A stretch of 64,000 nucleotides of DNA from Xanthomarina maritima (GTDB lineage: Bacteria; Bacteroidota; Bacteroidia; Flavobacteriales; Flavobacteriaceae), in NCBI RefSeq assembly GCF_008084905.1, contig NZ_VSFC01000032.1, positions 16,132 to 80,131 of the forward strand. Direction: 5' to 3'. The number at the start of each line of letters is the position of its first letter. Position 1 is the first letter of the stretch. The translations under genes were made by a program, and so were the position numbers. The notes beneath the pieces are model-generated. The model saw nothing but the letters and a program-made list of their open reading frames with translations. It made no database searches and had not been told where the DNA came from. This document shows positions 1 to 64,000 of the stretch, one piece after another.

Positions 1-312
1 TGCGACTTGACTTTATTTTCTTGCAACTTCATTTAGAATTCTCTTGACTTAACTTTATATTCTTGCAACTTTGCTTTAGATTGGAGCGACTTCATTTTAA
101 ATTATAACATCCACATTTTATATTAGAGTTACTACTTTTTAAATTAATGCATCCGCATTTTAAATTCTCACGTCCGCAAGTATAAATGTTCTATCCGCAT
201 TAACAATTCTTGCGTCTGCATTTTAAATTCTCGCGTCCGCAAGTATAAATGTTCTATCCACTTTAACAAATCTCGCATCCGCTAAAACAATTCTTGCATC
301 CGAACTTATAAT
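1..312. repeat. 21-nt tandem repeat array, about 15 copies
   Basis: The whole stretch can be cut into consecutive 21-nt units without a single indel: 1-18 (cut by the window edge), 19-39, 40-60, and so on to 292-312. The consensus is TCTTGCATCCGC followed by ATTTTAAAT. Units diverge most at the left end. Units 166-228 and 229-291 also form a 63-nt higher-order repeat whose first 42 nt are nearly identical. All six frames meet stop codons, so it does not code as it stands. On the minus strand one frame gives heptads resembling I-x-x-A-D-A-R, but TAA recurs within them. There are no unique spacers, so it is not a CRISPR array. Confidence 0.9.
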
Positions 313-589
313 ACTTATATAAACTTTACGAAACAACACTAAAAACATTCATCTAATTAAAAGCAAAACGGAAAAAAAGCCTGTTGGCAACTCTGTATAT
401 AAAAAATGCTTTTTTTAGTGCTAAATCATAAGAAAATGAGTGCTTTACAAATAAAAAATCTATAACTTAAATTAATTTTCAATCATAAAAAATCTTATCT
501 TTAATAACTTTAAAATGGAATCCAGAAACCATTTTCAAAAACGGGGTGAAACCGAAAAACCATAAGAGTAGGATTTTAAATTAATTATT
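313..589. other. AT-rich intergenic region
   Basis: This stretch between the repeat array and the DUF4242 gene has no convincing reading frame or RNA gene. It must hold the promoter of the 590-862 gene, but I found no clear TTG-N19-TAnnTTTG pair. TAACTTTA near 505-512 is the nearest match to a -7 box and is weak. Confidence 0.5.
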
Positions 590-862
590 ATGCCTAAATA
601 TGTTATTGAGAGAGAAATTCCAGGAGCTGGAAGTTTAACAACTGAGCAATTAAAAGGAATAGCACAAACGTCTTGTGGTGTATTAAACAAAATGGGACCA
701 CAAATTCAATGGGTTCATAGTTATGTTACTACAGACAAGGTTTATTGTGTTTACAATGCTCCAAACGAAGAGATGATTAGAGAGCATGCATCTCAAGGTG
801 GATTTCCAGCAAATTCTGTATCTAAAGTATCAACTATTATAGACCCTACAACAGCTGAATAA
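590..862 (+). CDS. DUF4242 domain protein (SCO4226-like)
   Basis: A 90-residue soluble protein that is entirely a DUF4242 domain, a small ferredoxin-like alpha/beta fold. The start MPKYVIEREIPGAG and the later segment WVHSYVTTDKVYCVYNAPNEE are typical of the family. The Streptomyces member SCO4226 binds nickel; whether this one binds metal is unknown. There is no signal peptide or membrane segment, so it should be cytoplasmic. It stands alone: the repeat array lies upstream and the minus-strand cco locus downstream. A weak hairpin follows the stop. The family call is confident; the physiological role is not known. Confidence 0.85.
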   Translation: MPKYVIEREIPGAGSLTTEQLKGIAQTSCGVLNKMGPQIQWVHSYVTTDKVYCVYNAPNEEMIREHASQGGFPANSVSKVSTIIDPTTAE

Positions 863-868
863 ACAACT

Positions 869-890
869 GAATTTTCATACCTGAAAATTC
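869..890. terminator. weak hairpin between convergent genes
   Basis: GAATTTTCA, a four-base loop, then TGAAAATTC lies between the convergent stops of the DUF4242 gene and safE. The stem is AT-rich and has no long T tract, so termination here is only plausible. Confidence 0.35.
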
Positions 891-936
891 CTTGAATATA
901 TTAACTTAGTATTTCTGTGAAAATTTATAGCTGATT

Positions 937-1641
937 TTACATATCACAATCCATGTCGCCTTCAACCATTTCAACAACTGGAGCAGGAGAGAGGTAAGGT
1001 ATACCTAAACCCAAACCACGAATTATAAATAGTAATCCAATAATAACCACAAAAACAGGAATAGCTTTTTGTATGCGTTGCTTGATGGTTGCATTTAAAA
1101 ATTTACCTAAGTAAATAGCTGTAGTCATTAAAGGAATAGTACCCAAACCAAATAAAAACATATATAAACTTCCTTGAAATGCACTTGCTGAGGCTAAAGA
1201 TCCAAATACTGCCATATAAACCAAACCACAAGGTAAAAAGCCATTTAAAAAGCCAATGGTTAAAAAAGTATCTGCTGTTTTCTTTTTTAAAGCCTGGCCT
1301 AATGCAGATTTCACTTTAGAAATAACTTTATAAATAGGTTTAGAGAAGTTATATTTATTAAAGGTCTTTGTTGGTATTAAAACAATTAAAACCATTAAAA
1401 CACCTATTAAAATTGATAATTGTTGCTGAACCCCAAAAATATATAAGCTTTTACCAACTAACCCAAAAACAAGACCTATTAAGCTATAAGCTAACAGTCT
1501 TCCAAAATGATAGGTAACTATTTGAATAATTCTCTTAAATGAGTGACTTCTGTCTACAGGAAGCATAAATGCTATAGGTCCACACATGCCAATACAATGA
1601 AAACTACCCAGAAGACCTAGTATAATAGCAGACCAAAGCAT
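937..1641 (-). CDS. SafE/UreH-type membrane protein of the cbb3 oxidase locus
   Basis: A 234-residue integral membrane protein with about six hydrophobic segments. The opening G-S-F-H-C-I-G-M-C-G-P-I is the hallmark of the sulfite exporter TauE/SafE, UreH_2 family (DsbD-related). Members of this family are often the last gene of cco operons in Bacteroidota and Proteobacteria, where a role in copper or cofactor handling for cbb3 oxidase maturation is suspected but not settled. Its start codon overlaps the ccoH stop by one base, so it is probably translationally coupled. The two cysteines in the first helix could bind metal. The name sulfite exporter should not be taken literally. Confidence 0.8.
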   Translation of the reverse strand: MLWSAIILGLLGSFHCIGMCGPIAFMLPVDRSHSFKRIIQIVTYHFGRLLAYSLIGLVFGLVGKSLYIFGVQQQLSILIGVLMVLIVLIPTKTFNKYNFSKPIYKVISKVKSALGQALKKKTADTFLTIGFLNGFLPCGLVYMAVFGSLASASAFQGSLYMFLFGLGTIPLMTTAIYLGKFLNATIKQRIQKAIPVFVVIIGLLFIIRGLGLGIPYLSPAPVVEMVEGDMDCDM

Positions 1642-2087
1642 TAATACATAATTTCTTTTTTATACAAATAAGGAGTGTCTTTATATTGCCAATCAATTTT
1701 CAGGTTCCATCGACCATTCAACAATCGATTTTCAGGTATGAGCAAAGTATTTTCAGACAAGGTAATTGGCATTTCGAAATCTAATTTTTTATTAGAAGTT
1801 CTATAAAGATATACTGTTCCTGTAATTTTTTGTACATCTAAATTTTCAGGAAAAAGGATTAACAGTCCATCTTCAGTTTTCTTCCAGCTAATGTTTTCAG
1901 ATAATTTATTAGAATTATTTTCTTTATCTATTTCTTCTTGAAAGCCTAATTCTGCTTGGTAATATTCTTCTATAACTAAATCATGATCGTATTTACTGTC
2001 TGTATTCATTTTAATAATAAAATACATGATAAAGCTTATAAAACATATAAAAGCTATTACAATTCCTGTTCCCCAATTAATTTTCAT
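1641..2087 (-). CDS. ccoH: FixH/CcoH-type cbb3 oxidase assembly protein
   Basis: A 148-residue protein with a single N-terminal membrane segment (about residues 9-27) and a C-terminal extracytoplasmic beta-rich domain of the FixH family. Family members are needed for stable assembly of cbb3 oxidase and interact with it in the membrane. It sits between ccoG (11-nt gap) and safE (1-nt overlap), the conserved order in this phylum. Sequence similarity within FixH is low, so the call rests on length, topology and position together. Confidence 0.8.
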   Translation of the reverse strand: MKINWGTGIVIAFICFISFIMYFIIKMNTDSKYDHDLVIEEYYQAELGFQEEIDKENNSNKLSENISWKKTEDGLLILFPENLDVQKITGTVYLYRTSNKKLDFEMPITLSENTLLIPENRLLNGRWNLKIDWQYKDTPYLYKKEIMY

Positions 2088-2098
2088 GGCTTTGATTT

Positions 2099-3523
2099 TT
2101 AATGATAACTTCTAGGTCCTAAAAAGTTAACGGTTGTAGTTTCTATTAATTCATCTCCACTATAAACTTCAATCATTAATTTATTTTTATCTCCTTTTAA
2201 TTCATTTTTGTTAATTTCAATAAACAGTGTACCTTCTGCTAAACCCTGTTCTGGAACATTAAAACTATCTAATGTAGATACAAGTATAACTTTACCTTTA
2301 TATTTTCTAAGCTTAAAACTAACATTTTCAATATTTTTGGTAGTCTTATTTATCAATTTATAGGTGAATACGTTACTAATAATATCGCCTTCTTTGTGTT
2401 CGTATAGCTGTCCAGGTAATCTTAAAACAGTAGCTTCTAAATCATTTCTTAACGCTAACATTCCAAAAAGAACACCAGTTAAAATAATTAGAACAGCTAT
2501 ATAACCTTTCATTCTAGCTGTAAGTTTAAACTTTTCTTTATTTTCAATTTCAGCTTCACTAGCATATCTAATTAACCCTTTAGGAAGATTAATGCTTTCC
2601 ATAATATGGTCGCATTCGTCTATACATGCAGTACAGTTTACACACTCTAATTGTGTTCCATTTCTAATATCAATTCCTGTTGGGCACACATGCACACACT
2701 GTAAGCAATCAATACAATCTCCATGCCCTAAGGCTTCACGATTTTCATTTTTTCTGAATTTCTTTCTACCATTTTCACCTTCACCTCTTTTATGATCGTA
2801 AGCAACTACAATAGATTTGTTATCTAGAAGCACACCTTGCAATCTGCCATAAGGACAAGCAATAATACAAACCTGTTCTCTAAACCAAGCAAATACAAAA
2901 TAGAAAACAGCTGTAAATATTAATAAAGGAAATAAAGTGCCAGTATGCTCTAATGGACCATCTGTAATATATTGAATAAGTTTATCACTACCTATTAAGT
3001 AAGCTAAAAAGACATTAGCAATTATAAAAGAAATAAGTAAAAATATAAACCATTTTAAACTACGCTTTCTAATTTTTTCTGCATTCCATTCTTGTTTATC
3101 TAGTTTGCGTTGTTTGTTTCTATCTCCATCAATCCAATATTCAATGCGTCTAAATACCATTTCTAAAAAAATGGTTTGAGGACAAATCCATCCACAGAAA
3201 ATTCTACCAAAACTAACTGTAAATAAGGCAATAAAAATGACACCAATTATCATGGATACCACAAACAAGTGAAAGTCTTGTGGCCAAAAAGGAAATCCGA
3301 ATATATTAAAACGTCTTTCTAATATATTGAACATTAAAAATTGATTGCCATTAATTTTAATAAATGGCGAAGCAATAAAAAAGGCTAATAAGAAATAACT
3401 AACTATTTTACGGTATTCGTAAAATCTACCATTGGGTTTTTTGGGATATACCCATGCACGTTTTCCATCTTCCGTTAACGTGCCAATGGAGTCTCTAAAT
3501 GATTCGTTTTCTGGGCTTTCCAT
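2099..3523 (-). CDS. ccoG: cytochrome c oxidase accessory protein CcoG
   Basis: A 474-residue polyferredoxin-like membrane protein with about five transmembrane segments. It has an N-terminal CGWICPQ motif and two ferredoxin-type 4Fe-4S motifs near residues 270-300 (C-I-D-C-L-Q-C-V-H-V-C-P and C-V-N-C-T-A-C-I-D-E-C-D). A C-terminal immunoglobulin-like periplasmic domain follows. CcoG (RdxA/FixG) has been reported to act as a cupric reductase supplying Cu(I) during cbb3 maturation. It is separated from ccoP by 90 nt holding a large inverted repeat, so it may be expressed at a different level from the structural subunits. Confidence 0.95.
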   Translation of the reverse strand: MESPENESFRDSIGTLTEDGKRAWVYPKKPNGRFYEYRKIVSYFLLAFFIASPFIKINGNQFLMFNILERRFNIFGFPFWPQDFHLFVVSMIIGVIFIALFTVSFGRIFCGWICPQTIFLEMVFRRIEYWIDGDRNKQRKLDKQEWNAEKIRKRSLKWFIFLLISFIIANVFLAYLIGSDKLIQYITDGPLEHTGTLFPLLIFTAVFYFVFAWFREQVCIIACPYGRLQGVLLDNKSIVVAYDHKRGEGENGRKKFRKNENREALGHGDCIDCLQCVHVCPTGIDIRNGTQLECVNCTACIDECDHIMESINLPKGLIRYASEAEIENKEKFKLTARMKGYIAVLIILTGVLFGMLALRNDLEATVLRLPGQLYEHKEGDIISNVFTYKLINKTTKNIENVSFKLRKYKGKVILVSTLDSFNVPEQGLAEGTLFIEINKNELKGDKNKLMIEVYSGDELIETTTVNFLGPRSYH

Positions 3524-3540
3524 AACTTTAGATTAAAAGG

Positions 3541-3590
3541 ATCAAGAATTAAGATGAATTAGGTTGGAAGATGTGGTCTTAATTCTTGAT
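3541..3590 (-). promoter_or_regulatory. inverted repeat in the ccoP-ccoG gap
   Basis: Perfect 14-bp arms, ATCAAGAATTAAGA at 3541-3554 and TCTTAATTCTTGAT at 3577-3590, enclose a 22-nt loop in the only sizeable gap inside the ccoS-to-safE operon. There is no adjoining long T tract on the coding strand, so it is more likely an mRNA processing or stability element, or a partial attenuator, than a full terminator. Confidence 0.55.
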
Positions 3591-3613
3591 TCTAGTTTTT
3601 GTAATCTTAATTT

Positions 3614-4489
3614 TTATTCTTGCCAAACATCACCTTCTGCTTCTTTTGGTTTAGCAGGAGTAGTACCTTGAAATTGTAAAAGATAACTTGATACTTGAGC
3701 AATTTCTGATGGTTTTAAACTTTGTTTCCAAGCTATCATACCTTTACCATCTCGACCACCTTCAGAAATTGTTTTAAAGACATTCTTTATACCTCCTCCA
3801 AGAATCCAATATTCGTCAGTTAAGTTTGGTCCAATTCCACCTCCACCATCTGACATATGACAAGCAACACAGTTTGCTTCAAAAATAGCTTTACCATTAC
3901 TTAAATCAGAAGCACTAGTTAGTAGCTCAACAGTATTAAAGTCAACTAAGTCTTTTGCAGTTTTTTTGTATTCTTCTATGGCAATTTTTGCTTCAACATA
4001 TTCAGTCTCTAACTCATCATATTGGTTTTCACCATTGAAAACATGATATCTTACTAAATAAATAACTCCAAAAATAATAGAAGCATAAAAAGCATATAAC
4101 CACCAAGGTGGTAAATCATTATCTAATTCTCGAATGCCATCATAATTATGATCTAATATAATTTCATGTTCTTCTTTGATAGGTTTTTGCCCTAATGATT
4201 TTTTATAGGTATTTTGTATCCATGCAATAAATTTTGGAGTTTTAGTTTCTATAGCATCATATCTAGTTTTACTTTCTTCGTCTAAGCTTTGGTATAAAAT
4301 ATTCTCTAAAGAACTCACAATAGCTTCAATAGCAATAATTACAAAGAGAATCAATACCAAGAATAAAAGAACCATTGGATACTCTATGAAAGCTGGTTTT
4401 TCTCCTGATTCTACGAAGTATTCTACTAGTCCGAAAATGATAAAGAATACAAGAGGTACTCTTATCCATGATGGGATTAAATGTCTCAT
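3614..4489 (-). CDS. ccoP: cbb3 oxidase cytochrome c subunit CcoP, single haem
   Basis: A 291-residue membrane-anchored cytochrome c. Two N-terminal hydrophobic segments precede the FixP N-terminal motif D-H-N-Y-D-G-I-R-E-L-D-N-D-L-P-P-W-W, which runs into a further transmembrane helix. A cytochrome c domain follows with one haem-binding motif, CVACH, near residue 208. Proteobacterial CcoP normally carries two haem c groups; I see only one CxxCH here. The protein delivers electrons to the CcoO/CcoN core. Its start overlaps the ccoQ stop by 4 nt (ATGA). The call is confident from motif and operon position. Confidence 0.93.
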   Translation of the reverse strand: MRHLIPSWIRVPLVFFIIFGLVEYFVESGEKPAFIEYPMVLLFLVLILFVIIAIEAIVSSLENILYQSLDEESKTRYDAIETKTPKFIAWIQNTYKKSLGQKPIKEEHEIILDHNYDGIRELDNDLPPWWLYAFYASIIFGVIYLVRYHVFNGENQYDELETEYVEAKIAIEEYKKTAKDLVDFNTVELLTSASDLSNGKAIFEANCVACHMSDGGGGIGPNLTDEYWILGGGIKNVFKTISEGGRDGKGMIAWKQSLKPSEIAQVSSYLLQFQGTTPAKPKEAEGDVWQE

Positions 4490-4671
4490 AATAAATTTTC
4501 TTTTTGGTTATCTAATGGTATGTTGCTCACTTCTTTTATATAGTCTTTTTTAGCAGTTATAACCCACCAAAATAAAACAACAAAGAAGATGAAAAATATA
4601 AGTAAGGAAATGATTGGGAATATTTCTATGCCTGCAATACTATCCATATGGTTTTTTACAAATTTTAACAT
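4486..4671 (-). CDS. ccoQ: CcoQ/FixQ-type cbb3 oxidase subunit
   Basis: A 61-residue protein with one transmembrane helix (about residues 18-38) followed by a short charged cytoplasmic tail, the usual form of CcoQ. It lies between ccoNO (6-nt gap) and ccoP (4-nt overlap), the canonical place. CcoQ stabilises the oxidase complex, particularly the CcoP contact. Sequence similarity in such small proteins is weak, so the assignment depends on size, topology and position. Confidence 0.85.
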   Translation of the reverse strand: MLKFVKNHMDSIAGIEIFPIISLLIFFIFFVVLFWWVITAKKDYIKEVSNIPLDNQKENLL

Positions 4672-4677
4672 AGCTTA

Positions 4678-6867
4678 TTAATTTTGAGTGGATGAATCTT
4701 CTAAATCTGTTGCTTTTATATCTGTACCTATTCTCTGTAAATAAGCAATCATAGCTACAATTTCACGATTACGCATTTCAATAAAATCTGCTCCACCAGC
4801 TTGTTTGTCTGCTTCATATGTTTCAGCAAAATCAGGATCAGCATATAGGTTTTTCTCTATTTGAGTTCCTTGATCTAGCATATGTTGTTGCGCATTAGCT
4901 ATGTCTTCTTCTGTATATGGTACACCTAATTTTACCATAGTTTTCATTTTAGCTTCAGTATCAGATTTGTCTAATTCGTTTCTTACTAACCATTGATAGG
5001 CTGGCATAATGGAACCAGAAGATGTACTTTGTGGATCGTACATATGATTTAAATGCCAGTTATCTGAATATTTTCCACCTACACGATGTAAATCTGGTCC
5101 AGTACGTTTAGATCCCCAAAGGAATGGATGATCGTAAACATATTCTCCTGCTTTAGAGTATTCTCCATAGCGTTCTACTTCACTTCTAAACGGACGAACC
5201 ATTTGAGAGTGACATCCAACACAACCTTCACGAATATAAATATCTCTACCTTCTAATTCTAAAGGTGTATATGGTTTTACACTTGTTATAGTTGGAATAT
5301 TAGATTTCACCATAATAGTTGGAACTATTTGTACAATTCCACCAATTAAGATAGCAATGGTAGCATAGATTGTAAGTTTTATTGGCTTACGTTCAATCCA
5401 AGTATGCCATCCTTCTCCAGCAACACGTTTTTTAGAAACATTTTGTAGAGCAGCAGCTTCAGCTAATTCATCAGTAACAACACTTCCTTTTCTAATAGTT
5501 ACAATTACGTTGTAGACCATTATTAGCATACCTGTTAAGAATAAGGTTCCACCAATGGCACGCATCCAATACATTGGCATAATTTCAGTAACAGTTTCTA
5601 AAAAGTTTCCATAAACTAAAGTTCCGTCTGGATTGAATTGTTTCCACATACTTGCTTGAGTAAATCCAGCAACATACATTGGTAAGGCATAAATAATAAT
5701 CCCTAAGGTACCAATCCAAAAATGTAGGTTGGCTAAACCTATAGAGTATAATTTTGTTTTAAATAGTTTTGGTACTAAGTAATAAATCATACCAAAGGTT
5801 AAGAATCCGTTCCAAGCTAAAGCACCTACGTGAACGTGAGCAATAATCCAATCGGTAAAGTGACCAATAGCATTCACATTTTTAAGTGATAACATAGGTC
5901 CTTCAAAAGTTGCCATACCATAACCAGTGATAGCTACAACCATGAATTTCAAAACAGGATCTGTACGGACTTTATCCCAAGCACCACGAAGGGTTAATAG
6001 TCCGTTTATCATTCCTCCCCATGAAGGCATCAACAACATGACTGAAAATGCAACACCAAGATTTTGAGCCCATTCTGGTAAAGCAGTATATAATAAATGG
6101 TGAGGTCCAGCCCAAATGTAAATAAAGATTAAAGACCAGAAGTGAACTATAGAAAGTCTATATGAATAAACAGGTCTGTTGGCTGCTTTTGGTACAAAAT
6201 AATACATTAACCCTAAGAAAGGAGTTGTTAAGAAAAAGGCAACAGCATTATGTCCATACCACCATTGAACCAAAGCATCTTGAACTCCTGCATAAACAGA
6301 ATAACTTTTTAATCCGCTTACAGGAAGCTCTAAACTATTAAAAATATGAAGTACAGCCACAGTAACAAAGGTTGCAATGTAGAACCAGATGGCAACATAT
6401 AAATGTCGTTGTCTTCTTTTAATCATGGTTCCAATTAAATTGGCTCCAAATACCACCCAAATAACAGCAATAGCAATATCAAAAGGCCATTCTAATTCTG
6501 CATATTCTTTAGATGTTGTATAACCTAAAGGTAAGGTAATAGCAGCTCCAACAATTATTAATTGCCAACCCCAGAAATTAATTTTACTTAAGGAGTCGTT
6601 AAACATTCTAGCTTTAAGTAAACGCTGTGTTGAGTAATAAACACCTGCAAAAATGGCGTTCCCTACAAAGGCAAAAATTACTGCATTTGTATGTAAAGGT
6701 CTTAAGCGACCAAAACTTAACCAAGAAATGCCATCGGTTAGGTTAGGGAATAAAAACATAAATGCTAGTAATAATCCTACTAACATTCCTACAACTCCCC
6801 AAAGCATAGTAGCGTAAAGGAAATTTTTTACGATTTTATTATCGTAGTAAAACTGTTGTACTTCCAT
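4678..6867 (-). CDS. ccoNO: fused cbb3 cytochrome c oxidase subunits I and II (CcoN-CcoO)
   Basis: A 729-residue fusion. Residues 1 to about 480 are the haem-copper oxidase catalytic subunit with about 12-14 transmembrane helices and the haem and CuB histidines (for example H-N-A-V-A-F-F and H-V-H-V-G-A-L). The rest is CcoO, a membrane-anchored cytochrome c with [12 protein letters not shown] near residue 549 and the distal segment S-I-M-P-A-Y-Q-W-L. It is the proton-pumping terminal oxidase core used at low oxygen. In Proteobacteria these are two genes; the single-chain form is common in Bacteroidota. It is followed by ccoQ after 6 nt. Confidence 0.97.
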
Positions 6868-6873
6868 AATAGT

Positions 6874-7065
6874 TTAATTAGTCTTTTTTGGTTTTTTATT
6901 TGTTGTTTTAGTTTGTTCTTTTACTAGTTCATCTTCAAAAAGCATTCTTACTGAAGGAGTGTAACCATCATCAAACTGTCCACTTCTTACAGCAACTATA
7001 AATGCAACAAAAAACAGAACAGCAACTATAATGCTGATACTTAATAAGATGTAAATAACACTCAT
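6874..7065 (-). CDS. ccoS: cbb3 oxidase assembly protein CcoS
   Basis: A 63-residue protein with an N-terminal transmembrane helix and the family signature around F-D-D-G-Y-T-P-S-V-R-M-L-F-E-D-E. CcoS is required for incorporation of haem and copper cofactors into the oxidase. It is the first gene of the ccoS-to-safE operon: upstream lie an exact TAATTTTG -7 box and an Fnr-like palindrome. A 6-nt gap separates it from ccoNO. Confidence 0.92.
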   Translation of the reverse strand: MSVIYILLSISIIVAVLFFVAFIVAVRSGQFDDGYTPSVRMLFEDELVKEQTKTTNKKPKKTN

Positions 7066-7085
7066 ACCTAACTGAAGTTAAGATT

Positions 7086-7093
7086 CAAAATTA
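7086..7093 (-). promoter_or_regulatory. -7 box of the ccoS operon
   Basis: On the minus strand this reads TAATTTTG, an exact match to the Bacteroidota TAnnTTTG element, 20 bp upstream of the ccoS start. No TTG is found 19 nt further upstream; the Fnr-like palindrome abuts that position instead, as expected of an activator-dependent promoter. Confidence 0.65.
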
Positions 7094-7115
7094 CATTCAT
7101 CATGGTTTTTAAAAC

Positions 7116-7129
7116 ATGATAATTGTCAT
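7116..7129. promoter_or_regulatory. Fnr-like operator upstream of ccoS
   Basis: ATGATAATTGTCAT is a 14-bp palindrome with the TGA-N6-TCA core of Fnr boxes. Its centre is 36.5 bp from the 3' end of the ccoS -7 box, so it should sit near -41.5 relative to transcription start, the class II activator position. The same 14 bases recur at 9582-9595. Confidence 0.75.
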
Positions 7130-7146
7130 ATTCGTTTTATTTGTAA

Positions 7147-9522
7147 TCATTCTAATTTTCTTCCTAATAGATTTGTAGCAATGGTTGTAAATACTACAAT
7201 ACTAATAGAGCTTAAAGGCATTAATATAGCAGCTATAACTGGAGCTAATTGTCCAGTTACAGCAAAATATAAACCTATAATATTATAAATAAAAGAGAGT
7301 ACAAAACTCCACTTTATTATCTTAATGGCATTTTTTGATGCTTTTATATATTTATATAGTTGATTAAATTTTGTAGCATCCAAAATGGCATCACAAGCTG
7401 GTGAAAATACATTGACATTTTCTGAAATTGAAATCCCTACATTACTCTGGGCTAATGCACCAGCATCATTAAGTCCATCTCCTACCATGAGTATTTTGGC
7501 TCCTTCTATTTGATGGTACTTAATATATTCCAACTTATCGTCAGGTTTTTGATTAAATATTAGCTTGGTCTTCGAAGGTAATAATTTTTTTAGATTTTCT
7601 TGCTCTCCTTCGTTATCTCCTGATAAAATTACTAAATCGTAATCTTTTTTCAATTTATTAAAAAGTTTCGATAAACCCGTTCTATAATTATTATAGAACG
7701 TATATTTTCCTTTGTAAATATTATTTGTACTAATATGAACCGTTGTATTTAAAACTGCAGAATCTGAAGTGCTTCCAACAAAACTAGCAGAGCCTATTTT
7801 AATGTTGGTATTGTTATGAGAGGCTTCAATACCTTTTCCTATATGTTCTTCAAAATAATTTAAAGCAATAATATGATGTTCGTCTAAAATATTATAAAGC
7901 GATCGACTTAAAGGATGGTTTGAACCACGAAGCGTATTTTTTAAGAGTATTTCTTCAGAAGTTGAAAGTGTTTCACCTTCATAGGTAGCAGTGCTTTTTT
8001 TATTGGTAGTAATAGTTCCAGTTTTATCGAAAATAATAGTGTTTATTTCAGCTAATTGTTCAATTACTGAAGCATTTTTTACATAAAACTTAAGTTTTCC
8101 AAAAATGCGTAATAAATTCCCAAAAGTAAAAGGAGCAGAAAGCGCAATGGCACATGGACACGCAATAATTAAAACGGCTGTAAAGACATTGATAGCTTTA
8201 GAAGAATCTACAAACAACCAATAAGCTGTTGCAATAAAAGCAATGCTTAAAACTGTAATTGTAAATCTTTTACTTATAACATTTGTTAGTGTTGTAAACC
8301 CATCTTCTTTGTTTTTACTGAACACATCGTTACTCCAAAGTTGTGTTAGATAACTTTGTTCTACTGTTTTTAAAACATCCATCTCAATGACACCAGATGT
8401 TTGTTTTCCACCAGCAAAAAGTTTATCTCCAGATACTCTTGATACAGTTTCAGATTCTCCTGTAACAAAGCTATAATCTATGGAAGCTATTCCACTAATT
8501 AAAATACCATCTACTGGAATTAATTCTTCGTTTCTTATAAGTAATCTATCACCTTTTTTAATATCGTAAACCTGAATTGGTGTTTCTTTTCCTTCAGTAG
8601 AAACTTTAGTAACTGCAATTGGGAAATAAGACTTATAATCTCTTTCAAAAGATAAAAAAGCATATGTTTTTTGTTGAAAAAATCTGCCTAGTAATAAGAA
8701 AAATATCAAACCAGTTAAACTATCGAAAAAGCCAGAGCCTAAGTCGAAAATAATTTCAAAGGTGCTTCTTAAAAATAAAACAGCAGCTCCAAGAGCAATA
8801 GGAACATCGATGTTTAACATTTTAGAACGAAGGCCTTTATACGCTGAAATAAAATAATCTTGAGCAGAATAAAATACAACCGGAACTGAAAAAGCAAACA
8901 TGAGCCAACGAAACAAATGTTTGTATTGTTCTAACCAGAATTCGCCAACTTCAAAATATTCTGGAAAAGATAAAAACATGACATTTCCAAAAGCAAAACC
9001 TGCAATTCCAAGTTTGTAGATTAAGGATCTGTTTACATTATTGTTTCCTGTTTTGAAATCGTCTAAACTTATATAAGGTTCATATCCAATAGCACTTACT
9101 AATAAAACAACCTCTTTTAAAGTACAGTTATTCGAAATATAAGATACACGTACATTTTTCTTGCCAAAATTAACTTGAGAAGAAGAAATTCCAGGATTTA
9201 GTTTGTTGAGGTTTTCTAAAATCCAAATACATGAACTACAATGAATATGAGGTATGTATAGTGTAACTATTTGAACATTGTCATCATCAAATTCAATTAA
9301 TTTTTCGATGATATTTTGTTGTTCTAAAAAATCATATTTCCCTTGTATTTCTTTAGGGATGGCTCCTGGAGATGTTTGTAAATCGTAATAACAGGTTAAG
9401 TCGTTTTCAGAGAAAATCTCGTATACGGTTTTACAGCCATTACAACAGAAAGATTTCTCTTGAAAGATTATAGCTTGATTATTACAAGAATCACCACAGT
9501 GGAAACACGAAGAATGTTCCAT
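7147..9522 (-). CDS. ccoI: copper-translocating P1B-type ATPase CcoI
   Basis: A 791-residue heavy-metal P-type ATPase. The N-terminus has a cysteine-rich metal-binding zone (H-C-G-D-S-C and C-C-N-G-C within the first 35 residues) and a heavy-metal-associated domain with H-C-S-S-C near residue 96. The membrane CPC motif (I-I-A-C-P-C-A-I-A-L-S) is near residue 457 and the phosphorylation motif DKTGT near 501; the hinge reads G-D-G-L-N-D-A. CcoI exports Cu to the periplasmic side for assembly of the cbb3 CuB centre. It is separated from ccoS by 81 nt with its own promoter and Fnr-like box, so the two units are probably co-regulated but separately initiated. Confidence 0.93.
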   Translation of the reverse strand: MEHSSCFHCGDSCNNQAIIFQEKSFCCNGCKTVYEIFSENDLTCYYDLQTSPGAIPKEIQGKYDFLEQQNIIEKLIEFDDDNVQIVTLYIPHIHCSSCIWILENLNKLNPGISSSQVNFGKKNVRVSYISNNCTLKEVVLLVSAIGYEPYISLDDFKTGNNNVNRSLIYKLGIAGFAFGNVMFLSFPEYFEVGEFWLEQYKHLFRWLMFAFSVPVVFYSAQDYFISAYKGLRSKMLNIDVPIALGAAVLFLRSTFEIIFDLGSGFFDSLTGLIFFLLLGRFFQQKTYAFLSFERDYKSYFPIAVTKVSTEGKETPIQVYDIKKGDRLLIRNEELIPVDGILISGIASIDYSFVTGESETVSRVSGDKLFAGGKQTSGVIEMDVLKTVEQSYLTQLWSNDVFSKNKEDGFTTLTNVISKRFTITVLSIAFIATAYWLFVDSSKAINVFTAVLIIACPCAIALSAPFTFGNLLRIFGKLKFYVKNASVIEQLAEINTIIFDKTGTITTNKKSTATYEGETLSTSEEILLKNTLRGSNHPLSRSLYNILDEHHIIALNYFEEHIGKGIEASHNNTNIKIGSASFVGSTSDSAVLNTTVHISTNNIYKGKYTFYNNYRTGLSKLFNKLKKDYDLVILSGDNEGEQENLKKLLPSKTKLIFNQKPDDKLEYIKYHQIEGAKILMVGDGLNDAGALAQSNVGISISENVNVFSPACDAILDATKFNQLYKYIKASKNAIKIIKWSFVLSFIYNIIGLYFAVTGQLAPVIAAILMPLSSISIVVFTTIATNLLGRKLE

Positions 9523-9551
9523 AAAAATTATATGCTCATTTATACCTTTTG

Positions 9552-9559
9552 CAAAGGTT
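9552..9559 (-). promoter_or_regulatory. probable -7 box of ccoI
   Basis: On the minus strand this reads AACCTTTG, one mismatch from TAnnTTTG, 29 bp upstream of the ccoI start. It has no TTG -33 element. It lies exactly as far from the palindrome at 9582-9595 as the ccoS -7 box lies from its own palindrome, which supports it as the real promoter. Confidence 0.5.
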
Positions 9560-9581
9560 AAAAGATAGTAAGAATTTAGAT

Positions 9582-9595
9582 ATGATAATTGTCAT
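9582..9595. promoter_or_regulatory. Fnr-like operator between ccoI and the fnr-like gene
   Basis: ATGATAATTGTCAT, identical to the site at 7116-7129, lies in the divergent region between ccoI and the Crp/Fnr regulator. It is placed to activate ccoI from about -41.5. On the plus strand it overlaps the likely -35 region of the regulator gene, so autoregulation is possible. Confidence 0.75.
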
Positions 9596-9629
9596 GTTTT
9601 GTTTAATTTTACAACTTTAAAAAATAGGT

Positions 9630-10310
9630 ATGAGTAGTAAGTGTGAGCAATGTATTATTAGACAGTTTAATTCTTTAAAAGCTTTAACAAAGGATGAGTT
9701 GTTAAGAATATCTGGTTGTAAGACTTCTAAGTTCATAAAGAAAGGTGAAATTATTTTTGAAGAAGGCGAGACGCTTAATGGTGTATATTGCGTTAAAGAC
9801 GGAATATGTAAACTTTCTAAATTAAGTGCCAATGGCAAAGACCAGATTGTAAAATTAGTGGTAAAAGGAGATTTACTTGGTCAGCGTTCTTTAATTAGTG
9901 ATGAATCTGTAAACTTAAGTGCTGTTGCGTTAAATGATATGGAAGTTTGTTTTATTCCAAAAGTTGAAATTTTTGGAAACTTAAAGAATAATTCAGATTT
10001 TTCAATGGATGTTTTAAAACAAATGGCTCACGATTTAAAAGAATCTGATAATGTTATTGTGAACATGGCTCAAAAATCTGTTAAACAGCGTTTAGCTGAA
10101 GCTTTATTATACATTCATAAAAACTTTGGGGTTAATAAGGATGGTATTTTAAATGTGGTACTTTCTAGAGAAGATTATGCAAGTGTGGTAGGAACTGCTA
10201 CAGAATCTGCCATTAGGGTGTTATCTCAATTCAAAAAAGAAGGCTTAATTTCTACAACTGGTAAACAAATAAAATTAGAAGATTTAGAAGGTTTAAAGCG
10301 TATCGAATAG
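9630..10310 (+). CDS. Crp/Fnr-family transcriptional regulator, probable oxygen regulator of cco genes
   Basis: A 226-residue protein with an N-terminal cyclic-nucleotide-binding-like beta barrel and a C-terminal winged helix (about 150-220). The recognition helix reads T-E-S-A-I-R, keeping the Glu and Arg that E. coli FNR uses to read TTGAT half sites. Cysteines 5 and 8 (C-E-Q-C) match FNR C20 and C23. Cys107 (E-V-C-F-I-P) matches FNR C122, but the position of FNR C29 is Asn14. It could bind an Fe-S cluster with a different fourth ligand (Cys30 is a candidate), or have lost oxygen sensing. It is divergent from ccoI and shares the palindromic site. The stop is 1 nt from the stop of the convergent neighbour, with no terminator between. 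Confidence 0.85.
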   Translation: MSSKCEQCIIRQFNSLKALTKDELLRISGCKTSKFIKKGEIIFEEGETLNGVYCVKDGICKLSKLSANGKDQIVKLVVKGDLLGQRSLISDESVNLSAVALNDMEVCFIPKVEIFGNLKNNSDFSMDVLKQMAHDLKESDNVIVNMAQKSVKQRLAEALLYIHKNFGVNKDGILNVVLSREDYASVVGTATESAIRVLSQFKKEGLISTTGKQIKLEDLEGLKRIE

Positions 10311-10311
10311 A

Positions 10312-10884
10312 TTACCAATCATTTCTATTTTTAATATTTGCTTTACATAATTCAATAATTTCTACAATACGTTTTTGCCTAGTAGTTACTCTTTTTGATT
10401 GATTTAGCCAATACAAATAGCTCTTTCTATAAGAAGGAGCAAAGTTTGAATAGTTATAAAATGCTTCTTTATTTTTATTAAATTCTATTTGTAAGTCTTC
10501 AGGGATTATTCCTTTTTCTACATCATCTAAAGCAGTCCAGGAACCATTTTGTTTAGCAATTTTAATTTTTTCAAATCCACTTTTGTGTATAAGATTAGAG
10601 TTTTTAAGTTCTTTAATATATTTTTTGTTTAAAGCGCTCCAAACACTTTTTGGGTTTCTAGGTGTAAAATATTGACGTCTTTTACCATTACCAAGACTCT
10701 TAACTGTAGAATCTATCCATCCAAAACACAATGCTACTTTAACTGCTTCTTCCCAGCGCATACTTTCTTTTTCATGAGCTACTTTATAAAAAATTAGATA
10801 TATTCCAATTGATGTGTCATGGTTTTGTAACAACCAATCTCGCCATTCATTATCAGATTTAAAATATATTTCAGGAATAGACAT
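10312..10884 (-). CDS. YdeI/OmpD-associated family protein
   Basis: A 190-residue soluble protein of the YdeI/OmpD-associated (OmdA) family. The segment around C-F-G-W-I-D-S-T-V-K-S-L-G-N-G-K-R-R-Q-Y followed by F-T-P-R-N-P-K-S-V-W-S is the family signature, and the C-terminus (Y-R-K-S-Y-L-Y-W-L-N-Q-S-K-R-V-T-T-R) is also typical. Its biochemical function is unknown; some members are linked to antimicrobial peptide resistance. It lies 5 nt downstream of the M1 peptidase gene and may be cotranscribed with it. Confidence 0.85.
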   Translation of the reverse strand: MSIPEIYFKSDNEWRDWLLQNHDTSIGIYLIFYKVAHEKESMRWEEAVKVALCFGWIDSTVKSLGNGKRRQYFTPRNPKSVWSALNKKYIKELKNSNLIHKSGFEKIKIAKQNGSWTALDDVEKGIIPEDLQIEFNKNKEAFYNYSNFAPSYRKSYLYWLNQSKRVTTRQKRIVEIIELCKANIKNRNDW

Positions 10885-10889
10885 CGAAG

Positions 10890-12530
10890 TTATAGCTTTT
10901 TGGAGTCTACATAAAAATCTGAGTCTATTTCAATACTATCATCTTCAATTGGTAGGGTTTTCCATTCGGCATTTGGAAAGATCCATTGTTCCTTACCATC
11001 AATTGTTACTTGAATAGGCATGTCGAATTTTTCAACAATGTTACTCCATCTATATGTTAACTCATTGTTTTTAACAGTATATTCTAATATTGGGATTCTA
11101 GTGTCTCTTAAGTACTGGTTGAAAAATTGAGTTAAATCTATTCCAGATTGTTGACTTATATAATCTTCTATTTGTTGAGTTGTAACCGTTTGGTGATAAA
11201 AAGTTTTGTTTAAGCCTCTTAAAATTTGACGCCATTTTTCATCATCCTCAATAAGTTGTCTTAAAGTATGTAGCATATTACCTCCCTTTGGATACATATC
11301 TCCAGAACCTTCTTTGTTCACATTATAATATCCAATAATTGGTCTGTCGTTTTTAATGCCTTTTCGCGTGCCAATTACATATTCTGCACCAGCACCTTTT
11401 CCGTAATAGTATTCTACAAATAAGTTTTCAGAATAGTTAGTAAAACTCTCGTGAATCCACATATCTGCAATATCTTTGTAAGTAATATTATTTGCAAACC
11501 ATTCATGACCAGCTTCATGAATAATAATAAAATCGAATTTTAAACCCCAACCAGTTCCAGATAAATCGTTTCCTAAATACCCTTTTTTATATTGATTCCC
11601 ATAAGTAACTGAACTTTGGTGTTCCATACCTAAATATGGGACTTCAACTAGTTTAAATCCATCTTCATAAAATGGATATGGTCCAAACCAATGTTCGAAT
11701 GCTTTCATCATTTTTGGAGCATCAGTAAAGTGATTTTTTGCTCTAACCAAATTGTCACGCAATACATAATAATCCATATCTAAGGGACCATTTTCACCTT
11801 GATATACTTCAGAAAAATGAACATAATCTCCAATATTTACATTTACTCCATAGTTATTAATAGGGTTTTCAACAAACCAATTTGTTGTTACTGTATTATC
11901 GCTATGTTTCTCAGTACTTATCAATCTTCCATTTGAAATATTTGTTAGGTTTTTTGGAACATTTACACTTATAAGCATACTATCAACCTCATCGTACATA
12001 TGGTCTTTATTTGGCCACCATACACTAGCTCCCAAACCTTGGCAAGAAGTTGCAATAAAAGGAATGCCATTTTTATCTTCTTTCCATGAAAAGCCACCAT
12101 CCCAAGGTGCATTTTTAGCTTCTTTTGGTTTTCCTTCGTAAAACACATCAACAGATTGGATGCTTCCTTTTTCTTGATCTGCTATTAATGTTATAAAATG
12201 CGCATTTCCGTCATGTCTAACATCTAATTCTTCATCATTTTGAATCACCTTTGTTATTTTTAACGGTTCCTGTAAGTCAATTTGCATAACGGAATAAGGT
12301 TTCAATACTTGATATTGGATGGAGTTTTTTCCAGAAATTGTCTTTGTTTCAGGTAAAATTTTTACATCTAAATGATAATATGTTAAATTCCACCATTCAC
12401 GTTCTGGAGTTATAGAACCACGCAAGGTGTCTTGATGTGTAAAGCTGTATTTTTCAGAAAGCAACTCTTGAGCTTGAGTTGTAATTGATGCTAAGAATAT
12501 GCTTATGATGCTTAAAAGAGTGATCTTCAT
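10890..12530 (-). CDS. secreted M1-family zinc metallopeptidase
   Basis: A 546-residue protein with a cleavable signal peptide (about residues 1-20, ending T-Q-A-Q). An M1 aminopeptidase N-terminal domain is followed by a catalytic domain with H-E-A-G-H near residues 337-341 and the third zinc ligand in W-I-H-E-S-F downstream. The exopeptidase motif is seen as G-M-E-H-Q-S, a variant of GxMEN. It should act in the periplasm or outside, releasing N-terminal amino acids from peptides. At about 550 residues it is the short M1 form without the long C-terminal helical domain of PepN. It follows a terminator that closes the beta-oxidation operon. Confidence 0.9.
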   Translation of the reverse strand: MKITLLSIISIFLASITTQAQELLSEKYSFTHQDTLRGSITPEREWWNLTYYHLDVKILPETKTISGKNSIQYQVLKPYSVMQIDLQEPLKITKVIQNDEELDVRHDGNAHFITLIADQEKGSIQSVDVFYEGKPKEAKNAPWDGGFSWKEDKNGIPFIATSCQGLGASVWWPNKDHMYDEVDSMLISVNVPKNLTNISNGRLISTEKHSDNTVTTNWFVENPINNYGVNVNIGDYVHFSEVYQGENGPLDMDYYVLRDNLVRAKNHFTDAPKMMKAFEHWFGPYPFYEDGFKLVEVPYLGMEHQSSVTYGNQYKKGYLGNDLSGTGWGLKFDFIIIHEAGHEWFANNITYKDIADMWIHESFTNYSENLFVEYYYGKGAGAEYVIGTRKGIKNDRPIIGYYNVNKEGSGDMYPKGGNMLHTLRQLIEDDEKWRQILRGLNKTFYHQTVTTQQIEDYISQQSGIDLTQFFNQYLRDTRIPILEYTVKNNELTYRWSNIVEKFDMPIQVTIDGKEQWIFPNAEWKTLPIEDDSIEIDSDFYVDSKKL

Positions 12531-12562
12531 GGATGAAATTTTGCACTAAATTAATGAAAATA

Positions 12563-12595
12563 AAAAAAGCCGATTCTATTTGAATCGACTTTTTT
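12563..12595 (-). terminator. terminator of the beta-oxidation operon
   Basis: AAAAGCCGATTC and GAATCGACTTTT form a stem with one mismatch and a five-base loop, followed on the minus strand by a run of T. It lies 20 nt beyond the acyl-CoA dehydrogenase stop. Confidence 0.8.
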
Positions 12596-12614
12596 CCTTC
12601 TAACTAAACTTAAT

Positions 12615-14423
12615 TTAAAAACAATATTTATTTTCTGCCTTCACTTTTTCTGCAATGGCTAACCTTAAATCTACAATATCTGGGTAGTTTGTATACTTCA
12701 CAAAACGTTTTAAACCCATAAGTAGCATACGTTGTTCGTCTCCTTCAGCAAAAGAAATGATGCTTTCTTTTCCATTTTTCTCAACGATAGAAACCGCATT
12801 ATATAAATATAATTTTGCCATGGCTATTTGTACAACTTGAGCATCTTCTCCAAAACGTTTTGCATTTTTCTCTGCTCTTAAAATAGCAGATTCTGCCATG
12901 TAGATTTCAATTAAAATATCAGAAGCAGCAATTAATAATTGTTGATGACCATCTAATTCAGGGCCAAATTTTTGAACTGCAGCACCTGCAACCATTAAGA
13001 ATAATTTCTTAAGTTTTGCAACCATTTCTTTTTCTTCAGCAAATAGCTCTGAATAATCTGGAGTATCAAATGAAGGTATTCCCATTAATTCATCTTGGAC
13101 AGCTTGTGCAGGGCCTAATAAGTCTACATGTCCTTTCATGGCTTTTTTAACTAACATACCAACAGAGAGCATACGGTTAATTTCGTTTGTCCCTTCGTAT
13201 ATTCTGGCAATTCTGGCATCTCTCCATGCAGCTTCCATTGGTGTTTCTTCTGAGAATCCCATACCACCAAAAATCTGAATGCCTTCATCAGCACAGTTTT
13301 GTACATCTTCAGAAACTGCTACTTTTAAAATAGAGCATTCAATTGCGTATTCTTCTACACCTTTAAGTTCTGCTTCTTGATGTGAATTTCCAGCAGCTTG
13401 ACGTAAAGCAATTCTATCTTCAATATTTTTTGCAGCTCTATAAGTCGCAGATTCGCCAGCATAAGCACTTGCAGCCATTTCAGCTAATTTGTACTTGATA
13501 GCTCCGAAGTCTGCAATAGGTGTGTTAAATTGTTTACGTTCATTTGCATATTGAACAGCAGTTGTTAAGATACGTCTTTGTGAATCTAAACAAGCTCCTG
13601 CTAATTTTATACGTCCTACGTTAAGTGCATTCATGGCAATTTTAAAACCTTCGCCACGACCTGCTAGCATATTTTCAACTGGAACAACTGTGTCGTTAAA
13701 AAATACCTGACGTGTTGAAGAAGCTCGAATACCTAGTTTGTGTTCCTCTTCACCAAGCGTAATACCATTAGGATTAGTTTTATCGTATTCTACAATGAAA
13801 CCTGTAATATTTTTATCATTTTCAATACGAGCAAAAACAATCATTAAACGACAAAAACCTGCATTTGAAATCCACATTTTTTGTCCGTTAATTTTATAAC
13901 TTTTACCATCAGCTGAAAGTTCAGCAGTAGTTTTGCCTGAATTGGCATCACTTCCTGCTCCAGGTTCCGTTAAACAATAAGCTCCAAACCATTCACCTGT
14001 AGCTAGTTTAGGCACATATTTTTGTTTCTGTTCTTCAGTTCCATAAAGCGTAATAGGCATCGTTCCTATTCCTGTATGTGCACCAAATGCAGTACTAAAA
14101 GATCCTGTTCCACTAGATATATAATCGCAAACTAATAGAGTTGATACAAATCCCATATCCAATCCACCATAAGCTTCTGGTACAGCAACACCTAAAAAAC
14201 CTAGTTCACCAGCTTTACGCATTACTTCTTCAGTTAATGCATAATCTTTTGCTTCAAATCGAGCTTTATGTGCAATGATTTCACGTTCGTTGAACTCCAT
14301 AACGGCTTCTTTCATCATTTTTTGCTCTTCTGAAAAATCTTCAGGAGTAAAAACGTCTTCACATTTTGTTTCTTTAACTAAGAATTGACCTCCACGTAAG
14401 ATGTCTTTTTCTGTTGCTTCCAT
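12615..14423 (-). CDS. acyl-CoA dehydrogenase
   Basis: A roughly 602-residue flavin-dependent acyl-CoA dehydrogenase, the first step of fatty-acid beta-oxidation. Visible motifs are P-E-A-Y-G-G-L, C-L-T-E-P-G-A-G-S-D (FAD and substrate binding) and I-Y-E-G-T-N-E-I-N near the catalytic base. A C-terminal extension makes it longer than the 380-residue short-chain enzymes and like the very-long-chain type. The frame is open to 14501, but that would overlap the thiolase gene by 52 nt; the start M-E-A-T-E-K-D-I-L-R at 14423 fits the family and leaves a 26-nt gap. It is the last gene of the operon. Confidence 0.93.
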   Translation of the reverse strand: MEATEKDILRGGQFLVKETKCEDVFTPEDFSEEQKMMKEAVMEFNEREIIAHKARFEAKDYALTEEVMRKAGELGFLGVAVPEAYGGLDMGFVSTLLVCDYISSGTGSFSTAFGAHTGIGTMPITLYGTEEQKQKYVPKLATGEWFGAYCLTEPGAGSDANSGKTTAELSADGKSYKINGQKMWISNAGFCRLMIVFARIENDKNITGFIVEYDKTNPNGITLGEEEHKLGIRASSTRQVFFNDTVVPVENMLAGRGEGFKIAMNALNVGRIKLAGACLDSQRRILTTAVQYANERKQFNTPIADFGAIKYKLAEMAASAYAGESATYRAAKNIEDRIALRQAAGNSHQEAELKGVEEYAIECSILKVAVSEDVQNCADEGIQIFGGMGFSEETPMEAAWRDARIARIYEGTNEINRMLSVGMLVKKAMKGHVDLLGPAQAVQDELMGIPSFDTPDYSELFAEEKEMVAKLKKLFLMVAGAAVQKFGPELDGHQQLLIAASDILIEIYMAESAILRAEKNAKRFGEDAQVVQIAMAKLYLYNAVSIVEKNGKESIISFAEGDEQRMLLMGLKRFVKYTNYPDIVDLRLAIAEKVKAENKYCF

Positions 14424-14449
14424 TTTTATAATTGTGTTAAGTTTAAGTA

Positions 14450-15640
14450 TTAATTTAAAAATTCGAATATGCCACATGCACCCTGTCCAGTTCCTACACA
14501 CATAGTTACTGCTCCATACTTACCTTTCATATTCTGTTTGCGCATTTCATCAAATAACTGTACTGTAAGTTTTGCTCCTGTACAACCAAGTGGATGGCCA
14601 AGTGCAATTGCTCCACCATTCACGTTAATTATATCTGGGTTTAAGTTTAACTCACGAATAACTGCTAACGATTGTGAAGCAAAGGCTTCGTTTAATTCTA
14701 TTAGTGCTAAATCGTCTTGTTTTAAACCAGCTAGTTTTAATGCTTTTGGAATGGCCTTTACTGGACCAATTCCCATGATTCTTGGTTCTACACCTGCAGC
14801 TGCATAATTTACTAATCGAGCTATTGGTTCTAAACCTAATTCTTTAACCATGTCTTCACTCATTACCATAACAAAAGCTGCTCCATCACTCATTTGCGAT
14901 GAATTTCCAGCAGTAACGCTGCCATTAGCAGCAAATACGGGTCTTAATTTTGCTAGAGCTTCTTTGTTTGTTCCAGCTCTTGGGCCTTCGTCTTTAGTTA
15001 CAGTATATTTTTTTGTTGCTTTTTTTCCGTTTTCATCAATGTAAGTTTGTTCGACATCAATCGGAACGATTTGGTCTTGAAAACGATTTTCTGAAAGTGC
15101 TCTTAATGCTTTCATATGAGAATTGTAAGCAAACTCATCTTGGTCTTCACGTGACACGTTGAATTGTTTTGCAACCGCTTCAGCGGTATTTCCCATACCC
15201 CAATAATAATCTTCATGTCCAGCTTTTACAATGTCGTAGTTTAATTCTGGTTTGAAACCTGTCATTGGTACTGCACTCATACTTTCTGCGCCTCCTGCAA
15301 TGATACAATCTGCCATTCCTGCCTGAATTTTAGCAGAAGCCATAGCGATAGTTTCTACTCCAGAAGAGCAAAAACGGTTGACAGTTACTCCAGGAACATC
15401 TACAATGTCTAATCCCATTAATGAAATTAAACGAGCCATATTTAATCCTTGAGAACCTTCAGGCATAGCGTTACCAACAATGACATCGTCAATGCGTTTT
15501 GGGTCTAAATTTGGCAATTCTTTCATCATGTATTTGATGGTTTCTGCTGCCAGTTCATCAGTTCTTTTGAAACGGAATACGCCTTTAGGAGCTTTACCTA
15601 CGGCTGTCCTATATGCTTTTACTATATATGCGTTTTTCAT
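14450..15640 (-). CDS. fadA: acetyl-CoA C-acyltransferase (3-ketoacyl-CoA thiolase)
   Basis: A 396-residue thiolase. The nucleophilic cysteine lies in N-R-F-C-S-S-G; the C-terminal active-site motifs G-G-A-I-A-L-G-H-P-L-G-C-T-G and C-V-G-T-G-Q-G-A are complete. It cleaves 3-ketoacyl-CoA with CoA to give acetyl-CoA and a shortened acyl-CoA, the last step of the cycle. It lies between the inserted four-helix-bundle gene and the acyl-CoA dehydrogenase, all on the minus strand. It could also run in the biosynthetic direction, but the neighbours argue for degradation. Confidence 0.95.
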   Translation of the reverse strand: MKNAYIVKAYRTAVGKAPKGVFRFKRTDELAAETIKYMMKELPNLDPKRIDDVIVGNAMPEGSQGLNMARLISLMGLDIVDVPGVTVNRFCSSGVETIAMASAKIQAGMADCIIAGGAESMSAVPMTGFKPELNYDIVKAGHEDYYWGMGNTAEAVAKQFNVSREDQDEFAYNSHMKALRALSENRFQDQIVPIDVEQTYIDENGKKATKKYTVTKDEGPRAGTNKEALAKLRPVFAANGSVTAGNSSQMSDGAAFVMVMSEDMVKELGLEPIARLVNYAAAGVEPRIMGIGPVKAIPKALKLAGLKQDDLALIELNEAFASQSLAVIRELNLNPDIINVNGGAIALGHPLGCTGAKLTVQLFDEMRKQNMKGKYGAVTMCVGTGQGACGIFEFLN

Positions 15641-15667
15641 TTATTTATAGTATTGAGTATTGAGATA

Positions 15668-16027
15668 TTAGTATTGAGAATTAAGTTTTTGTTGAAATGA
15701 ATAATTCATTTTCTGAATTTCAATACATAAATCAATTACTGGTTGTACTTTTTCTTTGGTTATTAAATTTAATTCTATTATTAGTATTAATTGAGTTTGT
15801 AATTCATATACTGAACCATTTGCTATACTCAAAAAATGTTTGAATTCTTTTTGAGAGTTTCTTCCGGCACCTCCAGCAATATTTGAAGATATAGAAATAG
15901 AACTTCTTTTTATTTGAGAACTTAACCCATATTTTTCATCAGAAGGCAAATCAGAAATAAGTAAATAGACAGCTTTAGCCAATTCTATTGACTTCTTCCA
16001 TATTTTTATATCTTCTACTTTATGCAT
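15668..16027 (-). CDS. four-helix bundle protein (23S rRNA intervening-sequence family)
   Basis: A 119-residue helical protein of the S23/IVP four-helix bundle family, related to the Avd protein of diversity-generating retroelements. Signature segments are I-W-K-K-S-I-E-L-A-K near the start, L-S-S-Q-I-K-R-S-S-I-S-I-S-S-N-I-A-G-G and the conserved E-F-K-H-F-L-S-I-A-N-G-S. The family was first found inside intervening sequences of 23S rRNA genes, and free-standing copies are scattered through Bacteroidota. Here it splits fadB from fadA inside a beta-oxidation operon, and its flanks carry short repeats (AGTATTGAG copies near 15650-15680). Its function is unknown; a role in fatty-acid metabolism is unlikely. 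Confidence 0.85.
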   Translation of the reverse strand: MHKVEDIKIWKKSIELAKAVYLLISDLPSDEKYGLSSQIKRSSISISSNIAGGAGRNSQKEFKHFLSIANGSVYELQTQLILIIELNLITKEKVQPVIDLCIEIQKMNYSFQQKLNSQY

Positions 16028-16069
16028 TTGTCTAATTACTTAATACTAAGGATTCAATTCTCCTTACAA

Positions 16070-18463
16070 TTAATTGCGAAGTGGTTTACCTGTTTTCAAC
16101 ATGTGTTGAATTCTTTCCAATGTTTTTCTTTCTGTACAAAGTGATAAGAAAGCTTCACGTTCTATATCTAATAAATATTGTTCGCTTACTAAGGTTGGTT
16201 CCGATAAATCTCCTCCAGCCATAACATAAGCTAATTTATTAGCTATTTTTTGGTCGTGTTCACTAATGTAATTACTGTCTTCCATAGAATCTGTTCCTAC
16301 TAAGAACATACCTAAAGCTTGTTTACCAAGAACTTTTACATCTGTACGTTTTACAGGTTGTGTGTAGCCAGCATCAGCCATTAATTTTGCATACGCTTTT
16401 GCAGTCGCAATTTGTCTGTCTTTATTAACTACAACAACATCTTTTCCTTTTTGAAGAATTCCTAAATCGAAAGCTTCATAAGCAGATGTTGCTACTTTTG
16501 CCATTCCGATAGTTAAAAAATATTCTTGAAGGACATTTAATTCTACATCACCTTTTCTAAAGGTGTCTGAAGCTCTTAAAGCCATTTCCTTTGAGCCTCC
16601 ACCACCAGGAATCACACCAACACCAAACTCAACAAGTCCAATGTAAGTTTCGGCTGCTGCAACAACTTTGTCAGCATGCATAGAAAGCTCGCATCCTCCA
16701 CCAAGTGACATCCCATGAGGGGCAGCAACTGTTGGAATGGATGAATAACGCATACGCATCATTGTGTCTTGGAAATACTTGATAGCCATATTAAGCTCGT
16801 CATATTCTTGTTCGGCAGCCATCATGAATATCATTCCGATGTTAGCACCAACAGAGAAGTTGGCAGCTTGGTTACCAATAACTAACCCAGCGAAATCTTT
16901 TTCAGCTAAATCCACAGCTTTGTTTAATCCAGCAAGAACATCACCACCAATAGTGTTCATTTTACTTTGAAATTCACAGTTTAAAATACCATCTCCAAGA
17001 TCTTCTATAACGACACCAGAGTTTTTAAAGACTTCTTTAGATTTTCTAATGTTATCTAAAATGATAAAGGAATCTTGTCCTGGAATTTTTTCTTGTGTTT
17101 TTGAAGAAATATTATAGAAATACGTTGCTCCATCTTTAACCGTATAAAATGATTTGTTTCCAGATGCCAGCATGTCTGTTACCCAAGCATTAGGTTCTAA
17201 ACCTTCAGCTTTCATTAATTCGATACCTTTTTCAATTCCAATAGCATCCCAAATTTGGAAAGGACCATGTTCCCAACCAAATCCAGCTTTCATAGCATCG
17301 TCTATTTTATAAAGTTCGTCTGAAATTTCTGGAATCCTGTTTGACACATAGGCAAACATCGCCGCAAAATTCTTTCTGTAGAATTCGCCAGCCTTATCTT
17401 TTCCAGAGATTAGAATTGGAAAACGGTCAATAACTTTATCGACTGTTTTGGTTAATTCTAAAGTGGCAAATCTTGCAGATTTTTTATCTCTATATTGAAG
17501 GGTGTTTAAGTCTAAGGTCTTGATTTCTTTACCTTCTTTTTTATAGAACCCTTGACCAGTTTTACTCCCTAACCATTTGTTTTCCATCATGGTATTGATA
17601 AAATCAGGAAGCTTAAAAAGTTTATGAGCCTCGTCATTTGGGCAGTTATCGTAAATACCATTAGCAACATGTACCAAGGTGTCTAAACCAACCACATCAA
17701 CGGTTCTAAAAGTTGCCGATTTTGGACGACCAATAACAGGACCAGTTAGTTTATCGACTTCTTCAACCGTTAAATCCATTTCTTTTACTTGATGGAATAA
17801 ACTTTGAATTCCGAAGATTCCAATTCTGTTTCCAATAAAAGCTGGCGTATCTTTAGCGATAACTGATGTTTTTCCTAAGAATTTTTCGCCATATTCATTT
17901 AAGAAATCAAGAACTGACGCATCTGTTTTTGGTCCTGGAATGATTTCGAATAATTTTAAATAACGAGCTGGATTGAAAAAGTGAGTTCCACAGAAGTGTT
18001 TCTGGAAATCGTCACTTCGTCCTTCACTCATAAATTTGATAGGAATTCCAGATGTATTGGAGGTGATTAAGGTTCCAGGAGTTCTGTGTTTTTCAAGTTT
18101 TTCAAAGACTTGTTTTTTTATGTCTAGTCTTTCAACAACAACTTCCATAATCCAATCCACATCTTTTACCTTAGCAATATCATCTTCTAAATTTCCAGTA
18201 GTGATCTTATTGGCAAACGATTTATGGTAAATAGGTGAGGGCTTCGATTTTAAAGAAGTTGTTAACGAATCGTTTACAATTCTATTTCTAACAACTTTGT
18301 CTTCTAATGTTAATCCTATAGCTTTTTCGGCATCGGTAAGTTCTCTTGGAACAATGTCCAGTAGCAACACATCTACACCAATATTGGCGAAATGACATGC
18401 AATACCAGATCCCATAATTCCAGAGCCAATGATTGCTATTTTTTTAATTCGTCTTGTACTCAT
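16070..18463 (-). CDS. fadB: bifunctional 3-hydroxyacyl-CoA dehydrogenase / enoyl-CoA hydratase
   Basis: A 797-residue protein. Residues 1 to about 300 are the NAD-binding 3-hydroxyacyl-CoA dehydrogenase domain, opening with I-G-S-G-I-M-G-S-G-I-A. A second dehydrogenase C-terminal domain lies near 310-410. The crotonase fold is in the second half (G-M-S-L-G-G-G-C-E-L-S-M-H and G-V-I-P-G-G-G-G-S). The order dehydrogenase then hydratase is the reverse of E. coli FadB and is the common long form in Bacteroidota and others. It catalyses the two middle steps of beta-oxidation. It lies 22 nt downstream of the marR gene, so it is probably in its operon. Confidence 0.94.
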   Translation of the reverse strand: MSTRRIKKIAIIGSGIMGSGIACHFANIGVDVLLLDIVPRELTDAEKAIGLTLEDKVVRNRIVNDSLTTSLKSKPSPIYHKSFANKITTGNLEDDIAKVKDVDWIMEVVVERLDIKKQVFEKLEKHRTPGTLITSNTSGIPIKFMSEGRSDDFQKHFCGTHFFNPARYLKLFEIIPGPKTDASVLDFLNEYGEKFLGKTSVIAKDTPAFIGNRIGIFGIQSLFHQVKEMDLTVEEVDKLTGPVIGRPKSATFRTVDVVGLDTLVHVANGIYDNCPNDEAHKLFKLPDFINTMMENKWLGSKTGQGFYKKEGKEIKTLDLNTLQYRDKKSARFATLELTKTVDKVIDRFPILISGKDKAGEFYRKNFAAMFAYVSNRIPEISDELYKIDDAMKAGFGWEHGPFQIWDAIGIEKGIELMKAEGLEPNAWVTDMLASGNKSFYTVKDGATYFYNISSKTQEKIPGQDSFIILDNIRKSKEVFKNSGVVIEDLGDGILNCEFQSKMNTIGGDVLAGLNKAVDLAEKDFAGLVIGNQAANFSVGANIGMIFMMAAEQEYDELNMAIKYFQDTMMRMRYSSIPTVAAPHGMSLGGGCELSMHADKVVAAAETYIGLVEFGVGVIPGGGGSKEMALRASDTFRKGDVELNVLQEYFLTIGMAKVATSAYEAFDLGILQKGKDVVVVNKDRQIATAKAYAKLMADAGYTQPVKRTDVKVLGKQALGMFLVGTDSMEDSNYISEHDQKIANKLAYVMAGGDLSEPTLVSEQYLLDIEREAFLSLCTERKTLERIQHMLKTGKPLRN

Positions 18464-18485
18464 TTTATTCTAAATGATTTATCTA

Positions 18486-18944
18486 TTAATACTTTATATT
18501 ATTTACTTCGTTGGTGTATATTTTCTTATTGGAAATTAAATCGTTTATGGTATCTGCAACTTCGTAAAAAGTGATTAATTTCTCTAAAGGGACATTTTTT
18601 CTAATGGCTTCATTAAATTTTAATACGCGATCTTTAGAGTATGCTCTTTTCTCTTTTCCAAAATCGGTTAAATAAATTAAAACGCCACGACCATCTTCTG
18701 GATTAGGTTTTCTTTCAATTAAACCACGAGTTTCCATGGTTTTTAATATTCTTGAAAGACTGGTTGCTTCCATTCCCATTTTAGGCCCAAGTGAGGTTGA
18801 AGGCGTACCTTCTTCAGGATCGATGCTGAGTAATGTAAATCCGGTAGCCATAGTACTTTCGAATTTTGAAGCTTCTTCGTTGTACATTTTTTGAACAGCT
18901 AACCACGTGGTTCTTAGAATATAATCGATGGTTTTATCTTTCAT
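18486..18944 (-). CDS. MarR-family regulator of the beta-oxidation operon
   Basis: A 152-residue winged-helix protein. The DNA-binding core is in the middle (L-G-P-K-M-G-M-E-A-T-S-L-S-R-I-L-K-T-M-E, then the wing G-L-I-E-R-K-P-N-P-E-D-G-R-G). It is the first gene of the operon encoding beta-oxidation enzymes. A long palindrome lies 33 bp upstream of its start, the natural autoregulatory operator. By analogy with other lipid-linked MarR proteins it may respond to acyl-CoA; that is inference. Confidence 0.88.
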   Translation of the reverse strand: MKDKTIDYILRTTWLAVQKMYNEEASKFESTMATGFTLLSIDPEEGTPSTSLGPKMGMEATSLSRILKTMETRGLIERKPNPEDGRGVLIYLTDFGKEKRAYSKDRVLKFNEAIRKNVPLEKLITFYEVADTINDLISNKKIYTNEVNNIKY

Positions 18945-18977
18945 GTATTCGTATTAAGAAACTCAAAGATAATAAAT

Positions 18978-18999
18978 TTTATTATGCACGCATAATAAA
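18978..18999. promoter_or_regulatory. palindromic operator for the MarR regulator
   Basis: TTTATTATGC and GCATAATAAA are perfect 10-bp arms separated by AC, 33 bp upstream of the marR start. Length, symmetry and position fit a MarR dimer operator controlling the whole beta-oxidation operon. Confidence 0.7.
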
Positions 19000-19031
19000 T
19001 TAATAAAATTTTATAAGAGTTGAAATAAAAA

Positions 19032-19061
19032 AAAACTCCTTTGTATAAAAAAAGGAGTTTT
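19032..19061 (-). terminator. terminator of the acyl-CoA synthetase gene
   Basis: AAAACTCCTTT and AAAGGAGTTTT form a stem just beyond the stop of the minus-strand ligase gene, followed on that strand by a T run. Confidence 0.85.
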
Positions 19062-19064
19062 GGT

Positions 19065-20834
19065 TTAAGAGCGATATATTTTTTCGATGAGGTCTTTGTA
19101 AATTTCTTTTATAACCTTCCGTTTCATTTTCATAGTTGGAGTAAGGTGACCATCTTCAATAGTCCAAGCATTAGGTGTTATTTCAAATTTTTTGATTTGT
19201 TCCCAATGACCAAATTTTTTATTGGCTTCGTCAATTTCCTCTTGAATTCTATCTCTTAGTATTTGGTTTGAAGCAATATCTTGATTTGAATTAAATTTGA
19301 TATCATGGCGTTTAGCCCATTCTTCAATAAATTCATAATTAACCTGAATTAAAGCAGCAGGCATTTTCTCACCTTCGCCAATTACCATGATTTGTTCTAT
19401 AAAACGCGATTGTTTAAACTGGTTTTCCAAAAGTGCAGGAGCCACATATTTTCCACCAGAGGTTTTAAACATTTCTTTTTTACGGTCTGTGATTTTAAGG
19501 AAGCCATCACTATCTATTTCTCCAATATCTCCAGTATGGAAATAATCTCCTGTCATAACTTCGGCAGTTTTTTCAGGTTCTTTGTAATAGCCTTGCATTA
19601 CGTTTGGACCTTTCACTAAAATTTCGCCATCTTCAGCAATTTTAACATCTATGTTATCAATAATTCGTCCTACAGTTCCTATTCTAAATCCTCCATTTCT
19701 TTGATCATTTACTGAAATTACTGGTGATGTTTCTGTAAGGCCATAACCTTCCATGATAGGCATTTCGGCAGCTGCAAAAACTCTAGTTAGTCTTGGTTGT
19801 AAGGCAGCACTACCTGAAACCATTAAATCTAATTGGCCACCTAAACCTTCTTTCCACTTACTAAAAATAAGTTTTCTTGCAAGACTAAGTTGTTTCTCGT
19901 ACCACCAGCCATTTGCTCCGTAAGGTTCGTATTTTAAACCTAAATTTACAGCCCAAAAGAAAAGTGCTTTCTTTATTCCAGATAATTCACTTCCTTTTGC
20001 TACAATTTTATCATATACTTTTTCGTACAATCGAGGAACAGCTGTCATGACATTAGGTTTAACCTCTTTTAGGTTATCACTCATTTTTTCGATTGATTCT
20101 GCAAAATATATTTCTACACCACAAAATTGGTATAAATAAAGAATCATTCGTTCAAAAACATGACAAACAGGTAAGAAACTTAACGATTTGGATTGTCCAT
20201 AATCAAATGGTACTCGTTTTTCACTATCCAAAACATTTGAAACTAAATTGTTATGAGATAACATAACCCCTTTTGGTTTTCCGGTAGTTCCTGACGTATA
20301 AATTAAAGTCGCTAAATCGTTAGAAGCCACAGCATTTTTTCTAGCTTCTACTTCATTTTGATTGCTTGAGTCTTTCCCTAATTCTAAGATTTCTTTCCAA
20401 TTTTTTTCATTATCAATATCATCAAACGTATAAATACCTTTTAATTTAGTATTGGCTTTGATAGGATTCAATTTTTCTAATATTCCAGCATCTGAAACAA
20501 AACAATAGGTAGCTTCGGAATGGTTTAAAATATACTCGTAATCTTCTTTGGAAATAGTAGGATAGATAGGTACATTTTGAGCACCAGTTTGTAACACACC
20601 AATGTCTAAAATATTCCATTCGGTTCTATTGGTTGTAGAAATAACAGCTATTTTGTCGTTTGGTTGAATTCCTAAGCGTAGCAAACCTCGACTAATAGCA
20701 TTAGCTTGATTTATATATTCTTGAGTTGAAATAGATTGCCATTTACCATGATATTTTGAAGTAAATGCTTTTTCTAAATTATATGTTTTTAATTGATAAT
20801 AAGGAAAATCAAAAATTCTAGTTATATCTGTCAT
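19065..20834 (-). CDS. long-chain acyl-CoA synthetase (AMP-forming)
   Basis: A 589-residue adenylate-forming enzyme. The ATP-binding motif reads L-I-Y-T-S-G-T-T-G-K-P-K-G near residue 180; further motifs are G-Y-G-L-T-E-T-S-P and the hinge D-G-F-L-K-I-T-D-R-K-K-E. It activates long-chain fatty acids to acyl-CoA at the inner face of the membrane, feeding the beta-oxidation enzymes encoded next door. Terminators on both sides show that it is its own transcription unit. Exact chain-length preference cannot be read from sequence. Confidence 0.92.
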   Translation of the reverse strand: MTDITRIFDFPYYQLKTYNLEKAFTSKYHGKWQSISTQEYINQANAISRGLLRLGIQPNDKIAVISTTNRTEWNILDIGVLQTGAQNVPIYPTISKEDYEYILNHSEATYCFVSDAGILEKLNPIKANTKLKGIYTFDDIDNEKNWKEILELGKDSSNQNEVEARKNAVASNDLATLIYTSGTTGKPKGVMLSHNNLVSNVLDSEKRVPFDYGQSKSLSFLPVCHVFERMILYLYQFCGVEIYFAESIEKMSDNLKEVKPNVMTAVPRLYEKVYDKIVAKGSELSGIKKALFFWAVNLGLKYEPYGANGWWYEKQLSLARKLIFSKWKEGLGGQLDLMVSGSAALQPRLTRVFAAAEMPIMEGYGLTETSPVISVNDQRNGGFRIGTVGRIIDNIDVKIAEDGEILVKGPNVMQGYYKEPEKTAEVMTGDYFHTGDIGEIDSDGFLKITDRKKEMFKTSGGKYVAPALLENQFKQSRFIEQIMVIGEGEKMPAALIQVNYEFIEEWAKRHDIKFNSNQDIASNQILRDRIQEEIDEANKKFGHWEQIKKFEITPNAWTIEDGHLTPTMKMKRKVIKEIYKDLIEKIYRS

Positions 20835-20902
20835 CAGTCTATTCTAATTAGAAGACTTGCAAAATATGAAAAAAATGTGATAATTAATTAACAGTACAAA
20901 AA

Positions 20903-20930
20903 AAGGAGCTTGTAAAAATTCGAGCTCCTT
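20903..20930 (-). terminator. terminator of purL
   Basis: AAGGAGCT and AGCTCCTT form a stem with a 12-nt loop, followed on the minus strand by a T run, 22 nt beyond the purL stop. Confidence 0.8.
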
Positions 20931-20952
20931 GATTTATAATTCTTTAAAAAAA

Positions 20953-23900
20953 TTATTTTCTGTTTTCAATCCATTTACGGGCATTTACAAAAGCTTCCAA
21001 CCATGGTGAGACTTCGTCTTTTCTGCCTTGAGGATAGTTTGCCCAGTTCCATTGAAAGGTTGAACGTTCAATATGAGGCATGGTTACTAAATGTCTTCCT
21101 GTTTTATCGCACATCATAGCTGTATTGAAATCTGAACCATTAGGATTTGCTGGATATTTTTCATAACCATATTTTGCAACAATATTGTATTGATTTTCAG
21201 ATTTAGGCAAACTGAATTTTCCTTCACCATGTGAAATCCAAACACCTAATGTGCTACCTTCTAAAGTTGAAAGCATCACTGAATTATTTTTTTGTATTTT
21301 TACTGAAGTAAATGAACTTTCATGTTTATGCGAATCGTTATAGGTCATTTTTCCATGAACGTCATGTTCTGGATTGATGAGGTCTAATTCCATAAACAGT
21401 TGACAGCCATTGCAAATACCAACCGAAAGTGTGTCGTTACGTTTAAAGAAGTTATTTATAACTTGATTTGCTTTGTCATTATATTTTATGGCACCAGCCC
21501 AACCTTTTGCAGACCCTAAAACATCAGAGTTTGAGAATCCACCAACAGCACCCAAAAATTGGATATCTTCCAAAGTTTCACGTCCTGTTATTAAATCGGT
21601 CATATGGACATCTTTTACATCAAAACCAGCTAAATACATGGCGTTTGCCATTTCACGCTCGCTATTACTGCCTTTTTCTCGAAGAATAGCTGCTTTTGGT
21701 CGCTTTCTGTCATTGCGAGGAGCTTGAGACGTGGCAATCTCATCAGCAGATTGCTTCACTTCGTTCGCAATGACGTCTTTTAGTTTTCCTGTAAAGTGAT
21801 TTGGAAATATAAATTGTAAAGGTTGATTTTTATAATTATCAAATCTGTTTTTAGCTAAATTATTTGCTGTTTGTTTTTGATCGAGTAGGAAAGAGGTATT
21901 AAACCAAACATCACGCAACCTAGAAACTGTAAGCGTAAATACTTCTTGGTTGTTAATGACGCTTAAAACATCAGAATCTGTTACTTTTCCAATGTTGAAG
22001 AATTCAATTTTTGCATCTGCTAAAATTTGTTCTACTGAATTATCTTTTGCTTGAAAAACAATTCCTGAATTTTCAGAAAATAGAAGTTTTATTGAATCTT
22101 TTTCGGCTAATTCTGATAAGTCTAATTCGGCACCTAAATTAACATCAGCAAAACATAATTCTAGCAAAGTTGTAATTAATCCACCTGAAGCCACATCGTG
22201 TCCTGCAACAATTTTATTGTTTTTAATTAATTGTTGAATCACGTAAAAAGTGGATTTAAAGAAATTTACGTTTGTGATTGTAGGAGTGTTTTTTCCAATC
22301 TTATTTAATACTTGCGCAAATGAACTACCACCTAATTTAAAATCGTCTTGCGATAGATTAATATAATAGATATTTCCAGCATTCTTCTGAAAAACAGGCT
22401 CTACTACTTTTGTAATATCATTACAGTTTCCTGCAGCAGAAATAATAACAGTTCCAGGAGAAATAACTTCTTCTTTCGGATATTTTTGCTTCATAGAAAG
22501 CGAATCTTTTCCAGTAGGAACATTAATTCCTAATTCGATTGCAAATTCTGAAACAGCCTCTACGGCTTCATAAAGTCTTGCATCTTCACCTTCATTTTTA
22601 CAAGGCCACATCCAGTTTGCTGATAACGACACACTTTTTAAACCCTCTTTTAAAGGTGCCCAAACAATATTGGTTAGCGATTCTGCAATGGCATTTCTAC
22701 TTCCAGCTGTTGGAGAAATCAATCCCGAAATTGGCGCATGACCAACAGAGGTAGCAATTCCTTCTTTTCCTTTATAATCTAGAGCCATAACACCACAATT
22801 GTTTAAAGGCAATTGTAATGGTCCAGCACATTGTTGTTTGGCAACTTTACCTCCAACACATCGATCTACTTTGTTTGTTAACCAATCTTTACAAGCTACA
22901 GCTTCCAACTGTAACACTTGATCTAAATAGTCTAAGAAGTTTTTCGAATTGTAGCTAACTTCTTCATAGATTCTGTTAACTGTTTTATCTGTCATGATAG
23001 TTTTTGGAGAACTACCAAACATGTCTTCAAGAGCTAAATCCATTGGTTTGTCTCCTTTGGTTTTAGATTCAAAAGTAAAACGATCGTTTCCTGTTACATC
23101 TCCAACTGTATACATTGGAGAACGTTCGCGTTCAGCAATTTTTTGTAACGTATCAATATGTTTTTCAGCAATAACTAATCCCATTCTTTCTTGAGATTCG
23201 TTTCCAATAATTTCTTTAGCTGAAAGGGTTGGGTCTCCAACTGGTAATTTGTCTAAATCGATAAGGCCTCCAGTATCTTCAACTAATTCTGATAGACAAT
23301 TTAAATGTCCACCAGCTCCATGATCGTGAATAGAAACGATAAAATTTTCATCACTTTCCATCATGCCACGAACAGCATTGGCAGCACGTTTTTGCATTTC
23401 TGGGTTGGAACGTTGCACAGCATTTAATTCAATTCCAGAAGCAAATTCTCCAGTATCAGCCGAAGAAACTGCAGCTCCACCCATACCTATTCTGTAATTT
23501 TCGCCACCAAGAATTACTATTTTATCACCAACTTTAGGAGTGTCTTTTAAAGCTTGATCTGCTTTGCCATAGCCAATACCACCTGCTTGCATGATTACTT
23601 TATCGAAACCAAGTTTTCTAGCATCTTCTTCATGCTCAAACGTTAAAACTGAACCACAAATTAATGGTTGCCCAAATTTGTTTCCAAAGTCTGAAGCTCC
23701 ATTAGATGCTTTAATTAAAATATCCATTGGAGTTTGGTACAACCAAGGACGAGCTTCCATTTTTTGTTCCCATGGACGAGCTTCTTCCAATCTGGAATAA
23801 GATGTCATATACACTGCTGTTCCAGCTAATGGCAAAGAGCCTTTTCCTCCAGCCAATCTATCTCTAATTTCTCCACCAGAACCTGTTGCAGCACCATTAA

Positions 23901-24672
23901 AAGGCTCTACAGTAGTTGGAAAATTATGAGTTTCTGCTTTTAAGGAAATGACAGAATCAAATTCTTTTACTTGGTAATAGTCTGGTTTGTTAGCTGTTTT
24001 TGGAGCAAATTGTTCTACTCTTGGACCTTTTACAAAGGCCACATTATCTTTATAAGCCGAAACAATATCGTTTGGATGTTGTTTGGATGTTTCTTTGATG
24101 AGTTTGAATAGCGATGTCGGTTTTTCAATGCCATCTATTATAAATATACCATTAAATATTTTATGACGACAATGCTCTGAATTCACTTGTGAGAATCCAA
24201 ATACTTCAGAATCTGTTAATTTTCTCCCTATTTTTTTTGAGACACCTTCTAAATACTCTATTTCTTCGTCGTTTAAAGACAAGCCTTCTTGTTGATTGTA
24301 GGCCGAAATATCTTCAATATTAAGAATCGCTTCTGGCTGAATGTTGATAGTAAACGAGTCTTGATTCAAGCCTTGATATTTTTCTGAAATCATTGGATCG
24401 AAATCTTTGAAATCTTCAGAAACTGCTTCAAATTCTTCAATTCTAACGATACCTTCAATTCCCATGTTTTGAGTAATCTCAACAGCATTTGTACTCCAAG
24501 GTGTAATCATGGCTGCACGAGGCCCAACAAAAAAAGCATACAGAGATGCTTGTTCTATTTTTGGCTGGTTGCCAAATAACCACACTAATTTAGAGATGGT
24601 TTCAGTTGATAATTCTTTTGTTGCTTGAACAGCAAAAACTTTACTGTTTTGGTTTCCGAAGAAATGAATCAT
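20953..24672 (-). CDS. purL: phosphoribosylformylglycinamidine synthase (PurL with fused glutaminase)
   Basis: A roughly 1,239-residue large-form FGAM synthase, the fourth step of purine synthesis, turning FGAR, glutamine and ATP into FGAM. An N-terminal PurS-like domain, two AIR-synthase-like halves and a C-terminal glutaminase are present, the last with its nucleophile in G-I-C-N-G-C-Q near residue 1086 and W-I-S-H-G-E-G. The start M-I-H-F-F-G-N-Q-N at 24672 is preferred to an upstream ATG at 24708. Residues about 967-988, just before the glutaminase domain, are encoded by an inserted 66-bp palindromic repeat and look like a non-native linker. The frame is kept, so the enzyme is probably functional. 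Confidence 0.96.
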   Translation of the reverse strand: MIHFFGNQNSKVFAVQATKELSTETISKLVWLFGNQPKIEQASLYAFFVGPRAAMITPWSTNAVEITQNMGIEGIVRIEEFEAVSEDFKDFDPMISEKYQGLNQDSFTINIQPEAILNIEDISAYNQQEGLSLNDEEIEYLEGVSKKIGRKLTDSEVFGFSQVNSEHCRHKIFNGIFIIDGIEKPTSLFKLIKETSKQHPNDIVSAYKDNVAFVKGPRVEQFAPKTANKPDYYQVKEFDSVISLKAETHNFPTTVEPFNGAATGSGGEIRDRLAGGKGSLPLAGTAVYMTSYSRLEEARPWEQKMEARPWLYQTPMDILIKASNGASDFGNKFGQPLICGSVLTFEHEEDARKLGFDKVIMQAGGIGYGKADQALKDTPKVGDKIVILGGENYRIGMGGAAVSSADTGEFASGIELNAVQRSNPEMQKRAANAVRGMMESDENFIVSIHDHGAGGHLNCLSELVEDTGGLIDLDKLPVGDPTLSAKEIIGNESQERMGLVIAEKHIDTLQKIAERERSPMYTVGDVTGNDRFTFESKTKGDKPMDLALEDMFGSSPKTIMTDKTVNRIYEEVSYNSKNFLDYLDQVLQLEAVACKDWLTNKVDRCVGGKVAKQQCAGPLQLPLNNCGVMALDYKGKEGIATSVGHAPISGLISPTAGSRNAIAESLTNIVWAPLKEGLKSVSLSANWMWPCKNEGEDARLYEAVEAVSEFAIELGINVPTGKDSLSMKQKYPKEEVISPGTVIISAAGNCNDITKVVEPVFQKNAGNIYYINLSQDDFKLGGSSFAQVLNKIGKNTPTITNVNFFKSTFYVIQQLIKNNKIVAGHDVASGGLITTLLELCFADVNLGAELDLSELAEKDSIKLLFSENSGIVFQAKDNSVEQILADAKIEFFNIGKVTDSDVLSVINNQEVFTLTVSRLRDVWFNTSFLLDQKQTANNLAKNRFDNYKNQPLQFIFPNHFTGKLKDVIANEVKQSADEIATSQAPRNDRKRPKAAILREKGSNSEREMANAMYLAGFDVKDVHMTDLITGRETLEDIQFLGAVGGFSNSDVLGSAKGWAGAIKYNDKANQVINNFFKRNDTLSVGICNGCQLFMELDLINPEHDVHGKMTYNDSHKHESSFTSVKIQKNNSVMLSTLEGSTLGVWISHGEGKFSLPKSENQYNIVAKYGYEKYPANPNGSDFNTAMMCDKTGRHLVTMPHIERSTFQWNWANYPQGRKDEVSPWLEAFVNARKWIENRK
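21709..21774. repeat. 66-bp palindromic repeat inserted in frame in purL
   Basis: The element begins GTCATTGCGA and ends TCGCAATGAC, perfect 10-bp terminal inverted repeats. Inside it carries GAGGAGCTTGAGACGTGGCA and a TTGCTTCACTTCGTTCGC segment typical of dispersed repeats of the CATTGCGAGG type. Its 66 bp equal 22 codons, read on the purL strand as V-I-A-N-E-V-K-Q-S ... Q-A-P-R-N-D, the usual translation of this repeat class. It falls in the linker between the synthetase and glutaminase domains. Confidence 0.85.
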
Positions 24673-24786
24673 TATGTTTTTGTTAAAGTTGTGTTTAATA
24701 AAGTGCAAATTTACTTTTTTTCAGCGTAATAATTACAATTTAAATTATTGAAAATGTAGAGTTATTCACGAGGTTTTGAACATAAA

Positions 24787-24812
24787 AAAAGCGACTCATT
24801 AAAGTCGCTTTT
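24787..24812 (-). terminator. terminator of the endonuclease gene
   Basis: AAAAGCGACT and AGTCGCTTTT form a perfect 10-bp stem with a 6-nt loop just beyond the stop codon, with a T run on the minus strand. Confidence 0.85.
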
Positions 24813-24816
24813 ATAT

Positions 24817-26706
24817 TTATTTCTTTATAAGTTTCTTACTTATGGTGGAATTGCCTTGAGTGAATTTCAATATATAAATGCCTGAATTTAAATTTTCAAT
24901 ATTTATAATTTGCGACTGATTAATTGTTTTAGTCAAGACTCTTTTTCCTAAAATATTGTAAATTTCTATTTGAGTTTCATTAGGGTTTTTAAGTTGGATA
25001 TTCAGGATGTCTGATACAGGGTTTGGATAAATGTTGAAATCTTCAGAAGTAAAATTGTCTGTAGATAAAATTAAGATTGTATGGCCTAAATCTGAACACG
25101 TATTTGATGGATAAGAAACCCAATCGTTGATATTAAAAGTAGTACTTGGAGTTGGATACCAACTTGGAGATTTTACTAACGTAACATTTTCACCAAAAAC
25201 GGTTGCATCACCTAATGTTCCAATAATGTCAATAAGGACATCGTTTTTAAATAATCCAATAGCATCATTTCCATTGAAGGATGTAATTGTATTATTAAAA
25301 TCGTCCACAACATTTGTACAAACTGCCAAAGAACCATTAGCTATTACAAAAGTTTCCCCATAATTAATAGTGGCATTTGTTGGAAAATTATATGTAGCAG
25401 TCCAAGTTGGTGAACCATTAGAGCTTAATTTGATAGTATAAACTGAAAGATCTACAACAGGACTGAAAGACCAGTTTGAGATTTCAAGTGCTTTATTATT
25501 TGAGCTACCTTCCATATATTCGGTAAAGAAAATTTCAACTGAATTACCAGTACCATTATCAGTAGTCATTTCACAAGATTCATTACTAAAACCAGATTCA
25601 TTACCAGTTGCATCTTTAGCTTTAATAGTAAAACAATAGTTAGTGTCAGCAGTTAACCCAGTTACTGTAAACGAATTTGTTGTAGAGTTGAAACTGTTTG
25701 TTCCATCTACATAAATATCATAAGATGTTACTGCAATATTATCTGTTGAGGCTGTCCAAGCTAATGAAATAGTGTTGTCTGTTGGATTGGAAGCCACTAA
25801 GTTTGCAGGATTTGTTGGAGCTTCTGTATCTGGAGTTGGATTCCAAATTAGAGCTACCCACTCCGGATGATCAACAAATGGATTTCTATTACCTTGATGG
25901 TGATAGTATATATTATTATTTCTATCCATCTCTTTTTCAGATACTGGATCCATTTCATGCCAAGTCATTAAAATACTTAAAAAGGTATTATCGAAAACCT
26001 GATCTGAAGTTCCATTAAACATGGCAAAACCTCCCCAAGCACTTACTTGATCTTCATAACGAGTAGCGAAATAGAAATAAATACGAGCTATATCACCTTT
26101 AAATTCATCAATTGGTTCGAAAACTTTTCCAGTATAACCAGCAGAATATCCACTATTTAAATTGTTTCCTAGTTTAGACCCATTTTGTGTTGGATTTGTA
26201 ATTCCATTTTGTTCGTTTGGGTCTAGTTGCGCATCGTCAACTACACCAAAAGGTTCATTTCCTCTAAAACCATTGACACGACCATCTGTTGGTAGTAATT
26301 CATGAGCATCACTATACATTGGTGTTTGATCGTTAAAAACAGATTTTGGGATTACATGTTCTTTGTTATAACAATCACCTTCACTACTGTAATTTCCACA
26401 TTCATCTGTGATAGGTATGAAGTTGTAAGGATCGTTAGGCGTATTATTACCGTTATTAGGAATTTCAGAGTAAATATCTAAAATAGTATTACTTCCATTA
26501 GAATCGTAATAGTTATCACGATCATATGTAGCAATAAAACCATCCATAGCATTATATCCTTGATCATTATGGTCGTCAATAATATTATGTAATTGCGTTT
26601 TTAAGGTGTAACCAGTACCAGTAGCTGAGTTGTAATATCCAACTGGAATTTGAGCAAAAGTTGCTGCTGAAATTAATAATAATAGTAAGGTGTAAAAATG
26701 CTTCAT
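24817..26706 (-). CDS. secreted endonuclease I with FnIII, lamin-tail and T9SS sorting domains
   Basis: A 629-residue exported protein. A signal peptide (about 1-18, ending T-F-A-Q) precedes an endonuclease I (EndA/NucM) domain with the catalytic segment N-K-E-H-V-I-P-K-S and conserved D-A-H-E-L-L-P-T-D. A fibronectin type III domain (about 290-380) begins D-T-E-A-P-T-N-P; a lamin-tail-like domain (about 390-540) opens V-E-I-F-F-T-E-Y-M-E-G-S; a T9SS sorting domain ends the protein (F-N-I-Y-P-N-P to I-S-K-K-L-I-K-K). It should be exported through the Sec and type IX systems and degrade extracellular nucleic acids, probably for nutrient supply. Confidence 0.93.
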   Translation of the reverse strand: MKHFYTLLLLLISAATFAQIPVGYYNSATGTGYTLKTQLHNIIDDHNDQGYNAMDGFIATYDRDNYYDSNGSNTILDIYSEIPNNGNNTPNDPYNFIPITDECGNYSSEGDCYNKEHVIPKSVFNDQTPMYSDAHELLPTDGRVNGFRGNEPFGVVDDAQLDPNEQNGITNPTQNGSKLGNNLNSGYSAGYTGKVFEPIDEFKGDIARIYFYFATRYEDQVSAWGGFAMFNGTSDQVFDNTFLSILMTWHEMDPVSEKEMDRNNNIYYHHQGNRNPFVDHPEWVALIWNPTPDTEAPTNPANLVASNPTDNTISLAWTASTDNIAVTSYDIYVDGTNSFNSTTNSFTVTGLTADTNYCFTIKAKDATGNESGFSNESCEMTTDNGTGNSVEIFFTEYMEGSSNNKALEISNWSFSPVVDLSVYTIKLSSNGSPTWTATYNFPTNATINYGETFVIANGSLAVCTNVVDDFNNTITSFNGNDAIGLFKNDVLIDIIGTLGDATVFGENVTLVKSPSWYPTPSTTFNINDWVSYPSNTCSDLGHTILILSTDNFTSEDFNIYPNPVSDILNIQLKNPNETQIEIYNILGKRVLTKTINQSQIINIENLNSGIYILKFTQGNSTISKKLIKK

Positions 26707-26712
26707 TCGTTT

Positions 26713-27927
26713 TTATTTTTTCTTTTCTAATAATGCCATATAAAACCCATCGAAACCAGATTTGTGAGATAAGATTTTATTGTCTTTTACAAATGTAAAA
26801 CCTTTTCCGTTTTCAGATGTTAAAAATTTGTCAACTTGATTTTGATTTTCTGAAGGTAAAACAGAACAAGTTGCATACACAAGTTGTCCTCCTGCTTTTA
26901 CCATTCTAGAATATTGTTGAAGTATGTCTTGTTGTGTTTGTTTTATATTTTCAATAAAGTCTGGTTGCAATTTCCATTTGGCATCCGGATTTCTACGTAA
27001 CACGCCAATTCCAGAACATGGAGCGTCTATTAAAACACGGTCGACTTTATCATATAGTTTTTTAATAACTTTAGTAGAGTCTATATGTCTTGGCTCAATA
27101 TTATGAGCGCCATTTCTTTTAGCTCTACGCTTTAATTCTTTTAATTTATTATCGTAAATGTCCATGGCAATAATTTGCCCTTTGTTATCCATTAGAGAGG
27201 CTAAATGCAATGCTTTTCCTCCAGCTCCAGCACAAGCATCTACGACACGCATTCCTGGTTCTACATTTAAAAACTCTGCTACTAATTGAGAAGAAGCATC
27301 CTGGACTTCAAAATGTCCATTTTGGAAAGCTTCAGTAGTAAATACGTTGGCACGTTCTTTTAATTTAAGAGCGTTTGGATAATCTTTTAGAATCTCTGTT
27401 TCAATGTCTAAATCGAATAATTCTGACTGTAATTTTTCTTTTGTAGTCTTTAACGTGTTTACTCTTAGAACTACATCTGCTTGCTCGTTTAAAGCAGCTA
27501 TTTCTTTAGTCCAAATAGCTTTTCCAAGTTCTTTTTCGCCTAACTCATCTAACCAATCTGGAATAGACTCTTTAAATTTTCTGATTTTAGAAAGCTCATC
27601 GAACCGACCTTTTATTTTTCTAGTTGGCGTGTTTTCGAAATATTTCCAATCAGGTAATTTAATGCCACGTAAAGTTGCCCAAACAGCAAAAATTCGCCAT
27701 AAATCTTCACGACTATAAGGTTCTTTTACTTCAGCAATTTCAGAATATAAACGCTTCCATCTAACAATTTCGTAAGTAGTTTCAGCAACAAAAGCACGAT
27801 CTCGAGCTCCCCAACGTTTATCACGTTTTAATAATTGTTGAATAACTTTATCTGCATATTGACCTTCATTGAAGATTAATGTTAATCCATCAATTGTTGC
27901 AAAACATAAATTCCTGTGTAATCTCAT
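26713..27927 (-). CDS. RsmB/NOP-family rRNA cytosine-C5 methyltransferase
   Basis: A roughly 404-residue SAM-dependent RNA methyltransferase. An N-terminal NusB-like region precedes the Rossmann domain with motif V-D-A-C-A-G-A-G-G-K-A-L-H-L-A. The two catalytic cysteine motifs are D-A-P-C-S-G-I-G and Y-A-T-C-S-V-L-P-S-E-N, the hallmark of m5C enzymes. It most likely modifies 16S rRNA like RsmB, though a tRNA target cannot be excluded. The start M-R-L-H-R-N-L-C at 27927 is preferred over an in-frame ATG 21 nt upstream. The gap to the endonuclease gene is 6 nt. Confidence 0.9.
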   Translation of the reverse strand: MRLHRNLCFATIDGLTLIFNEGQYADKVIQQLLKRDKRWGARDRAFVAETTYEIVRWKRLYSEIAEVKEPYSREDLWRIFAVWATLRGIKLPDWKYFENTPTRKIKGRFDELSKIRKFKESIPDWLDELGEKELGKAIWTKEIAALNEQADVVLRVNTLKTTKEKLQSELFDLDIETEILKDYPNALKLKERANVFTTEAFQNGHFEVQDASSQLVAEFLNVEPGMRVVDACAGAGGKALHLASLMDNKGQIIAMDIYDNKLKELKRRAKRNGAHNIEPRHIDSTKVIKKLYDKVDRVLIDAPCSGIGVLRRNPDAKWKLQPDFIENIKQTQQDILQQYSRMVKAGGQLVYATCSVLPSENQNQVDKFLTSENGKGFTFVKDNKILSHKSGFDGFYMALLEKKK

Positions 27928-28063
27928 TTTAATTTTATAAGCTTGCAAAGTTACGTTAAATGAGATGAATTCACGAATGTTTTTTTAATTGTTACTTGTT
28001 TAGCTGTTTGTTGCTTAGTTAAGCCTAATAAACTACATTTATAGTGTTAATTTATTTTTAGAT

Positions 28064-29104
28064 ATGACGCGTATTATAGTAGTTGTTTTAGTTGTTTTAA
28101 TGTGTTCCTGTGAAAAGAAAGAAACTTTTATTCCAAGAGATTTTAATACTGTTGAAATTGAAACCATTTTAGAAGATTCTTTGCTTAGCATAAGAGCCAT
28201 AGACGTTTTAGATGATAACAGTCTTGTTTTTGCTGCAAATAATGGAGCTTATGGACTTTATAATCCAAAGAAAAATAGTTGGCAAATTTCTAAGCAAGTA
28301 TACGATTACTTACAACTTGAATTTAGATCTGTTGCACATACCACTTCTGATTTTTTTATGTTGAATGTAGGAAGTCCAGCCATGTTGTTTAAAACTGGAG
28401 ATCAAGGCAACATGGAATTGGTTTATTTTGAAGAACATCCAAACGTTTTTTATGACTCTATGTCTTTTTGGAATGATCTAGAAGGTATTGCTATTGGAGA
28501 TACAATAGATGAGTGTTTGAGTATTATTATTACTAGAGATGGAGGAAATACCTGGAAAAAACTACCTTGTGATTTGTTGCCAGAAGGTATAGAGGGTGAA
28601 GGTGCTTTTGCAGCTAGTAATACCAATATTGCTATTTTAGGAAGTAATACTTGGGTTGCCACAACAGCTGGTAGAGTTTATTTCTCTAAAGATAAAGGAG
28701 AAACTTGGAGTGTTGAACAAACACCAATTATACAAGCAAAAGAGACAGAAGGTATTTACTCAATTGAATTTTATGATGAAATGAATGGTTTTGCCATAGG
28801 AGGAGATTATACCAATCCTGACTATAATAAGTCTAATAAAATAATAACTACTGATGGAGGAAAAACTTGGACGTTAGTAGCTTCTGGAGAAGCTCCTGGT
28901 TATAGAAGTTGTGTACAGTACATTCCAAATAGAGAAGGGAAGGAGTTAGTGACAGTAGGTTTTAAAGGAATTGATTACAGTAAAGATGGAGGCTTGTCTT
29001 GGAAAAGTTTAAGTAAGGAAGGTTTTTACACACTTCGGTTTTTAAATGATAGTGTGGCTTATGCTGCTGGTCAAAAACGAATAAGTAAATTAACGTTTAA
29101 ATAA
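28064..29104 (+). CDS. BNR/Asp-box beta-propeller lipoprotein
   Basis: A 346-residue protein with a lipoprotein signal (V-L-M-C-S-C near residue 16) and at least four Asp-box repeats: T-R-D-G-G-N-T-W, S-K-D-K-G-E-T-W, T-D-G-G-K-T-W and S-K-D-G-G-L-S-W. These form a sialidase/sortilin/Ycf48-like beta-propeller. Similar proteins are often labelled oxidoreductase or glycosyl hydrolase without evidence; I see no catalytic residues that would justify either. It is probably anchored to a membrane facing the periplasm. It is transcribed alone, with a strong terminator after it. Confidence 0.8.
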   Translation: MTRIIVVVLVVLMCSCEKKETFIPRDFNTVEIETILEDSLLSIRAIDVLDDNSLVFAANNGAYGLYNPKKNSWQISKQVYDYLQLEFRSVAHTTSDFFMLNVGSPAMLFKTGDQGNMELVYFEEHPNVFYDSMSFWNDLEGIAIGDTIDECLSIIITRDGGNTWKKLPCDLLPEGIEGEGAFAASNTNIAILGSNTWVATTAGRVYFSKDKGETWSVEQTPIIQAKETEGIYSIEFYDEMNGFAIGGDYTNPDYNKSNKIITTDGGKTWTLVASGEAPGYRSCVQYIPNREGKELVTVGFKGIDYSKDGGLSWKSLSKEGFYTLRFLNDSVAYAAGQKRISKLTFK

Positions 29105-29133
29105 AAAAAGAGAAGCCATTGGCTTCTCTTTTT
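29105..29133. terminator. bidirectional terminator
   Basis: AAAAAGAGAAGCC and GGCTTCTCTTTTT form a perfect 13-bp stem with a 3-nt loop between convergent genes, with T runs on both strands. Confidence 0.92.
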
Positions 29134-29136
29134 TTT

Positions 29137-29580
29137 TTAAGGTTTTTCTTTTCGTTCTTGATGATGTCTTTTTCTGTATTCCTCAAACATTTTGCGTTTA
29201 AAATTGTCTTCTGCCTTTTTTAATAGTACAATTTTTTTGGCCGAAATAACTTTTTGTAAATCGGTTATAAGTTTGTTGTAAATTTCACTTCTTTTATTGT
29301 TTAAAGATTTCATTTCCTCTAGCATGGCTTTTGCATGGGCTTCAGTTAGATTCTCAATATTACTCTCGTTTCTAACTTCATGCGCTTCTTTTTTTAATGC
29401 ATTTTTTTGATCTTCGAAAGTATTGTAAATGGGCCAGAATTTTTCAGCTTCAGAAGAAGTTAAATTTAATTGTTCTGTTATATAAGCTGTTTTAAGAGCT
29501 TCAATTTTCTCGTGTTTATCTTGAGAAAAGCCAGATAAGCTAAATAAAGTAAGGATTGTTATTATAATTAATTGTTTCAT
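29137..29580 (-). CDS. Spy/CpxP-like periplasmic protein of an ECF sigma operon
   Basis: A 147-residue exported protein with a signal peptide (about 1-19, ending G-F-S-Q) and an otherwise helical, very charged mature part. The pattern L-T-S-S-E-A-E-K-F-W-P-I-Y and the long helices resemble Spy/CpxP-type periplasmic proteins; in Flavobacteria such genes are labelled sensor of ECF-type sigma factor. It is third in an operon after the sigma factor and the anti-sigma-like protein, so it may report envelope state to them. The function is inferred from position and composition. Confidence 0.7.
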   Translation of the reverse strand: MKQLIIITILTLFSLSGFSQDKHEKIEALKTAYITEQLNLTSSEAEKFWPIYNTFEDQKNALKKEAHEVRNESNIENLTEAHAKAMLEEMKSLNNKRSEIYNKLITDLQKVISAKKIVLLKKAEDNFKRKMFEEYRKRHHQERKEKP

Positions 29581-29592
29581 TTTTTAAATAAG

Positions 29593-30090
29593 TTATTCAG
29601 AAATAAAATCTTCTAATTCTGATATGTTGTATAAATAATTTTCCAGTGATGCATTGCTAATGGACTCTTCTAAAATAAAAGAGGAAATGTCTATATCTTC
29701 AATAATTTCAGTTTCTAAATCTAAAGTTTCAAATTCTTGATTAGTCACATAATTATCTAAAGCTTCAGTTTCAATAGTATCAAAACTGATGTTCTTGTTG
29801 AAAATATTCAGATTAAAGAGTAATACAATGGTTGCAGCCACACTGGTAATTGCAATCATATTATGTTTTGAAAATAAAGAAATAACTTTACTTTCTTTCT
29901 TCTTTGAAACTTGACTGAGAATTTTGTCTTCAAGAGATTCAAAATAATTTTCAGGTACTTTAAAACTTGTTTTTTTAATTTTTTTATCTAGATGAATTTG
30001 AGACCATATGGTATCTTCCAAATTATTAAAATAATCTGGTGGAACTTTAAATCCTGAATTTTCTTTGTTATTTATGTAGTTCTTTTTCAT
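29593..30090 (-). CDS. probable membrane anti-sigma factor
   Basis: A 165-residue protein with a cytoplasmic N-terminal part, one transmembrane helix (about 94-112, I-A-I-T-S-V-A-A-T-I-V-L-L-F) and an acidic outer part. Two similar motifs, F-K-V-P-P-D-Y-F-N-N-L-E-D and F-K-V-P-E-N-Y-F-E-S-L-E-D, occur in tandem before the helix; this motif is common in Bacteroidota anti-sigma-like proteins. It lies 33 nt downstream of the ECF sigma gene. There is no classical zinc anti-sigma HxxxCxxC motif. Confidence 0.7.
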   Translation of the reverse strand: MKKNYINNKENSGFKVPPDYFNNLEDTIWSQIHLDKKIKKTSFKVPENYFESLEDKILSQVSKKKESKVISLFSKHNMIAITSVAATIVLLFNLNIFNKNISFDTIETEALDNYVTNQEFETLDLETEIIEDIDISSFILEESISNASLENYLYNISELEDFISE

Positions 30091-30123
30091 CTTAATACTT
30101 AGACTATATTTTTTTATAAAAGT

Positions 30124-30666
30124 TTAATGGTTAGTTAAATAGTCTTCTAGTTTATTTACTGCTATGTGGTATGATGCTTTTAAAGCACCTTCGCTCGTAT
30201 CCAATATTTGTGCCATATCTTTATACTTTATGTCTTGAAAGTACCTCATATTAAACACCAGTTGTTGTTTTTCTGGTAAAGTGGCAATAGCTTGTTGTAA
30301 TTTAAGTTGAATTTCATCTCCTTCAAAATAAATGTCTGCTTTTAGATTGTCTATAGCTAATTGTTGCATGTCATGGTTAGGCATTTGTACATGCTTTGCT
30401 CTTTGCTTTATGAAGGTTAAAGATTCGTTGGTAGCAATTCTGTACATCCAAGAATAGAGTTTACTGTCTCCATTAAAGTTATGAATATTTTTATAGATTT
30501 TTATAAAGGTATTTTGAAGTACATCATCCGTGTCGTCATGAGATTTAACAATATGACGAATATGCCAATATAAGCGTTCCTTATATAGAGAGATTAATTC
30601 TCTAAAAGCGCTTTCTTTATTGTTTTTTGATTTAAGATCTTCTAATAGGATTAATTCTTCTATCAC
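30124..30666 (-). CDS. ECF-type RNA polymerase sigma factor
   Basis: A 180-residue sigma-70 family protein with only regions 2 and 4. Region 2 includes D-D-V-L-Q-N-T-F-I-K-I-Y and Y-S-W-M-Y-R-I-A-T-N-E-S; region 4 includes L-P-E-K-Q-Q-L-V-F-N-M-R-Y and a helix-turn-helix (D-I-K-Y-K-D-M-A-Q-I-L-D-T-S-E-G-A-L-K-A). It directs RNA polymerase to a specific regulon, probably envelope-related, under control of the membrane protein encoded next. It is the first gene of a three-gene operon. Confidence 0.93.
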   Translation of the reverse strand: MIEELILLEDLKSKNNKESAFRELISLYKERLYWHIRHIVKSHDDTDDVLQNTFIKIYKNIHNFNGDSKLYSWMYRIATNESLTFIKQRAKHVQMPNHDMQQLAIDNLKADIYFEGDEIQLKLQQAIATLPEKQQLVFNMRYFQDIKYKDMAQILDTSEGALKASYHIAVNKLEDYLTNH

Positions 30667-30830
30667 TTGATTATTTTAGTTTTAGACTTCTCAAAATACG
30701 GATAGTTTAATGTAAAAAAATGTTAAAAAGTTAAATAACTGTAAATCAAAGCAATAAATTGATAAACATCGATGAACTGCATTGTTAAAACGATGAAGTG
30801 TAAATTTTATTTGGTTATTTTATAATTTTG

Positions 30831-30926
30831 TTTTATGTTTACACCAACCGACCTACTTAATTGTTAGTTTTCCCCAAATCTAACAATAGCAAAAAAGGGC
30901 AATACGTAAGTGTTGCCCTTTTTTTA
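30831..30926 (+). ncRNA. candidate small RNA with two hairpins
   Basis: An exact -7 element TAATTTTG (30823-30830) is followed about 30 nt later by a hairpin, TTGTTAG (30861-30867) with CTAACAA (30880-30886), and then by a terminator with AAGGGCAA (30895-30902) and TTGCCCTT (30913-30920) plus eight T. The stretch before the first hairpin, with ACCAACCGACCTAC, is unusually GC-rich for this intergenic DNA. No TTG lies at -33. The terminator also serves the minus-strand ABC gene, so the hairpins alone do not prove an RNA. It could relate to known flavobacterial small RNA families; I cannot confirm that. Confidence 0.35.
30891..30926. terminator. bidirectional terminator after the ABC exporter gene
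   Basis: AAGGGCAA and TTGCCCTT form a stem with a 10-nt loop, flanked by A6 on the left and T8 on the right. It lies 22 nt beyond the ABC exporter stop on the minus strand. Confidence 0.85.
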
Positions 30927-30948
30927 ATTTTATAAGGATATTTTATTT

Positions 30949-32778
30949 TTAAGAATCAAAACTCTGCATGTCTACTAATTTTTTGTATATGCCATTTTTT
31001 GCAATCAATTCGTTATGTTTGCCTTGTTCGGCAATTTCACCTTTCTGCATTACCACAATAGTATCAGCATTTTGAATGGTTGAAAGTCTGTGTGCAATAA
31101 CAATAGATGTTCTATTTTTCATCATATTCTCTAATGCCACTTGTACCAATCTTTCACTTTCAGTATCTAGGGCTGATGTAGCTTCGTCTAGAATCATAAT
31201 TGGTGGGTTTTTTAAAACAGCTCTGGCTATACTTAAACGTTGTTTCTGACCTCCAGATAGCTTGTTTCCAGAATCTCCAATATTAGTTTCAATTCCTTTT
31301 GGAAGGTCTTTAACAAACTCCCAAGCATTTGCAATTTTTAGAGCTTCAATAACTTCATCATCTGTTGCGTTTTCTTTACCTAATAGAATATTGTTTTTAA
31401 CTGTATCGTTAAATAAAATAGAATCCTGAGTAACTAAACCCATTAAACTACGTAGTGATTTTTTTGTTAAATTCCTTATATCTATACCATCTATTTTTAT
31501 TGAACCCTCAGTAACATCATAGAAGCGAGTAACTAAATTTGCTATTGTTGATTTACCACTTCCAGATTGACCTACTAAAGCTATACTTTTGCCTTTAGGA
31601 ACATTGACTGAAAAGTTTTTTAGAACTAAATCATCTTCGTATTTAAAAGATATATTTTCTATAGTAATTTCCTTCTCAAAGTCCTGTTTAATAATAGCAT
31701 CAGGTAAATCTTCTAAAGAACTTTTTGTTTCTAATACATATAGTACACGTTCTGCTGCTGCATTTCCAGACTTTACTTGATAACTTGCTTTACTTATAGC
31801 TTTTGCAGGTGTTAATATTTGATAAGCTAAAGCCATATATCCTATAAACGCACCACCAGATAATGTTTGTTCCACCATTACCATATTACCACCATACCAA
31901 AGTAAAGCAGCTATAGTGGCAATACCAAGAAATTCGCTTGTAGGTGATGCTAAATTCTGGCGATTCATTAAAGTATTAGAAAAGTTGTAGAACCTATTTG
32001 TAGATTCTTTAAATCTTGAATAAAATATTGATTCAGCATTAAATCCTTTAATGACTTTTAATCCACCTAGAGTTTCTTCTAAAGTAGATAAAAAGACTCC
32101 TTGTTCTCTTTGAACTTTATCTGATTTTCTTTTTAAGCTTTTACCAATTCTAGAAATAATTAATCCAGCTACTGGAATAAAAATGAATACAAAGATGGTA
32201 AGTTTAGTAGAAATAGCAAACATTGCTATTATTGCAAATAAAATGGTTAAAGGCTCTTTTACTATTAGCTCTAAAACCGAAAGCATGGAATTTTTTACTT
32301 CAGTAACATCTCCAGAAATTCTTGCAATAATGTCTCCTTTCTTTTTTTCTGAATAGAAAGAAATGGGTAAGGTTATAACTTTTAAGTAAATCTCATCTCT
32401 TAAATCTCTTAAAACACCATTTTTTAAAAATGTAATGAAAAATAAGGCTAAATAATTAAATATGTTTTTAAGAAGAAATAAACTTATAATTAAGACAATC
32501 ATGTAAAACAATGCTCTTTGTGGCCCATCGTTTTCACTAGTTGTTGTAACTATATAGTTTAAATAATTTTCAAGGTAATCTTTTAAGTGTTTAACTCCTT
32601 TATATAATGGTTTGTTATATACTTTTTCGCTTTCTCCAAAAAGAACATTTATCATAGGCATTAAAGAAACCATAGCTAATGTGCTAAATAAGGCATAGAA
32701 TATATTACATATTATATTTAAAACAGCATAGCTTTTATAAGGTTTAATAAAACGAGAAAGTTTCTTGATATAATCCAT
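30949..32778 (-). CDS. MsbA-type ABC exporter (fused permease and ATPase)
   Basis: A 609-residue half transporter. Six transmembrane helices lie in the first 330 residues; the ATPase domain follows, with Walker A G-Q-S-G-S-G-K-S-T, signature L-S-G-G-Q-K-Q-R and Walker B I-M-I-L-D-E-A-T-S-A-L-D. The homodimer probably flips lipid or another hydrophobic substrate across the inner membrane; MsbA-like lipid A export is the most likely role but a drug exporter cannot be excluded. Its ATG shares one base with the stop of the upstream phosphomutase gene (TAATG), which implies coupled translation. Confidence 0.9.
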   Translation of the reverse strand: MDYIKKLSRFIKPYKSYAVLNIICNIFYALFSTLAMVSLMPMINVLFGESEKVYNKPLYKGVKHLKDYLENYLNYIVTTTSENDGPQRALFYMIVLIISLFLLKNIFNYLALFFITFLKNGVLRDLRDEIYLKVITLPISFYSEKKKGDIIARISGDVTEVKNSMLSVLELIVKEPLTILFAIIAMFAISTKLTIFVFIFIPVAGLIISRIGKSLKRKSDKVQREQGVFLSTLEETLGGLKVIKGFNAESIFYSRFKESTNRFYNFSNTLMNRQNLASPTSEFLGIATIAALLWYGGNMVMVEQTLSGGAFIGYMALAYQILTPAKAISKASYQVKSGNAAAERVLYVLETKSSLEDLPDAIIKQDFEKEITIENISFKYEDDLVLKNFSVNVPKGKSIALVGQSGSGKSTIANLVTRFYDVTEGSIKIDGIDIRNLTKKSLRSLMGLVTQDSILFNDTVKNNILLGKENATDDEVIEALKIANAWEFVKDLPKGIETNIGDSGNKLSGGQKQRLSIARAVLKNPPIMILDEATSALDTESERLVQVALENMMKNRTSIVIAHRLSTIQNADTIVVMQKGEIAEQGKHNELIAKNGIYKKLVDMQSFDS

Positions 32779-34508
32779 TAGTTTAGTTTCATGTCGTTTA
32801 TAATGGCATCGATTTTTGTTTCTAATTGCTTTTCAACTTCAATAAAATCTGATTCAGATTCTAATTTCGTGTTTGCACTAATATAGAACTTAATTTTTGG
32901 TTCAGTACCACTAGGTCTTAAGGCTATTTGGCTGCCATCTTCAGTGTAATAAATCAACACATTAGATTTTGGTACAGTTATAGCTTCTTCTTTTCCGGAA
33001 ATTGGGTTTAAGGCTATAGAACTTTGGTAATCTTCAATTTTTATTACTTTAGAATTGTTAATAACAGTAAGTGGTTTTTTTCTGAAATCAATCATCATTT
33101 GCTTGATTTCTTGAGCACCTTCAATGCCTTTTTTAGTGATTGATATTAAGCGTTCTTTATATAAACCGTGTGTAACATAAAGTTTGATTAATTCGTTATA
33201 AAGTGAAGAGCCTTTTGCTTTAGCTTGAGCTGCAATTTCGCAAGCGAGTAGAGAAGCAGTTACGGCATCTTTATCTCTAACAAAATCGCCAACCATAAAA
33301 CCGAAACTTTCTTCGCCACCACCAACAAAATCTAGTTCTGGAAAGTCTTTGATCATTTTAGCAATCCACTTAAAACCGGTTAATCCAATTTTACATTCTA
33401 CACCATAAGCATTAGCAAGCACATTCATCATTGGAGTTGAAACTATGGTCGAGCCTATAAATTCTTTGCCTTTAATTTTTCCTTGAGATTGCCATTGTTT
33501 TAATAAGAAATCTGTCATCATTAGCATGGCTTGATTTCCATTAAGCAAGGCCATATTTCCATTAAAATCTCTAACTGCAATTCCTATTCTATCGCTATCT
33601 GGATCTGTACCGATTACAATGTCTCCTTCAACTTTATCTGCTAAATTTAAAGCCATTTTTAAGGCTTCTGGTTCTTCAGGGTTTGGCGAAGCCACAGTAG
33701 GAAAGTCGCCATTAGGCTCGGCTTGTTCTTCAACTATATGGACGTTTTTATAGCCAGCTTGTTTTAAGGTGTCTGGAATAATGGTTATAGAAGTCCCATG
33801 CAAAGATGTAAACACAATGTTTATGTTGTCTTTGGCTTGTTGAGCTGTGTTGAAACTTCCATTTTTTATAGACGCATTAATAAAAACTTCATCAACCTCT
33901 TTTCCAATATATTGAATTAACTTATTATTAGCTTCAAATTTGATTTCAGAATAGTCTAAGTTGTTTATTTCAATTATAATTTCGGCATCTTGAGGTGGTA
34001 CCAATTGACCTCCATCTTGCCAATATACTTTATAACCATTATATTCTGGAGGATTGTGAGATGCTGTTAGTACAATACCACAATGGCAACCTAAATGTTT
34101 TAACGTGAATGACAGTTCTGGTGTTGGTCGTAAATCTTCAAACAAGTAAACCTGAATGTTGTTGGCAGAAAATACATTGGCTACCAGTTTTGCTAGTGAT
34201 TGACTATTGTGTCTACAATCGAAAGCAATGGCTACTTTTAGTGTTTCATTAGGAAACGATTGATGTAAATAATTGCTTAATCCTTGTGTGTTTTTCCCAA
34301 GAGTATATTTATTAATTCTGTTAGTACCAATTCCCATAACACCACGCATACCACCAGTTCCAAACTCTAAGTTTTTGTAGAAACTTTCTTTAAGTTCTTT
34401 TGGATTTGAAGCAATTAATTTTTTTATATGTTTTTGCGTATCATTATCAAAAGCAGGTGTTAACCATGTATTTACTCTTTCTAATAATTCCGGTTCAATG
34501 TATATCAT
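32778..34508 (-). CDS. phosphoglucomutase/phosphomannomutase-type phosphosugar mutase
   Basis: A roughly 576-residue alpha-D-phosphohexomutase. The phosphoserine loop is [11 protein letters not shown]; the magnesium loop is [10 protein letters not shown]; the sugar-binding motif is G-G-E-E-S-F-G-F; the phosphate-binding C-terminal motif is R-P-S-G-T-E-P-K. It interconverts sugar 1- and 6-phosphates, supplying glycogen, cell wall or exopolysaccharide precursors. The start M-I-Y-I-E-P-E-L at 34508 is preferred to an ATG 21 nt upstream. It is coupled to the downstream ABC exporter. Confidence 0.93.
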
Positions 34509-34582
34509 GTTTAAAAAAATGTGATGCAAAAATAAGTAATTCTAAAAAGATAAGATGAAATTACTTCTAATTAGTTTGGGTA

Positions 34583-35530
34583 TTATAAATTCAGTTGGTC
34601 TTTAATTAAATAACGCTTTTTATCCTGTTTGGTTCTAAGAATTATTTCGCCTAAAAATCCTGCCACAAAAAATTGAGTTCCAATAATCATGGTTACTAAA
34701 GAAATATAAAATTGAGGACGTTGCGTAATTAATCTTCCAAACGGATTTAGAAATAATTTATCTATTCCTAAATATATGGCAAAAGCAAAACCAATAGCAA
34801 ACATTAAAACGCCCAAAGCTCCAAATAAATGCATAGGTCTTCTGCCAAAACGAGATAAAAACCAAATGGTAATTAAGTCTAAGAAACCATGAATAAACCG
34901 GTCCATTCCAAATTTAGTTACACCATATTTTCTAGCTTGATGTTGTACCACTTTTTCTCCAATATTTGTGAAGCCAGCATTTTTGGCTAATACTGGAATG
35001 TACCTGTGCATTTCGCCATTTACATCTATGTTTTTAACCACATTTTTATGGTAAGATTTTAAACCACAATTAAAATCATGAAGTTTTACACCAGAGGTTT
35101 TTCTAGCCGCATAATTAAATAATTTCGAAGGAAGGTTTTTAGAAATAACAGAATCGTAACGTTTTTTCTTCCAACCAGAAACCATATCATATTGTTCTGA
35201 AATAATCATGTTATATAGTTCTGGAATTTCTTCTGGATTATCTTGAAGGTCTGCATCCATAGTTATAACAACATCTCCTTGAGCTTTTTCAAAACCAGCA
35301 TGTAGAGCTTGAGATTTTCCAAAATTTTTTAAAAACCGAATACCTTTTATATTGGAATCTTTTTGAGATAACTGTTTTATGGTTTTCCAAGATTTATCAG
35401 TACTACCATCATCAATAAAAATAATTTCATATGAAAAATGATTGGATTGCATAACTTTTGCAATCCAATCATGTAATTCGTTTAATGAATCTTGTTCATT
35501 AAGTAGTGGTATAACTACTGATATATTCAT
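34583..35530 (-). CDS. family 2 glycosyltransferase of the DPM1/GtrB type
   Basis: A 315-residue protein. The GT-A domain (1 to about 225) has the opening V-V-I-P-L-L-N-E-Q, the metal-binding D-A-D-L-Q-D-N-P-E-E and Q-A-R-K-Y-G-V-T-K-F. Two transmembrane helices follow (about 233-255 and 270-290), as in GtrB and dolichol-phosphate mannosyltransferase-like enzymes. It probably transfers a sugar from a nucleotide donor to polyprenyl phosphate on the inner membrane face. The glycosylated target is unknown. It could share a transcript with the DUF4199 gene upstream (37-nt gap). Confidence 0.88.
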   Translation of the reverse strand: MNISVVIPLLNEQDSLNELHDWIAKVMQSNHFSYEIIFIDDGSTDKSWKTIKQLSQKDSNIKGIRFLKNFGKSQALHAGFEKAQGDVVITMDADLQDNPEEIPELYNMIISEQYDMVSGWKKKRYDSVISKNLPSKLFNYAARKTSGVKLHDFNCGLKSYHKNVVKNIDVNGEMHRYIPVLAKNAGFTNIGEKVVQHQARKYGVTKFGMDRFIHGFLDLITIWFLSRFGRRPMHLFGALGVLMFAIGFAFAIYLGIDKLFLNPFGRLITQRPQFYISLVTMIIGTQFFVAGFLGEIILRTKQDKKRYLIKDQLNL

Positions 35531-35567
35531 GTATTTTTTTATAAATCGCTTTACAAAAATAGAGAAA

Positions 35568-36095
35568 TTATTCTGAGGCAGGATCGTTTTTCTTTACTAT
35601 TAAAGCAACAATAAGCCCAAAGATACTATAAAACAACAATCTCCAAACAAATGCTTTTAATTGTTCAACTAAAGCAAAATTGTTTACTTTCTCAGCCTTC
35701 ATAAGTGCTTCTTGAATAGTTTCTTGAGGAGCACCAAATCCTTCCATAGCCTCTTTAGACATTATAAGTATTTGTTCGTTTAAATAGGTTGCAGCATCTG
35801 GATCTACAAAAGTGAAAATAACAATTCCAATAATTGTAGCAATAAAACTTCCTACAGCAACAGTAATAAAGTAGGAACTAAAGCCCTGTTTAAAAGTAAG
35901 AAATCCTTGATGTTGTTTGAATTTTATTGCAGAATAGGTAGCAATTCCTAATGATAAGAAAAATAAAATAATTCCTACCCACCATTTAGTGAATAAATCT
36001 AAATTTAGAGCATACATTAATACTGTTATAACCGATAATATTAGGCCTAAAACTAGACCATTATTTATCGATAAGGTTTTTAAGGATTTTTCCAT
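35568..36095 (-). CDS. DUF4199 membrane protein
   Basis: A 175-residue protein with four transmembrane helices (about 12-30, 36-56, 70-95, 145-165) in the DUF4199 arrangement. In Flavobacteria this family is frequently found beside the family 2 glycosyltransferase seen here, so the pair may work on the same envelope glycan. No catalytic motif is visible and its function is unknown. It is divergent from rpmE2. Confidence 0.8.
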   Translation of the reverse strand: MEKSLKTLSINNGLVLGLILSVITVLMYALNLDLFTKWWVGIILFFLSLGIATYSAIKFKQHQGFLTFKQGFSSYFITVAVGSFIATIIGIVIFTFVDPDAATYLNEQILIMSKEAMEGFGAPQETIQEALMKAEKVNNFALVEQLKAFVWRLLFYSIFGLIVALIVKKNDPASE

Positions 36096-36209
36096 TTTTA
36101 TTATATTTTTGTTTAGTTAAGATTATAGTTAGTTAGTAAACAAATATAGGAAAACGTTACAGCTTATTATTGAAAATTTATAATTCTTAAAAAAATAAAA
36201 ATAAAAGTA

Positions 36210-36239
36210 TTGTTCATTTATAAAAAATTCCTAAATTTG
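36210..36239 (+). promoter_or_regulatory. rpmE2 promoter
   Basis: TTG at 36210-36212 and TAAATTTG at 36232-36239, separated by exactly 19 nt, are a perfect match to the Bacteroidota sigma-A consensus. The -7 box lies 38 nt upstream of the rpmE2 start. Confidence 0.85.
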
Positions 36240-36277
36240 CACCTCAAAATTTGTGAAAGATATTAAAGCTTTAAGCG

Positions 36278-36529
36278 ATGAAAAAAGATATACATCCAGA
36301 AAATTATAGAGTAGTAGCATTTAAAGACATGTCTAATGATGATGTTTTTTTAACTAAATCTACTGCAAATACAGCAGAAACTATAGAAGTTGATGGTGTT
36401 GAATATCCATTAGTAAAAATGGAGATTTCAAGAACATCTCATCCATTTTACACTGGTAAATCTAAACTAGTAGATACTGCTGGTCGTATTGATAAATTCA
36501 AAAACAAATACGCTAAGTTCAAAAAGTAA
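36278..36529 (+). CDS. rpmE2: 50S ribosomal protein L31 type B
   Basis: An 83-residue L31 of the long type B. It contains no cysteine, so it is the zinc-independent form. Typical segments are [11 protein letters not shown] at the start and [21 protein letters not shown] at the end. It is a single-gene unit with a consensus promoter and a terminator. Confidence 0.97.
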
Positions 36530-36550
36530 TTTAGCTAAATTATATTATTT

Positions 36551-36584
36551 AAAAGCCTTCAGATTTATTCTGGAGGCTTTTTTT
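36551..36584 (+). terminator. terminator of rpmE2
   Basis: AAAAGCCTTCAG and CTGGAGGCTTTT form a 12-bp stem with one wobble pair and a T run, 21 nt after the rpmE2 stop. Confidence 0.88.
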
Positions 36585-36653
36585 GTTGCTATAATTACGT
36601 TACTTTTGAATAGACTAATTCTGGTTTATAAATAACTTAAACTTTAACTTCAC

Positions 36654-37829
36654 ATGAACTACATTCTTTTTGATGGTCCTTCAAGAAACAATTTGTTGCC
36701 ATTTACATATACTCGTCCAGTTGCTGATATTAGAATTGGAATTTTGACCATAAGAGAAAAATGGGAAGCTTATTTGGAATTTACAACTACAACAGTTACT
36801 GAAGAATATTTGTCTAATAAGTATCCAATGGTAGAAATGGAAGAAAACATTATGATTAATGCATCCTTTTTACCGAATTTAGAATTAGTTGAAATGGTAA
36901 AAAGTTTAGAAGCTAATCAAGCTATTTTTAAAAATGAAGATGTCATAGCATTTTACACCAAAAACACGCAAGAAAAAATAGACTTGAATAGTTACGATGC
37001 TATAGAGTACAATGATCATGTATTGAAAATTGAGCATACTTGGGATATATTTTCTAAAAATGGTGAAGCTATTCAAGAAGATTTTGACTTACTAACTAAA
37101 GGCAGACAGTCTCAGCCTATTCCAGAAATGACGGTTGCTTTTAACAGAACAGAAATTTTTATTGAAGAAGGTGCCAAATTACCTTTATGTTCTTTAAATG
37201 CAGAAAATGGACCAATATATATTGGGAAGAATGCCGAAATTATGGAAGGCAGTATGATTCGTGGTCCCTTTGCATTATGTGAAGGAGCTACAGTAAAAAT
37301 GTCTGCTAAGATTTATGGACCTACTACTGTTGGTCCATATAGCAAAGTTGGAGGAGAAGTAACTAATTCAGTTATTTTTGGTTATTCAAATAAAGGTCAT
37401 GATGGCTATTTAGGAAATTCTGTATTAGGTGAGTGGTGTAATCTTGGAGCAGATACAAATAATTCTAATCTTAAAAACAACTATGCGGAAGTAAAATTGT
37501 GGGATTACCAAACAGAAAGTTTTGCTAGAACTGGATTGCAATTTTGTGGATTGATGATGGGAGACCATAGTAAATGTGGTATTAACACCATGTTTAATAC
37601 AGGAACAGTTGTTGGTGTTAGTGCCAATATATTTGGAAGTGGTTTTCCTAGGAATTTTGTTCCAAGCTTTTCTTGGGGTGGAAGTAATGGTTTTACAACG
37701 TTTTTAACTAAAAAAGCATTTGAGGTAGCAAAAGTTGTTATGTCTCGTAGAGAAATAGAGTTTTCAGAACAAGATGCTGCTATTTTAGAGCATGTATTTG
37801 AAGAAACAAAAAGATTTAGAAGAGATTAA
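36654..37829 (+). CDS. GlmU-like sugar nucleotidyltransferase family protein
   Basis: A 391-residue protein with an N-terminal half resembling the nucleotidyltransferase part of GlmU (opening N-Y-I-L-F-D-G-P-S-R-N-N-L-L-P-F-T-Y-T-R-P) and a C-terminal left-handed beta-helix of hexapeptide repeats (about 190-340). This family is conserved in Bacteroidota and probably makes or modifies an activated sugar. The usual N-terminal G-x-G-T-R-M motif of GlmU is absent, so the exact reaction is uncertain. Its stop overlaps the convergent peptide-binding lipoprotein gene by 4 nt. Confidence 0.85.
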   Translation: MNYILFDGPSRNNLLPFTYTRPVADIRIGILTIREKWEAYLEFTTTTVTEEYLSNKYPMVEMEENIMINASFLPNLELVEMVKSLEANQAIFKNEDVIAFYTKNTQEKIDLNSYDAIEYNDHVLKIEHTWDIFSKNGEAIQEDFDLLTKGRQSQPIPEMTVAFNRTEIFIEEGAKLPLCSLNAENGPIYIGKNAEIMEGSMIRGPFALCEGATVKMSAKIYGPTTVGPYSKVGGEVTNSVIFGYSNKGHDGYLGNSVLGEWCNLGADTNNSNLKNNYAEVKLWDYQTESFARTGLQFCGLMMGDHSKCGINTMFNTGTVVGVSANIFGSGFPRNFVPSFSWGGSNGFTTFLTKKAFEVAKVVMSRREIEFSEQDAAILEHVFEETKRFRRD

Positions 37830-39412
37830 TCATTCGTTTTTCTTACATGTTTTAATTCTAATAAATTTATTGGATTGATTCCAAGACCTATAATATTCTT
37901 TCTAGTAAACCTTACAACTTCATCATAAAATAAAGGCACTATTGGAGCTTCAGCCATAACTAAACTATCCATTTTTGTGTAAAGTATTTCTCTTTGTAAA
38001 GTGTTTGTTTCGGTAAATGCCTGCTGATACCAATCATCAAAAACATTGTTTTTAAAATGTGAATAATTTGGTCCATTTGGAGCGAAATTCTTACTATCAT
38101 AAAGAGATAAATAGTTTTCTGCATCAGGATAATCGGCAACCCAACTAGCCCTAAACATGTCTAATTTACCATTGGCTTTTGCATCCTTTAAGGTAGCAGC
38201 TGGGATTACATCAACATTTACTTGAAGTCCTATTTTTTGGAGTTCACGTTGTATATATTCACAAAAACTTAAATAATTACTAGTTGTTGTTATTGTTATT
38301 TCTGGGTTTTGTATGCCTGACTCAATTTTAAATTGTTCAATCAATAGTTTTGCCTTCTCAGGTTGAAATGTATAACCAATAGAATCATCAAATCCTGGTA
38401 GTCCTTTAGGTATAAAACCACCATATGCAGGAATTCCAATACCATTTCTAAGGTAAATCATCATTTTTTCTCTATCGAATCCATGATTTACAGCTTTTCG
38501 GATATATATAGATTGAATTTCAGGAATGCTAGAATCCATAAAAAAGGCAAGATATTCTGTGTTTAAATATGGGCTTCTTAGCATATTTACATCTTTAGAA
38601 TAGATGTCTCTTAATTTGCCATTTGCAGTTAAAATTTCATCTTTATAAGAAGCATCCAATCCTGAAACATAATCTATGTTGCCTTGAACAAATTGTAAAA
38701 ACTCACTTTGCTTATCTGGTAAAAAGGTAATCGCAATGGCTTCTAAATATGGAAGCTTATGTCCATTACTATCTTTTTCAAAGTAATTTTCGTTTTTTCT
38801 AAAAACTAATTTTATGTTTTCTTCCCAACGTTTAAACTTAAATGGTCCTGTACCGATTGGGTTTGATCTAAAATCATTTTTATAATGACTCACAATTTCT
38901 TTAGGAACAACCGAGCAATATTTCATTGTTAATAAACCAAGAAAAGCTGGAAAAGGTTGCTTTAATTTAATATGAAAAATAGAGTCGTTTATAGCTTTAA
39001 AATTTTCTACTTTATTTAAAACCCAACTGCCTGGTGAAGCTATGTTCTCATCTAACAATCTATTGAAACTATATTCAAAATCTAATGCATTGACAACTCT
39101 GGTGGAATCTTTTCCAAATAAATAGTGTTTATGAAAATAAACATCGTTTCTAATAGTGAATTTATATGAAAGAGCATCTTCTGAAATAATCCAACTTTTA
39201 GCTATAGAAGGTTGGATATTTAAATTTTCATCCATTTGTACTAAGCCATTAAAAAGTTGATTTATTGCCCAAATATCTGCATTATCTTTTGCAAAAGCTG
39301 GGTCTAATGAGCCAATATTTTTGTGTTCATTATATCTGAAAACAGAGGGTAAATTTTCTTTTTGAGAAGAGCAATTTAATAGGAGTAAGAAAATCAGGTG
39401 TTTAAATTTCAT
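37826..39412 (-). CDS. peptide/solute-binding lipoprotein (SBP_bac_5 family)
   Basis: A 528-residue extracytoplasmic binding protein with a lipoprotein signal (L-L-L-L-N-C-S-S). The mature part has the family-5 solute-binding fold; visible markers are S-L-D-P-A-F-A, A-K-S-W-I-I-S-E-D-A-L-S-Y-K-F-T-I-R and G-T-G-P-F-K-F. Family members bind oligopeptides, nickel or similar ligands for an ABC importer. No permease or ATPase gene is adjacent, so its partners lie elsewhere. It is divergent from the T9SS protein at 39467. Confidence 0.88.
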   Translation of the reverse strand: MKFKHLIFLLLLNCSSQKENLPSVFRYNEHKNIGSLDPAFAKDNADIWAINQLFNGLVQMDENLNIQPSIAKSWIISEDALSYKFTIRNDVYFHKHYLFGKDSTRVVNALDFEYSFNRLLDENIASPGSWVLNKVENFKAINDSIFHIKLKQPFPAFLGLLTMKYCSVVPKEIVSHYKNDFRSNPIGTGPFKFKRWEENIKLVFRKNENYFEKDSNGHKLPYLEAIAITFLPDKQSEFLQFVQGNIDYVSGLDASYKDEILTANGKLRDIYSKDVNMLRSPYLNTEYLAFFMDSSIPEIQSIYIRKAVNHGFDREKMMIYLRNGIGIPAYGGFIPKGLPGFDDSIGYTFQPEKAKLLIEQFKIESGIQNPEITITTTSNYLSFCEYIQRELQKIGLQVNVDVIPAATLKDAKANGKLDMFRASWVADYPDAENYLSLYDSKNFAPNGPNYSHFKNNVFDDWYQQAFTETNTLQREILYTKMDSLVMAEAPIVPLFYDEVVRFTRKNIIGLGINPINLLELKHVRKTND

Positions 39413-39466
39413 TTATAAGATAAAAAGACTATATTTAATATGTTATTAATCCGAAATTTTAAAATT

Positions 39467-40312
39467 ATGAAAAATTATTACATTCTTTTTTTATTATTTA
39501 CTTTATTTATTTTTCCTTCAAATGCTCAAATTACATTAACACAATCTGTAGACCCAAATAATGTTACAGATGGAGGTGTAGCTTGTTGGTCTTCAGCATC
39601 TGGTGAGTATCGTGAAAATTCATTTTATAGAGCATATAATCTTGCTGATTTTGCTGTAACTGAAGATTTTCAAATTAGTTCGGTGGAATATGGTCAAGGT
39701 TCAGCAGATGATGGGAAAGTAATTACAGTAAATATTTATACTGCAAGTACAGATAATTTAGCAACTGCAACTTTAACTTTAGTGCAATCTGCAACACATG
39801 TATCAAATTCTGCTGACGATCTGTCTTTAATATCTGTACCAATTACAGCAATAATCCCAGCTGGTTCTACCATTGCATTTGAAGTATTGGCTGGTGATAG
39901 TGGCACTAATATAGGTGAGACTTTTTTCCCTGGAATAAATGCAGGAGGTCAAAATGATGATAGTTATATAAAATCAACTGGGTGTAATATAAATGCTCCT
40001 TCAACAACTGCTTCAATTGGTTTTGCTGACAACCAATATGTAATGAATGTGGTTGGTAATCTTCTTGGAATAGAAGAATTCAGTTTAGATAAAGTTTCAG
40101 TATATCCAAATCCAGTTCTAAACGATCTTCATATTGATATTCATGATTCTATTCAAATGATTAGTGCTAAAGTGTATTCTATTACTGGTCAAGTAGTTTT
40201 GCAAGTTAATAATAAAAAAGATTTAGATACATCAAGTTTAAATTCTGGCGTCTATCTGTTGAAAATTGAAACTTCAAAAGGAAGTATTACCAGAAAAATA
40301 ATAAAATATTAA
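39467..40312 (+). CDS. secreted protein with T9SS sorting domain, function unknown
   Basis: A roughly 281-residue exported protein. A signal peptide (about 1-21, ending S-N-A-Q) is followed by a beta-rich domain with acidic patches (about 30-200) and a type A T9SS sorting domain (V-S-V-Y-P-N-P near residue 215 to T-R-K-I-I-K-Y at the end). The start M-K-N-Y-Y-I-L-F at 39467 is preferred to an ATG 27 nt upstream because it gives a normal signal peptide. I do not recognise the central domain. It is expected to be cell-surface or extracellular. Confidence 0.82.
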   Translation: MKNYYILFLLFTLFIFPSNAQITLTQSVDPNNVTDGGVACWSSASGEYRENSFYRAYNLADFAVTEDFQISSVEYGQGSADDGKVITVNIYTASTDNLATATLTLVQSATHVSNSADDLSLISVPITAIIPAGSTIAFEVLAGDSGTNIGETFFPGINAGGQNDDSYIKSTGCNINAPSTTASIGFADNQYVMNVVGNLLGIEEFSLDKVSVYPNPVLNDLHIDIHDSIQMISAKVYSITGQVVLQVNNKKDLDTSSLNSGVYLLKIETSKGSITRKIIKY

Positions 40313-40336
40313 TTAGGATTTCTTTTTTTCTAATAA

Positions 40337-40372
40337 AAAAAGAGCTCTTTAACAGGTTAAAGGGCTCTTTTT
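40337..40372 (+). terminator. terminator of the T9SS protein gene
   Basis: A long stem pairs AAAAAGAGCTCTTTAAC with GTTAAAGGGCTCTTTTT over a 2-nt loop, with one wobble pair, 24 nt after the stop. Confidence 0.88.
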
Positions 40373-40499
40373 CGTTAATTTTGCATTCGCATTAAAATAT
40401 TTTCTGCTTTTACATTTTAATTTATAAATCTAAATAGTTCTAAAATTTGGTTATAAGTTGCTTCAGAGAATATTTTTTTTATAATGATTCAATAATTAT

Positions 40500-41825
40500 A
40501 TGAGAAAAAAAGTCGCATTTTATACCTTAGGTTGTAAACTTAATTTTTCTGAAACATCTACTATTGCTAGAAATTTTCATGATGAAGGATTTAATCGTGT
40601 CGATTTTAATGAAGTAGCAGATATTTATGTCATCAATACATGTTCTGTAACAGAAAATGCAGATAAACGTTTTAAATCTATTGTAAAACAAGCCCAAAAA
40701 TTAAATCCCGAAGCGTTTGTTGCTGCTGTTGGTTGCTATGCACAATTAAAACCTCAAGAATTAGCAGATGTAGATGGGGTTGATTTGGTTTTAGGAGCTA
40801 CTGAAAAATTTAAAATTACAAGCTATTTAAACGATTTATCTAAAAACGATTTAGGTGAAATACATTCTTGTGAAATTGGAGATGCAGATTTTTATGTAGG
40901 AAGCTATTCTTTTGGTGATAGAACTAGGGCTTTTCTAAAAGTTCAAGATGGTTGCGATTATAAATGTACCTATTGTACTATTCCATTAGCAAGGGGAATT
41001 TCTAGAAGCGATACTCTAGAAAATGTTTTAAAAAATGCTGAAGAAATATCTAAAAAGAACATCAAAGAAATCGTTCTTACTGGTGTTAATATTGGAGATT
41101 ATGGCAAAGGTGAATTTGGTAATAAAAAACACGAGCATACTTTTTATCAGTTAGTTAAAGAGTTAGATAAAGTAGATGGTATTGAGAGATTGCGTATTTC
41201 TTCCATAGAGCCTAATCTATTGAAAAATGAAACTATAGAATTTGTATCTCAAAGCAATACGTTTGTACCACATTTTCATATTCCATTGCAAAGTGGCAGT
41301 AACCAAATTTTAAGGCAAATGCGTAGAAGATATATGAAAGAATTGTACGTTGATCGAGTTGCTAAAATAAAAGAAGTGATGCCTCATGCTTGTATAGGTG
41401 TTGATGTTATTGTAGGTTTTCCTGGAGAAACAGATGAATTATTTCTAGAAACCTATAATTTTCTAAACGAATTGGATATTTCTTATTTGCATGTATTTAC
41501 TTATTCTGAAAGAGATAATACTTTGGCAGCAGGCATGGAAGGTGTTGTTCCAAAAAATATTAGAACAAAAAGAAGTAAGATGTTAAGAGGTTTATCTGCT
41601 AAAAAACGTCGTGCCTTTTACGAAAGCCAATTAAAAACTAAAAGAAAGGTGTTGTTTGAAAGTGAAAATAAAGAAGGATATATTCAAGGATTTACAGGCA
41701 ATTATGTAAAAGTAAAAGCGCCTTGGAATCCAGAATTAGTAAATACGTTACATGAAGTTGAGTTAACAAAAATTGACGAAGATGGATTGGTAAGATTAGA
41801 ATTTATTAAAGAATTAGCAGGATAA
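40500..41825 (+). CDS. mtaB: tRNA t6A37 methylthiotransferase MtaB
   Basis: A 441-residue radical-SAM methylthiotransferase. The N-terminal UPF0004 domain opens V-A-F-Y-T-L-G-C-K-L-N and has cysteines for one 4Fe-4S cluster. The radical-SAM cluster motif is C-D-Y-K-C-T-Y-C near residue 151, and a TRAM domain ends the protein. The G-C-K-L-N opening distinguishes MtaB from MiaB and RimO. It adds a methylthio group to t6A at position 37 of tRNAs reading ANN codons. It is monocistronic. Confidence 0.95.
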   Translation: MRKKVAFYTLGCKLNFSETSTIARNFHDEGFNRVDFNEVADIYVINTCSVTENADKRFKSIVKQAQKLNPEAFVAAVGCYAQLKPQELADVDGVDLVLGATEKFKITSYLNDLSKNDLGEIHSCEIGDADFYVGSYSFGDRTRAFLKVQDGCDYKCTYCTIPLARGISRSDTLENVLKNAEEISKKNIKEIVLTGVNIGDYGKGEFGNKKHEHTFYQLVKELDKVDGIERLRISSIEPNLLKNETIEFVSQSNTFVPHFHIPLQSGSNQILRQMRRRYMKELYVDRVAKIKEVMPHACIGVDVIVGFPGETDELFLETYNFLNELDISYLHVFTYSERDNTLAAGMEGVVPKNIRTKRSKMLRGLSAKKRRAFYESQLKTKRKVLFESENKEGYIQGFTGNYVKVKAPWNPELVNTLHEVELTKIDEDGLVRLEFIKELAG

Positions 41826-41830
41826 AAAAA

Positions 41831-41858
41831 AACCGAAGTTTTAACTTCGGTTTTTTTA
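41831..41858. terminator. bidirectional terminator after mtaB
   Basis: AACCGAAGTT and AACTTCGGTT form a perfect 10-bp stem with a 2-nt spacer, with an A run before and a T run after, between convergent genes. Confidence 0.9.
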
Positions 41859-41861
41859 GAT

Positions 41862-42158
41862 TTAAATTCTTACTCCAACAGGAAGCATGCGTTTATATTT
41901 TCTATTCTTTCTTACAAATTTTGCTATTTCAGGACTAGTTGGTACTACACTTAAATTTCGATCTTCGATATCTTTAAAAACAATTACTAAAAATTCTTTT
42001 TGAAATTCTTCTGAATTTATTTCATCAGGAATAATCAATTTTGTTAAAAATATCTTTCGTTCTTGTAGTGAATATTCAATTTTTGCTAAATGTTCATCAA
42101 TTTTAATTTCATACTGACGTAAAAAGTCATTGTCCACAAGTTCAGATGCCTCAATCAT
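41862..42158 (-). CDS. small GNAT-like (YjdJ-type) protein, degenerate
   Basis: A 98-residue protein. The C-terminal half, with V-V-P-T-S-P-E-I-A-K-F-V-R-K-N-R-K-Y, matches the end of YjdJ-type GNAT domains (usually V-P-x-C-P-x-V followed by a helix and a His-Pro-x-Tyr motif). The acetyl-CoA-binding glycine loop (R/Q-x-x-G-x-G/A) that should precede it is replaced by N-S-E-E-F-Q-K-E-F. It is thus probably a non-catalytic relative of N-acetyltransferases. It is transcribed alone against mtaB. Confidence 0.6.
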   Translation of the reverse strand: MIEASELVDNDFLRQYEIKIDEHLAKIEYSLQERKIFLTKLIIPDEINSEEFQKEFLVIVFKDIEDRNLSVVPTSPEIAKFVRKNRKYKRMLPVGVRI

Positions 42159-42278
42159 AATTAGAATGTTTTTTATTTAAAGAGAATTTTAGGAGTCAGT
42201 ACTATTTTTCAATAGTTTTGTAACGCAAATTTACAAAAAAAAATTGTATAAAATCATTATTTACCTACTTAAAAGCTT

Positions 42279-42953
42279 ATGAGTCAAGATATCATACATG
42301 TTTATTTTGTGCCAGGAATGGCTGCTAGTCCATTAATTTTTGAGAACATTAAATTGCCTGAAAGCAAGTTTCAAACGCATGTGTTAGAATGGTTAATTCC
42401 TGTTGATAATGAGACAATTGAAGATTATTCAAATCGTATGGTTGAGAATATTAAACATGAAAATGTGGTTTTAATTGGTGTTTCTTTTGGTGGAATTATA
42501 GCTCAAGAAATAAGTAAGCTTATTAAATTAAGAAAACTAATAGTTGTTTCTAGTGTTAAAACAAAACATGAATTGCCAAAAAGGATGAAACTAGCCAGAA
42601 TAACTAAAGCATATAAAATTTTACCAACTAGCTTAGTAAATAATATTGATGCATTGGCAAAGTACACATTTGGAAAAACCGTAAAGAAACGTGTGTCTTT
42701 ATATAGAAAATACCTTTCTGTTACTAATAAACAATACTTAGATTGGTCTATCAAACAAGTTATTTGTTGGAATCAAAACAAGCCAATTCCAGAAGCTATT
42801 CATATCCATGGAGAAAAAGATGCTGTTTTTCCACATCGTTGTTTAGGAGACTGTATCACTGTAAAAGGAGGTACTCATGTAATGATTATTAATAAATATA
42901 AATGGTTTAATGAAAATTTACCAAAAATTATTTTAGATGAAAAATTGGCCTAA
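42279..42953 (+). CDS. alpha/beta hydrolase
   Basis: A 224-residue cytoplasmic alpha/beta-hydrolase. The nucleophile elbow is G-V-S-F-G-G near residue 68; the oxyanion region is V-P-G-M-A-A-S; the acid is likely in H-G-E-K-D-A-V-F-P and the catalytic histidine in G-G-T-H-V-M-I. The substrate cannot be deduced. It lies 42 nt upstream of the lytic transglycosylase gene and may be cotranscribed with it. Confidence 0.82.
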   Translation: MSQDIIHVYFVPGMAASPLIFENIKLPESKFQTHVLEWLIPVDNETIEDYSNRMVENIKHENVVLIGVSFGGIIAQEISKLIKLRKLIVVSSVKTKHELPKRMKLARITKAYKILPTSLVNNIDALAKYTFGKTVKKRVSLYRKYLSVTNKQYLDWSIKQVICWNQNKPIPEAIHIHGEKDAVFPHRCLGDCITVKGGTHVMIINKYKWFNENLPKIILDEKLA

Positions 42954-42995
42954 AAATTGCTGTATTTTTCGTAATTTTATAAAAACTTTTTACAG

Positions 42996-43922
42996 ATGAA
43001 ATGGTTTAAAAATGTGTTTGCATTTTTTGGGTTATTAAGCTTAACAATGTTATTTGTTTATGCTTTACAAGATGCGCCTACAGACGAAAATTTTGAGAAA
43101 AAATTAATTAATGACTATAATGTCTATGCATTACAAATCCCTGAATATTTAGATTTTGCAGGCGAAGCATTGCCTCTAGATAATCCAGATATTTACGAAC
43201 GTATGGATAAAGAGTTACTAGTTAATACTTATTGGCAATCTAATGGTTTGTTAATGTTTAAAAGAGCTCATAAATATTTTCCAGTAATAGAGCCAATTCT
43301 TAAAAAGAATGGTGTTCCAGACGATTTTAAATATTTAGCAGTTATAGAAAGTGGATTAACCAATGCTGTCTCACCTGCTGGAGCAAGAGGTGTATGGCAA
43401 ATAATGCCTGCTACTGCAAGAGAATATGGTTTAGAAGTTAATGATAATGTTGATGAACGTTATCATTTAGAAAAATCAACAGAAGTAGCTTGTCAGTATT
43501 TAATAAAATCTAAAGAACAATTAGGATCTTGGACTTTAGCTGCAGCTGCTTATAATGCAGGGAATTCAGGAGTTTCTAGAAGATTAGAAGAACAAGAGGT
43601 AAATGATTATTACGATTTACTTTTAGGTGAAGAAACAGGAAGATATCTGTTTAGAATTGTTGCACTAAAAGAAATATTGTCTCATCCAGATAAGTATGGG
43701 TTCAATTTTAGAGAGAAAGATTTATATACAGAAGTTCCAACTTATAAAGTTGAAGTAGATACAGCTGTAACCGATTTCACTGCATTTGCTAAAAGGTTTA
43801 ACATAAATTATAAGATTTTAAAAATACACAACCCTTGGTTAAGAGAACCTAACTTAAACAATAAATCTAGAAAACAATATTTTATTGATATTCCTAAAGA
43901 AGGATACTATAAAACTGATTAA
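42996..43922 (+). CDS. lytic transglycosylase (SLT domain, MltD-like)
   Basis: A 308-residue exported enzyme with an N-terminal hydrophobic signal or anchor (about 5-22). The SLT domain carries the catalytic glutamate in A-V-I-E-S-G-L near residue 116, followed by A-R-G-V-W-Q-I-M-P-A-T-A and A-A-A-A-Y-N-A-G, as in MltD. E. coli MltD has LysM repeats after this domain; here only about 100 residues follow and no clear LysM is seen. It cleaves peptidoglycan glycan strands. Confidence 0.9.
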   Translation: MKWFKNVFAFFGLLSLTMLFVYALQDAPTDENFEKKLINDYNVYALQIPEYLDFAGEALPLDNPDIYERMDKELLVNTYWQSNGLLMFKRAHKYFPVIEPILKKNGVPDDFKYLAVIESGLTNAVSPAGARGVWQIMPATAREYGLEVNDNVDERYHLEKSTEVACQYLIKSKEQLGSWTLAAAAYNAGNSGVSRRLEEQEVNDYYDLLLGEETGRYLFRIVALKEILSHPDKYGFNFREKDLYTEVPTYKVEVDTAVTDFTAFAKRFNINYKILKIHNPWLREPNLNNKSRKQYFIDIPKEGYYKTD

Positions 43923-43929
43923 AAAAAAA

Positions 43930-43955
43930 CCTTGACAATTGTCAAGGCTTTTTTT
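43930..43955. terminator. bidirectional terminator
   Basis: The palindrome CCTTGACAATTGTCAAGG is flanked by an A run and a T run, between convergent genes. The core looks like an Fnr box but its position is that of a terminator. Confidence 0.9.
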
Positions 43956-43960
43956 TTACC

Positions 43961-44533
43961 TTATCTTCTTTTGCCAGCTCTTTGTTGTTTATGTCCACCA
44001 AAATGCTGATTTGGCATTTGTGCTTTTTTCATGTTGTCTTTCATCATTTTTATTTGTTCGTTCAACATGCCTCTTTTGTCTAGGGTTTGTGCCTCTTTAA
44101 GAAGAATATTTGCTTCGTTTTTTCTACGTTTACTAAAAGCTATTCCAGCTAGATTTAATTTAGCCATAGCCATATCATGATCCATAGATAAACCTAAACT
44201 TACTGCTTTTTTAAAATAACGTTCAGCCTCATTCATGTTTTCTTGAGAAATCATAATACCATGTAAATAGTTATAATAGCCTTGTTGTTTTTTTACAAGA
44301 GCGCTTTCAGGACTCTTTATTTTATCAAGCCATTTTTTAGCTCCAACAAAATCTTGTTTTCTTAAGCGTAAAAAAGCAAGTAATATAAATTCGTTTTTAA
44401 AATATAGAAAAATAAAAATAGTAGATAAAAGAAGATACATAATTCCATTACCAATTAATCCTTCGGTGAATTGAAAGATTCCAAAAGCAATTATAAGCCC
44501 TGCAATTATTAATTTAAATATTTTATTGTACAT
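43961..44533 (-). CDS. membrane protein with TPR-like region (DUF2892-like N-terminus)
   Basis: A 190-residue protein with two N-terminal transmembrane helices (about 7-24, 28-45) in a DUF2892-like arrangement and a C-terminal cytoplasmic helical region. The latter has two or three degenerate tetratricopeptide units (A-E-R-Y-F-K-K-A-V-S-L-G and A-K-L-N-L-A-G-I-A-F). The tail is basic. Its start overlaps the end of the DUF6263 gene by 11 nt, so the two are probably one operon. The function is unknown; TPRs suggest a protein-binding role at the membrane. Confidence 0.7.
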   Translation of the reverse strand: MYNKIFKLIIAGLIIAFGIFQFTEGLIGNGIMYLLLSTIFIFLYFKNEFILLAFLRLRKQDFVGAKKWLDKIKSPESALVKKQQGYYNYLHGIMISQENMNEAERYFKKAVSLGLSMDHDMAMAKLNLAGIAFSKRRKNEANILLKEAQTLDKRGMLNEQIKMMKDNMKKAQMPNQHFGGHKQQRAGKRR

Positions 44534-45419
44534 GTTTTTTGATTTTATATGTTGTTTTAGATTTTATATTAGTTGGTATTTCTGTGCCATTCATTTGTTT
44601 CATAACTGTAGTTCCATTTGCTTTAGAGGTTACAGTTATTAATTCAGCTATTCCAGATTTTTTATTTGCAAAAACACTTGTATTTTGCGTGCCCTTTAAT
44701 GTCATTATATGGGAATCTTCTTCAGTTATCATAGTAACATTACTTTTAGCAGATAATTCGATTTGATTACCCCAATTGGTTAATGTCCAAATGTTTTTAG
44801 CCTTTAAAGCTCCAGAATAATTATTTGTCCAAGTATCACCGATACTTACTTTTTTTGATGGATAGATATATGTCATTTGTTCAAAGCTTCTGGCAAGACT
44901 TTCATTACCAAATTCTTTTTTCATAGCTTCAATCATAAGTTCTTTGGTGAATTCATCTTCAATTCCAGCATCAGTTACCATTTTGTTAATCATAGCTTCT
45001 GATCCAGATACTTTTAAGATTTTCCCTGTTTTCAACATCTCCATTTTTAAAGTAGATTTTGTTAATCCTGAAAATATTTTTGCCTCTAAATCGTCTTTTT
45101 CTATGCTTTTATTTGTGTCAATATTCATTAATTCACCATAGATATTTGATGTTGTTAACAATTTAAACCTATCAAATTTAAAATTAATAACGTAGGAACT
45201 ATCTGTAATGGATTTAATTATAAACGTATAATTACTTTCTAAATTATTAGTTATCTCATGTTTAGAACCATTTAAGTCTTGCACAACATCTTGAGTAGAT
45301 GTCTGTGTAACTATCATGTTATCACCTATATTAAGCTTGTATTCCAATGTGTTTTGACTTGAAATAAAACTGGAAACAAGTAAAAAAAAGACAGTTATTT
45401 TTAGAACTAATTGGTTCAT
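44523..45419 (-). CDS. DUF6263 family exported protein
   Basis: A roughly 298-residue exported beta-rich protein with a signal peptide (about 1-22) from the start M-N-Q-L-V-L-K-I at 45419; the frame is open 27 nt further upstream, but that start would spoil the signal peptide. The pattern Y-K-L-N-I-G-D-N-M-I-V-T-Q-T near the N-terminus and S-I-G-D-T-W-T-N-N in the middle fits DUF6263. The function is not known. It is the first gene of a two-gene unit divergent from rpmH. Confidence 0.78.
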   Translation of the reverse strand: MNQLVLKITVFFLLVSSFISSQNTLEYKLNIGDNMIVTQTSTQDVVQDLNGSKHEITNNLESNYTFIIKSITDSSYVINFKFDRFKLLTTSNIYGELMNIDTNKSIEKDDLEAKIFSGLTKSTLKMEMLKTGKILKVSGSEAMINKMVTDAGIEDEFTKELMIEAMKKEFGNESLARSFEQMTYIYPSKKVSIGDTWTNNYSGALKAKNIWTLTNWGNQIELSAKSNVTMITEEDSHIMTLKGTQNTSVFANKKSGIAELITVTSKANGTTVMKQMNGTEIPTNIKSKTTYKIKKHVQ

Positions 45420-45488
45420 AAAACAAGGATTAATTTTGGAGTACAAAGAAACTAAAATTTTATTGAAAAAATATTTTTAAAATAAGGT

Positions 45489-45518
45489 TTGTGAAATAAA
45501 AAAGGCTTTGTATATTTG
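45489..45518 (+). promoter_or_regulatory. rpmH promoter
   Basis: TTG at 45489-45491 and TATATTTG at 45511-45518 with a 19-nt spacer are an exact match to the Bacteroidota housekeeping promoter, 72 nt upstream of rpmH. Confidence 0.85.
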
Positions 45519-45590
45519 CCCCCAGTTTTAGACAAAGGGATAAAACAGATTATTTAGATATAATAAAGAAGATTTTTAAAGATATAAGTA

Positions 45591-45752
45591 ATGAGTAAAA
45601 GAACATTTCAGCCGTCAAAAAGAAAGAGAAAGAATAAGCATGGCTTTAGAGAAAGAATGGCTTCTGCCAATGGTAGAAAAGTGCTTGCTCGTAGAAGAGC
45701 TAAAGGAAGAAAGAAAATATCTGTATCTTCAGAAGCTAGACATAAAAAATAA
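45591..45752 (+). CDS. rpmH: 50S ribosomal protein L34
   Basis: A 53-residue, strongly basic protein beginning [20 protein letters not shown]. This is the universal L34 signature, followed by [19 protein letters not shown]. It is a structural protein of the large ribosomal subunit. In many bacteria rpmH lies beside rnpA; here it is alone, followed by carB, as is common in Bacteroidota. A consensus promoter and a terminator frame it. Confidence 0.98.
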
Positions 45753-45774
45753 TGATTAACAATTGTTAATATAT

Positions 45775-45807
45775 AAAAGGTGTTACTTTACGGTAACGCC
45801 TTTTTTT
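45775..45807 (+). terminator. terminator of rpmH
   Basis: AAAAGGTGTTAC and GTAACGCCTTTT form a 12-bp stem with one wobble pair and a T7 tract, 22 nt after the rpmH stop. Confidence 0.88.
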
Positions 45808-45822
45808 GTATCTAGTATTCAT

Positions 45823-45830
45823 TAATTTTG
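45823..45830 (+). promoter_or_regulatory. probable -7 box of carB
   Basis: TAATTTTG matches TAnnTTTG exactly, 32 nt upstream of the carB start and just after the rpmH terminator. The position 19 nt upstream reads TTT rather than TTG. Confidence 0.55.
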
Positions 45831-45862
45831 CAAACACATCTATAACAATATAATACTTAAAA

Positions 45863-48715
45863 ATGCCTAAAAATTCAAACCTTAAATCTATTTTAATTAT
45901 TGGTTCTGGTCCAATAGTCATTGGTCAAGCATGTGAATTTGATTATTCTGGAACCCAAGCATTAAGATCCTTAAGAGAAGATGGAATAGAAACTATTTTA
46001 ATTAATTCTAATCCAGCAACCATCATGACAGATCCTTCTATGGCTGATCATGTATATTTATTGCCTTTAACTACAAAATCTATTGTTCAAATATTGAAAG
46101 AACATCCTCAAATAGATGCTGTTTTACCAACTATGGGAGGACAAACAGCTTTAAATTTATGTATTGAAGCAGACGAAAAAGGCATTTGGGAAGATTTTGG
46201 GGTTGAAATAATAGGTGTTGATATTGATGCTATTAACATAACAGAAGATAGAGAACAGTTTAGAGAGTTGATGCTAAAAATTGGTATTCCAATGGCCCCT
46301 CAAGCCACTGCTACCTCTTATTTAAAAGGGAAAGAAATTGCTCAGGAATTTGGTTTCCCATTAGTTATACGTGCATCTTTTACTTTAGGTGGAGCAGGTG
46401 CATCTTTTGTATATAAAGAAGAAGATTTTGATGAATTACTAACTCGAGGATTAGAGATTTCACCAATTCACGAAGTCATGATTGATAAAGCCTTAATAGG
46501 TTGGAAAGAATATGAATTTGAATTATTACGTGATGCAAATGATAATGTAGTAATTATCTGTTCTATTGAAAACATGGATCCTATGGGAATCCATACAGGA
46601 GATTCAATTACAGTAGCTCCTGCTATGACATTAAGTGATAGAACCTATCAAAAAATGCGTGATATGGCTATCCATATGATGCGAAGTATTGGCGATTTTG
46701 CTGGAGGATGTAATGTGCAATTTGCTGTAAGTCCAGACGAAAACGAAGATATTATTGCTATTGAAATCAATCCTCGTGTATCTCGTTCTTCAGCTTTAGC
46801 AAGTAAAGCTACAGGTTATCCTATTGCAAAAATTGCAGCTAAATTAGCTATTGGTTATCATTTAGATGAACTAGATAATCAGATTACTAAATCTACTTCA
46901 GCTTTATTCGAACCAACCTTAGACTATGTTATTGTTAAAATCCCTAGATGGAATTTTGATAAATTTGAAGGAAGTGATAGAACTCTTGGTCTTCAAATGA
47001 AATCTGTAGGAGAGGTTATGGGAATAGGACGTTCGTTTCAAGAAGCACTGCATAAGGCAACCCAATCATTAGAAATTAAGCGAAATGGGCTTGGCGCAGA
47101 TGGAAAAGGATACAAAAATTATGATCAGATTATAAGTAAATTAACTTATGCAAGTTGGGATCGCGTGTTTGTAATATATGATGCTATACAAATGGGAATT
47201 CCTCTTAGTAGAATACACGAGATTACAAAAATAGACATGTGGTTCTTAAAACAATATGAAGAATTATATTTACTAGAAAAGGAAATTTCCACTTTCAAAA
47301 TAGATACTATTCAAAAAGATTTATTGCTTGAAGCCAAACAAAAAGGTTATGGAGACCGACAAATAGCTCACATGCTTGGCTGTTTAGAAAGTCAAGTTTA
47401 TAATAAACGTGAAGAATTAGGAATTAATCGTGTTTATAAATTGGTAGATACTTGTGCTGCTGAATTTAAAGCGCAAACACCATATTATTATTCTACTTTT
47501 GAAAGCGATGTTGAAACAACTAACGGAAAACGCTTTGCTGAAAATGAAAGTGTTGTTTCAGACAAAAAGAAAATTATAGTTCTTGGGTCAGGACCTAATA
47601 GAATTGGACAAGGAATAGAATTCGATTATTGCTGTGTTCATGGTGTTTTAGCAGCATCAGAATGTGGATACGAAACTATTATGATTAATTGTAATCCAGA
47701 AACAGTTTCAACTGATTTTGATACAGCAGATAAATTATATTTTGAACCAGTATTTTGGGAACATATATACGATATTATAAAGCACGAAAAACCTGAAGGC
47801 GTTATTGTGCAGCTTGGTGGCCAAACAGCTTTAAAATTAGCAGAAAAACTAGATAGATATGGTATTAAAATAATTGGCACTACCTTTCAATCTCTAGACT
47901 TAGCAGAAGATAGAGGAAGTTTTTCAAACATTTTAAAAGAAAATAACATTCCTTATCCTGAGTTTGATGTAGCAACTACAGCTGAAGAAGCTCTAGCTGT
48001 TGCAGATAAATTAAATTTTCCAATCCTAGTTAGACCTTCTTATGTACTAGGAGGGCAAGGAATGAAAATTGTTATCAATAAAAATGAATTGGAAGAACAT
48101 GTAGTAGATTTGCTACGTAGTATTCCAAACAATAAATTACTTTTAGACCATTATTTAGATGGTGCTATTGAAGCTGAAGCTGATGCTATTTGTGATGGGG
48201 AAAATGTGTACATAATAGGTATTATGGAGCATATTGAGCCATGTGGAATCCATTCAGGAGATAGTAATGCTACCTTACCACCTTTTAATTTAGGTGAATT
48301 TGTAATGCAGCAAATTAAAGATCATACTAAGAAAATTGCATTAGCTTTGAATACTGTTGGATTAATCAATATTCAATTTGCCATCAAAGACGATATTGTT
48401 TATATTATTGAAGCTAACCCAAGAGCATCAAGAACAGTCCCATTTATTTCTAAAGCTTATGGAGAACCTTATGTGAATTATGCAACTAAAGTGATGTTGG
48501 GAGAGAAAAAAGTAACAGATTTTAATTTCAATCCACAATTAAAAGGATATGCTATTAAGCAACCTGTTTTCTCCTTTAATAAGTTTCATAATGTGAATAA
48601 GAAACTAGGTCCAGAGATGAAAAGTACTGGAGAAAGCATTTTATTTATTGAGAGTTTAAAAGATGATGAGTTCTATAATTTGTATTCTAGACGTAAAATG
48701 TATTTGAGCAAGTAA
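45863..48715 (+). CDS. carB: carbamoyl-phosphate synthase large subunit, lacking the allosteric domain
   Basis: A 950-residue CarB. The two homologous ATP-grasp halves are clear: the first opens I-L-I-I-G-S-G-P-I-V-I-G-Q-A-C-E-F-D-Y, the second I-I-V-L-G-S-G-P-N-R-I-G-Q-G-I-E-F-D-Y near residue 571. It makes carbamoyl phosphate from bicarbonate, ammonia and two ATP for pyrimidines and arginine. E. coli CarB is about 1,070 residues; this one stops shortly after G-P-E-M-K-S-T-G-E, where the methylglyoxal-synthase-like regulatory domain would begin. UMP and ornithine control at that domain should be absent. carA is not in this window. Confidence 0.97.
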   Translation: MPKNSNLKSILIIGSGPIVIGQACEFDYSGTQALRSLREDGIETILINSNPATIMTDPSMADHVYLLPLTTKSIVQILKEHPQIDAVLPTMGGQTALNLCIEADEKGIWEDFGVEIIGVDIDAINITEDREQFRELMLKIGIPMAPQATATSYLKGKEIAQEFGFPLVIRASFTLGGAGASFVYKEEDFDELLTRGLEISPIHEVMIDKALIGWKEYEFELLRDANDNVVIICSIENMDPMGIHTGDSITVAPAMTLSDRTYQKMRDMAIHMMRSIGDFAGGCNVQFAVSPDENEDIIAIEINPRVSRSSALASKATGYPIAKIAAKLAIGYHLDELDNQITKSTSALFEPTLDYVIVKIPRWNFDKFEGSDRTLGLQMKSVGEVMGIGRSFQEALHKATQSLEIKRNGLGADGKGYKNYDQIISKLTYASWDRVFVIYDAIQMGIPLSRIHEITKIDMWFLKQYEELYLLEKEISTFKIDTIQKDLLLEAKQKGYGDRQIAHMLGCLESQVYNKREELGINRVYKLVDTCAAEFKAQTPYYYSTFESDVETTNGKRFAENESVVSDKKKIIVLGSGPNRIGQGIEFDYCCVHGVLAASECGYETIMINCNPETVSTDFDTADKLYFEPVFWEHIYDIIKHEKPEGVIVQLGGQTALKLAEKLDRYGIKIIGTTFQSLDLAEDRGSFSNILKENNIPYPEFDVATTAEEALAVADKLNFPILVRPSYVLGGQGMKIVINKNELEEHVVDLLRSIPNNKLLLDHYLDGAIEAEADAICDGENVYIIGIMEHIEPCGIHSGDSNATLPPFNLGEFVMQQIKDHTKKIALALNTVGLINIQFAIKDDIVYIIEANPRASRTVPFISKAYGEPYVNYATKVMLGEKKVTDFNFNPQLKGYAIKQPVFSFNKFHNVNKKLGPEMKSTGESILFIESLKDDEFYNLYSRRKMYLSK

Positions 48716-48790
48716 AGGTTATATTAGATAAAAGGTATCTGTTATTTTGCTATTAATTACTACTTTAGCATAAAAAATCAAGTCTATTAA

Positions 48791-49312
48791 ATGAATCTGA
48801 AGCAAATTTTATTATTTGGATGTTTTTTTATGTCAATAATCACATTTGCTCAAAATAATATTTTTGATGTAGCACGTGCTGGAACTGTTGATGAAGTTAA
48901 GAAGTTAATGGCAATAAACATTGACACTATTAATAAGCCTAATGATGAAGGTTATTTACCCTTAACTTTGGCCTGTTATAATGGAAATGAAGCAGTTGGA
49001 TTATTTTTAATAAAACATGTAAATAATATTAATGGAGACAGTAAATATGGTACTCCTTTAATGGCAGCTGTATTTAAAGGGCATGTTTTGTTAGTGCAAA
49101 CATTATTAGAAAATGGAGCAAACCCAAATATAGCAGATGTAAATAAAACAACACCTTTGCATTATGCTGTATTATTAAATAATGATGTTATTATCAAATT
49201 ATTAATGGATTATAATGTTGATGTTACCTTAAAAGATAGTAGAGATAAAACAGCTTTAGACTATGCTTTAATGGATAATAATAAATCTATAATTGAATTA
49301 TTAGAAAAATAA
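48791..49312 (+). CDS. exported ankyrin-repeat protein
   Basis: A 173-residue protein with a signal peptide (about 1-20, ending I-T-F-A-Q) and roughly four ankyrin repeats. The clearest units are G-T-P-L-M-A-A-V-F-K-G-H-V-L-L-V-Q-T-L-L and T-P-L-H-Y-A-V-L-L-N-N-D-V-I-I-K-L-L. Ankyrin repeats bind proteins; its partner in the periplasm is unknown. The next gene begins at the base after its stop, so the two should be one operon. Confidence 0.85.
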   Translation: MNLKQILLFGCFFMSIITFAQNNIFDVARAGTVDEVKKLMAINIDTINKPNDEGYLPLTLACYNGNEAVGLFLIKHVNNINGDSKYGTPLMAAVFKGHVLLVQTLLENGANPNIADVNKTTPLHYAVLLNNDVIIKLLMDYNVDVTLKDSRDKTALDYALMDNNKSIIELLEK

Positions 49313-50101
49313 ATGATTATGAAAAAAATTACTTTTTCTTTAATTGGAATTTTCACTTTTATCACCTCTCTTTCATTCAGTCAAACCTATTCTACTGGTG
49401 TAATTGAATTAGTTAATAATGGAAGTTTTTTATATACAGCTCAAATTGATGTTACTGCTTCATTAGTAACATTAACGTTAAGTGGTCCAGATAATAAATA
49501 CTTAGGATTAGGATTTGATTCAGCAAGTATGACTGCTGGAAAAGATGTTGTTATTTGGTTAAATGATGGAACATTTAAGCTTACTGATAGATCTTTTTTA
49601 GGAGTAGGTGCAGAACCTGCTTTAGATGCAGAACAAGATTGGACAATTATTTCAAATACAACCTCTAGCGGACAAAGAAATATTGTTGCTACAAGATTAC
49701 CAAATACAGGAAATACTAACGACCATGTGTTTTCAACTTCAGCTTCATCTATAGATTTAGTTTGGTCATTTGAGGACACGTCTACTTATACTTTAGGTTG
49801 GCATGGCATATCAAATAGAGGATTTACTAGAGAATCATTTACATTAAGTACTCCAGTTTTTACAAAAGCAGATTTTAAAATCTATCCAAATCCAGGAAAA
49901 ACACATCTTAATATTAATTTACCTGAGTTTAACAATAATACTCATGTTGAAGTTTTCGACATTTTAGGTAAAAAAATATACTCAAATTCACTTAGTACTC
50001 TAAATAATAAAATTTCAGTATCTAAATGGCATTCAGGAGTTTATTTAGTTAGAGTGTCTTCAGGAGAACAATCGATTACCAAACGATTTATTAAACTGTA
50101 A
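49313..50101 (+). CDS. DOMON-like secreted protein with T9SS sorting domain
   Basis: A 262-residue exported protein; the ATG at 49319 (M-K-K-I-T-F-S-L) is an equally good start. A signal peptide ends S-F-S-Q near residue 24. The next 150 residues look like a DOMON domain (Y-L-G-L-G-F-D, K-D-V-V-I-W-L-N-D-G, and W-S-F near residue 150); DOMON domains bind haem or sugars. A T9SS sorting domain follows (F-K-I-Y-P-N-P to T-K-R-F-I-K-L). It is expected on the cell surface, encoded with the ankyrin protein. Confidence 0.8.
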   Translation: MIMKKITFSLIGIFTFITSLSFSQTYSTGVIELVNNGSFLYTAQIDVTASLVTLTLSGPDNKYLGLGFDSASMTAGKDVVIWLNDGTFKLTDRSFLGVGAEPALDAEQDWTIISNTTSSGQRNIVATRLPNTGNTNDHVFSTSASSIDLVWSFEDTSTYTLGWHGISNRGFTRESFTLSTPVFTKADFKIYPNPGKTHLNINLPEFNNNTHVEVFDILGKKIYSNSLSTLNNKISVSKWHSGVYLVRVSSGEQSITKRFIKL

Positions 50102-50122
50102 TTTTAATAAATATATAATCTT

Positions 50123-50153
50123 AATACCATCAGATTTCTGATGGTATTTTTTT
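50123..50153. terminator. bidirectional terminator
   Basis: AATACCATCAGA and TCTGATGGTATT form a 12-bp stem between convergent genes, followed by a T7 run. Confidence 0.88.
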
Positions 50154-50856
50154 ACTTCAAATTTAGATATAGAATTCCTGTTAAGATTGCTATCCCAAAA
50201 CTAATTAAAGTACCAATTAAAATGTATTCAGTTAATTTTCGGTGTTTGCTTTCTTTTAAATCTCCAAATCTAAATACAGATTTCGCTGTTATTAAAAATC
50301 CAACTGCTTCCCAATGATTTGTTATTATAAAGATAAATACCAATAATCTTTCTAACATGCCAATATACATGCCAGCATCTTTTAGAGACTCGTTTCCACT
50401 AGTTAATTTTTCTATATTCCATCTACTAAAAACAACCATCATTATAATAGAAACAGGTCGAGTTAAAAAAAGTACACAAGTTATAAGAAGTAAGTTGTTT
50501 TGAGTAAATATAGATGAGATTTTAAAACTATGGTCTATAAATATAAAGTAAGCTACAAAAATCATGATTATATGAAGACATTGATCTAAAAAGAACCATA
50601 GTCTTTTAGTTTTTTTCTTTTGAAAAACTAGTTTAGAAGCATCTATAAAAAAATGTGAAACTCCAATGGTAAGAATTATTGGCCAGAGGGTTATATCCCA
50701 AAGTAATAAGAATAATAAAATAATATGAATACCAATATGAATGTAAATAGCTGAAGACTTTAGTTTCAACCTCTCTTTTTGTTTTATCGATTTTTTAGTC
50801 TGAAAAACAAAATCACCAATTAAATGTGCCAAAAATAGTTTTATTAATAGTATCAT
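50152..50856 (-). CDS. DUF3307 membrane protein, partner of SatD
   Basis: A 234-residue protein with about six transmembrane helices; the N-terminus H-L-I-G-D-F-V-F-Q-T belongs to DUF3307. The start overlaps the satD stop by 4 nt (ATGA), so translation is coupled. DUF3307 next to SatD is a recurrent pair across bacteria, sometimes connected with phage or stress response, but no mechanism is established. Its role is unknown. Confidence 0.85.
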   Translation of the reverse strand: MILLIKLFLAHLIGDFVFQTKKSIKQKERLKLKSSAIYIHIGIHIILLFLLLWDITLWPIILTIGVSHFFIDASKLVFQKKKTKRLWFFLDQCLHIIMIFVAYFIFIDHSFKISSIFTQNNLLLITCVLFLTRPVSIIMMVVFSRWNIEKLTSGNESLKDAGMYIGMLERLLVFIFIITNHWEAVGFLITAKSVFRFGDLKESKHRKLTEYILIGTLISFGIAILTGILYLNLK

Positions 50857-51467
50857 AATTCTTGTTGTACCTTATATTGATACATACTATTTAATTCTAA
50901 AATCTCATCTAAATTTGCTCTTTTCTGTCTTCTGCTTACGGTATTTTGATTAATACCTATTAATTTCCCTAATTCTTCTTGAATAGTATTAGGTTTCTCT
51001 ATGCTTAATTTCACAATTTCAGCAGAGTTTACTGTCCATCGATCCATACTTAGTAAAGCTAATTTAAAGTAAAGATTTAATTCTTTATTTAGTTGTTTGT
51101 TTGAAGTCTTTATTTTGAGATTTTGTTTCACCTTTTTAAGACTTTCTAAAGTTTCTCCAGAATTCTGAAATGCTTCTCCCTGAGATTCTGTTATATTTTC
51201 GCCAATATAACTTATGTTTCCTATCCCTATGGCTAGTCTTACATCTAATCCTTTTATACTTTTTATACAGGCTTTAATATATAAGGCAGCCATAAAGCTT
51301 TTCTCAATTTCTCTAATCTCAATTTGAAAGCTATCTCCTCTATATATCTCCCATAAAGATGCATCACTCTCTATTTTAACTAATGCATTTTTTAATGTCT
51401 CCAGCCACAATTTTGGGTTATCTATGCTACGAGATTTTATTATGTCTCCAGTAATTACACTTGTCAT
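50853..51467 (-). CDS. SatD family protein with C-terminal helix-turn-helix
   Basis: A 204-residue soluble SatD-family protein. The N-terminal part has T-G-D-I-I-K-S-R-S and I-Y-R-G-D-S-F-Q. The last 40 residues form a helix-turn-helix (T-I-Q-E-E-L-G-K-L-I-G-I-N-Q-N-T-V-S-R-R-Q-K-R-A). It could therefore bind DNA, perhaps the repeat-rich region upstream of its own start. It forms an operon with the DUF3307 gene. The name comes from a Streptococcus acid-tolerance locus; the function here is unknown. Confidence 0.82.
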   Translation of the reverse strand: MTSVITGDIIKSRSIDNPKLWLETLKNALVKIESDASLWEIYRGDSFQIEIREIEKSFMAALYIKACIKSIKGLDVRLAIGIGNISYIGENITESQGEAFQNSGETLESLKKVKQNLKIKTSNKQLNKELNLYFKLALLSMDRWTVNSAEIVKLSIEKPNTIQEELGKLIGINQNTVSRRQKRANLDEILELNSMYQYKVQQEL

Positions 51468-51754
51468 TATGTTTAATTATTTAATAATTTCAAAACATTT
51501 CGTTATAATTAGGGATATATAGATATATCTACTTTTAGCATGATAATTTAAAATATCCACTTTAAGCGTGATAATAAAATTAATATAAATTTTGAAAAAA
51601 GCAAATTTATTATCAAGCTTTATTATAAATAGATTTATGTTTGTTATTAAGTTGAGCTAGAAATTATAGTAGAAAAACTATCTATCATAAATTGAAATAG
51701 GGTAATAGATGAAAAAAGAAATATTAGAATGGACTGAAGTTTTAAGAATATTTT
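51468..51754. promoter_or_regulatory. repeat-rich control region of satD
   Basis: A palindrome GATATAT-AG-ATATATC (51514-51529) runs into a 21-bp sequence (51527-51547) that recurs as a direct repeat at 51555-51575, 28 bp further on; their shared core is AGC-R-TGATAAT. A related core in opposite orientation, TTATCAAGCTT, lies at 51610-51620. The layout is that of multiple operators for the satD promoter. The stretch 51640-51754 holds no convincing gene. Confidence 0.6.
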
Positions 51755-52123
51755 TTATAATCTTCTATTACTTCTTTCTTTATCTTCTTCCACTTTAGTA
51801 ATATAGTACTTGGTGTCTCCTAACCAAAATAGTTTTTTATAGCGTTCAAAATAATGGAGTTTGACATATTTTCCTTGAAGGTCTTTTAAATCTTGAATCA
51901 CTTCTGTTTCTTTGTCTTCTACAGAAAATTCAAATAATTGTGCTTCAGAAACACCTTGGCTAATTTGTCCTTCCCATGTTTTTATAACAATACCTTTGTT
52001 GCTAAATTTAACTAGTTCTCCAGCTCGAATACCTTCACTATAAGTTGCAAAATAGATAAATACAAAATATCCTACGAGAATTAAAATAAAGGTAATAAAG
52101 AATTTAATTAGAAATTTTTTCAT
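51755..52123 (-). CDS. small membrane-anchored protein, function unknown
   Basis: A roughly 122-residue protein with a single N-terminal transmembrane helix (about 5-25) and a soluble beta-rich domain. The segment K-G-I-V-I-K-T-W-E-G-Q-I-S-Q-G is conserved in related hypothetical proteins of this group, which are sometimes wrongly named 6-phosphogluconate dehydrogenase; no such domain is present. The start M-K-K-F-L-I-K-F at 52123 lies 4 nt after the rmuC stop and is preferred to an in-frame ATG 36 nt upstream inside rmuC. It is probably cotranscribed with rmuC. Confidence 0.75.
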   Translation of the reverse strand: MKKFLIKFFITFILILVGYFVFIYFATYSEGIRAGELVKFSNKGIVIKTWEGQISQGVSEAQLFEFSVEDKETEVIQDLKDLQGKYVKLHYFERYKKLFWLGDTKYYITKVEEDKERSNRRL

Positions 52124-52127
52124 GAGT

Positions 52128-53459
52128 TTAAAGATTTTCAATGTCTGAGTTTTCAGCACGTTTTAGAAGTTTCTCATTTTGTTGTTTACTAGCTTTAGCA
52201 CCTAAAGCTTTTAATGTTTCAACACGTTTAATTAAATTTCCTTTACCAGTTAGCTTAATCATAGCATTTTCGTAAGATTTTTGTACAGTTCCTATTTGGC
52301 TTCCAACTTTGAGAAGTTCGTCGGTTAAATTTACAAACGAATCGTAAAGTCTGCCTGCTTGAGTAGCTATTTCTATAGCATTGGCTTTTTGTTTCTCATT
52401 TTGCCACATGCTATCTATAGTTTTTAAAACAGCAAGCAAGGTAGTTGGTGTAACAATAATGATATTTTTCTCAAACGCATCTGAATAAAGTGCAGGATAT
52501 TCCATAGATGCAATGGCAAAAGCCGATTCTATAGGAATAAATAATAAGACAAAATCCGGACTGTCCATCTCGTAAATTTGATGGTAGTTTTTTTCGCCCA
52601 ATTCGTTTACACGTTTTCGTACAGATAGTAAATGATTTTTTAAGTGAGTTGCCTTTTCAGAATCTTCTACTTCGTTAATATAACGCTCGTAGGCTACTAA
52701 AGATACTTTAGAATCTACAATTAGTTTCTTATCTCCAGGTAAAGAAATAATAACGTCTGGCATAACACGTTTTCCAGATTCTGTAGTAAAACTTTGTTGC
52801 ACAAAATATTCGCTGTCTTTTTTTAAACCACTTCGTTCTAAAACACGTTCTAGTACCAATTCTCCCCAATTTCCTTGCATTTTTGTGTTTCCTTTTAAGG
52901 CTTTGGTTAAATTGTTGGTTTCTTTACTCATTTGCTCATTAAGCTCCTTCAAACCTAAAATTTGTCTTCGTAAATCGGCACTTCTGGTAATATCTTCTTT
53001 GTTGGTTTCTTCCACACGTTTTTCAAAATGCTTGATTTTTTCTTCCAATGGTTTTAAAATAGCATCTAGATTATCTTTGTTTTGTGAAGTGAATTTCTTT
53101 GACTTTTCATCTAATATGCGATTTGCCAAATTTTCAAATTCTTTAGAAAATTTTTCTTGCAGCTTTTCAACTTCTACTTTTTGTTCTTTGATTTTTTCCT
53201 GAAGATTCTCATATTCTGTGTTACGTCTGGTTAATTCAGAATTTAAGAGCTCTTTTTCATTTCTAATTTCATTACGCTCTATTTCAATTTTATTTGAATC
53301 CTGTTTTAAATTATCAATAGTTTGACTTAACTGTTTTTGGCGTTCTTCCAGAGTACTCAGTTCTCCTTTATTTTTAAGTTTAGTAATAGTCATGCCTAGA
53401 TAAGCACCAATACCACCAGAAATTAAAATAACTAGAATGAGAATAAGATTATCGTTCAT
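52128..53459 (-). CDS. rmuC: DNA recombination protein RmuC
   Basis: A 443-residue protein with one N-terminal transmembrane helix (about 3-22), a long coiled coil (about 25-190) and the RmuC nuclease-like domain. Visible core motifs are G-N-W-G-E-L-V-L-E-R-V-L-E-R-S-G-L and V-D-S-K-V-S-L-V-A-Y-E-R-Y. RmuC limits inversions between short inverted repeats in E. coli and is thought to be a membrane-tethered nuclease. It leads a two-gene unit. Confidence 0.93.
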   Translation of the reverse strand: MNDNLILILVILISGGIGAYLGMTITKLKNKGELSTLEERQKQLSQTIDNLKQDSNKIEIERNEIRNEKELLNSELTRRNTEYENLQEKIKEQKVEVEKLQEKFSKEFENLANRILDEKSKKFTSQNKDNLDAILKPLEEKIKHFEKRVEETNKEDITRSADLRRQILGLKELNEQMSKETNNLTKALKGNTKMQGNWGELVLERVLERSGLKKDSEYFVQQSFTTESGKRVMPDVIISLPGDKKLIVDSKVSLVAYERYINEVEDSEKATHLKNHLLSVRKRVNELGEKNYHQIYEMDSPDFVLLFIPIESAFAIASMEYPALYSDAFEKNIIIVTPTTLLAVLKTIDSMWQNEKQKANAIEIATQAGRLYDSFVNLTDELLKVGSQIGTVQKSYENAMIKLTGKGNLIKRVETLKALGAKASKQQNEKLLKRAENSDIENL

Positions 53460-53537
53460 TTAAAAAGAAGTTTACCCAAAGATAAATTTTTACTTTGAAG
53501 ATAAAAAGCATTAAAAGAAGTTATATTCAATATAATT

Positions 53538-55265
53538 TTAAAGGACAGACGTTTTAATTTCTATATCAGCATCTTGCCAGGCTGTATTAAATTCTTGCAT
53601 AATTGCAGCAGCTTCATCCAACTTTTCTTGTGCCATTAAACTTTCATACAGTCCCATTAAAGACCAACCATTTTGTCTTAAATCGTCTAAATCTTCTTGA
53701 TATATTTTTTCTGCTTCACTGTATTTTCCAGCTTTTAATAAGGCATCACCTAAATTTTGTCTAGGTGGTATGTACCATGCAGCTGGCTCGTTGTAAATTA
53801 AATTGTCTTCCATTTCTACTGCAGTTTTAAAATGGGCTATAGCTAAATTGTAATTTTCTTCTAATTGAGCAATTTCACCTGCAACAACTTCATAGGCTAA
53901 TTTTGCAATAGAAGTTCCATTATCAAATCCAGAAGCATATATAGTTTCCATTTCAGGATCTACAACTAGAACTTGTATCGCTTCAAGTTCTTCTTTAGCA
54001 TCCTTCAAATTATTCTTTCTAACAAATGCAACACCTCTTGTATAGTGCCATATAAGATTTAAGTATTTAATACTATCATTGGGTTTAGGATACGTTAGAA
54101 TATCATTCCATTTACCAAATCGCGTGTAAGCTAAAAGTGGAGTAGCAGCAAAATTTTGTAAAAAATGCAATTCTTTCATTTCGCCAATAGGAACTTTTTC
54201 AGCTGTTTTTTTTGCAGCATCTATGGCAATCTCGCTATTTCCTAAAAGACTAGATGCCGACCATAAAAAATGAATATTATGAGGATAGTATCCAAGTGGA
54301 TACATGCCTTGAGCGTAACATTGCGAGATATAATCTTCATCGGCTAATATGGCTTGCTGATTAACAAGAACGGCATCTTTATAGCGTCCAACACGAATAT
54401 AAATATGAGATGGCATATGAACAATATGTCCTGCACCAGGCATTAATAAGCCTAGTTTGTCTGCACTTGGAACGGCTAAATCTGGTTTAGGAAGTTCAAC
54501 CATGTGGATATAATAGTGATGTGCTCCAGGATTATCCGGACTTAAAACCATTGCCTTCTCCAATGCTGTTTTTGCTTCAGCAATATGTGGCGACGGATTA
54601 CCTTCTTTATCCCAATAATTCCAAGGAACAGTATTCATAATGGAAGCTGCATATAGGGTTAAAATATCGGAATCTTCTGGATAATCTTCTGCTACTTCTG
54701 TCATGGCTTCCATATATTCCATATTTAAATCTGAAGTTTCTTTTTCTAGATCTGAAGAATATCTGTGTGTTAAAGAATTTATTAAAGCTTGTTCTTTTTC
54801 TGAGGCATTAGTAGAAAGACTTACAGCTTTTGCAATAGCTTCGTTGTATTTTGCTTTACGTTCATCATCTGGCAAAGGATCATTGATGTTTGGACCTAAA
54901 GCATAAGCTTGTCCCCAAAAAGCCATAGCTAAACTTGGATCTAATCGAGCTGCTTCCATAAAAGAACGATGGGCTTCAGCATGGTTAAAAGCGTAAGTTA
55001 ATCTAAGGCCTTGATTAAAAAACTGTTGCGCTAAGTCGTTATTGGTGCTTACTTTATAATTATGATTTCCAAGGTTTTCGAAGAGTGGTGAAATTTGTTT
55101 GGTTGTATCAACATCAGTTAAAAGAAACTTTGCAGGCGTACACTTAATAGCGTTCATGCCTACTTTTTTTGAATAATCGAATGCTTCTTCTTTATTGAAT
55201 TGATAAAATAAAAAACCTATAATAGATAATATTGTGATAAAGATTAAACCCACTTTGAATTTCAT
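53538..55265 (-). CDS. tetratricopeptide-repeat protein, exported or membrane-anchored
   Basis: A 575-residue protein with an N-terminal hydrophobic segment (about 4-22) that is either a signal peptide or an anchor. The rest consists of TPR-like helical pairs: A-Q-Q-F-F-N-Q-G-L-R-L-T-Y-A-F-N-H-A-E-A-H-R near residue 65, and further units to the C-terminus such as G-D-A-L-L-K-A-G-K-Y-S-E-A-E-K-I-Y. Close relatives occur widely in Bacteroidota without known function. It is a single-gene unit; no terminator is obvious. Confidence 0.8.
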   Translation of the reverse strand: MKFKVGLIFITILSIIGFLFYQFNKEEAFDYSKKVGMNAIKCTPAKFLLTDVDTTKQISPLFENLGNHNYKVSTNNDLAQQFFNQGLRLTYAFNHAEAHRSFMEAARLDPSLAMAFWGQAYALGPNINDPLPDDERKAKYNEAIAKAVSLSTNASEKEQALINSLTHRYSSDLEKETSDLNMEYMEAMTEVAEDYPEDSDILTLYAASIMNTVPWNYWDKEGNPSPHIAEAKTALEKAMVLSPDNPGAHHYYIHMVELPKPDLAVPSADKLGLLMPGAGHIVHMPSHIYIRVGRYKDAVLVNQQAILADEDYISQCYAQGMYPLGYYPHNIHFLWSASSLLGNSEIAIDAAKKTAEKVPIGEMKELHFLQNFAATPLLAYTRFGKWNDILTYPKPNDSIKYLNLIWHYTRGVAFVRKNNLKDAKEELEAIQVLVVDPEMETIYASGFDNGTSIAKLAYEVVAGEIAQLEENYNLAIAHFKTAVEMEDNLIYNEPAAWYIPPRQNLGDALLKAGKYSEAEKIYQEDLDDLRQNGWSLMGLYESLMAQEKLDEAAAIMQEFNTAWQDADIEIKTSVL

Positions 55266-55387
55266 GACTTTTTGGATTAATGGTTAATAATGCAATAAGT
55301 AAAATAGGTATTTATTGAAAGCAGTTTAAGGCACTGGAAATGAATAAGGTAAAGTTACTGAATTAATATATGAAATACGGGAATAAT

Positions 55388-56182
55388 TTATTTATTTACT
55401 CGAAAGCTACCTGTTTTTTTGTCGAATGAAATAAGGTCTTTTGGAAATAGTTTTTCAAAAGTCCCTTTGGAAATAAGGTTACATGGAGAATCAGATACAA
55501 CATCATCTTCTGTCATAACAATCATTTTATCGCAAAGTTGTATGGCTAAATCTATTTCATGTGAAGAAAACAGAATGGTTTTATGGGTTTCTTTAACGAG
55601 TTTTTGAAGCAGTTTTAAAATATAAGCTTTATGATACATGTCCAGATGAGTGGTTGGTTCATCCAGAATAATTAAATCGGTATCTTGAGCTAAAGCTCGT
55701 GAAATCAAAGCCTTTTGAAGTTGTCCATCACTTAACTCAAAACATTTTTTGTGTTTTAAAGTTTCAATATGGGTTAGGTTTAAAGCATGGTTAACCATTT
55801 CTAAGTCTTTCGTTGTTAAGTTTCCCACCCAATTAGTGTAGGGTTGTCTTCCTAAAGAAACTAATTCAAAAACCGATAAATTTTTCGAAGCAATAGGCTC
55901 AGTTAAAACCAGACTCATCACTTTAGCCAATTCTAAATTCGAATGGTTAGCAATAGGTTTTTCATTTAATAAAACGTCTCCTGAAAGTTTAGGTTGCATA
56001 TGAGTTAACGTTCGTAACAAAGTTGATTTTCCAATACCATTTGCTCCAACTAATCCAATAAGTTCACCTTTTTGAAGCTCTATTTGAATGTTTGAAGCAA
56101 TAACAGAATGAGTCTTTTTAGATTTATAACCTATAGAAAGACTTTCTGTTTTTAAAATGATATGTTGTTCTGTTTTATTCAT
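55388..56182 (-). CDS. btuD: vitamin B12 ABC importer ATPase
   Basis: A 264-residue ABC ATPase of the FecE/BtuD family: Walker A G-A-N-G-I-G-K-S-T, signature region L-S-D-G-Q-L-Q-K, Walker B L-I-I-L-D-E-P-T-T-H-L-D. The family also imports iron siderophores and haem; B12 is inferred because the locus includes a cobalamin riboswitch and a BtuB-like receptor. It is the last gene of btuFCD and its start overlaps the permease stop by one base. Confidence 0.85.
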   Translation of the reverse strand: MNKTEQHIILKTESLSIGYKSKKTHSVIASNIQIELQKGELIGLVGANGIGKSTLLRTLTHMQPKLSGDVLLNEKPIANHSNLELAKVMSLVLTEPIASKNLSVFELVSLGRQPYTNWVGNLTTKDLEMVNHALNLTHIETLKHKKCFELSDGQLQKALISRALAQDTDLIILDEPTTHLDMYHKAYILKLLQKLVKETHKTILFSSHEIDLAIQLCDKMIVMTEDDVVSDSPCNLISKGTFEKLFPKDLISFDKKTGSFRVNK

Positions 56183-57198
56183 TAAAATATCATTTTACGT
56201 TTTCTAACCAATAACCAAATAACAACAGGAGCTCCAATTAAAGAGGTTATTGCATTTATTGGTAAGGTGTAATCACTTGTTGGAACTTGCGCAATACTAT
56301 CGCAAATAAGCATGATAATTGCTCCAAATAAAAAGACTGCTGGCAATAATATTTTGTGGTTAGATGTGTTAAAAACCTGTCTGGTTATATGTGGAATGGC
56401 TAAACCTATAAAAGCAATAGGTCCTGCAAAAGCCGTAATGGTTCCAGCTAATAAACTGGTTGCAATAATTATAATAAACCTACTTTGTTTAATGTTTAAA
56501 CCCAGACTTTTAGCGTAATTTTCTCCTAATAATAAGGTGTTTAATCCTTTGATGGAAAGGATACTTAATAATATTCCAAAACTATAAATAATAAAAAATA
56601 TAAAAACTTCGTTCCAGGACAAGTTTCCTAAACTTCCAAAACCCCAAAAAATGTATTGTTGCAATAATTCGGCAGAACTAAAATAAGAAAGAACACTTAC
56701 AACTGCAGCTGTAATACTGCCAAACATAAGTCCGATAATAAGAATAGCCATAGTATCTCTGATTCTTGCAGAAACAATCAAGATAGCTAAAAGCACTAAG
56801 AAACTACCTAAACTTGCAGCAACTACTATTGTCCATTTAAAAACTAAAAATGCAGCAAAAACACCTCCAAAAATTCCGGAACCTAAAATAACTAAAGCAA
56901 CACCTAAACTAGCTCCAGAGCTAATTCCTAAAACAAATGGACCAGCTAAAGGGTTTCTAAAAAGCGTTTGCATTAATAAGCCTGAAATACCTAATCCAGA
57001 TCCAACTAAAATAGCAGTTAAGGCTTTTGGTAATCTATAATTTTGAATAATATAATTGTCTGAAATACCAATTAAACTTCCAAAAACAGTTTTAAAAGGA
57101 ATTGATACAGAGCCTAAGCTAATATTAGTAAAAAAAGTTGCTATTAATACAAGTATTAAAACTAAAAATGTAATTTTATATGTATTAGAATGAGGCAA
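56182..57198 (-). CDS. btuC: vitamin B12 ABC importer permease
   Basis: A 338-residue FecCD/BtuC-family permease with about ten transmembrane helices. Markers are N-P-L-A-G-P-F-V-L-G-I-S-S-G-A and G-P-I-A-F-I-G-L-A-I-P-H-I-T-R. It forms the inner-membrane channel of the importer as a dimer. It is directly adjacent to btuF (no gap) and overlaps btuD by one base. B12 rather than siderophore is inferred from the locus. Confidence 0.87.
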   Translation of the reverse strand: MPHSNTYKITFLVLILVLIATFFTNISLGSVSIPFKTVFGSLIGISDNYIIQNYRLPKALTAILVGSGLGISGLLMQTLFRNPLAGPFVLGISSGASLGVALVILGSGIFGGVFAAFLVFKWTIVVAASLGSFLVLLAILIVSARIRDTMAILIIGLMFGSITAAVVSVLSYFSSAELLQQYIFWGFGSLGNLSWNEVFIFFIIYSFGILLSILSIKGLNTLLLGENYAKSLGLNIKQSRFIIIIATSLLAGTITAFAGPIAFIGLAIPHITRQVFNTSNHKILLPAVFLFGAIIMLICDSIAQVPTSDYTLPINAITSLIGAPVVIWLLVRKRKMIF

Positions 57199-58341
57199 TT
57201 AATTTAAAGGTTTATAAAAGTAAGGTTCGTAATCTGTTAATAAATCAGGATGACAAATTTTAATAATATCTTTTAATACTATATCTGGTCTGGCAATTCC
57301 TAATTCGTAATACAACACACCTCCAGTTGCTCCAGTTGTGTTAGCAAAGGTATAGATGCTTTTGTTTTTAAATGCATCAAATGTTGTATAATGTTGGTTG
57401 GCACTTTCTAAATCTTTATAAGATGTGTAATACGATGGATTGATCCAGATGTCAGCATGTTTGGCTTGTTTAAAAACCACTTCAAAATTTAATGCCAAAC
57501 TGCCACTTCCTTTTGTATTACTCCATAAGTAATCTACATTAGCATCTTTTAAAATGTCTGCTTCTGTACTTGTGCCATTTGGCAAATACCAATTGTCTTT
57601 ATGCATGGCTCCACTTAATATAGTAGGCTTATTTTTGGCTTGCAATGCTAACGATTTAGCCTCTAAATAGTTTTTTTCAATGGTATTAAATATAGAATCG
57701 GCTTTTTGTCTTTTATTAAAAAGAACACCAAAAAATTTAATCCATTCAGCTTTTGCTAAAGGTGAATGTTCAACCCAATCTCCATTATAAATAATCGGAA
57801 TTCCAGCTTTTTTAATGGTTTCAAACGTTTTATTGTTTCCATCAATACCAAAGCCGATAACTAAATCTGGTTTTATTTCTAACAAGACTTCAATATTAAC
57901 ACTTTCATTTTTCCCTAATTCTCTAATACTTCCATTATCAACTCTAAATCTTGTTTTTTCTGAAGAGATATAATCTGTTCCTGGAAAACCAATCAGGCTT
58001 TCTTCAATTTCCAATAATTCTAAAGCTGGAATATGCGTGGTGGAAGTCACTACTATTTTTTCAATGGGAATGGTAATGATACCATCAAATTCATCTTTGT
58101 TTAAAGTGATTTTTGGAATCATATTTTTATGAACCAATGCATAACGATACGCTTTTTCGGCTTTTGGCCAAGGACTCTTAATAGTTAAAGTGCTGAAGTT
58201 TTCATGATGCGTTATTTCAAACCCTTTAGCATAAGACAATTTTACTTTAGATACATCTAAAATCACAGAAGACTCAGGTTGTTTGTTTTTACAATTAATA
58301 AAAACCAAACAAAGACTTAATAAAAAATATCTAAAAACCAT
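57199..58341 (-). CDS. btuF: vitamin B12-binding lipoprotein
   Basis: A 380-residue BtuF/FecB-type periplasmic binding protein with a lipoprotein signal (L-C-L-V-F-I-N-C near residue 17). The PBP2-like fold is indicated by I-P-A-L-E-L-L-E-I-E-E-S-L-I-G-F near residue 105, K-P-D-L-V-I-G-F-G and A-G-I-P-I-I-Y-N-G-D-W. It should deliver B12 to BtuCD after passage through BtuB. It leads the btuFCD operon and is divergent from the 35-aa gene and the riboswitch-controlled receptor. Confidence 0.85.
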   Translation of the reverse strand: MVFRYFLLSLCLVFINCKNKQPESSVILDVSKVKLSYAKGFEITHHENFSTLTIKSPWPKAEKAYRYALVHKNMIPKITLNKDEFDGIITIPIEKIVVTSTTHIPALELLEIEESLIGFPGTDYISSEKTRFRVDNGSIRELGKNESVNIEVLLEIKPDLVIGFGIDGNNKTFETIKKAGIPIIYNGDWVEHSPLAKAEWIKFFGVLFNKRQKADSIFNTIEKNYLEAKSLALQAKNKPTILSGAMHKDNWYLPNGTSTEADILKDANVDYLWSNTKGSGSLALNFEVVFKQAKHADIWINPSYYTSYKDLESANQHYTTFDAFKNKSIYTFANTTGATGGVLYYELGIARPDIVLKDIIKICHPDLLTDYEPYFYKPLN

Positions 58342-58378
58342 ATATTATGTAACATTTGTAACTGTCTATTATTGGATT

Positions 58379-58407
58379 GGTTTTTATTTTTATACAAAAT
58401 AAAAACC
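58379..58407 (+). repeat. perfect inverted repeat abutting a small-protein start codon
   Basis: GGTTTTTATTTT and AAAATAAAAACC are perfect 12-bp arms separated by TATAC; the second arm ends at the base before the ATG at 58408. In RNA this would fold over the ribosome-binding region of the 35-aa gene. Confidence 0.7.
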
Positions 58408-58515
58408 ATGAGAGACGGTTCAAATTTAACAATATATATAGTAGCTGGAATAATAATCTTCCATTTTTTAGTTGGGTTTATTTATCTTATCTACAAACTC
58501 AACAAGAAAAAGTAA
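58408..58515 (+). CDS. 35-residue single-pass membrane protein
   Basis: A 35-residue frame beginning M-R-D-G-S-N-L-T-I-Y-I-V-A-G and ending L-I-Y-K-L-N-K-K-K. One transmembrane helix (about residues 8-29) is followed by a basic cytoplasmic tail, the normal orientation for a small inner-membrane protein. Its sequence is clearly protein-like rather than random for this AT-rich DNA. It lies between btuF (divergent) and the cobalamin riboswitch, and may be an accessory of the B12 system or an independent small protein. Function is unknown. Confidence 0.65.
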   Translation: MRDGSNLTIYIVAGIIIFHFLVGFIYLIYKLNKKK

Positions 58516-58545
58516 TCTTTCTTAGATATACATTTTTTATTCTAT

Positions 58546-58553
58546 TACTTTTG
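58546..58553 (+). promoter_or_regulatory. probable -7 box for the riboswitch-btuB transcript
   Basis: TACTTTTG matches TAnnTTTG exactly, about 58 nt upstream of the first riboswitch pairing. No TTG is found 19 nt before it. Confidence 0.5.
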
Positions 58554-58610
58554 CAGCGAATTTTGGTTTGATGATGCCACAAAAGAATTATTTCGAGGAT
58601 TATTTATAAG

Positions 58611-58853
58611 GTCCCGAAACAAGTTCGGCATGGCTTCGCCAATTAAAAGGGAATTTGGTGCGATTATTATAATCAATTCCAAAACTGTTCCCGCAACTGT
58701 AAGTTTATACCCATATTGTTTGGGTACCTCTTAATTGAGATGTTATTACTTCATATTTAACCACTGGTTTTTAAAAACTGGGAAGGTTCAATAGCATAAA
58801 ACAAGTCAGGAGACCTGCCATTTTCAACAAAAAATAAGTCAAACTTTCGGGAC
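58611..58853 (+). ncRNA. cobalamin riboswitch
   Basis: The conserved elements of a cobalamin aptamer occur in order: AAAAGGGAATTTGGTGCG (58646-58663), TTCCCGCAACTGTAAG (58688-58703), ACCACTGG (near 58760), GGGAAGG (58780-58786) and the B12 box AAGTCAGGAGACCTGCC (58803-58819). It lies in the leader of btuB, 85 nt before its start. Outside the core, GTCCCGAAA (58611-58619) can pair with TTTCGGGAC (58845-58853), while CCGAA (58614-58618) can instead pair with TTCGG (58624-58628), suggesting a switching arrangement. Binding of B12 should lower receptor expression. Confidence 0.93.
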
Positions 58854-58903
58854 AAAAGTTAGGTGTGATTTTCATGCTATTCTCGAGCAATTATTAATTT
58901 AAA

Positions 58904-60832
58904 ATGAACAAAAAAACATTTGTTTTTGGTGTACTTTGTAGTATGTCATTATTTACTGTTGCACAGCAACAAACAGATTTAACTTCTGTGGAACAATTAG
59001 ATGAAGTAGTAATTACAGATTCTAAATTTAATTTAAAACGTGAAAATTCAGGAAAAGTAATTACTAAAATTACGCAGAAAGAATTAGAACAATTACAAGG
59101 AAAATCTCTTGCTGAAATTATCAATACCACAACAGGAATTGAAATTAATGGGGCTAATAGCAATGCTGGACAAAATTTAAATTATTATGTAAGAGGAGGG
59201 AAAAACAGACAGGTTCTTATTTTAATAGATGGTATTGTTGTATCAGATCCTTCGCAAATTGCAAACGATTACGATCTACGTTTATTGAATGCCAATCAAG
59301 TTGAGTCTATTGAAATTTTAAAAGGAGCTTCAAGTACACTTTATGGTTCTGGAGCAGCAACAGCAGTTATTAATATAAAATTAAAGGAAGCTTCCAAAAA
59401 AGCTATTTCTGCTAATTTCAGAAGTCTTTTTGGAACCAATCAATCTCAAGATGATAACAATTATGCAATAAATAATTTCCAAAATAATGTATCCATTAAT
59501 GGAACTTTAGACAACTTTAATTATTTGGCTAGTTTTGGAAATCAGTATACAGATGGTTTGTCGTCTCTAGCAAATGGAACAGAATCTGATGCTTTTAATG
59601 TTATCAATGGAAATCTAAAATTAGGTTATAAGTTTTCGGATGCTTTTAAATTGACTGTTTATGGAAGTTGGGATAAGTTTAAAGCCGATTTTGACGATGG
59701 GTTCTCAGGAGTTGATACCAACGATCTTTCAACTACTGAACAACTGAGATATGGGCTTTCACCCGAATATGCTTATAAAAATGGAAGTGTCACTTTAAAT
59801 GCAGCTTATAATAAGGTAGAAAGAGATATAGAATCTAGTTTTCCAGCCTTATACAATGCAGAAAGTTTTACTGCAGATGTTTTTAATAAATACAATTTTA
59901 ATGACAAGTTTTACACAGTGTTGGGACTAAATGTGCAACAAAACAACATGGAAAGCTTTTCCATTCCTTTTGGAGGCACATCTTTTGAGCAAAGTGTCAA
60001 TCCAGATGTCGCAGAATATACCAATATCGATCCTTATGCTAATGTAGTTTATATTTCAGATTTTGGTTTGAATGTAAATGCTGGAGCTCGTTTAAATAAT
60101 CATAGTGAATATGGAAGTCATTTGGTTTATAGCTTAAATCCTTCCTATAAAAAAGATTTCAACTTTGGTTATTTAAAAGGAATAGCTAGTTATAGTACAG
60201 CCTATATTACACCTTCGTTATATCAACTTTTTGATCCTTTATATGGTAATACAGATTTAAAACCTGAAGAAAATGCGACGTTTGAAGTTGGAGCAGAAGT
60301 GCAATTTTTAGACAAAGCAACAGTGAGTGTAGTTTACTTTACTAGAGAAGAAAAAAACTTTATAGAATTTGTTGATTTAGGAAGCTTTGTATATCAATAT
60401 CAAAATGTAAATGAAGAATTTACTGCTAGTGGTTTAGAATTGGTTGCAGATTACAACATTACTAAAACATTGAAGTTAACAGCTAATGCAACTTATACAC
60501 ATGTAGATGAAGACTTAAGTTTGCGAATTCCTGAATTTAAAGTGAATGGCTTGTTAGGTTTTCAAGTATGTGAAAAAACATTTATGAGTTTATCCTATCA
60601 GTTTACTGATGAGAGAACAGATTCGTTTTATAATAATCTAACTTTTATGAATGAAGAAGTGTCTTTAAATAGTTATAATTTATTGGATTTTTACATCAGT
60701 CATACTATTTTAGATAACAAAATGAAACTATTTGCTAATGTCACTAATATCTTTAATGAAGATTACCAAGAGCTATATGGTTATTCTACAAAAGGTAGAA
60801 ATGTTAATCTTGGGTTTAGTTTAACTTTATAA
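58904..60832 (+). CDS. btuB: TonB-dependent vitamin B12 receptor
   Basis: A 642-residue outer-membrane receptor. A signal peptide (about 1-20, ending T-V-A-Q) is followed by the TonB box region L-D-E-V-V-I-T-D, a plug domain (about 45-160: V-R-G-G-K-N-R-Q-V-L-I-L-I-D-G and E-I-L-K-G-A-S-S-T-L-Y-G-S-G-A) and a 22-strand beta-barrel ending N-L-G-F-S-L-T-L. The riboswitch in its leader identifies cobalamin or a precursor as the substrate. Unlike many Bacteroidota receptors it lacks an N-terminal carboxypeptidase-like domain and has no SusD partner, as expected of a BtuB. Confidence 0.93.
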   Translation: MNKKTFVFGVLCSMSLFTVAQQQTDLTSVEQLDEVVITDSKFNLKRENSGKVITKITQKELEQLQGKSLAEIINTTTGIEINGANSNAGQNLNYYVRGGKNRQVLILIDGIVVSDPSQIANDYDLRLLNANQVESIEILKGASSTLYGSGAATAVINIKLKEASKKAISANFRSLFGTNQSQDDNNYAINNFQNNVSINGTLDNFNYLASFGNQYTDGLSSLANGTESDAFNVINGNLKLGYKFSDAFKLTVYGSWDKFKADFDDGFSGVDTNDLSTTEQLRYGLSPEYAYKNGSVTLNAAYNKVERDIESSFPALYNAESFTADVFNKYNFNDKFYTVLGLNVQQNNMESFSIPFGGTSFEQSVNPDVAEYTNIDPYANVVYISDFGLNVNAGARLNNHSEYGSHLVYSLNPSYKKDFNFGYLKGIASYSTAYITPSLYQLFDPLYGNTDLKPEENATFEVGAEVQFLDKATVSVVYFTREEKNFIEFVDLGSFVYQYQNVNEEFTASGLELVADYNITKTLKLTANATYTHVDEDLSLRIPEFKVNGLLGFQVCEKTFMSLSYQFTDERTDSFYNNLTFMNEEVSLNSYNLLDFYISHTILDNKMKLFANVTNIFNEDYQELYGYSTKGRNVNLGFSLTL

Positions 60833-60850
60833 AATATTTTTAAGAATAAT

Positions 60851-60880
60851 ACCTTTCAGGTTTTAAAGACCTGAAAGGTT
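60851..60880. terminator. hairpin terminator between btuB and the S41 peptidase gene
   Basis: ACCTTTCAGG and CCTGAAAGGT form a perfect 10-bp stem with a 9-nt loop between convergent genes. The T tract is short (TTTAAATT), so it is a moderate terminator. Confidence 0.75.
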
Positions 60881-60884
60881 TAAA

Positions 60885-62312
60885 TTAATTCCTATCAATA
60901 TACATTCTATTTTTGGTTAAAGTAAAATCTTTACTATCTCCAATTATTTCTAAGGAACTTAATGGTTGTAAAGAAATGCGTCCTGTGTCTTCAATATGTT
61001 GTAAAGCAATAGCTAATAAAGTTTCATCAGGATTCCCTAAAACTCCTAAATCTCCATAATTTTCTTTAACCATAAAAGTAGGTGTAAGTCCATTTATAAA
61101 ATCTGTATTTCCAACAGCATTTAATGTTTTTAAAACTAAAGGTTGCATGGCATAAGTATGGGTCGGATTTACATCATTATAGCTAAAGTCTGGTGAATCG
61201 TATAAAGTAATAGAAGCTTGATATTTTCCAGTTGTATTATCACCAATTTGAACCACATTTATATATGGATTTAAGCAATTTATTACTAATTCACTAGCTG
61301 AAGCAGTGCTTTTAGTAGTTAAAATATAAACTTTACCAAGACTCAAGCTGTTTAATGGAGTTCCTTCATCATTACTTATGAAATTATTTATTAAATCATT
61401 AGGGTTTAATTGGGCTTGAATATCAGTATTCCATTGATTTGTATTAAAAACCTGACCTGTAAATTGTCCAGTAATCATACTTGATAATAATATAGCCGTA
61501 TTTACTGAGCCTCCAGAATTGTATCTTAAATCCAATACTAAATTCTGAATGTTTTGAGATTGAAAATAATTGAAGGTGTCGTTTAATTGAGAATCGAAAT
61601 CTCTGGTAAAACCATTATACATTAAATAGCCAACATTTTGGTTTGCAACTTGAAGGATTTCAGAAATAAAAATCGGATTTTCGGTATAAGGTGCTTTTGT
61701 TAATGAGATGCTCTCATTAGTAGGCTCTACAAAATCATCTTCAGTGTCTGAAGTTCCATTATCATTATAAATTGCAAGATTTATCGTGTAATTATTCGGA
61801 TTTAATAAGTTTCTGTAATTATCAATAGTAAGTGAAGTACCATTTACTGCATGAAAAATCATGCCACGTTGTAAGCCTTTGATTTCAGCATCTGTATTTG
61901 GTAAAATATATCGAACATAACCAAAAACTTCAGAGCTTGTGCTTGAAAACCTAACCAAGCCAAACTCCATTCCGTTATTGTAAGTTGTGCCATTTAGCTG
62001 TTGTTGTAATTCAATATAGTTATCGGTTATCCAACTAAATCTATCAATAGTTTGTCTTTGGTACATAAGGCTTTCAAATAAATCTTCAGGTGAAGAAAAA
62101 CTATTTAAATAGTTATCATATTCAGAATTTGTAAATCTATCGTTTGCTAAATCAGGTAAATTATCTTTGTATAAATAATATTTGTTTAAGCCTTTCCAGA
62201 CAAAATCGTTTAATTCTTTTGTAGAAACAGGGTTGTCGTCTAAGTCTTCAAAACATCCAGCAAATAACGTGATACTAAATATTGTAATGAAAATTAAGAA
62301 TTGTTTTTTCAT
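60885..62312 (-). CDS. S41-family (C-terminal processing) peptidase lipoprotein
   Basis: A 475-residue lipoprotein (lipobox L-F-A-G-C near residue 20). It has a PDZ-like region (about 105-180, with Y-I-L-P-N-T-D-A-E-I-K-G-L-Q-R-G) and an S41 catalytic domain with L-V-L-D-L-R-Y-N-S-G-G and the nucleophile in K-S-T-A-S-A-S-E near residue 338. It should cleave periplasmic or outer-membrane-linked proteins. It is divergent from the sigma-factor operon; S41 peptidases are often found beside such ECF/DUF4252 clusters in Flavobacteria, but a functional tie is unproven. Confidence 0.88.
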   Translation of the reverse strand: MKKQFLIFITIFSITLFAGCFEDLDDNPVSTKELNDFVWKGLNKYYLYKDNLPDLANDRFTNSEYDNYLNSFSSPEDLFESLMYQRQTIDRFSWITDNYIELQQQLNGTTYNNGMEFGLVRFSSTSSEVFGYVRYILPNTDAEIKGLQRGMIFHAVNGTSLTIDNYRNLLNPNNYTINLAIYNDNGTSDTEDDFVEPTNESISLTKAPYTENPIFISEILQVANQNVGYLMYNGFTRDFDSQLNDTFNYFQSQNIQNLVLDLRYNSGGSVNTAILLSSMITGQFTGQVFNTNQWNTDIQAQLNPNDLINNFISNDEGTPLNSLSLGKVYILTTKSTASASELVINCLNPYINVVQIGDNTTGKYQASITLYDSPDFSYNDVNPTHTYAMQPLVLKTLNAVGNTDFINGLTPTFMVKENYGDLGVLGNPDETLLAIALQHIEDTGRISLQPLSSLEIIGDSKDFTLTKNRMYIDRN

Positions 62313-62444
62313 AACTTTAAAATGTTCTTTTTCAGTTTAAAAATACTTACTTTATCTTAGATTAAAAATTTTTTGTAACAAAACAACAAGTGTTTCGTCG
62401 TAATAATAAACAGGCATAAACCAACTGTAGAACCAAACAAAATT

Positions 62445-62954
62445 ATGACACAGGCTGAATTTTTAAATATAGTCATGCCATTTAAAGACAAAGTCTTTCG
62501 ATTAGCAAAACGTTTGCTGGTTTCGAAAGAGGAAGCAGAAGATGCTACGCAAGAAATTTTGTTGAAATTGTGGAATAATAAAGCAAAAATTGAAGACTAT
62601 AAAAATGTGGAAGCATTTTCTATGACAATGACTAAGAATTTTTGTTTAGATAAATTAAAATCTAAACATGCACAGAATTTAAAAATTGTACATAGCAATT
62701 ATCAAGACAAGAATACGTCTTTGCAAAAACAAATTGAATTAAATGATAGTGTTAATTGGGTAGCAAAAATTATAGAGGATTTGCCAGAACAACAAAAAAT
62801 GGTCATTCAATTAAGAGATATAGAACAATACGATTTAGATGAGATTGCAAACATGTTAGATATGAATAATACAGCAGTAAGAGTAGCCTTATCTAGGGCA
62901 AGAAAATCAATAAGAGAGCAATTAACTAATACACATAGTTATGGTACAAAATAA
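62445..62954 (+). CDS. ECF-type RNA polymerase sigma factor
   Basis: A 169-residue region 2 plus region 4 sigma factor. Region 2 has [14 protein letters not shown] and [14 protein letters not shown]; region 4 has [13 protein letters not shown] and the helix-turn-helix [24 protein letters not shown]. It overlaps the next gene by 14 nt, so both should be made together. It is a different lineage from the sigma factor at 30124. Confidence 0.92.
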
Positions 62955-63417
62955 TATAGAAAAGTTACTTGAAAAGTACGAAAACGGAGAAACAACTCTT
63001 AAAGAAGAGCAACAGTTAAAAAACTATTTTTCTCAAGAAACTGTAGCGCCACATTTAGAAATGTATAAGCCCATGTTTGCATATTTTTCAATTAGCCAAA
63101 AAGAAACGTTTACCAAAACCGTTCCATTAAAAACTAGAAAAATCTTTGATTACAAATGGATTTCGGTTGCAGCAGTAGCAATTCTTATGTTAGGTTTCTA
63201 TTTTAGTATGCCAATGTTTCAACAAGAAGAAGATTTAGGAACATACGAAGACCCAATGATGGCTTATAACGAAGTGGTGAAGTCTTTAGAGTTAATTTCA
63301 AGCAGTTTAAATAAAGGAACACAAAAAGTAAGTTATCTAAACGGTTTAGATAATGGTATGTCTAAAGTTGGTTACCTAAATGAAATGGAAAATTCAACAA
63401 AAATAATTTTTAAATAA
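62941..63417 (+). CDS. probable membrane anti-sigma factor
   Basis: A 158-residue protein with an acidic N-terminal part ([18 protein letters not shown], a motif common in Bacteroidota anti-sigma-like proteins) and a transmembrane helix near residues 78-92. The C-terminal part is periplasmic and includes two similar stretches, [10 protein letters not shown] and [10 protein letters not shown]. It overlaps the sigma gene by 14 nt. It probably holds the sigma factor at the membrane. There is no zinc-binding motif. Confidence 0.75.
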
Positions 63418-63459
63418 ATATCAATACTGAAATAAATTCAGCACAATAAAACGAACAAA

Positions 63460-64000
63460 ATGAAAACAATAAATAAATTAAAAACAAGTAAAATGAAGAA
63501 TAAAGCAATCCTTTTTTTAATGGCAATCATGTTATTTCCATTAACATCTATGGCACAAGATATTTTTGCGAAATACAGCGAAAATCCAGATGTAACGTAT
63601 GTGTCTATTAAACCAAAAATGTTTCAAATGTTAGCAAAAATGGATATCAATTCAGATGATCCAGAAGCGCAGGAATACATTAAAATGGTTAACAGTATTA
63701 CCAGTTTTAAGGTCATTACAACAGATAATAAAACCATCTCTGGAGATGTTTCTAAATGGGTTCAATCTCGTAAAAATTCTTTAGAAGAATTAATGGTTGT
63801 AAAAGATGATGGTGTAAATATGACTTTTTATGTGAAAGAAGGTAAAGATGAAGATCATGTTAGTGAATTCTTAATGTTTGTTGATGGTTTAAGTGCCATT
63901 ACTAAAGACGCAAATATTAATATGAATGGCGAAAAACGTGAGTTTGAAACTGTAGTCGTATCTTTAACTGGAGACATAGACCTAAATCAAATCTCTAAGC
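63460..64000 (+). CDS. DUF4252 domain protein, cut by the window end
   Basis: Only the first 180 codons are present. A signal peptide with cleavage after S-M-A-Q is best read from the in-frame ATG at 63493 (M-K-N-K-A-I-L-F); the ATG at 63460 is also possible. The mature part (I-F-A-K-Y-S-E-N-P-D-V-T-Y-V-S-I-K-P-K-M) is the DUF4252 signature. This family regularly follows an ECF sigma factor and its anti-sigma in Flavobacteria, often in two or more copies. Its function is unknown; an envelope role is likely from export. Confidence 0.85.
   Translation, partial: MKTINKLKTSKMKNKAILFLMAIMLFPLTSMAQDIFAKYSENPDVTYVSIKPKMFQMLAKMDINSDDPEAQEYIKMVNSITSFKVITTDNKTISGDVSKWVQSRKNSLEELMVVKDDGVNMTFYVKEGKDEDHVSEFLMFVDGLSAITKDANINMNGEKREFETVVVSLTGDIDLNQISK

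What the first reader, a model, noticed from the sequence alone, without database searches (positions are those of the whole stretch)
21709..21774. Dispersed palindromic repeat inserted in frame within purL
A 66-bp element with perfect 10-bp terminal inverted repeats GTCATTGCGA/TCGCAATGAC lies in the purL coding sequence and is translated as 22 residues in the linker between the FGAM synthase and glutaminase domains. Such repeats are normally intergenic; in-frame cases in essential genes are best known from Rickettsia palindromic elements. Here an essential purine gene tolerates it because length, frame and place are all permissive. This may show repeat mobility into coding DNA in Flavobacteriaceae.
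Basis: partly seen in the sequence, partly recalled or inferred. Interest (0 to 1): 0.75.

Follow-up and report, generated by a model that had tools for sequence, protein, structure and literature searches.

The report
Palindromic DNA repeats colonise PurL linker
A short mobile-looking palindrome has been inserted in frame into the purine-synthesis gene purL, and in related bacteria the same spot holds different repeat families or none, making it a natural record of stray repeats being built into a working enzyme.

Summary
In detail: window 21709-21774 is a 66-bp palindrome with perfect 10-bp ends, in frame in purL, adding 22 residues just before the glutaminase domain. It belongs to a dispersed family: 25 GTCATTGCGA sites in the genome against 2 for the reversed pattern, with CGTC/TGTC-tagged ends like CGTC-tagged REPs. 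Orthologues settle its origin. Of 156 genomes of its family (Flavobacteriaceae) read, 105 have a short linker and 49 have what I read as repeat-derived sequence there, from at least five palindrome families, some nested or chimeric. In 16 of 19 informative genera, members differ. Among 11 genomes with this family, shared amino acids in one arm use the same codon 97% of the time, against 55-57% in flanking purL. So DNA repeats entered, or were swapped in, recurrently. The same repeat sits in frame in Mfd, GltX, HemW, LeuS and others. In-frame REPs are known from Rickettsia and other bacteria (PMC3733652), so the kind is known; a recurrent multi-family slot is the new part. How the repeats move, and whether the 22 residues are made, is not shown.

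The parts
20953..24672 (-). purL (phosphoribosylformylglycinamidine synthase), 1,239 aa from ATG at 24672; the mechanical ORF starts at TTG 24708
   Evidence: GATase_5, FGAR-AT domains; PDB PurL chains, best E 6e-209
21708..21775 (-). Whole palindromic element including the outer tag bases (CGTC at the 5' end on the coding strand, TGTC on the other strand)
   Evidence: sequence; C or T before GTC at 53 of 57 sites in two relatives and at the purL slot
21709..21774 (-). 66-bp element as reported; codes VIANEVKQSADEIATSQAPRND
21765..21774 (.). Outer inverted repeat, arm 1 (GTCATTGCGA on the coding strand)
21709..21718 (.). Outer inverted repeat, arm 2
21748..21774 (-). Left unit GTCATTGCGAACGAAGTGAAGCAATCT, the arm whose synonymous codons are 97% identical among 11 genomes
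   Evidence: fold of the tagged unit
21709..21740 (-). Right unit (AGATTGCCACGTCTCAAGCTCCTCGCAATGAC on the coding strand)
21734..21754 (.). Inner hairpin GCAATCT / AGATTGC with a 7-nt loop
20968..21702 (-). Glutaminase (GATase_5) domain directly downstream of the insert
   Evidence: residues 992-1236; alignments to PDB PurL chains start here

Best explanation
The 66-mer is a copy of a dispersed CGTC-tagged palindromic repeat, two tagged units head to head, that was inserted in frame into the linker between the FGAM-synthase part and the glutaminase domain of PurL. The linker is a recurrent slot: across the family, different palindrome families that circulate in these genomes have entered it, replaced one another, nested or decayed to halves. 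The element spreads as DNA. Selection removes copies that break a gene and keeps those that land in a flexible place and read as a stop-free, mostly hydrophilic peptide. Shown here: the insertion, the several families, the DNA-level identity, the differences inside genera, and further in-frame copies in other housekeeping proteins. Inferred: that the insert is close to neutral for PurL, and that the peptide is translated. Not resolved: whether each arrival is a new insertion at the same base or an exchange by recombination with other repeat copies.
For: (1) Dispersed repeat. (2) Empty sites: 105 of 156 genomes read have an 11-21 residue stretch there that I read as repeat-free. (3) Several families in the same slot, including a chimera (G261: 5' half of one family, 3' half of another) and nested copies (G094, G238, G210). 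(4) 16 of 19 genera with two or more genomes read and at least one repeat differ in state (two of the 16, g22 and g179, rest on weak labels); on a single-gene FastTree of 162 rows, 46 changes of type. (5) Codon identity at shared amino acids in 11 A-slot genomes: left arm 366 of 376, right arm 282 of 357, upstream flank 897 of 1,638, downstream flank 1,140 of 1,997. (6) Genomes whose slot holds a clear family-C element have more C copies elsewhere (10 against 62 genomes, p 0.0003); for A, 15 against 57, p 0.012 (from; weak C labels were counted among the 62, G261 and G294 among the 57; kinship not corrected for). (7) In the C-terminal half of PurL the slot is the only place with insertions of more than six columns among 144 aligned rows. 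(8) AlphaFold2 model, mean pLDDT 79: insert residues 280-295 under 50, with folded domains on both sides; three other stretches are also under 50. (9) In-frame copies elsewhere: Mfd, GltX, HemW, LeuS, a MeaB/methylmalonyl-CoA mutase fusion, a PabB-like enzyme and a second PurL site.
Against: The own genome holds no second identical copy of the left arm, and some A-slot genomes hold few A copies (G151 9 sites against 7 reversed-pattern controls; G261 2; G350 2), so a within-genome source is not seen for each. Position and tag base are nearly constant (of 29 A, B, E or chimera cases, 23 located by script: GAC or GAT before GTC in 18, AAC 1, CCT 1, and 3 mis-hits in the flank; 6 had no GTCAY), which fits one early insertion followed by exchange as well as repeated insertion. 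The tree is of one gene. Labels were assigned by eye; several C labels (G256, G312, G358, G297, G264, G241, G372) are weak or halves, and G372 reads better as family E in the other orientation. Families B, D, E and F were not counted genome-wide. No expression or proteomic evidence.
Confidence: 0.87

Rival explanations
1. Ordinary ancestral linker: one old segment inherited vertically and diverging as protein.
For: Constant position and preceding Asp codon in most A, B and E cases.
Against: 105 of 156 genomes read lack it and 16 of 19 informative genera differ; synonymous codons are 97% alike in the left arm against 55-57% in flanks while its amino acids are only 76% alike, the opposite of protein-level conservation; unrelated palindromes sit in the same place.
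Confidence: 0.04
2. A selected nucleotide element: the palindrome is kept in purL because its mRNA hairpin tunes purL expression or because a protein binds it, so DNA is conserved by function rather than by recent arrival.
For: Stable hairpin (-22.9 kcal/mol as RNA); repeat slots fold more strongly than repeat-free linkers (median -25.6 kcal/mol at 99 nt for A, -2.7 at 39 nt for none); near-identical left arm in different genera.
Against: Two thirds of the relatives read have no element; unrelated families and broken halves occupy the slot; no Rfam match in 21200-22300; the same element sits in unrelated genes.
Confidence: 0.07
3. A version of the best explanation: in-place exchange rather than repeated insertion. 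One early insertion created a tagged site, and later repeats replaced each other there by gene conversion, single-strand annealing or template switching at shared ends.
For: Same base and tag in A, B and E; a chimera of two families (G261) and half elements (G383, G350, G327, G319, G102).
Against: Sister genomes with short linkers and no repeat are common, so complete gain or loss also happens; gain and loss cannot be told apart on an unrooted single-gene tree.
Confidence: 0.35
4. Mobilised by a RAYT-type Y1 transposase acting on the repeat.
For: RAYTs are the proposed mobilisers of GTAG REPs (PMC3733652 abstract); Y1_Tnp found in 30 of 66 genomes, among them 9 of 17 with A or the chimera in the slot.
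Against: None in the own genome nor in 36 of 66, including 8 of 17 with A or the chimera in the slot (G000, G151, G341, G252, G169, G350, G327, G261); the tag is CGTC, for which no transposase association was reported (PMC3733652). The family model also rings for other Y1 transposases, and whether any lies beside these repeats was not looked at.
Confidence: 0.1

Closest known systems
CGTC-tagged REPs (Di Nocera, De Gregorio and Rocco 2013, PMC3733652)
   Same: Four-base CGTC or TGTC tag, A and T at the first stem positions, three-base tail, head-to-head dimers, mostly intergenic with some in-frame copies, no associated transposase; Bacteroidetes is among the phyla listed.
   Different: The left unit here has a 5-bp contiguous stem and a 12-nt loop instead of 8-9 bp and 4-5 nt, and the tail is CTG or CTC rather than CCA. 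The paper gives one case of different REPs at about the same site (recB in two Xanthomonas species); here one slot is used in many genera by several families.
Rickettsia palindromic elements, RPE (PMC2229807, passages; RPE-4 and RPE-6 are CGTC repeats in PMC3733652)
   Same: Palindromes translated in frame inside conserved genes; one tested protein stayed active (passage).
   Different: RPEs are given as 105-146 bp in the passage; here 66 bp, in a non-rickettsial phylum. No RPE sequence was compared here.
REPINs and RAYTs (PMC3116915, PMC2817692; search listing only)
   Same: Two REP units in inverted orientation forming a longer hairpin (recalled).
   Different: Tag is not GTAG and the own genome has no Y1 transposase.
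Other MITE-like elements fused in frame to genes (Correia/NEMIS, ERIC, RU; PMC2229807, passages)
   Same: Short non-autonomous repeats fused in frame to genes.
   Different: Given as about 100-200 bp; several with target-site duplications and TA ends, which were not tested here.

Membership tests
CGTC-tagged REP | Unpaired CGTC or TGTC tag at the end of the unit | tested here: met
   CGTC and TGTC at the two ends in purL; unpaired in the fold of the left unit; C or T before GTC at 53 of 57 sites in two other genomes
CGTC-tagged REP | A and T at the first two stem positions | tested here: met
   Stem ATTGC/GCAAT in the left unit
CGTC-tagged REP | Stem 8-9 bp, loop 4-5 nt | tested here: not met
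   Left unit folds as 5 bp with a 12-nt loop; the right unit's best fold does not form that stem; alone the units fold no better than shuffles (z -0.13 and 0.20)
CGTC-tagged REP | Three-base unpaired tail, mostly CCA | tested here: inconclusive
   Three unpaired bases are present but read CTG in the left unit
CGTC-tagged REP | Head-to-head dimers predominate | tested here: met
   purL copy; 36 of 57 sites in two relatives have an opposite-facing end with up to 2 mismatches within 55-125 nt, against 109 of 2,000 random positions
CGTC-tagged REP | No dedicated transposase | tested here: inconclusive
   No Y1_Tnp in the own genome; 36 of 66 genomes lack it; other transposases not searched
Rickettsia palindromic element | Palindrome inserted in frame in conserved genes, absent from orthologues | tested here: met
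   purL. For the other genes the in-frame copy was read but empty orthologues were not fetched
Rickettsia palindromic element | RPE sequence families of Rickettsia | not tested
   No RPE sequence was compared
REPIN/RAYT system | GTAG tag and linked RAYT gene | tested here: not met
   Tag is CGTC/TGTC; no Y1_Tnp in the own genome

The most novel reading that the evidence does not exclude
The purL linker, and perhaps matching sites in Mfd, GltX and a mannosyltransferase-like membrane protein, is a landing pad where tagged palindromes are exchanged at a fixed base by a tag-guided process. Each species then carries in an essential enzyme a translated sample of its own current repeat population, and enzyme linkers in this family evolve mainly by swapping DNA repeats rather than by point mutation.
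Probability: 0.3. Interest if true: 0.78.

Novelty: new variant of a known kind. Interest (0 to 1): 0.62.

Why it matters
It shows in-frame palindromic insertion on a wide scale in Flavobacteriaceae and gives a dense natural series (empty, full, half, chimeric, nested, different families) at one base of one central metabolic gene. That makes two open questions testable by comparing close strains: how CGTC-type repeats without a known transposase move, and what a coding insertion must look like to survive. It also warns that linkers in these proteins may look like protein variation when they are DNA repeats.

Tried and rejected
RAYT mobilisation: no Y1_Tnp in the own genome, so not favoured. 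Vertical inheritance: rejected on codon identity and genus differences. Known structured RNA: no Rfam match in 21200-22300. A claim that only one reading frame is used: the antisense-frame peptide gave no long frame among 66 genomes (all listed frames 110 aa or less), but a PabB-like gene in G213 carries a unit in another frame (RHCEEARRGNPS), and only one of the five other frames was searched, so the rule is not absolute. A claim that the frame used is always the most hydrophilic: true among stop-free frames for the three A copies and one E copy tried, not for the C copy. A first AlphaFold2 run with 36 rows was poor (mean pLDDT 59) and is not used. Of ten elements in frames of 150 aa or more, five were read and four kept as likely insertions; one is a gene end, and the other five look like chance matches or overlaps from the snippet only. 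Families B, D, E and F were not counted genome-wide, so their dispersal rests on recurrence in several genomes and, for a relative of B, on one own-genome locus (L012). 228 of the 379 sampled family genomes with a PurL hit were not read: the result table was cut, and reading followed score and split hits, so 49 of 156 is not an unbiased rate (151 of the 156 come from that sample, 5 from the genus search). The 66 to 72 genomes were chosen by me and are rich in slot carriers. L252, L254 and L255 were named by likeness to L245 and L244, not by a family search; the mannosyltransferase name rests on NCBIfam matches under their cut-offs. Empty orthologues of Mfd, GltX and the other genes were not fetched.

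Papers: PMC3733652 as abstract, sections 6, 13, 15, first part of 17 and passages; PMC2229807, PMC12306157 and PMC5771137 as passages; PMC3116915 and PMC2817692 as listing only. Listed but not opened and possibly relevant: PMC10969869 (MITE review), PMC5896051 (Coxiella MITEs and proteins) and PMC2996958 (palindromic coding repeat in Mollicutes and others). No title or passage that I saw reports a purL or Flavobacteriaceae in-frame palindrome, in seven searches, which cover open PMC papers only.

Full report
What is there. The purL gene runs on the minus strand (20953-24672). At 21709-21774 the coding strand reads GTCATTGCGAACGAAGTGAAGCAATCT GCTGATG AGATTGCCACGTCTCAAGCTCCTCGCAATGAC: two inverted units around a short loop, with perfect 10-bp outer arms and 7-bp inner arms. 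It folds more stably than all 200 shuffles as DNA and as RNA. It is read in frame as 22 residues, 968-989 of the frame, and Pfam places the glutaminase domain from residue 992; alignments of this region to solved PurL chains begin right after the insert. A second AlphaFold2 run (144 rows, mean pLDDT 79) gives under 50 for insert residues 280-295 of the fragment and about 80 in the blocks on both sides; three other stretches of the fragment are also under 50.

It is a dispersed repeat. GTCATTGCGA occurs 25 times in the own genome against 2 for the pattern read backwards. BLAST with the element finds 27 places at E<=10, two others near full length. I printed 20 of the 27; the clear copies other than purL lie outside long frames, and three short matches inside long frames look like chance. 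In two relatives rich in the repeat (G383, G213), 57 sites in 53 elements were read: C or T stands before GTC at 53 of 57, and 36 of 57 have an opposite-facing end nearby against 109 of 2,000 random positions. Ten of the 53 lie in frames of 150 aa or more. One intergenic place in G383 is an array of seven.

The slot. PurL was found in all 8 genomes of the genus and in 379 of 397 sampled genomes of the family. I read 156 genomes (151 of those 379 and 5 more of the genus) plus 6 named records not already in the set. Of the 13 named records, six are the same genomes as G handles by their linker or contig and one (Flaviramulus) was too short for the tree. G002 is Xanthomarina gelatinilytica AK20: 5,005 of 5,005 overlapping bases agree with the named record. 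NCBI places that species in Flavobacteriaceae, and the window's genome is in the same genus in this tool's scheme. Labels, by eye: none 105, C 17, A 16, E 8, B 4, F 2, D 1, B/A chimera 1, unclear 2. A is the family of the finding; B starts GTCATTCAGA; C contains GGTCGAGCGCAGTCGAGA; D is CTTCGACTCCGCTCAG with its complement; E starts GTCACTTCGAG; F reads LTPxPSPKERG. Within the window's own genus the eight genomes carry A, A, B, B, B, C and two unclear. Of 16 genomes with two PurL-region matches, one (G072) has its second match elsewhere; the other 15, with hits split at the linker, all carry sequence that I read as repeat-derived. A scan of genome contigs (84,980 species) for an exact GTCATTGC at this distance from the glutaminase start found 13 records, titled Algibacter, Hyunsoonleella, Seonamhaeicola, Lacinutrix, Mariniflexile, Aestuariivivens, Flaviramulus, Xanthomarina and less exactly named bacteria.

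Why it is DNA that moves. In 11 A-slot genomes from the protein-based search, identical amino acids use identical codons in 366 of 376 comparisons in the left arm and 282 of 357 in the right, but only 897 of 1,638 upstream and 1,140 of 1,997 downstream. Amino-acid identity is 76% in the left arm, 65% in the right, 79% upstream and 98% downstream, so the pattern is the reverse of protein constraint. On a FastTree of PurL without the linker (162 rows, 683 columns) the type changes 46 times and presence changes 38 times; this is a single-gene tree. Independently of it, 16 of 19 genera with at least two genomes read and at least one repeat differ in state, two of them on weak labels. Genomes with a clear C in the slot hold more C elsewhere (p 0.0003), and likewise A more weakly (p 0.012), without correction for kinship.

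Not only purL. A 30-residue peptide of the A element, searched in 66 genomes, gave 17 matches with E under 0.01, all in stop-free frames of 395 aa or more: 11 purL linkers, a second site inside PurL of G261, and five other genes. Reading these and some weaker ones showed inserts, whole or decayed, at the same spot in Mfd of four genomes, in GltX of two, and in a mannosyltransferase-like membrane protein of three, plus HemW and a stretch before the NamZ domain. The weaker ones (E 0.07 to 1.2) would not stand alone; they are taken for the shared position. The sample of 53 elements added LeuS, a MeaB/methylmalonyl-CoA mutase fusion, a PabB-like enzyme and an unnamed 231-aa frame. In the three A copies tried, the frame used is the most hydrophilic of the stop-free ones and lacks Cys and Trp; this is not so for the C copy. 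A peptide of one antisense frame found many of the same elements but no long frame. The PabB-like gene uses another frame.

How it probably works. Tagged palindromes copy or recombine at low rate into many places; those in genes survive only in a flexible place and a stop-free frame. The inter-domain linker of PurL is such a place, the only one with large insertions in the C-terminal half of PurL. The tag base is nearly constant: in the 20 true locations found by script, C or T stands before GTC, as the tag predicts, so the Asp codon before the insert is partly the tag. This fits either tag-directed insertion at one base or one early insertion with later exchange. I cannot separate these. RAYT action in the own genome is unlikely, though 9 of 17 genomes with A or the chimera in the slot do hold a Y1 transposase.

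Place among known things. Di Nocera and colleagues described CGTC-tagged REPs in five phyla including Bacteroidetes, mostly head-to-head dimers, without transposase, with intragenic copies possibly in flexible linkers or loops, and with RPE-4 and RPE-6 of Rickettsia as members. The element here shares tag, dimer form and tail length but not stem and loop length, so I call it CGTC-REP-like rather than a member of their four families. The new part is the recurrent slot in one central gene, filled by several families across many genera, with codon-level evidence that DNA, not protein, is what is shared.

Noticed in passing
L279 1063-2130 (G383:C33): Intergenic array of seven CGTCATTGCGA units in about 1 kb, period about 124 bp, between a 109-aa ORF and a lipoprotein-like ORF that looks like a glycoside hydrolase (by eye). 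Clusters by coordinates also in G121 and G252, not read.
   Followed up: partly
L125 (G094) and L138 (G238), purL linker: A C-family palindrome carries further palindrome sequence in its arms (both arms in G094), all in frame.
   Followed up: partly
L031 (G004) and L036 (G311): PurL region identical over 186 residues although the tool puts the genomes in different genera (g1, g107): transfer, contamination or misplacement.
   Followed up: no
L245, L246, L252, L255: Mfd carries the same repeat, whole or decayed, at one spot in four genomes: a second slot like that of PurL.
   Followed up: partly
L292 (G213): LeuS has an A unit followed by a stretch (SDAERSRSDQN) that looks like another palindrome family, just before the editing domain.
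   Followed up: no
L090: A record titled only Bacteroidia bacterium has the A element in purL; its PurL falls among the family's rows in the tree.
   Followed up: partly
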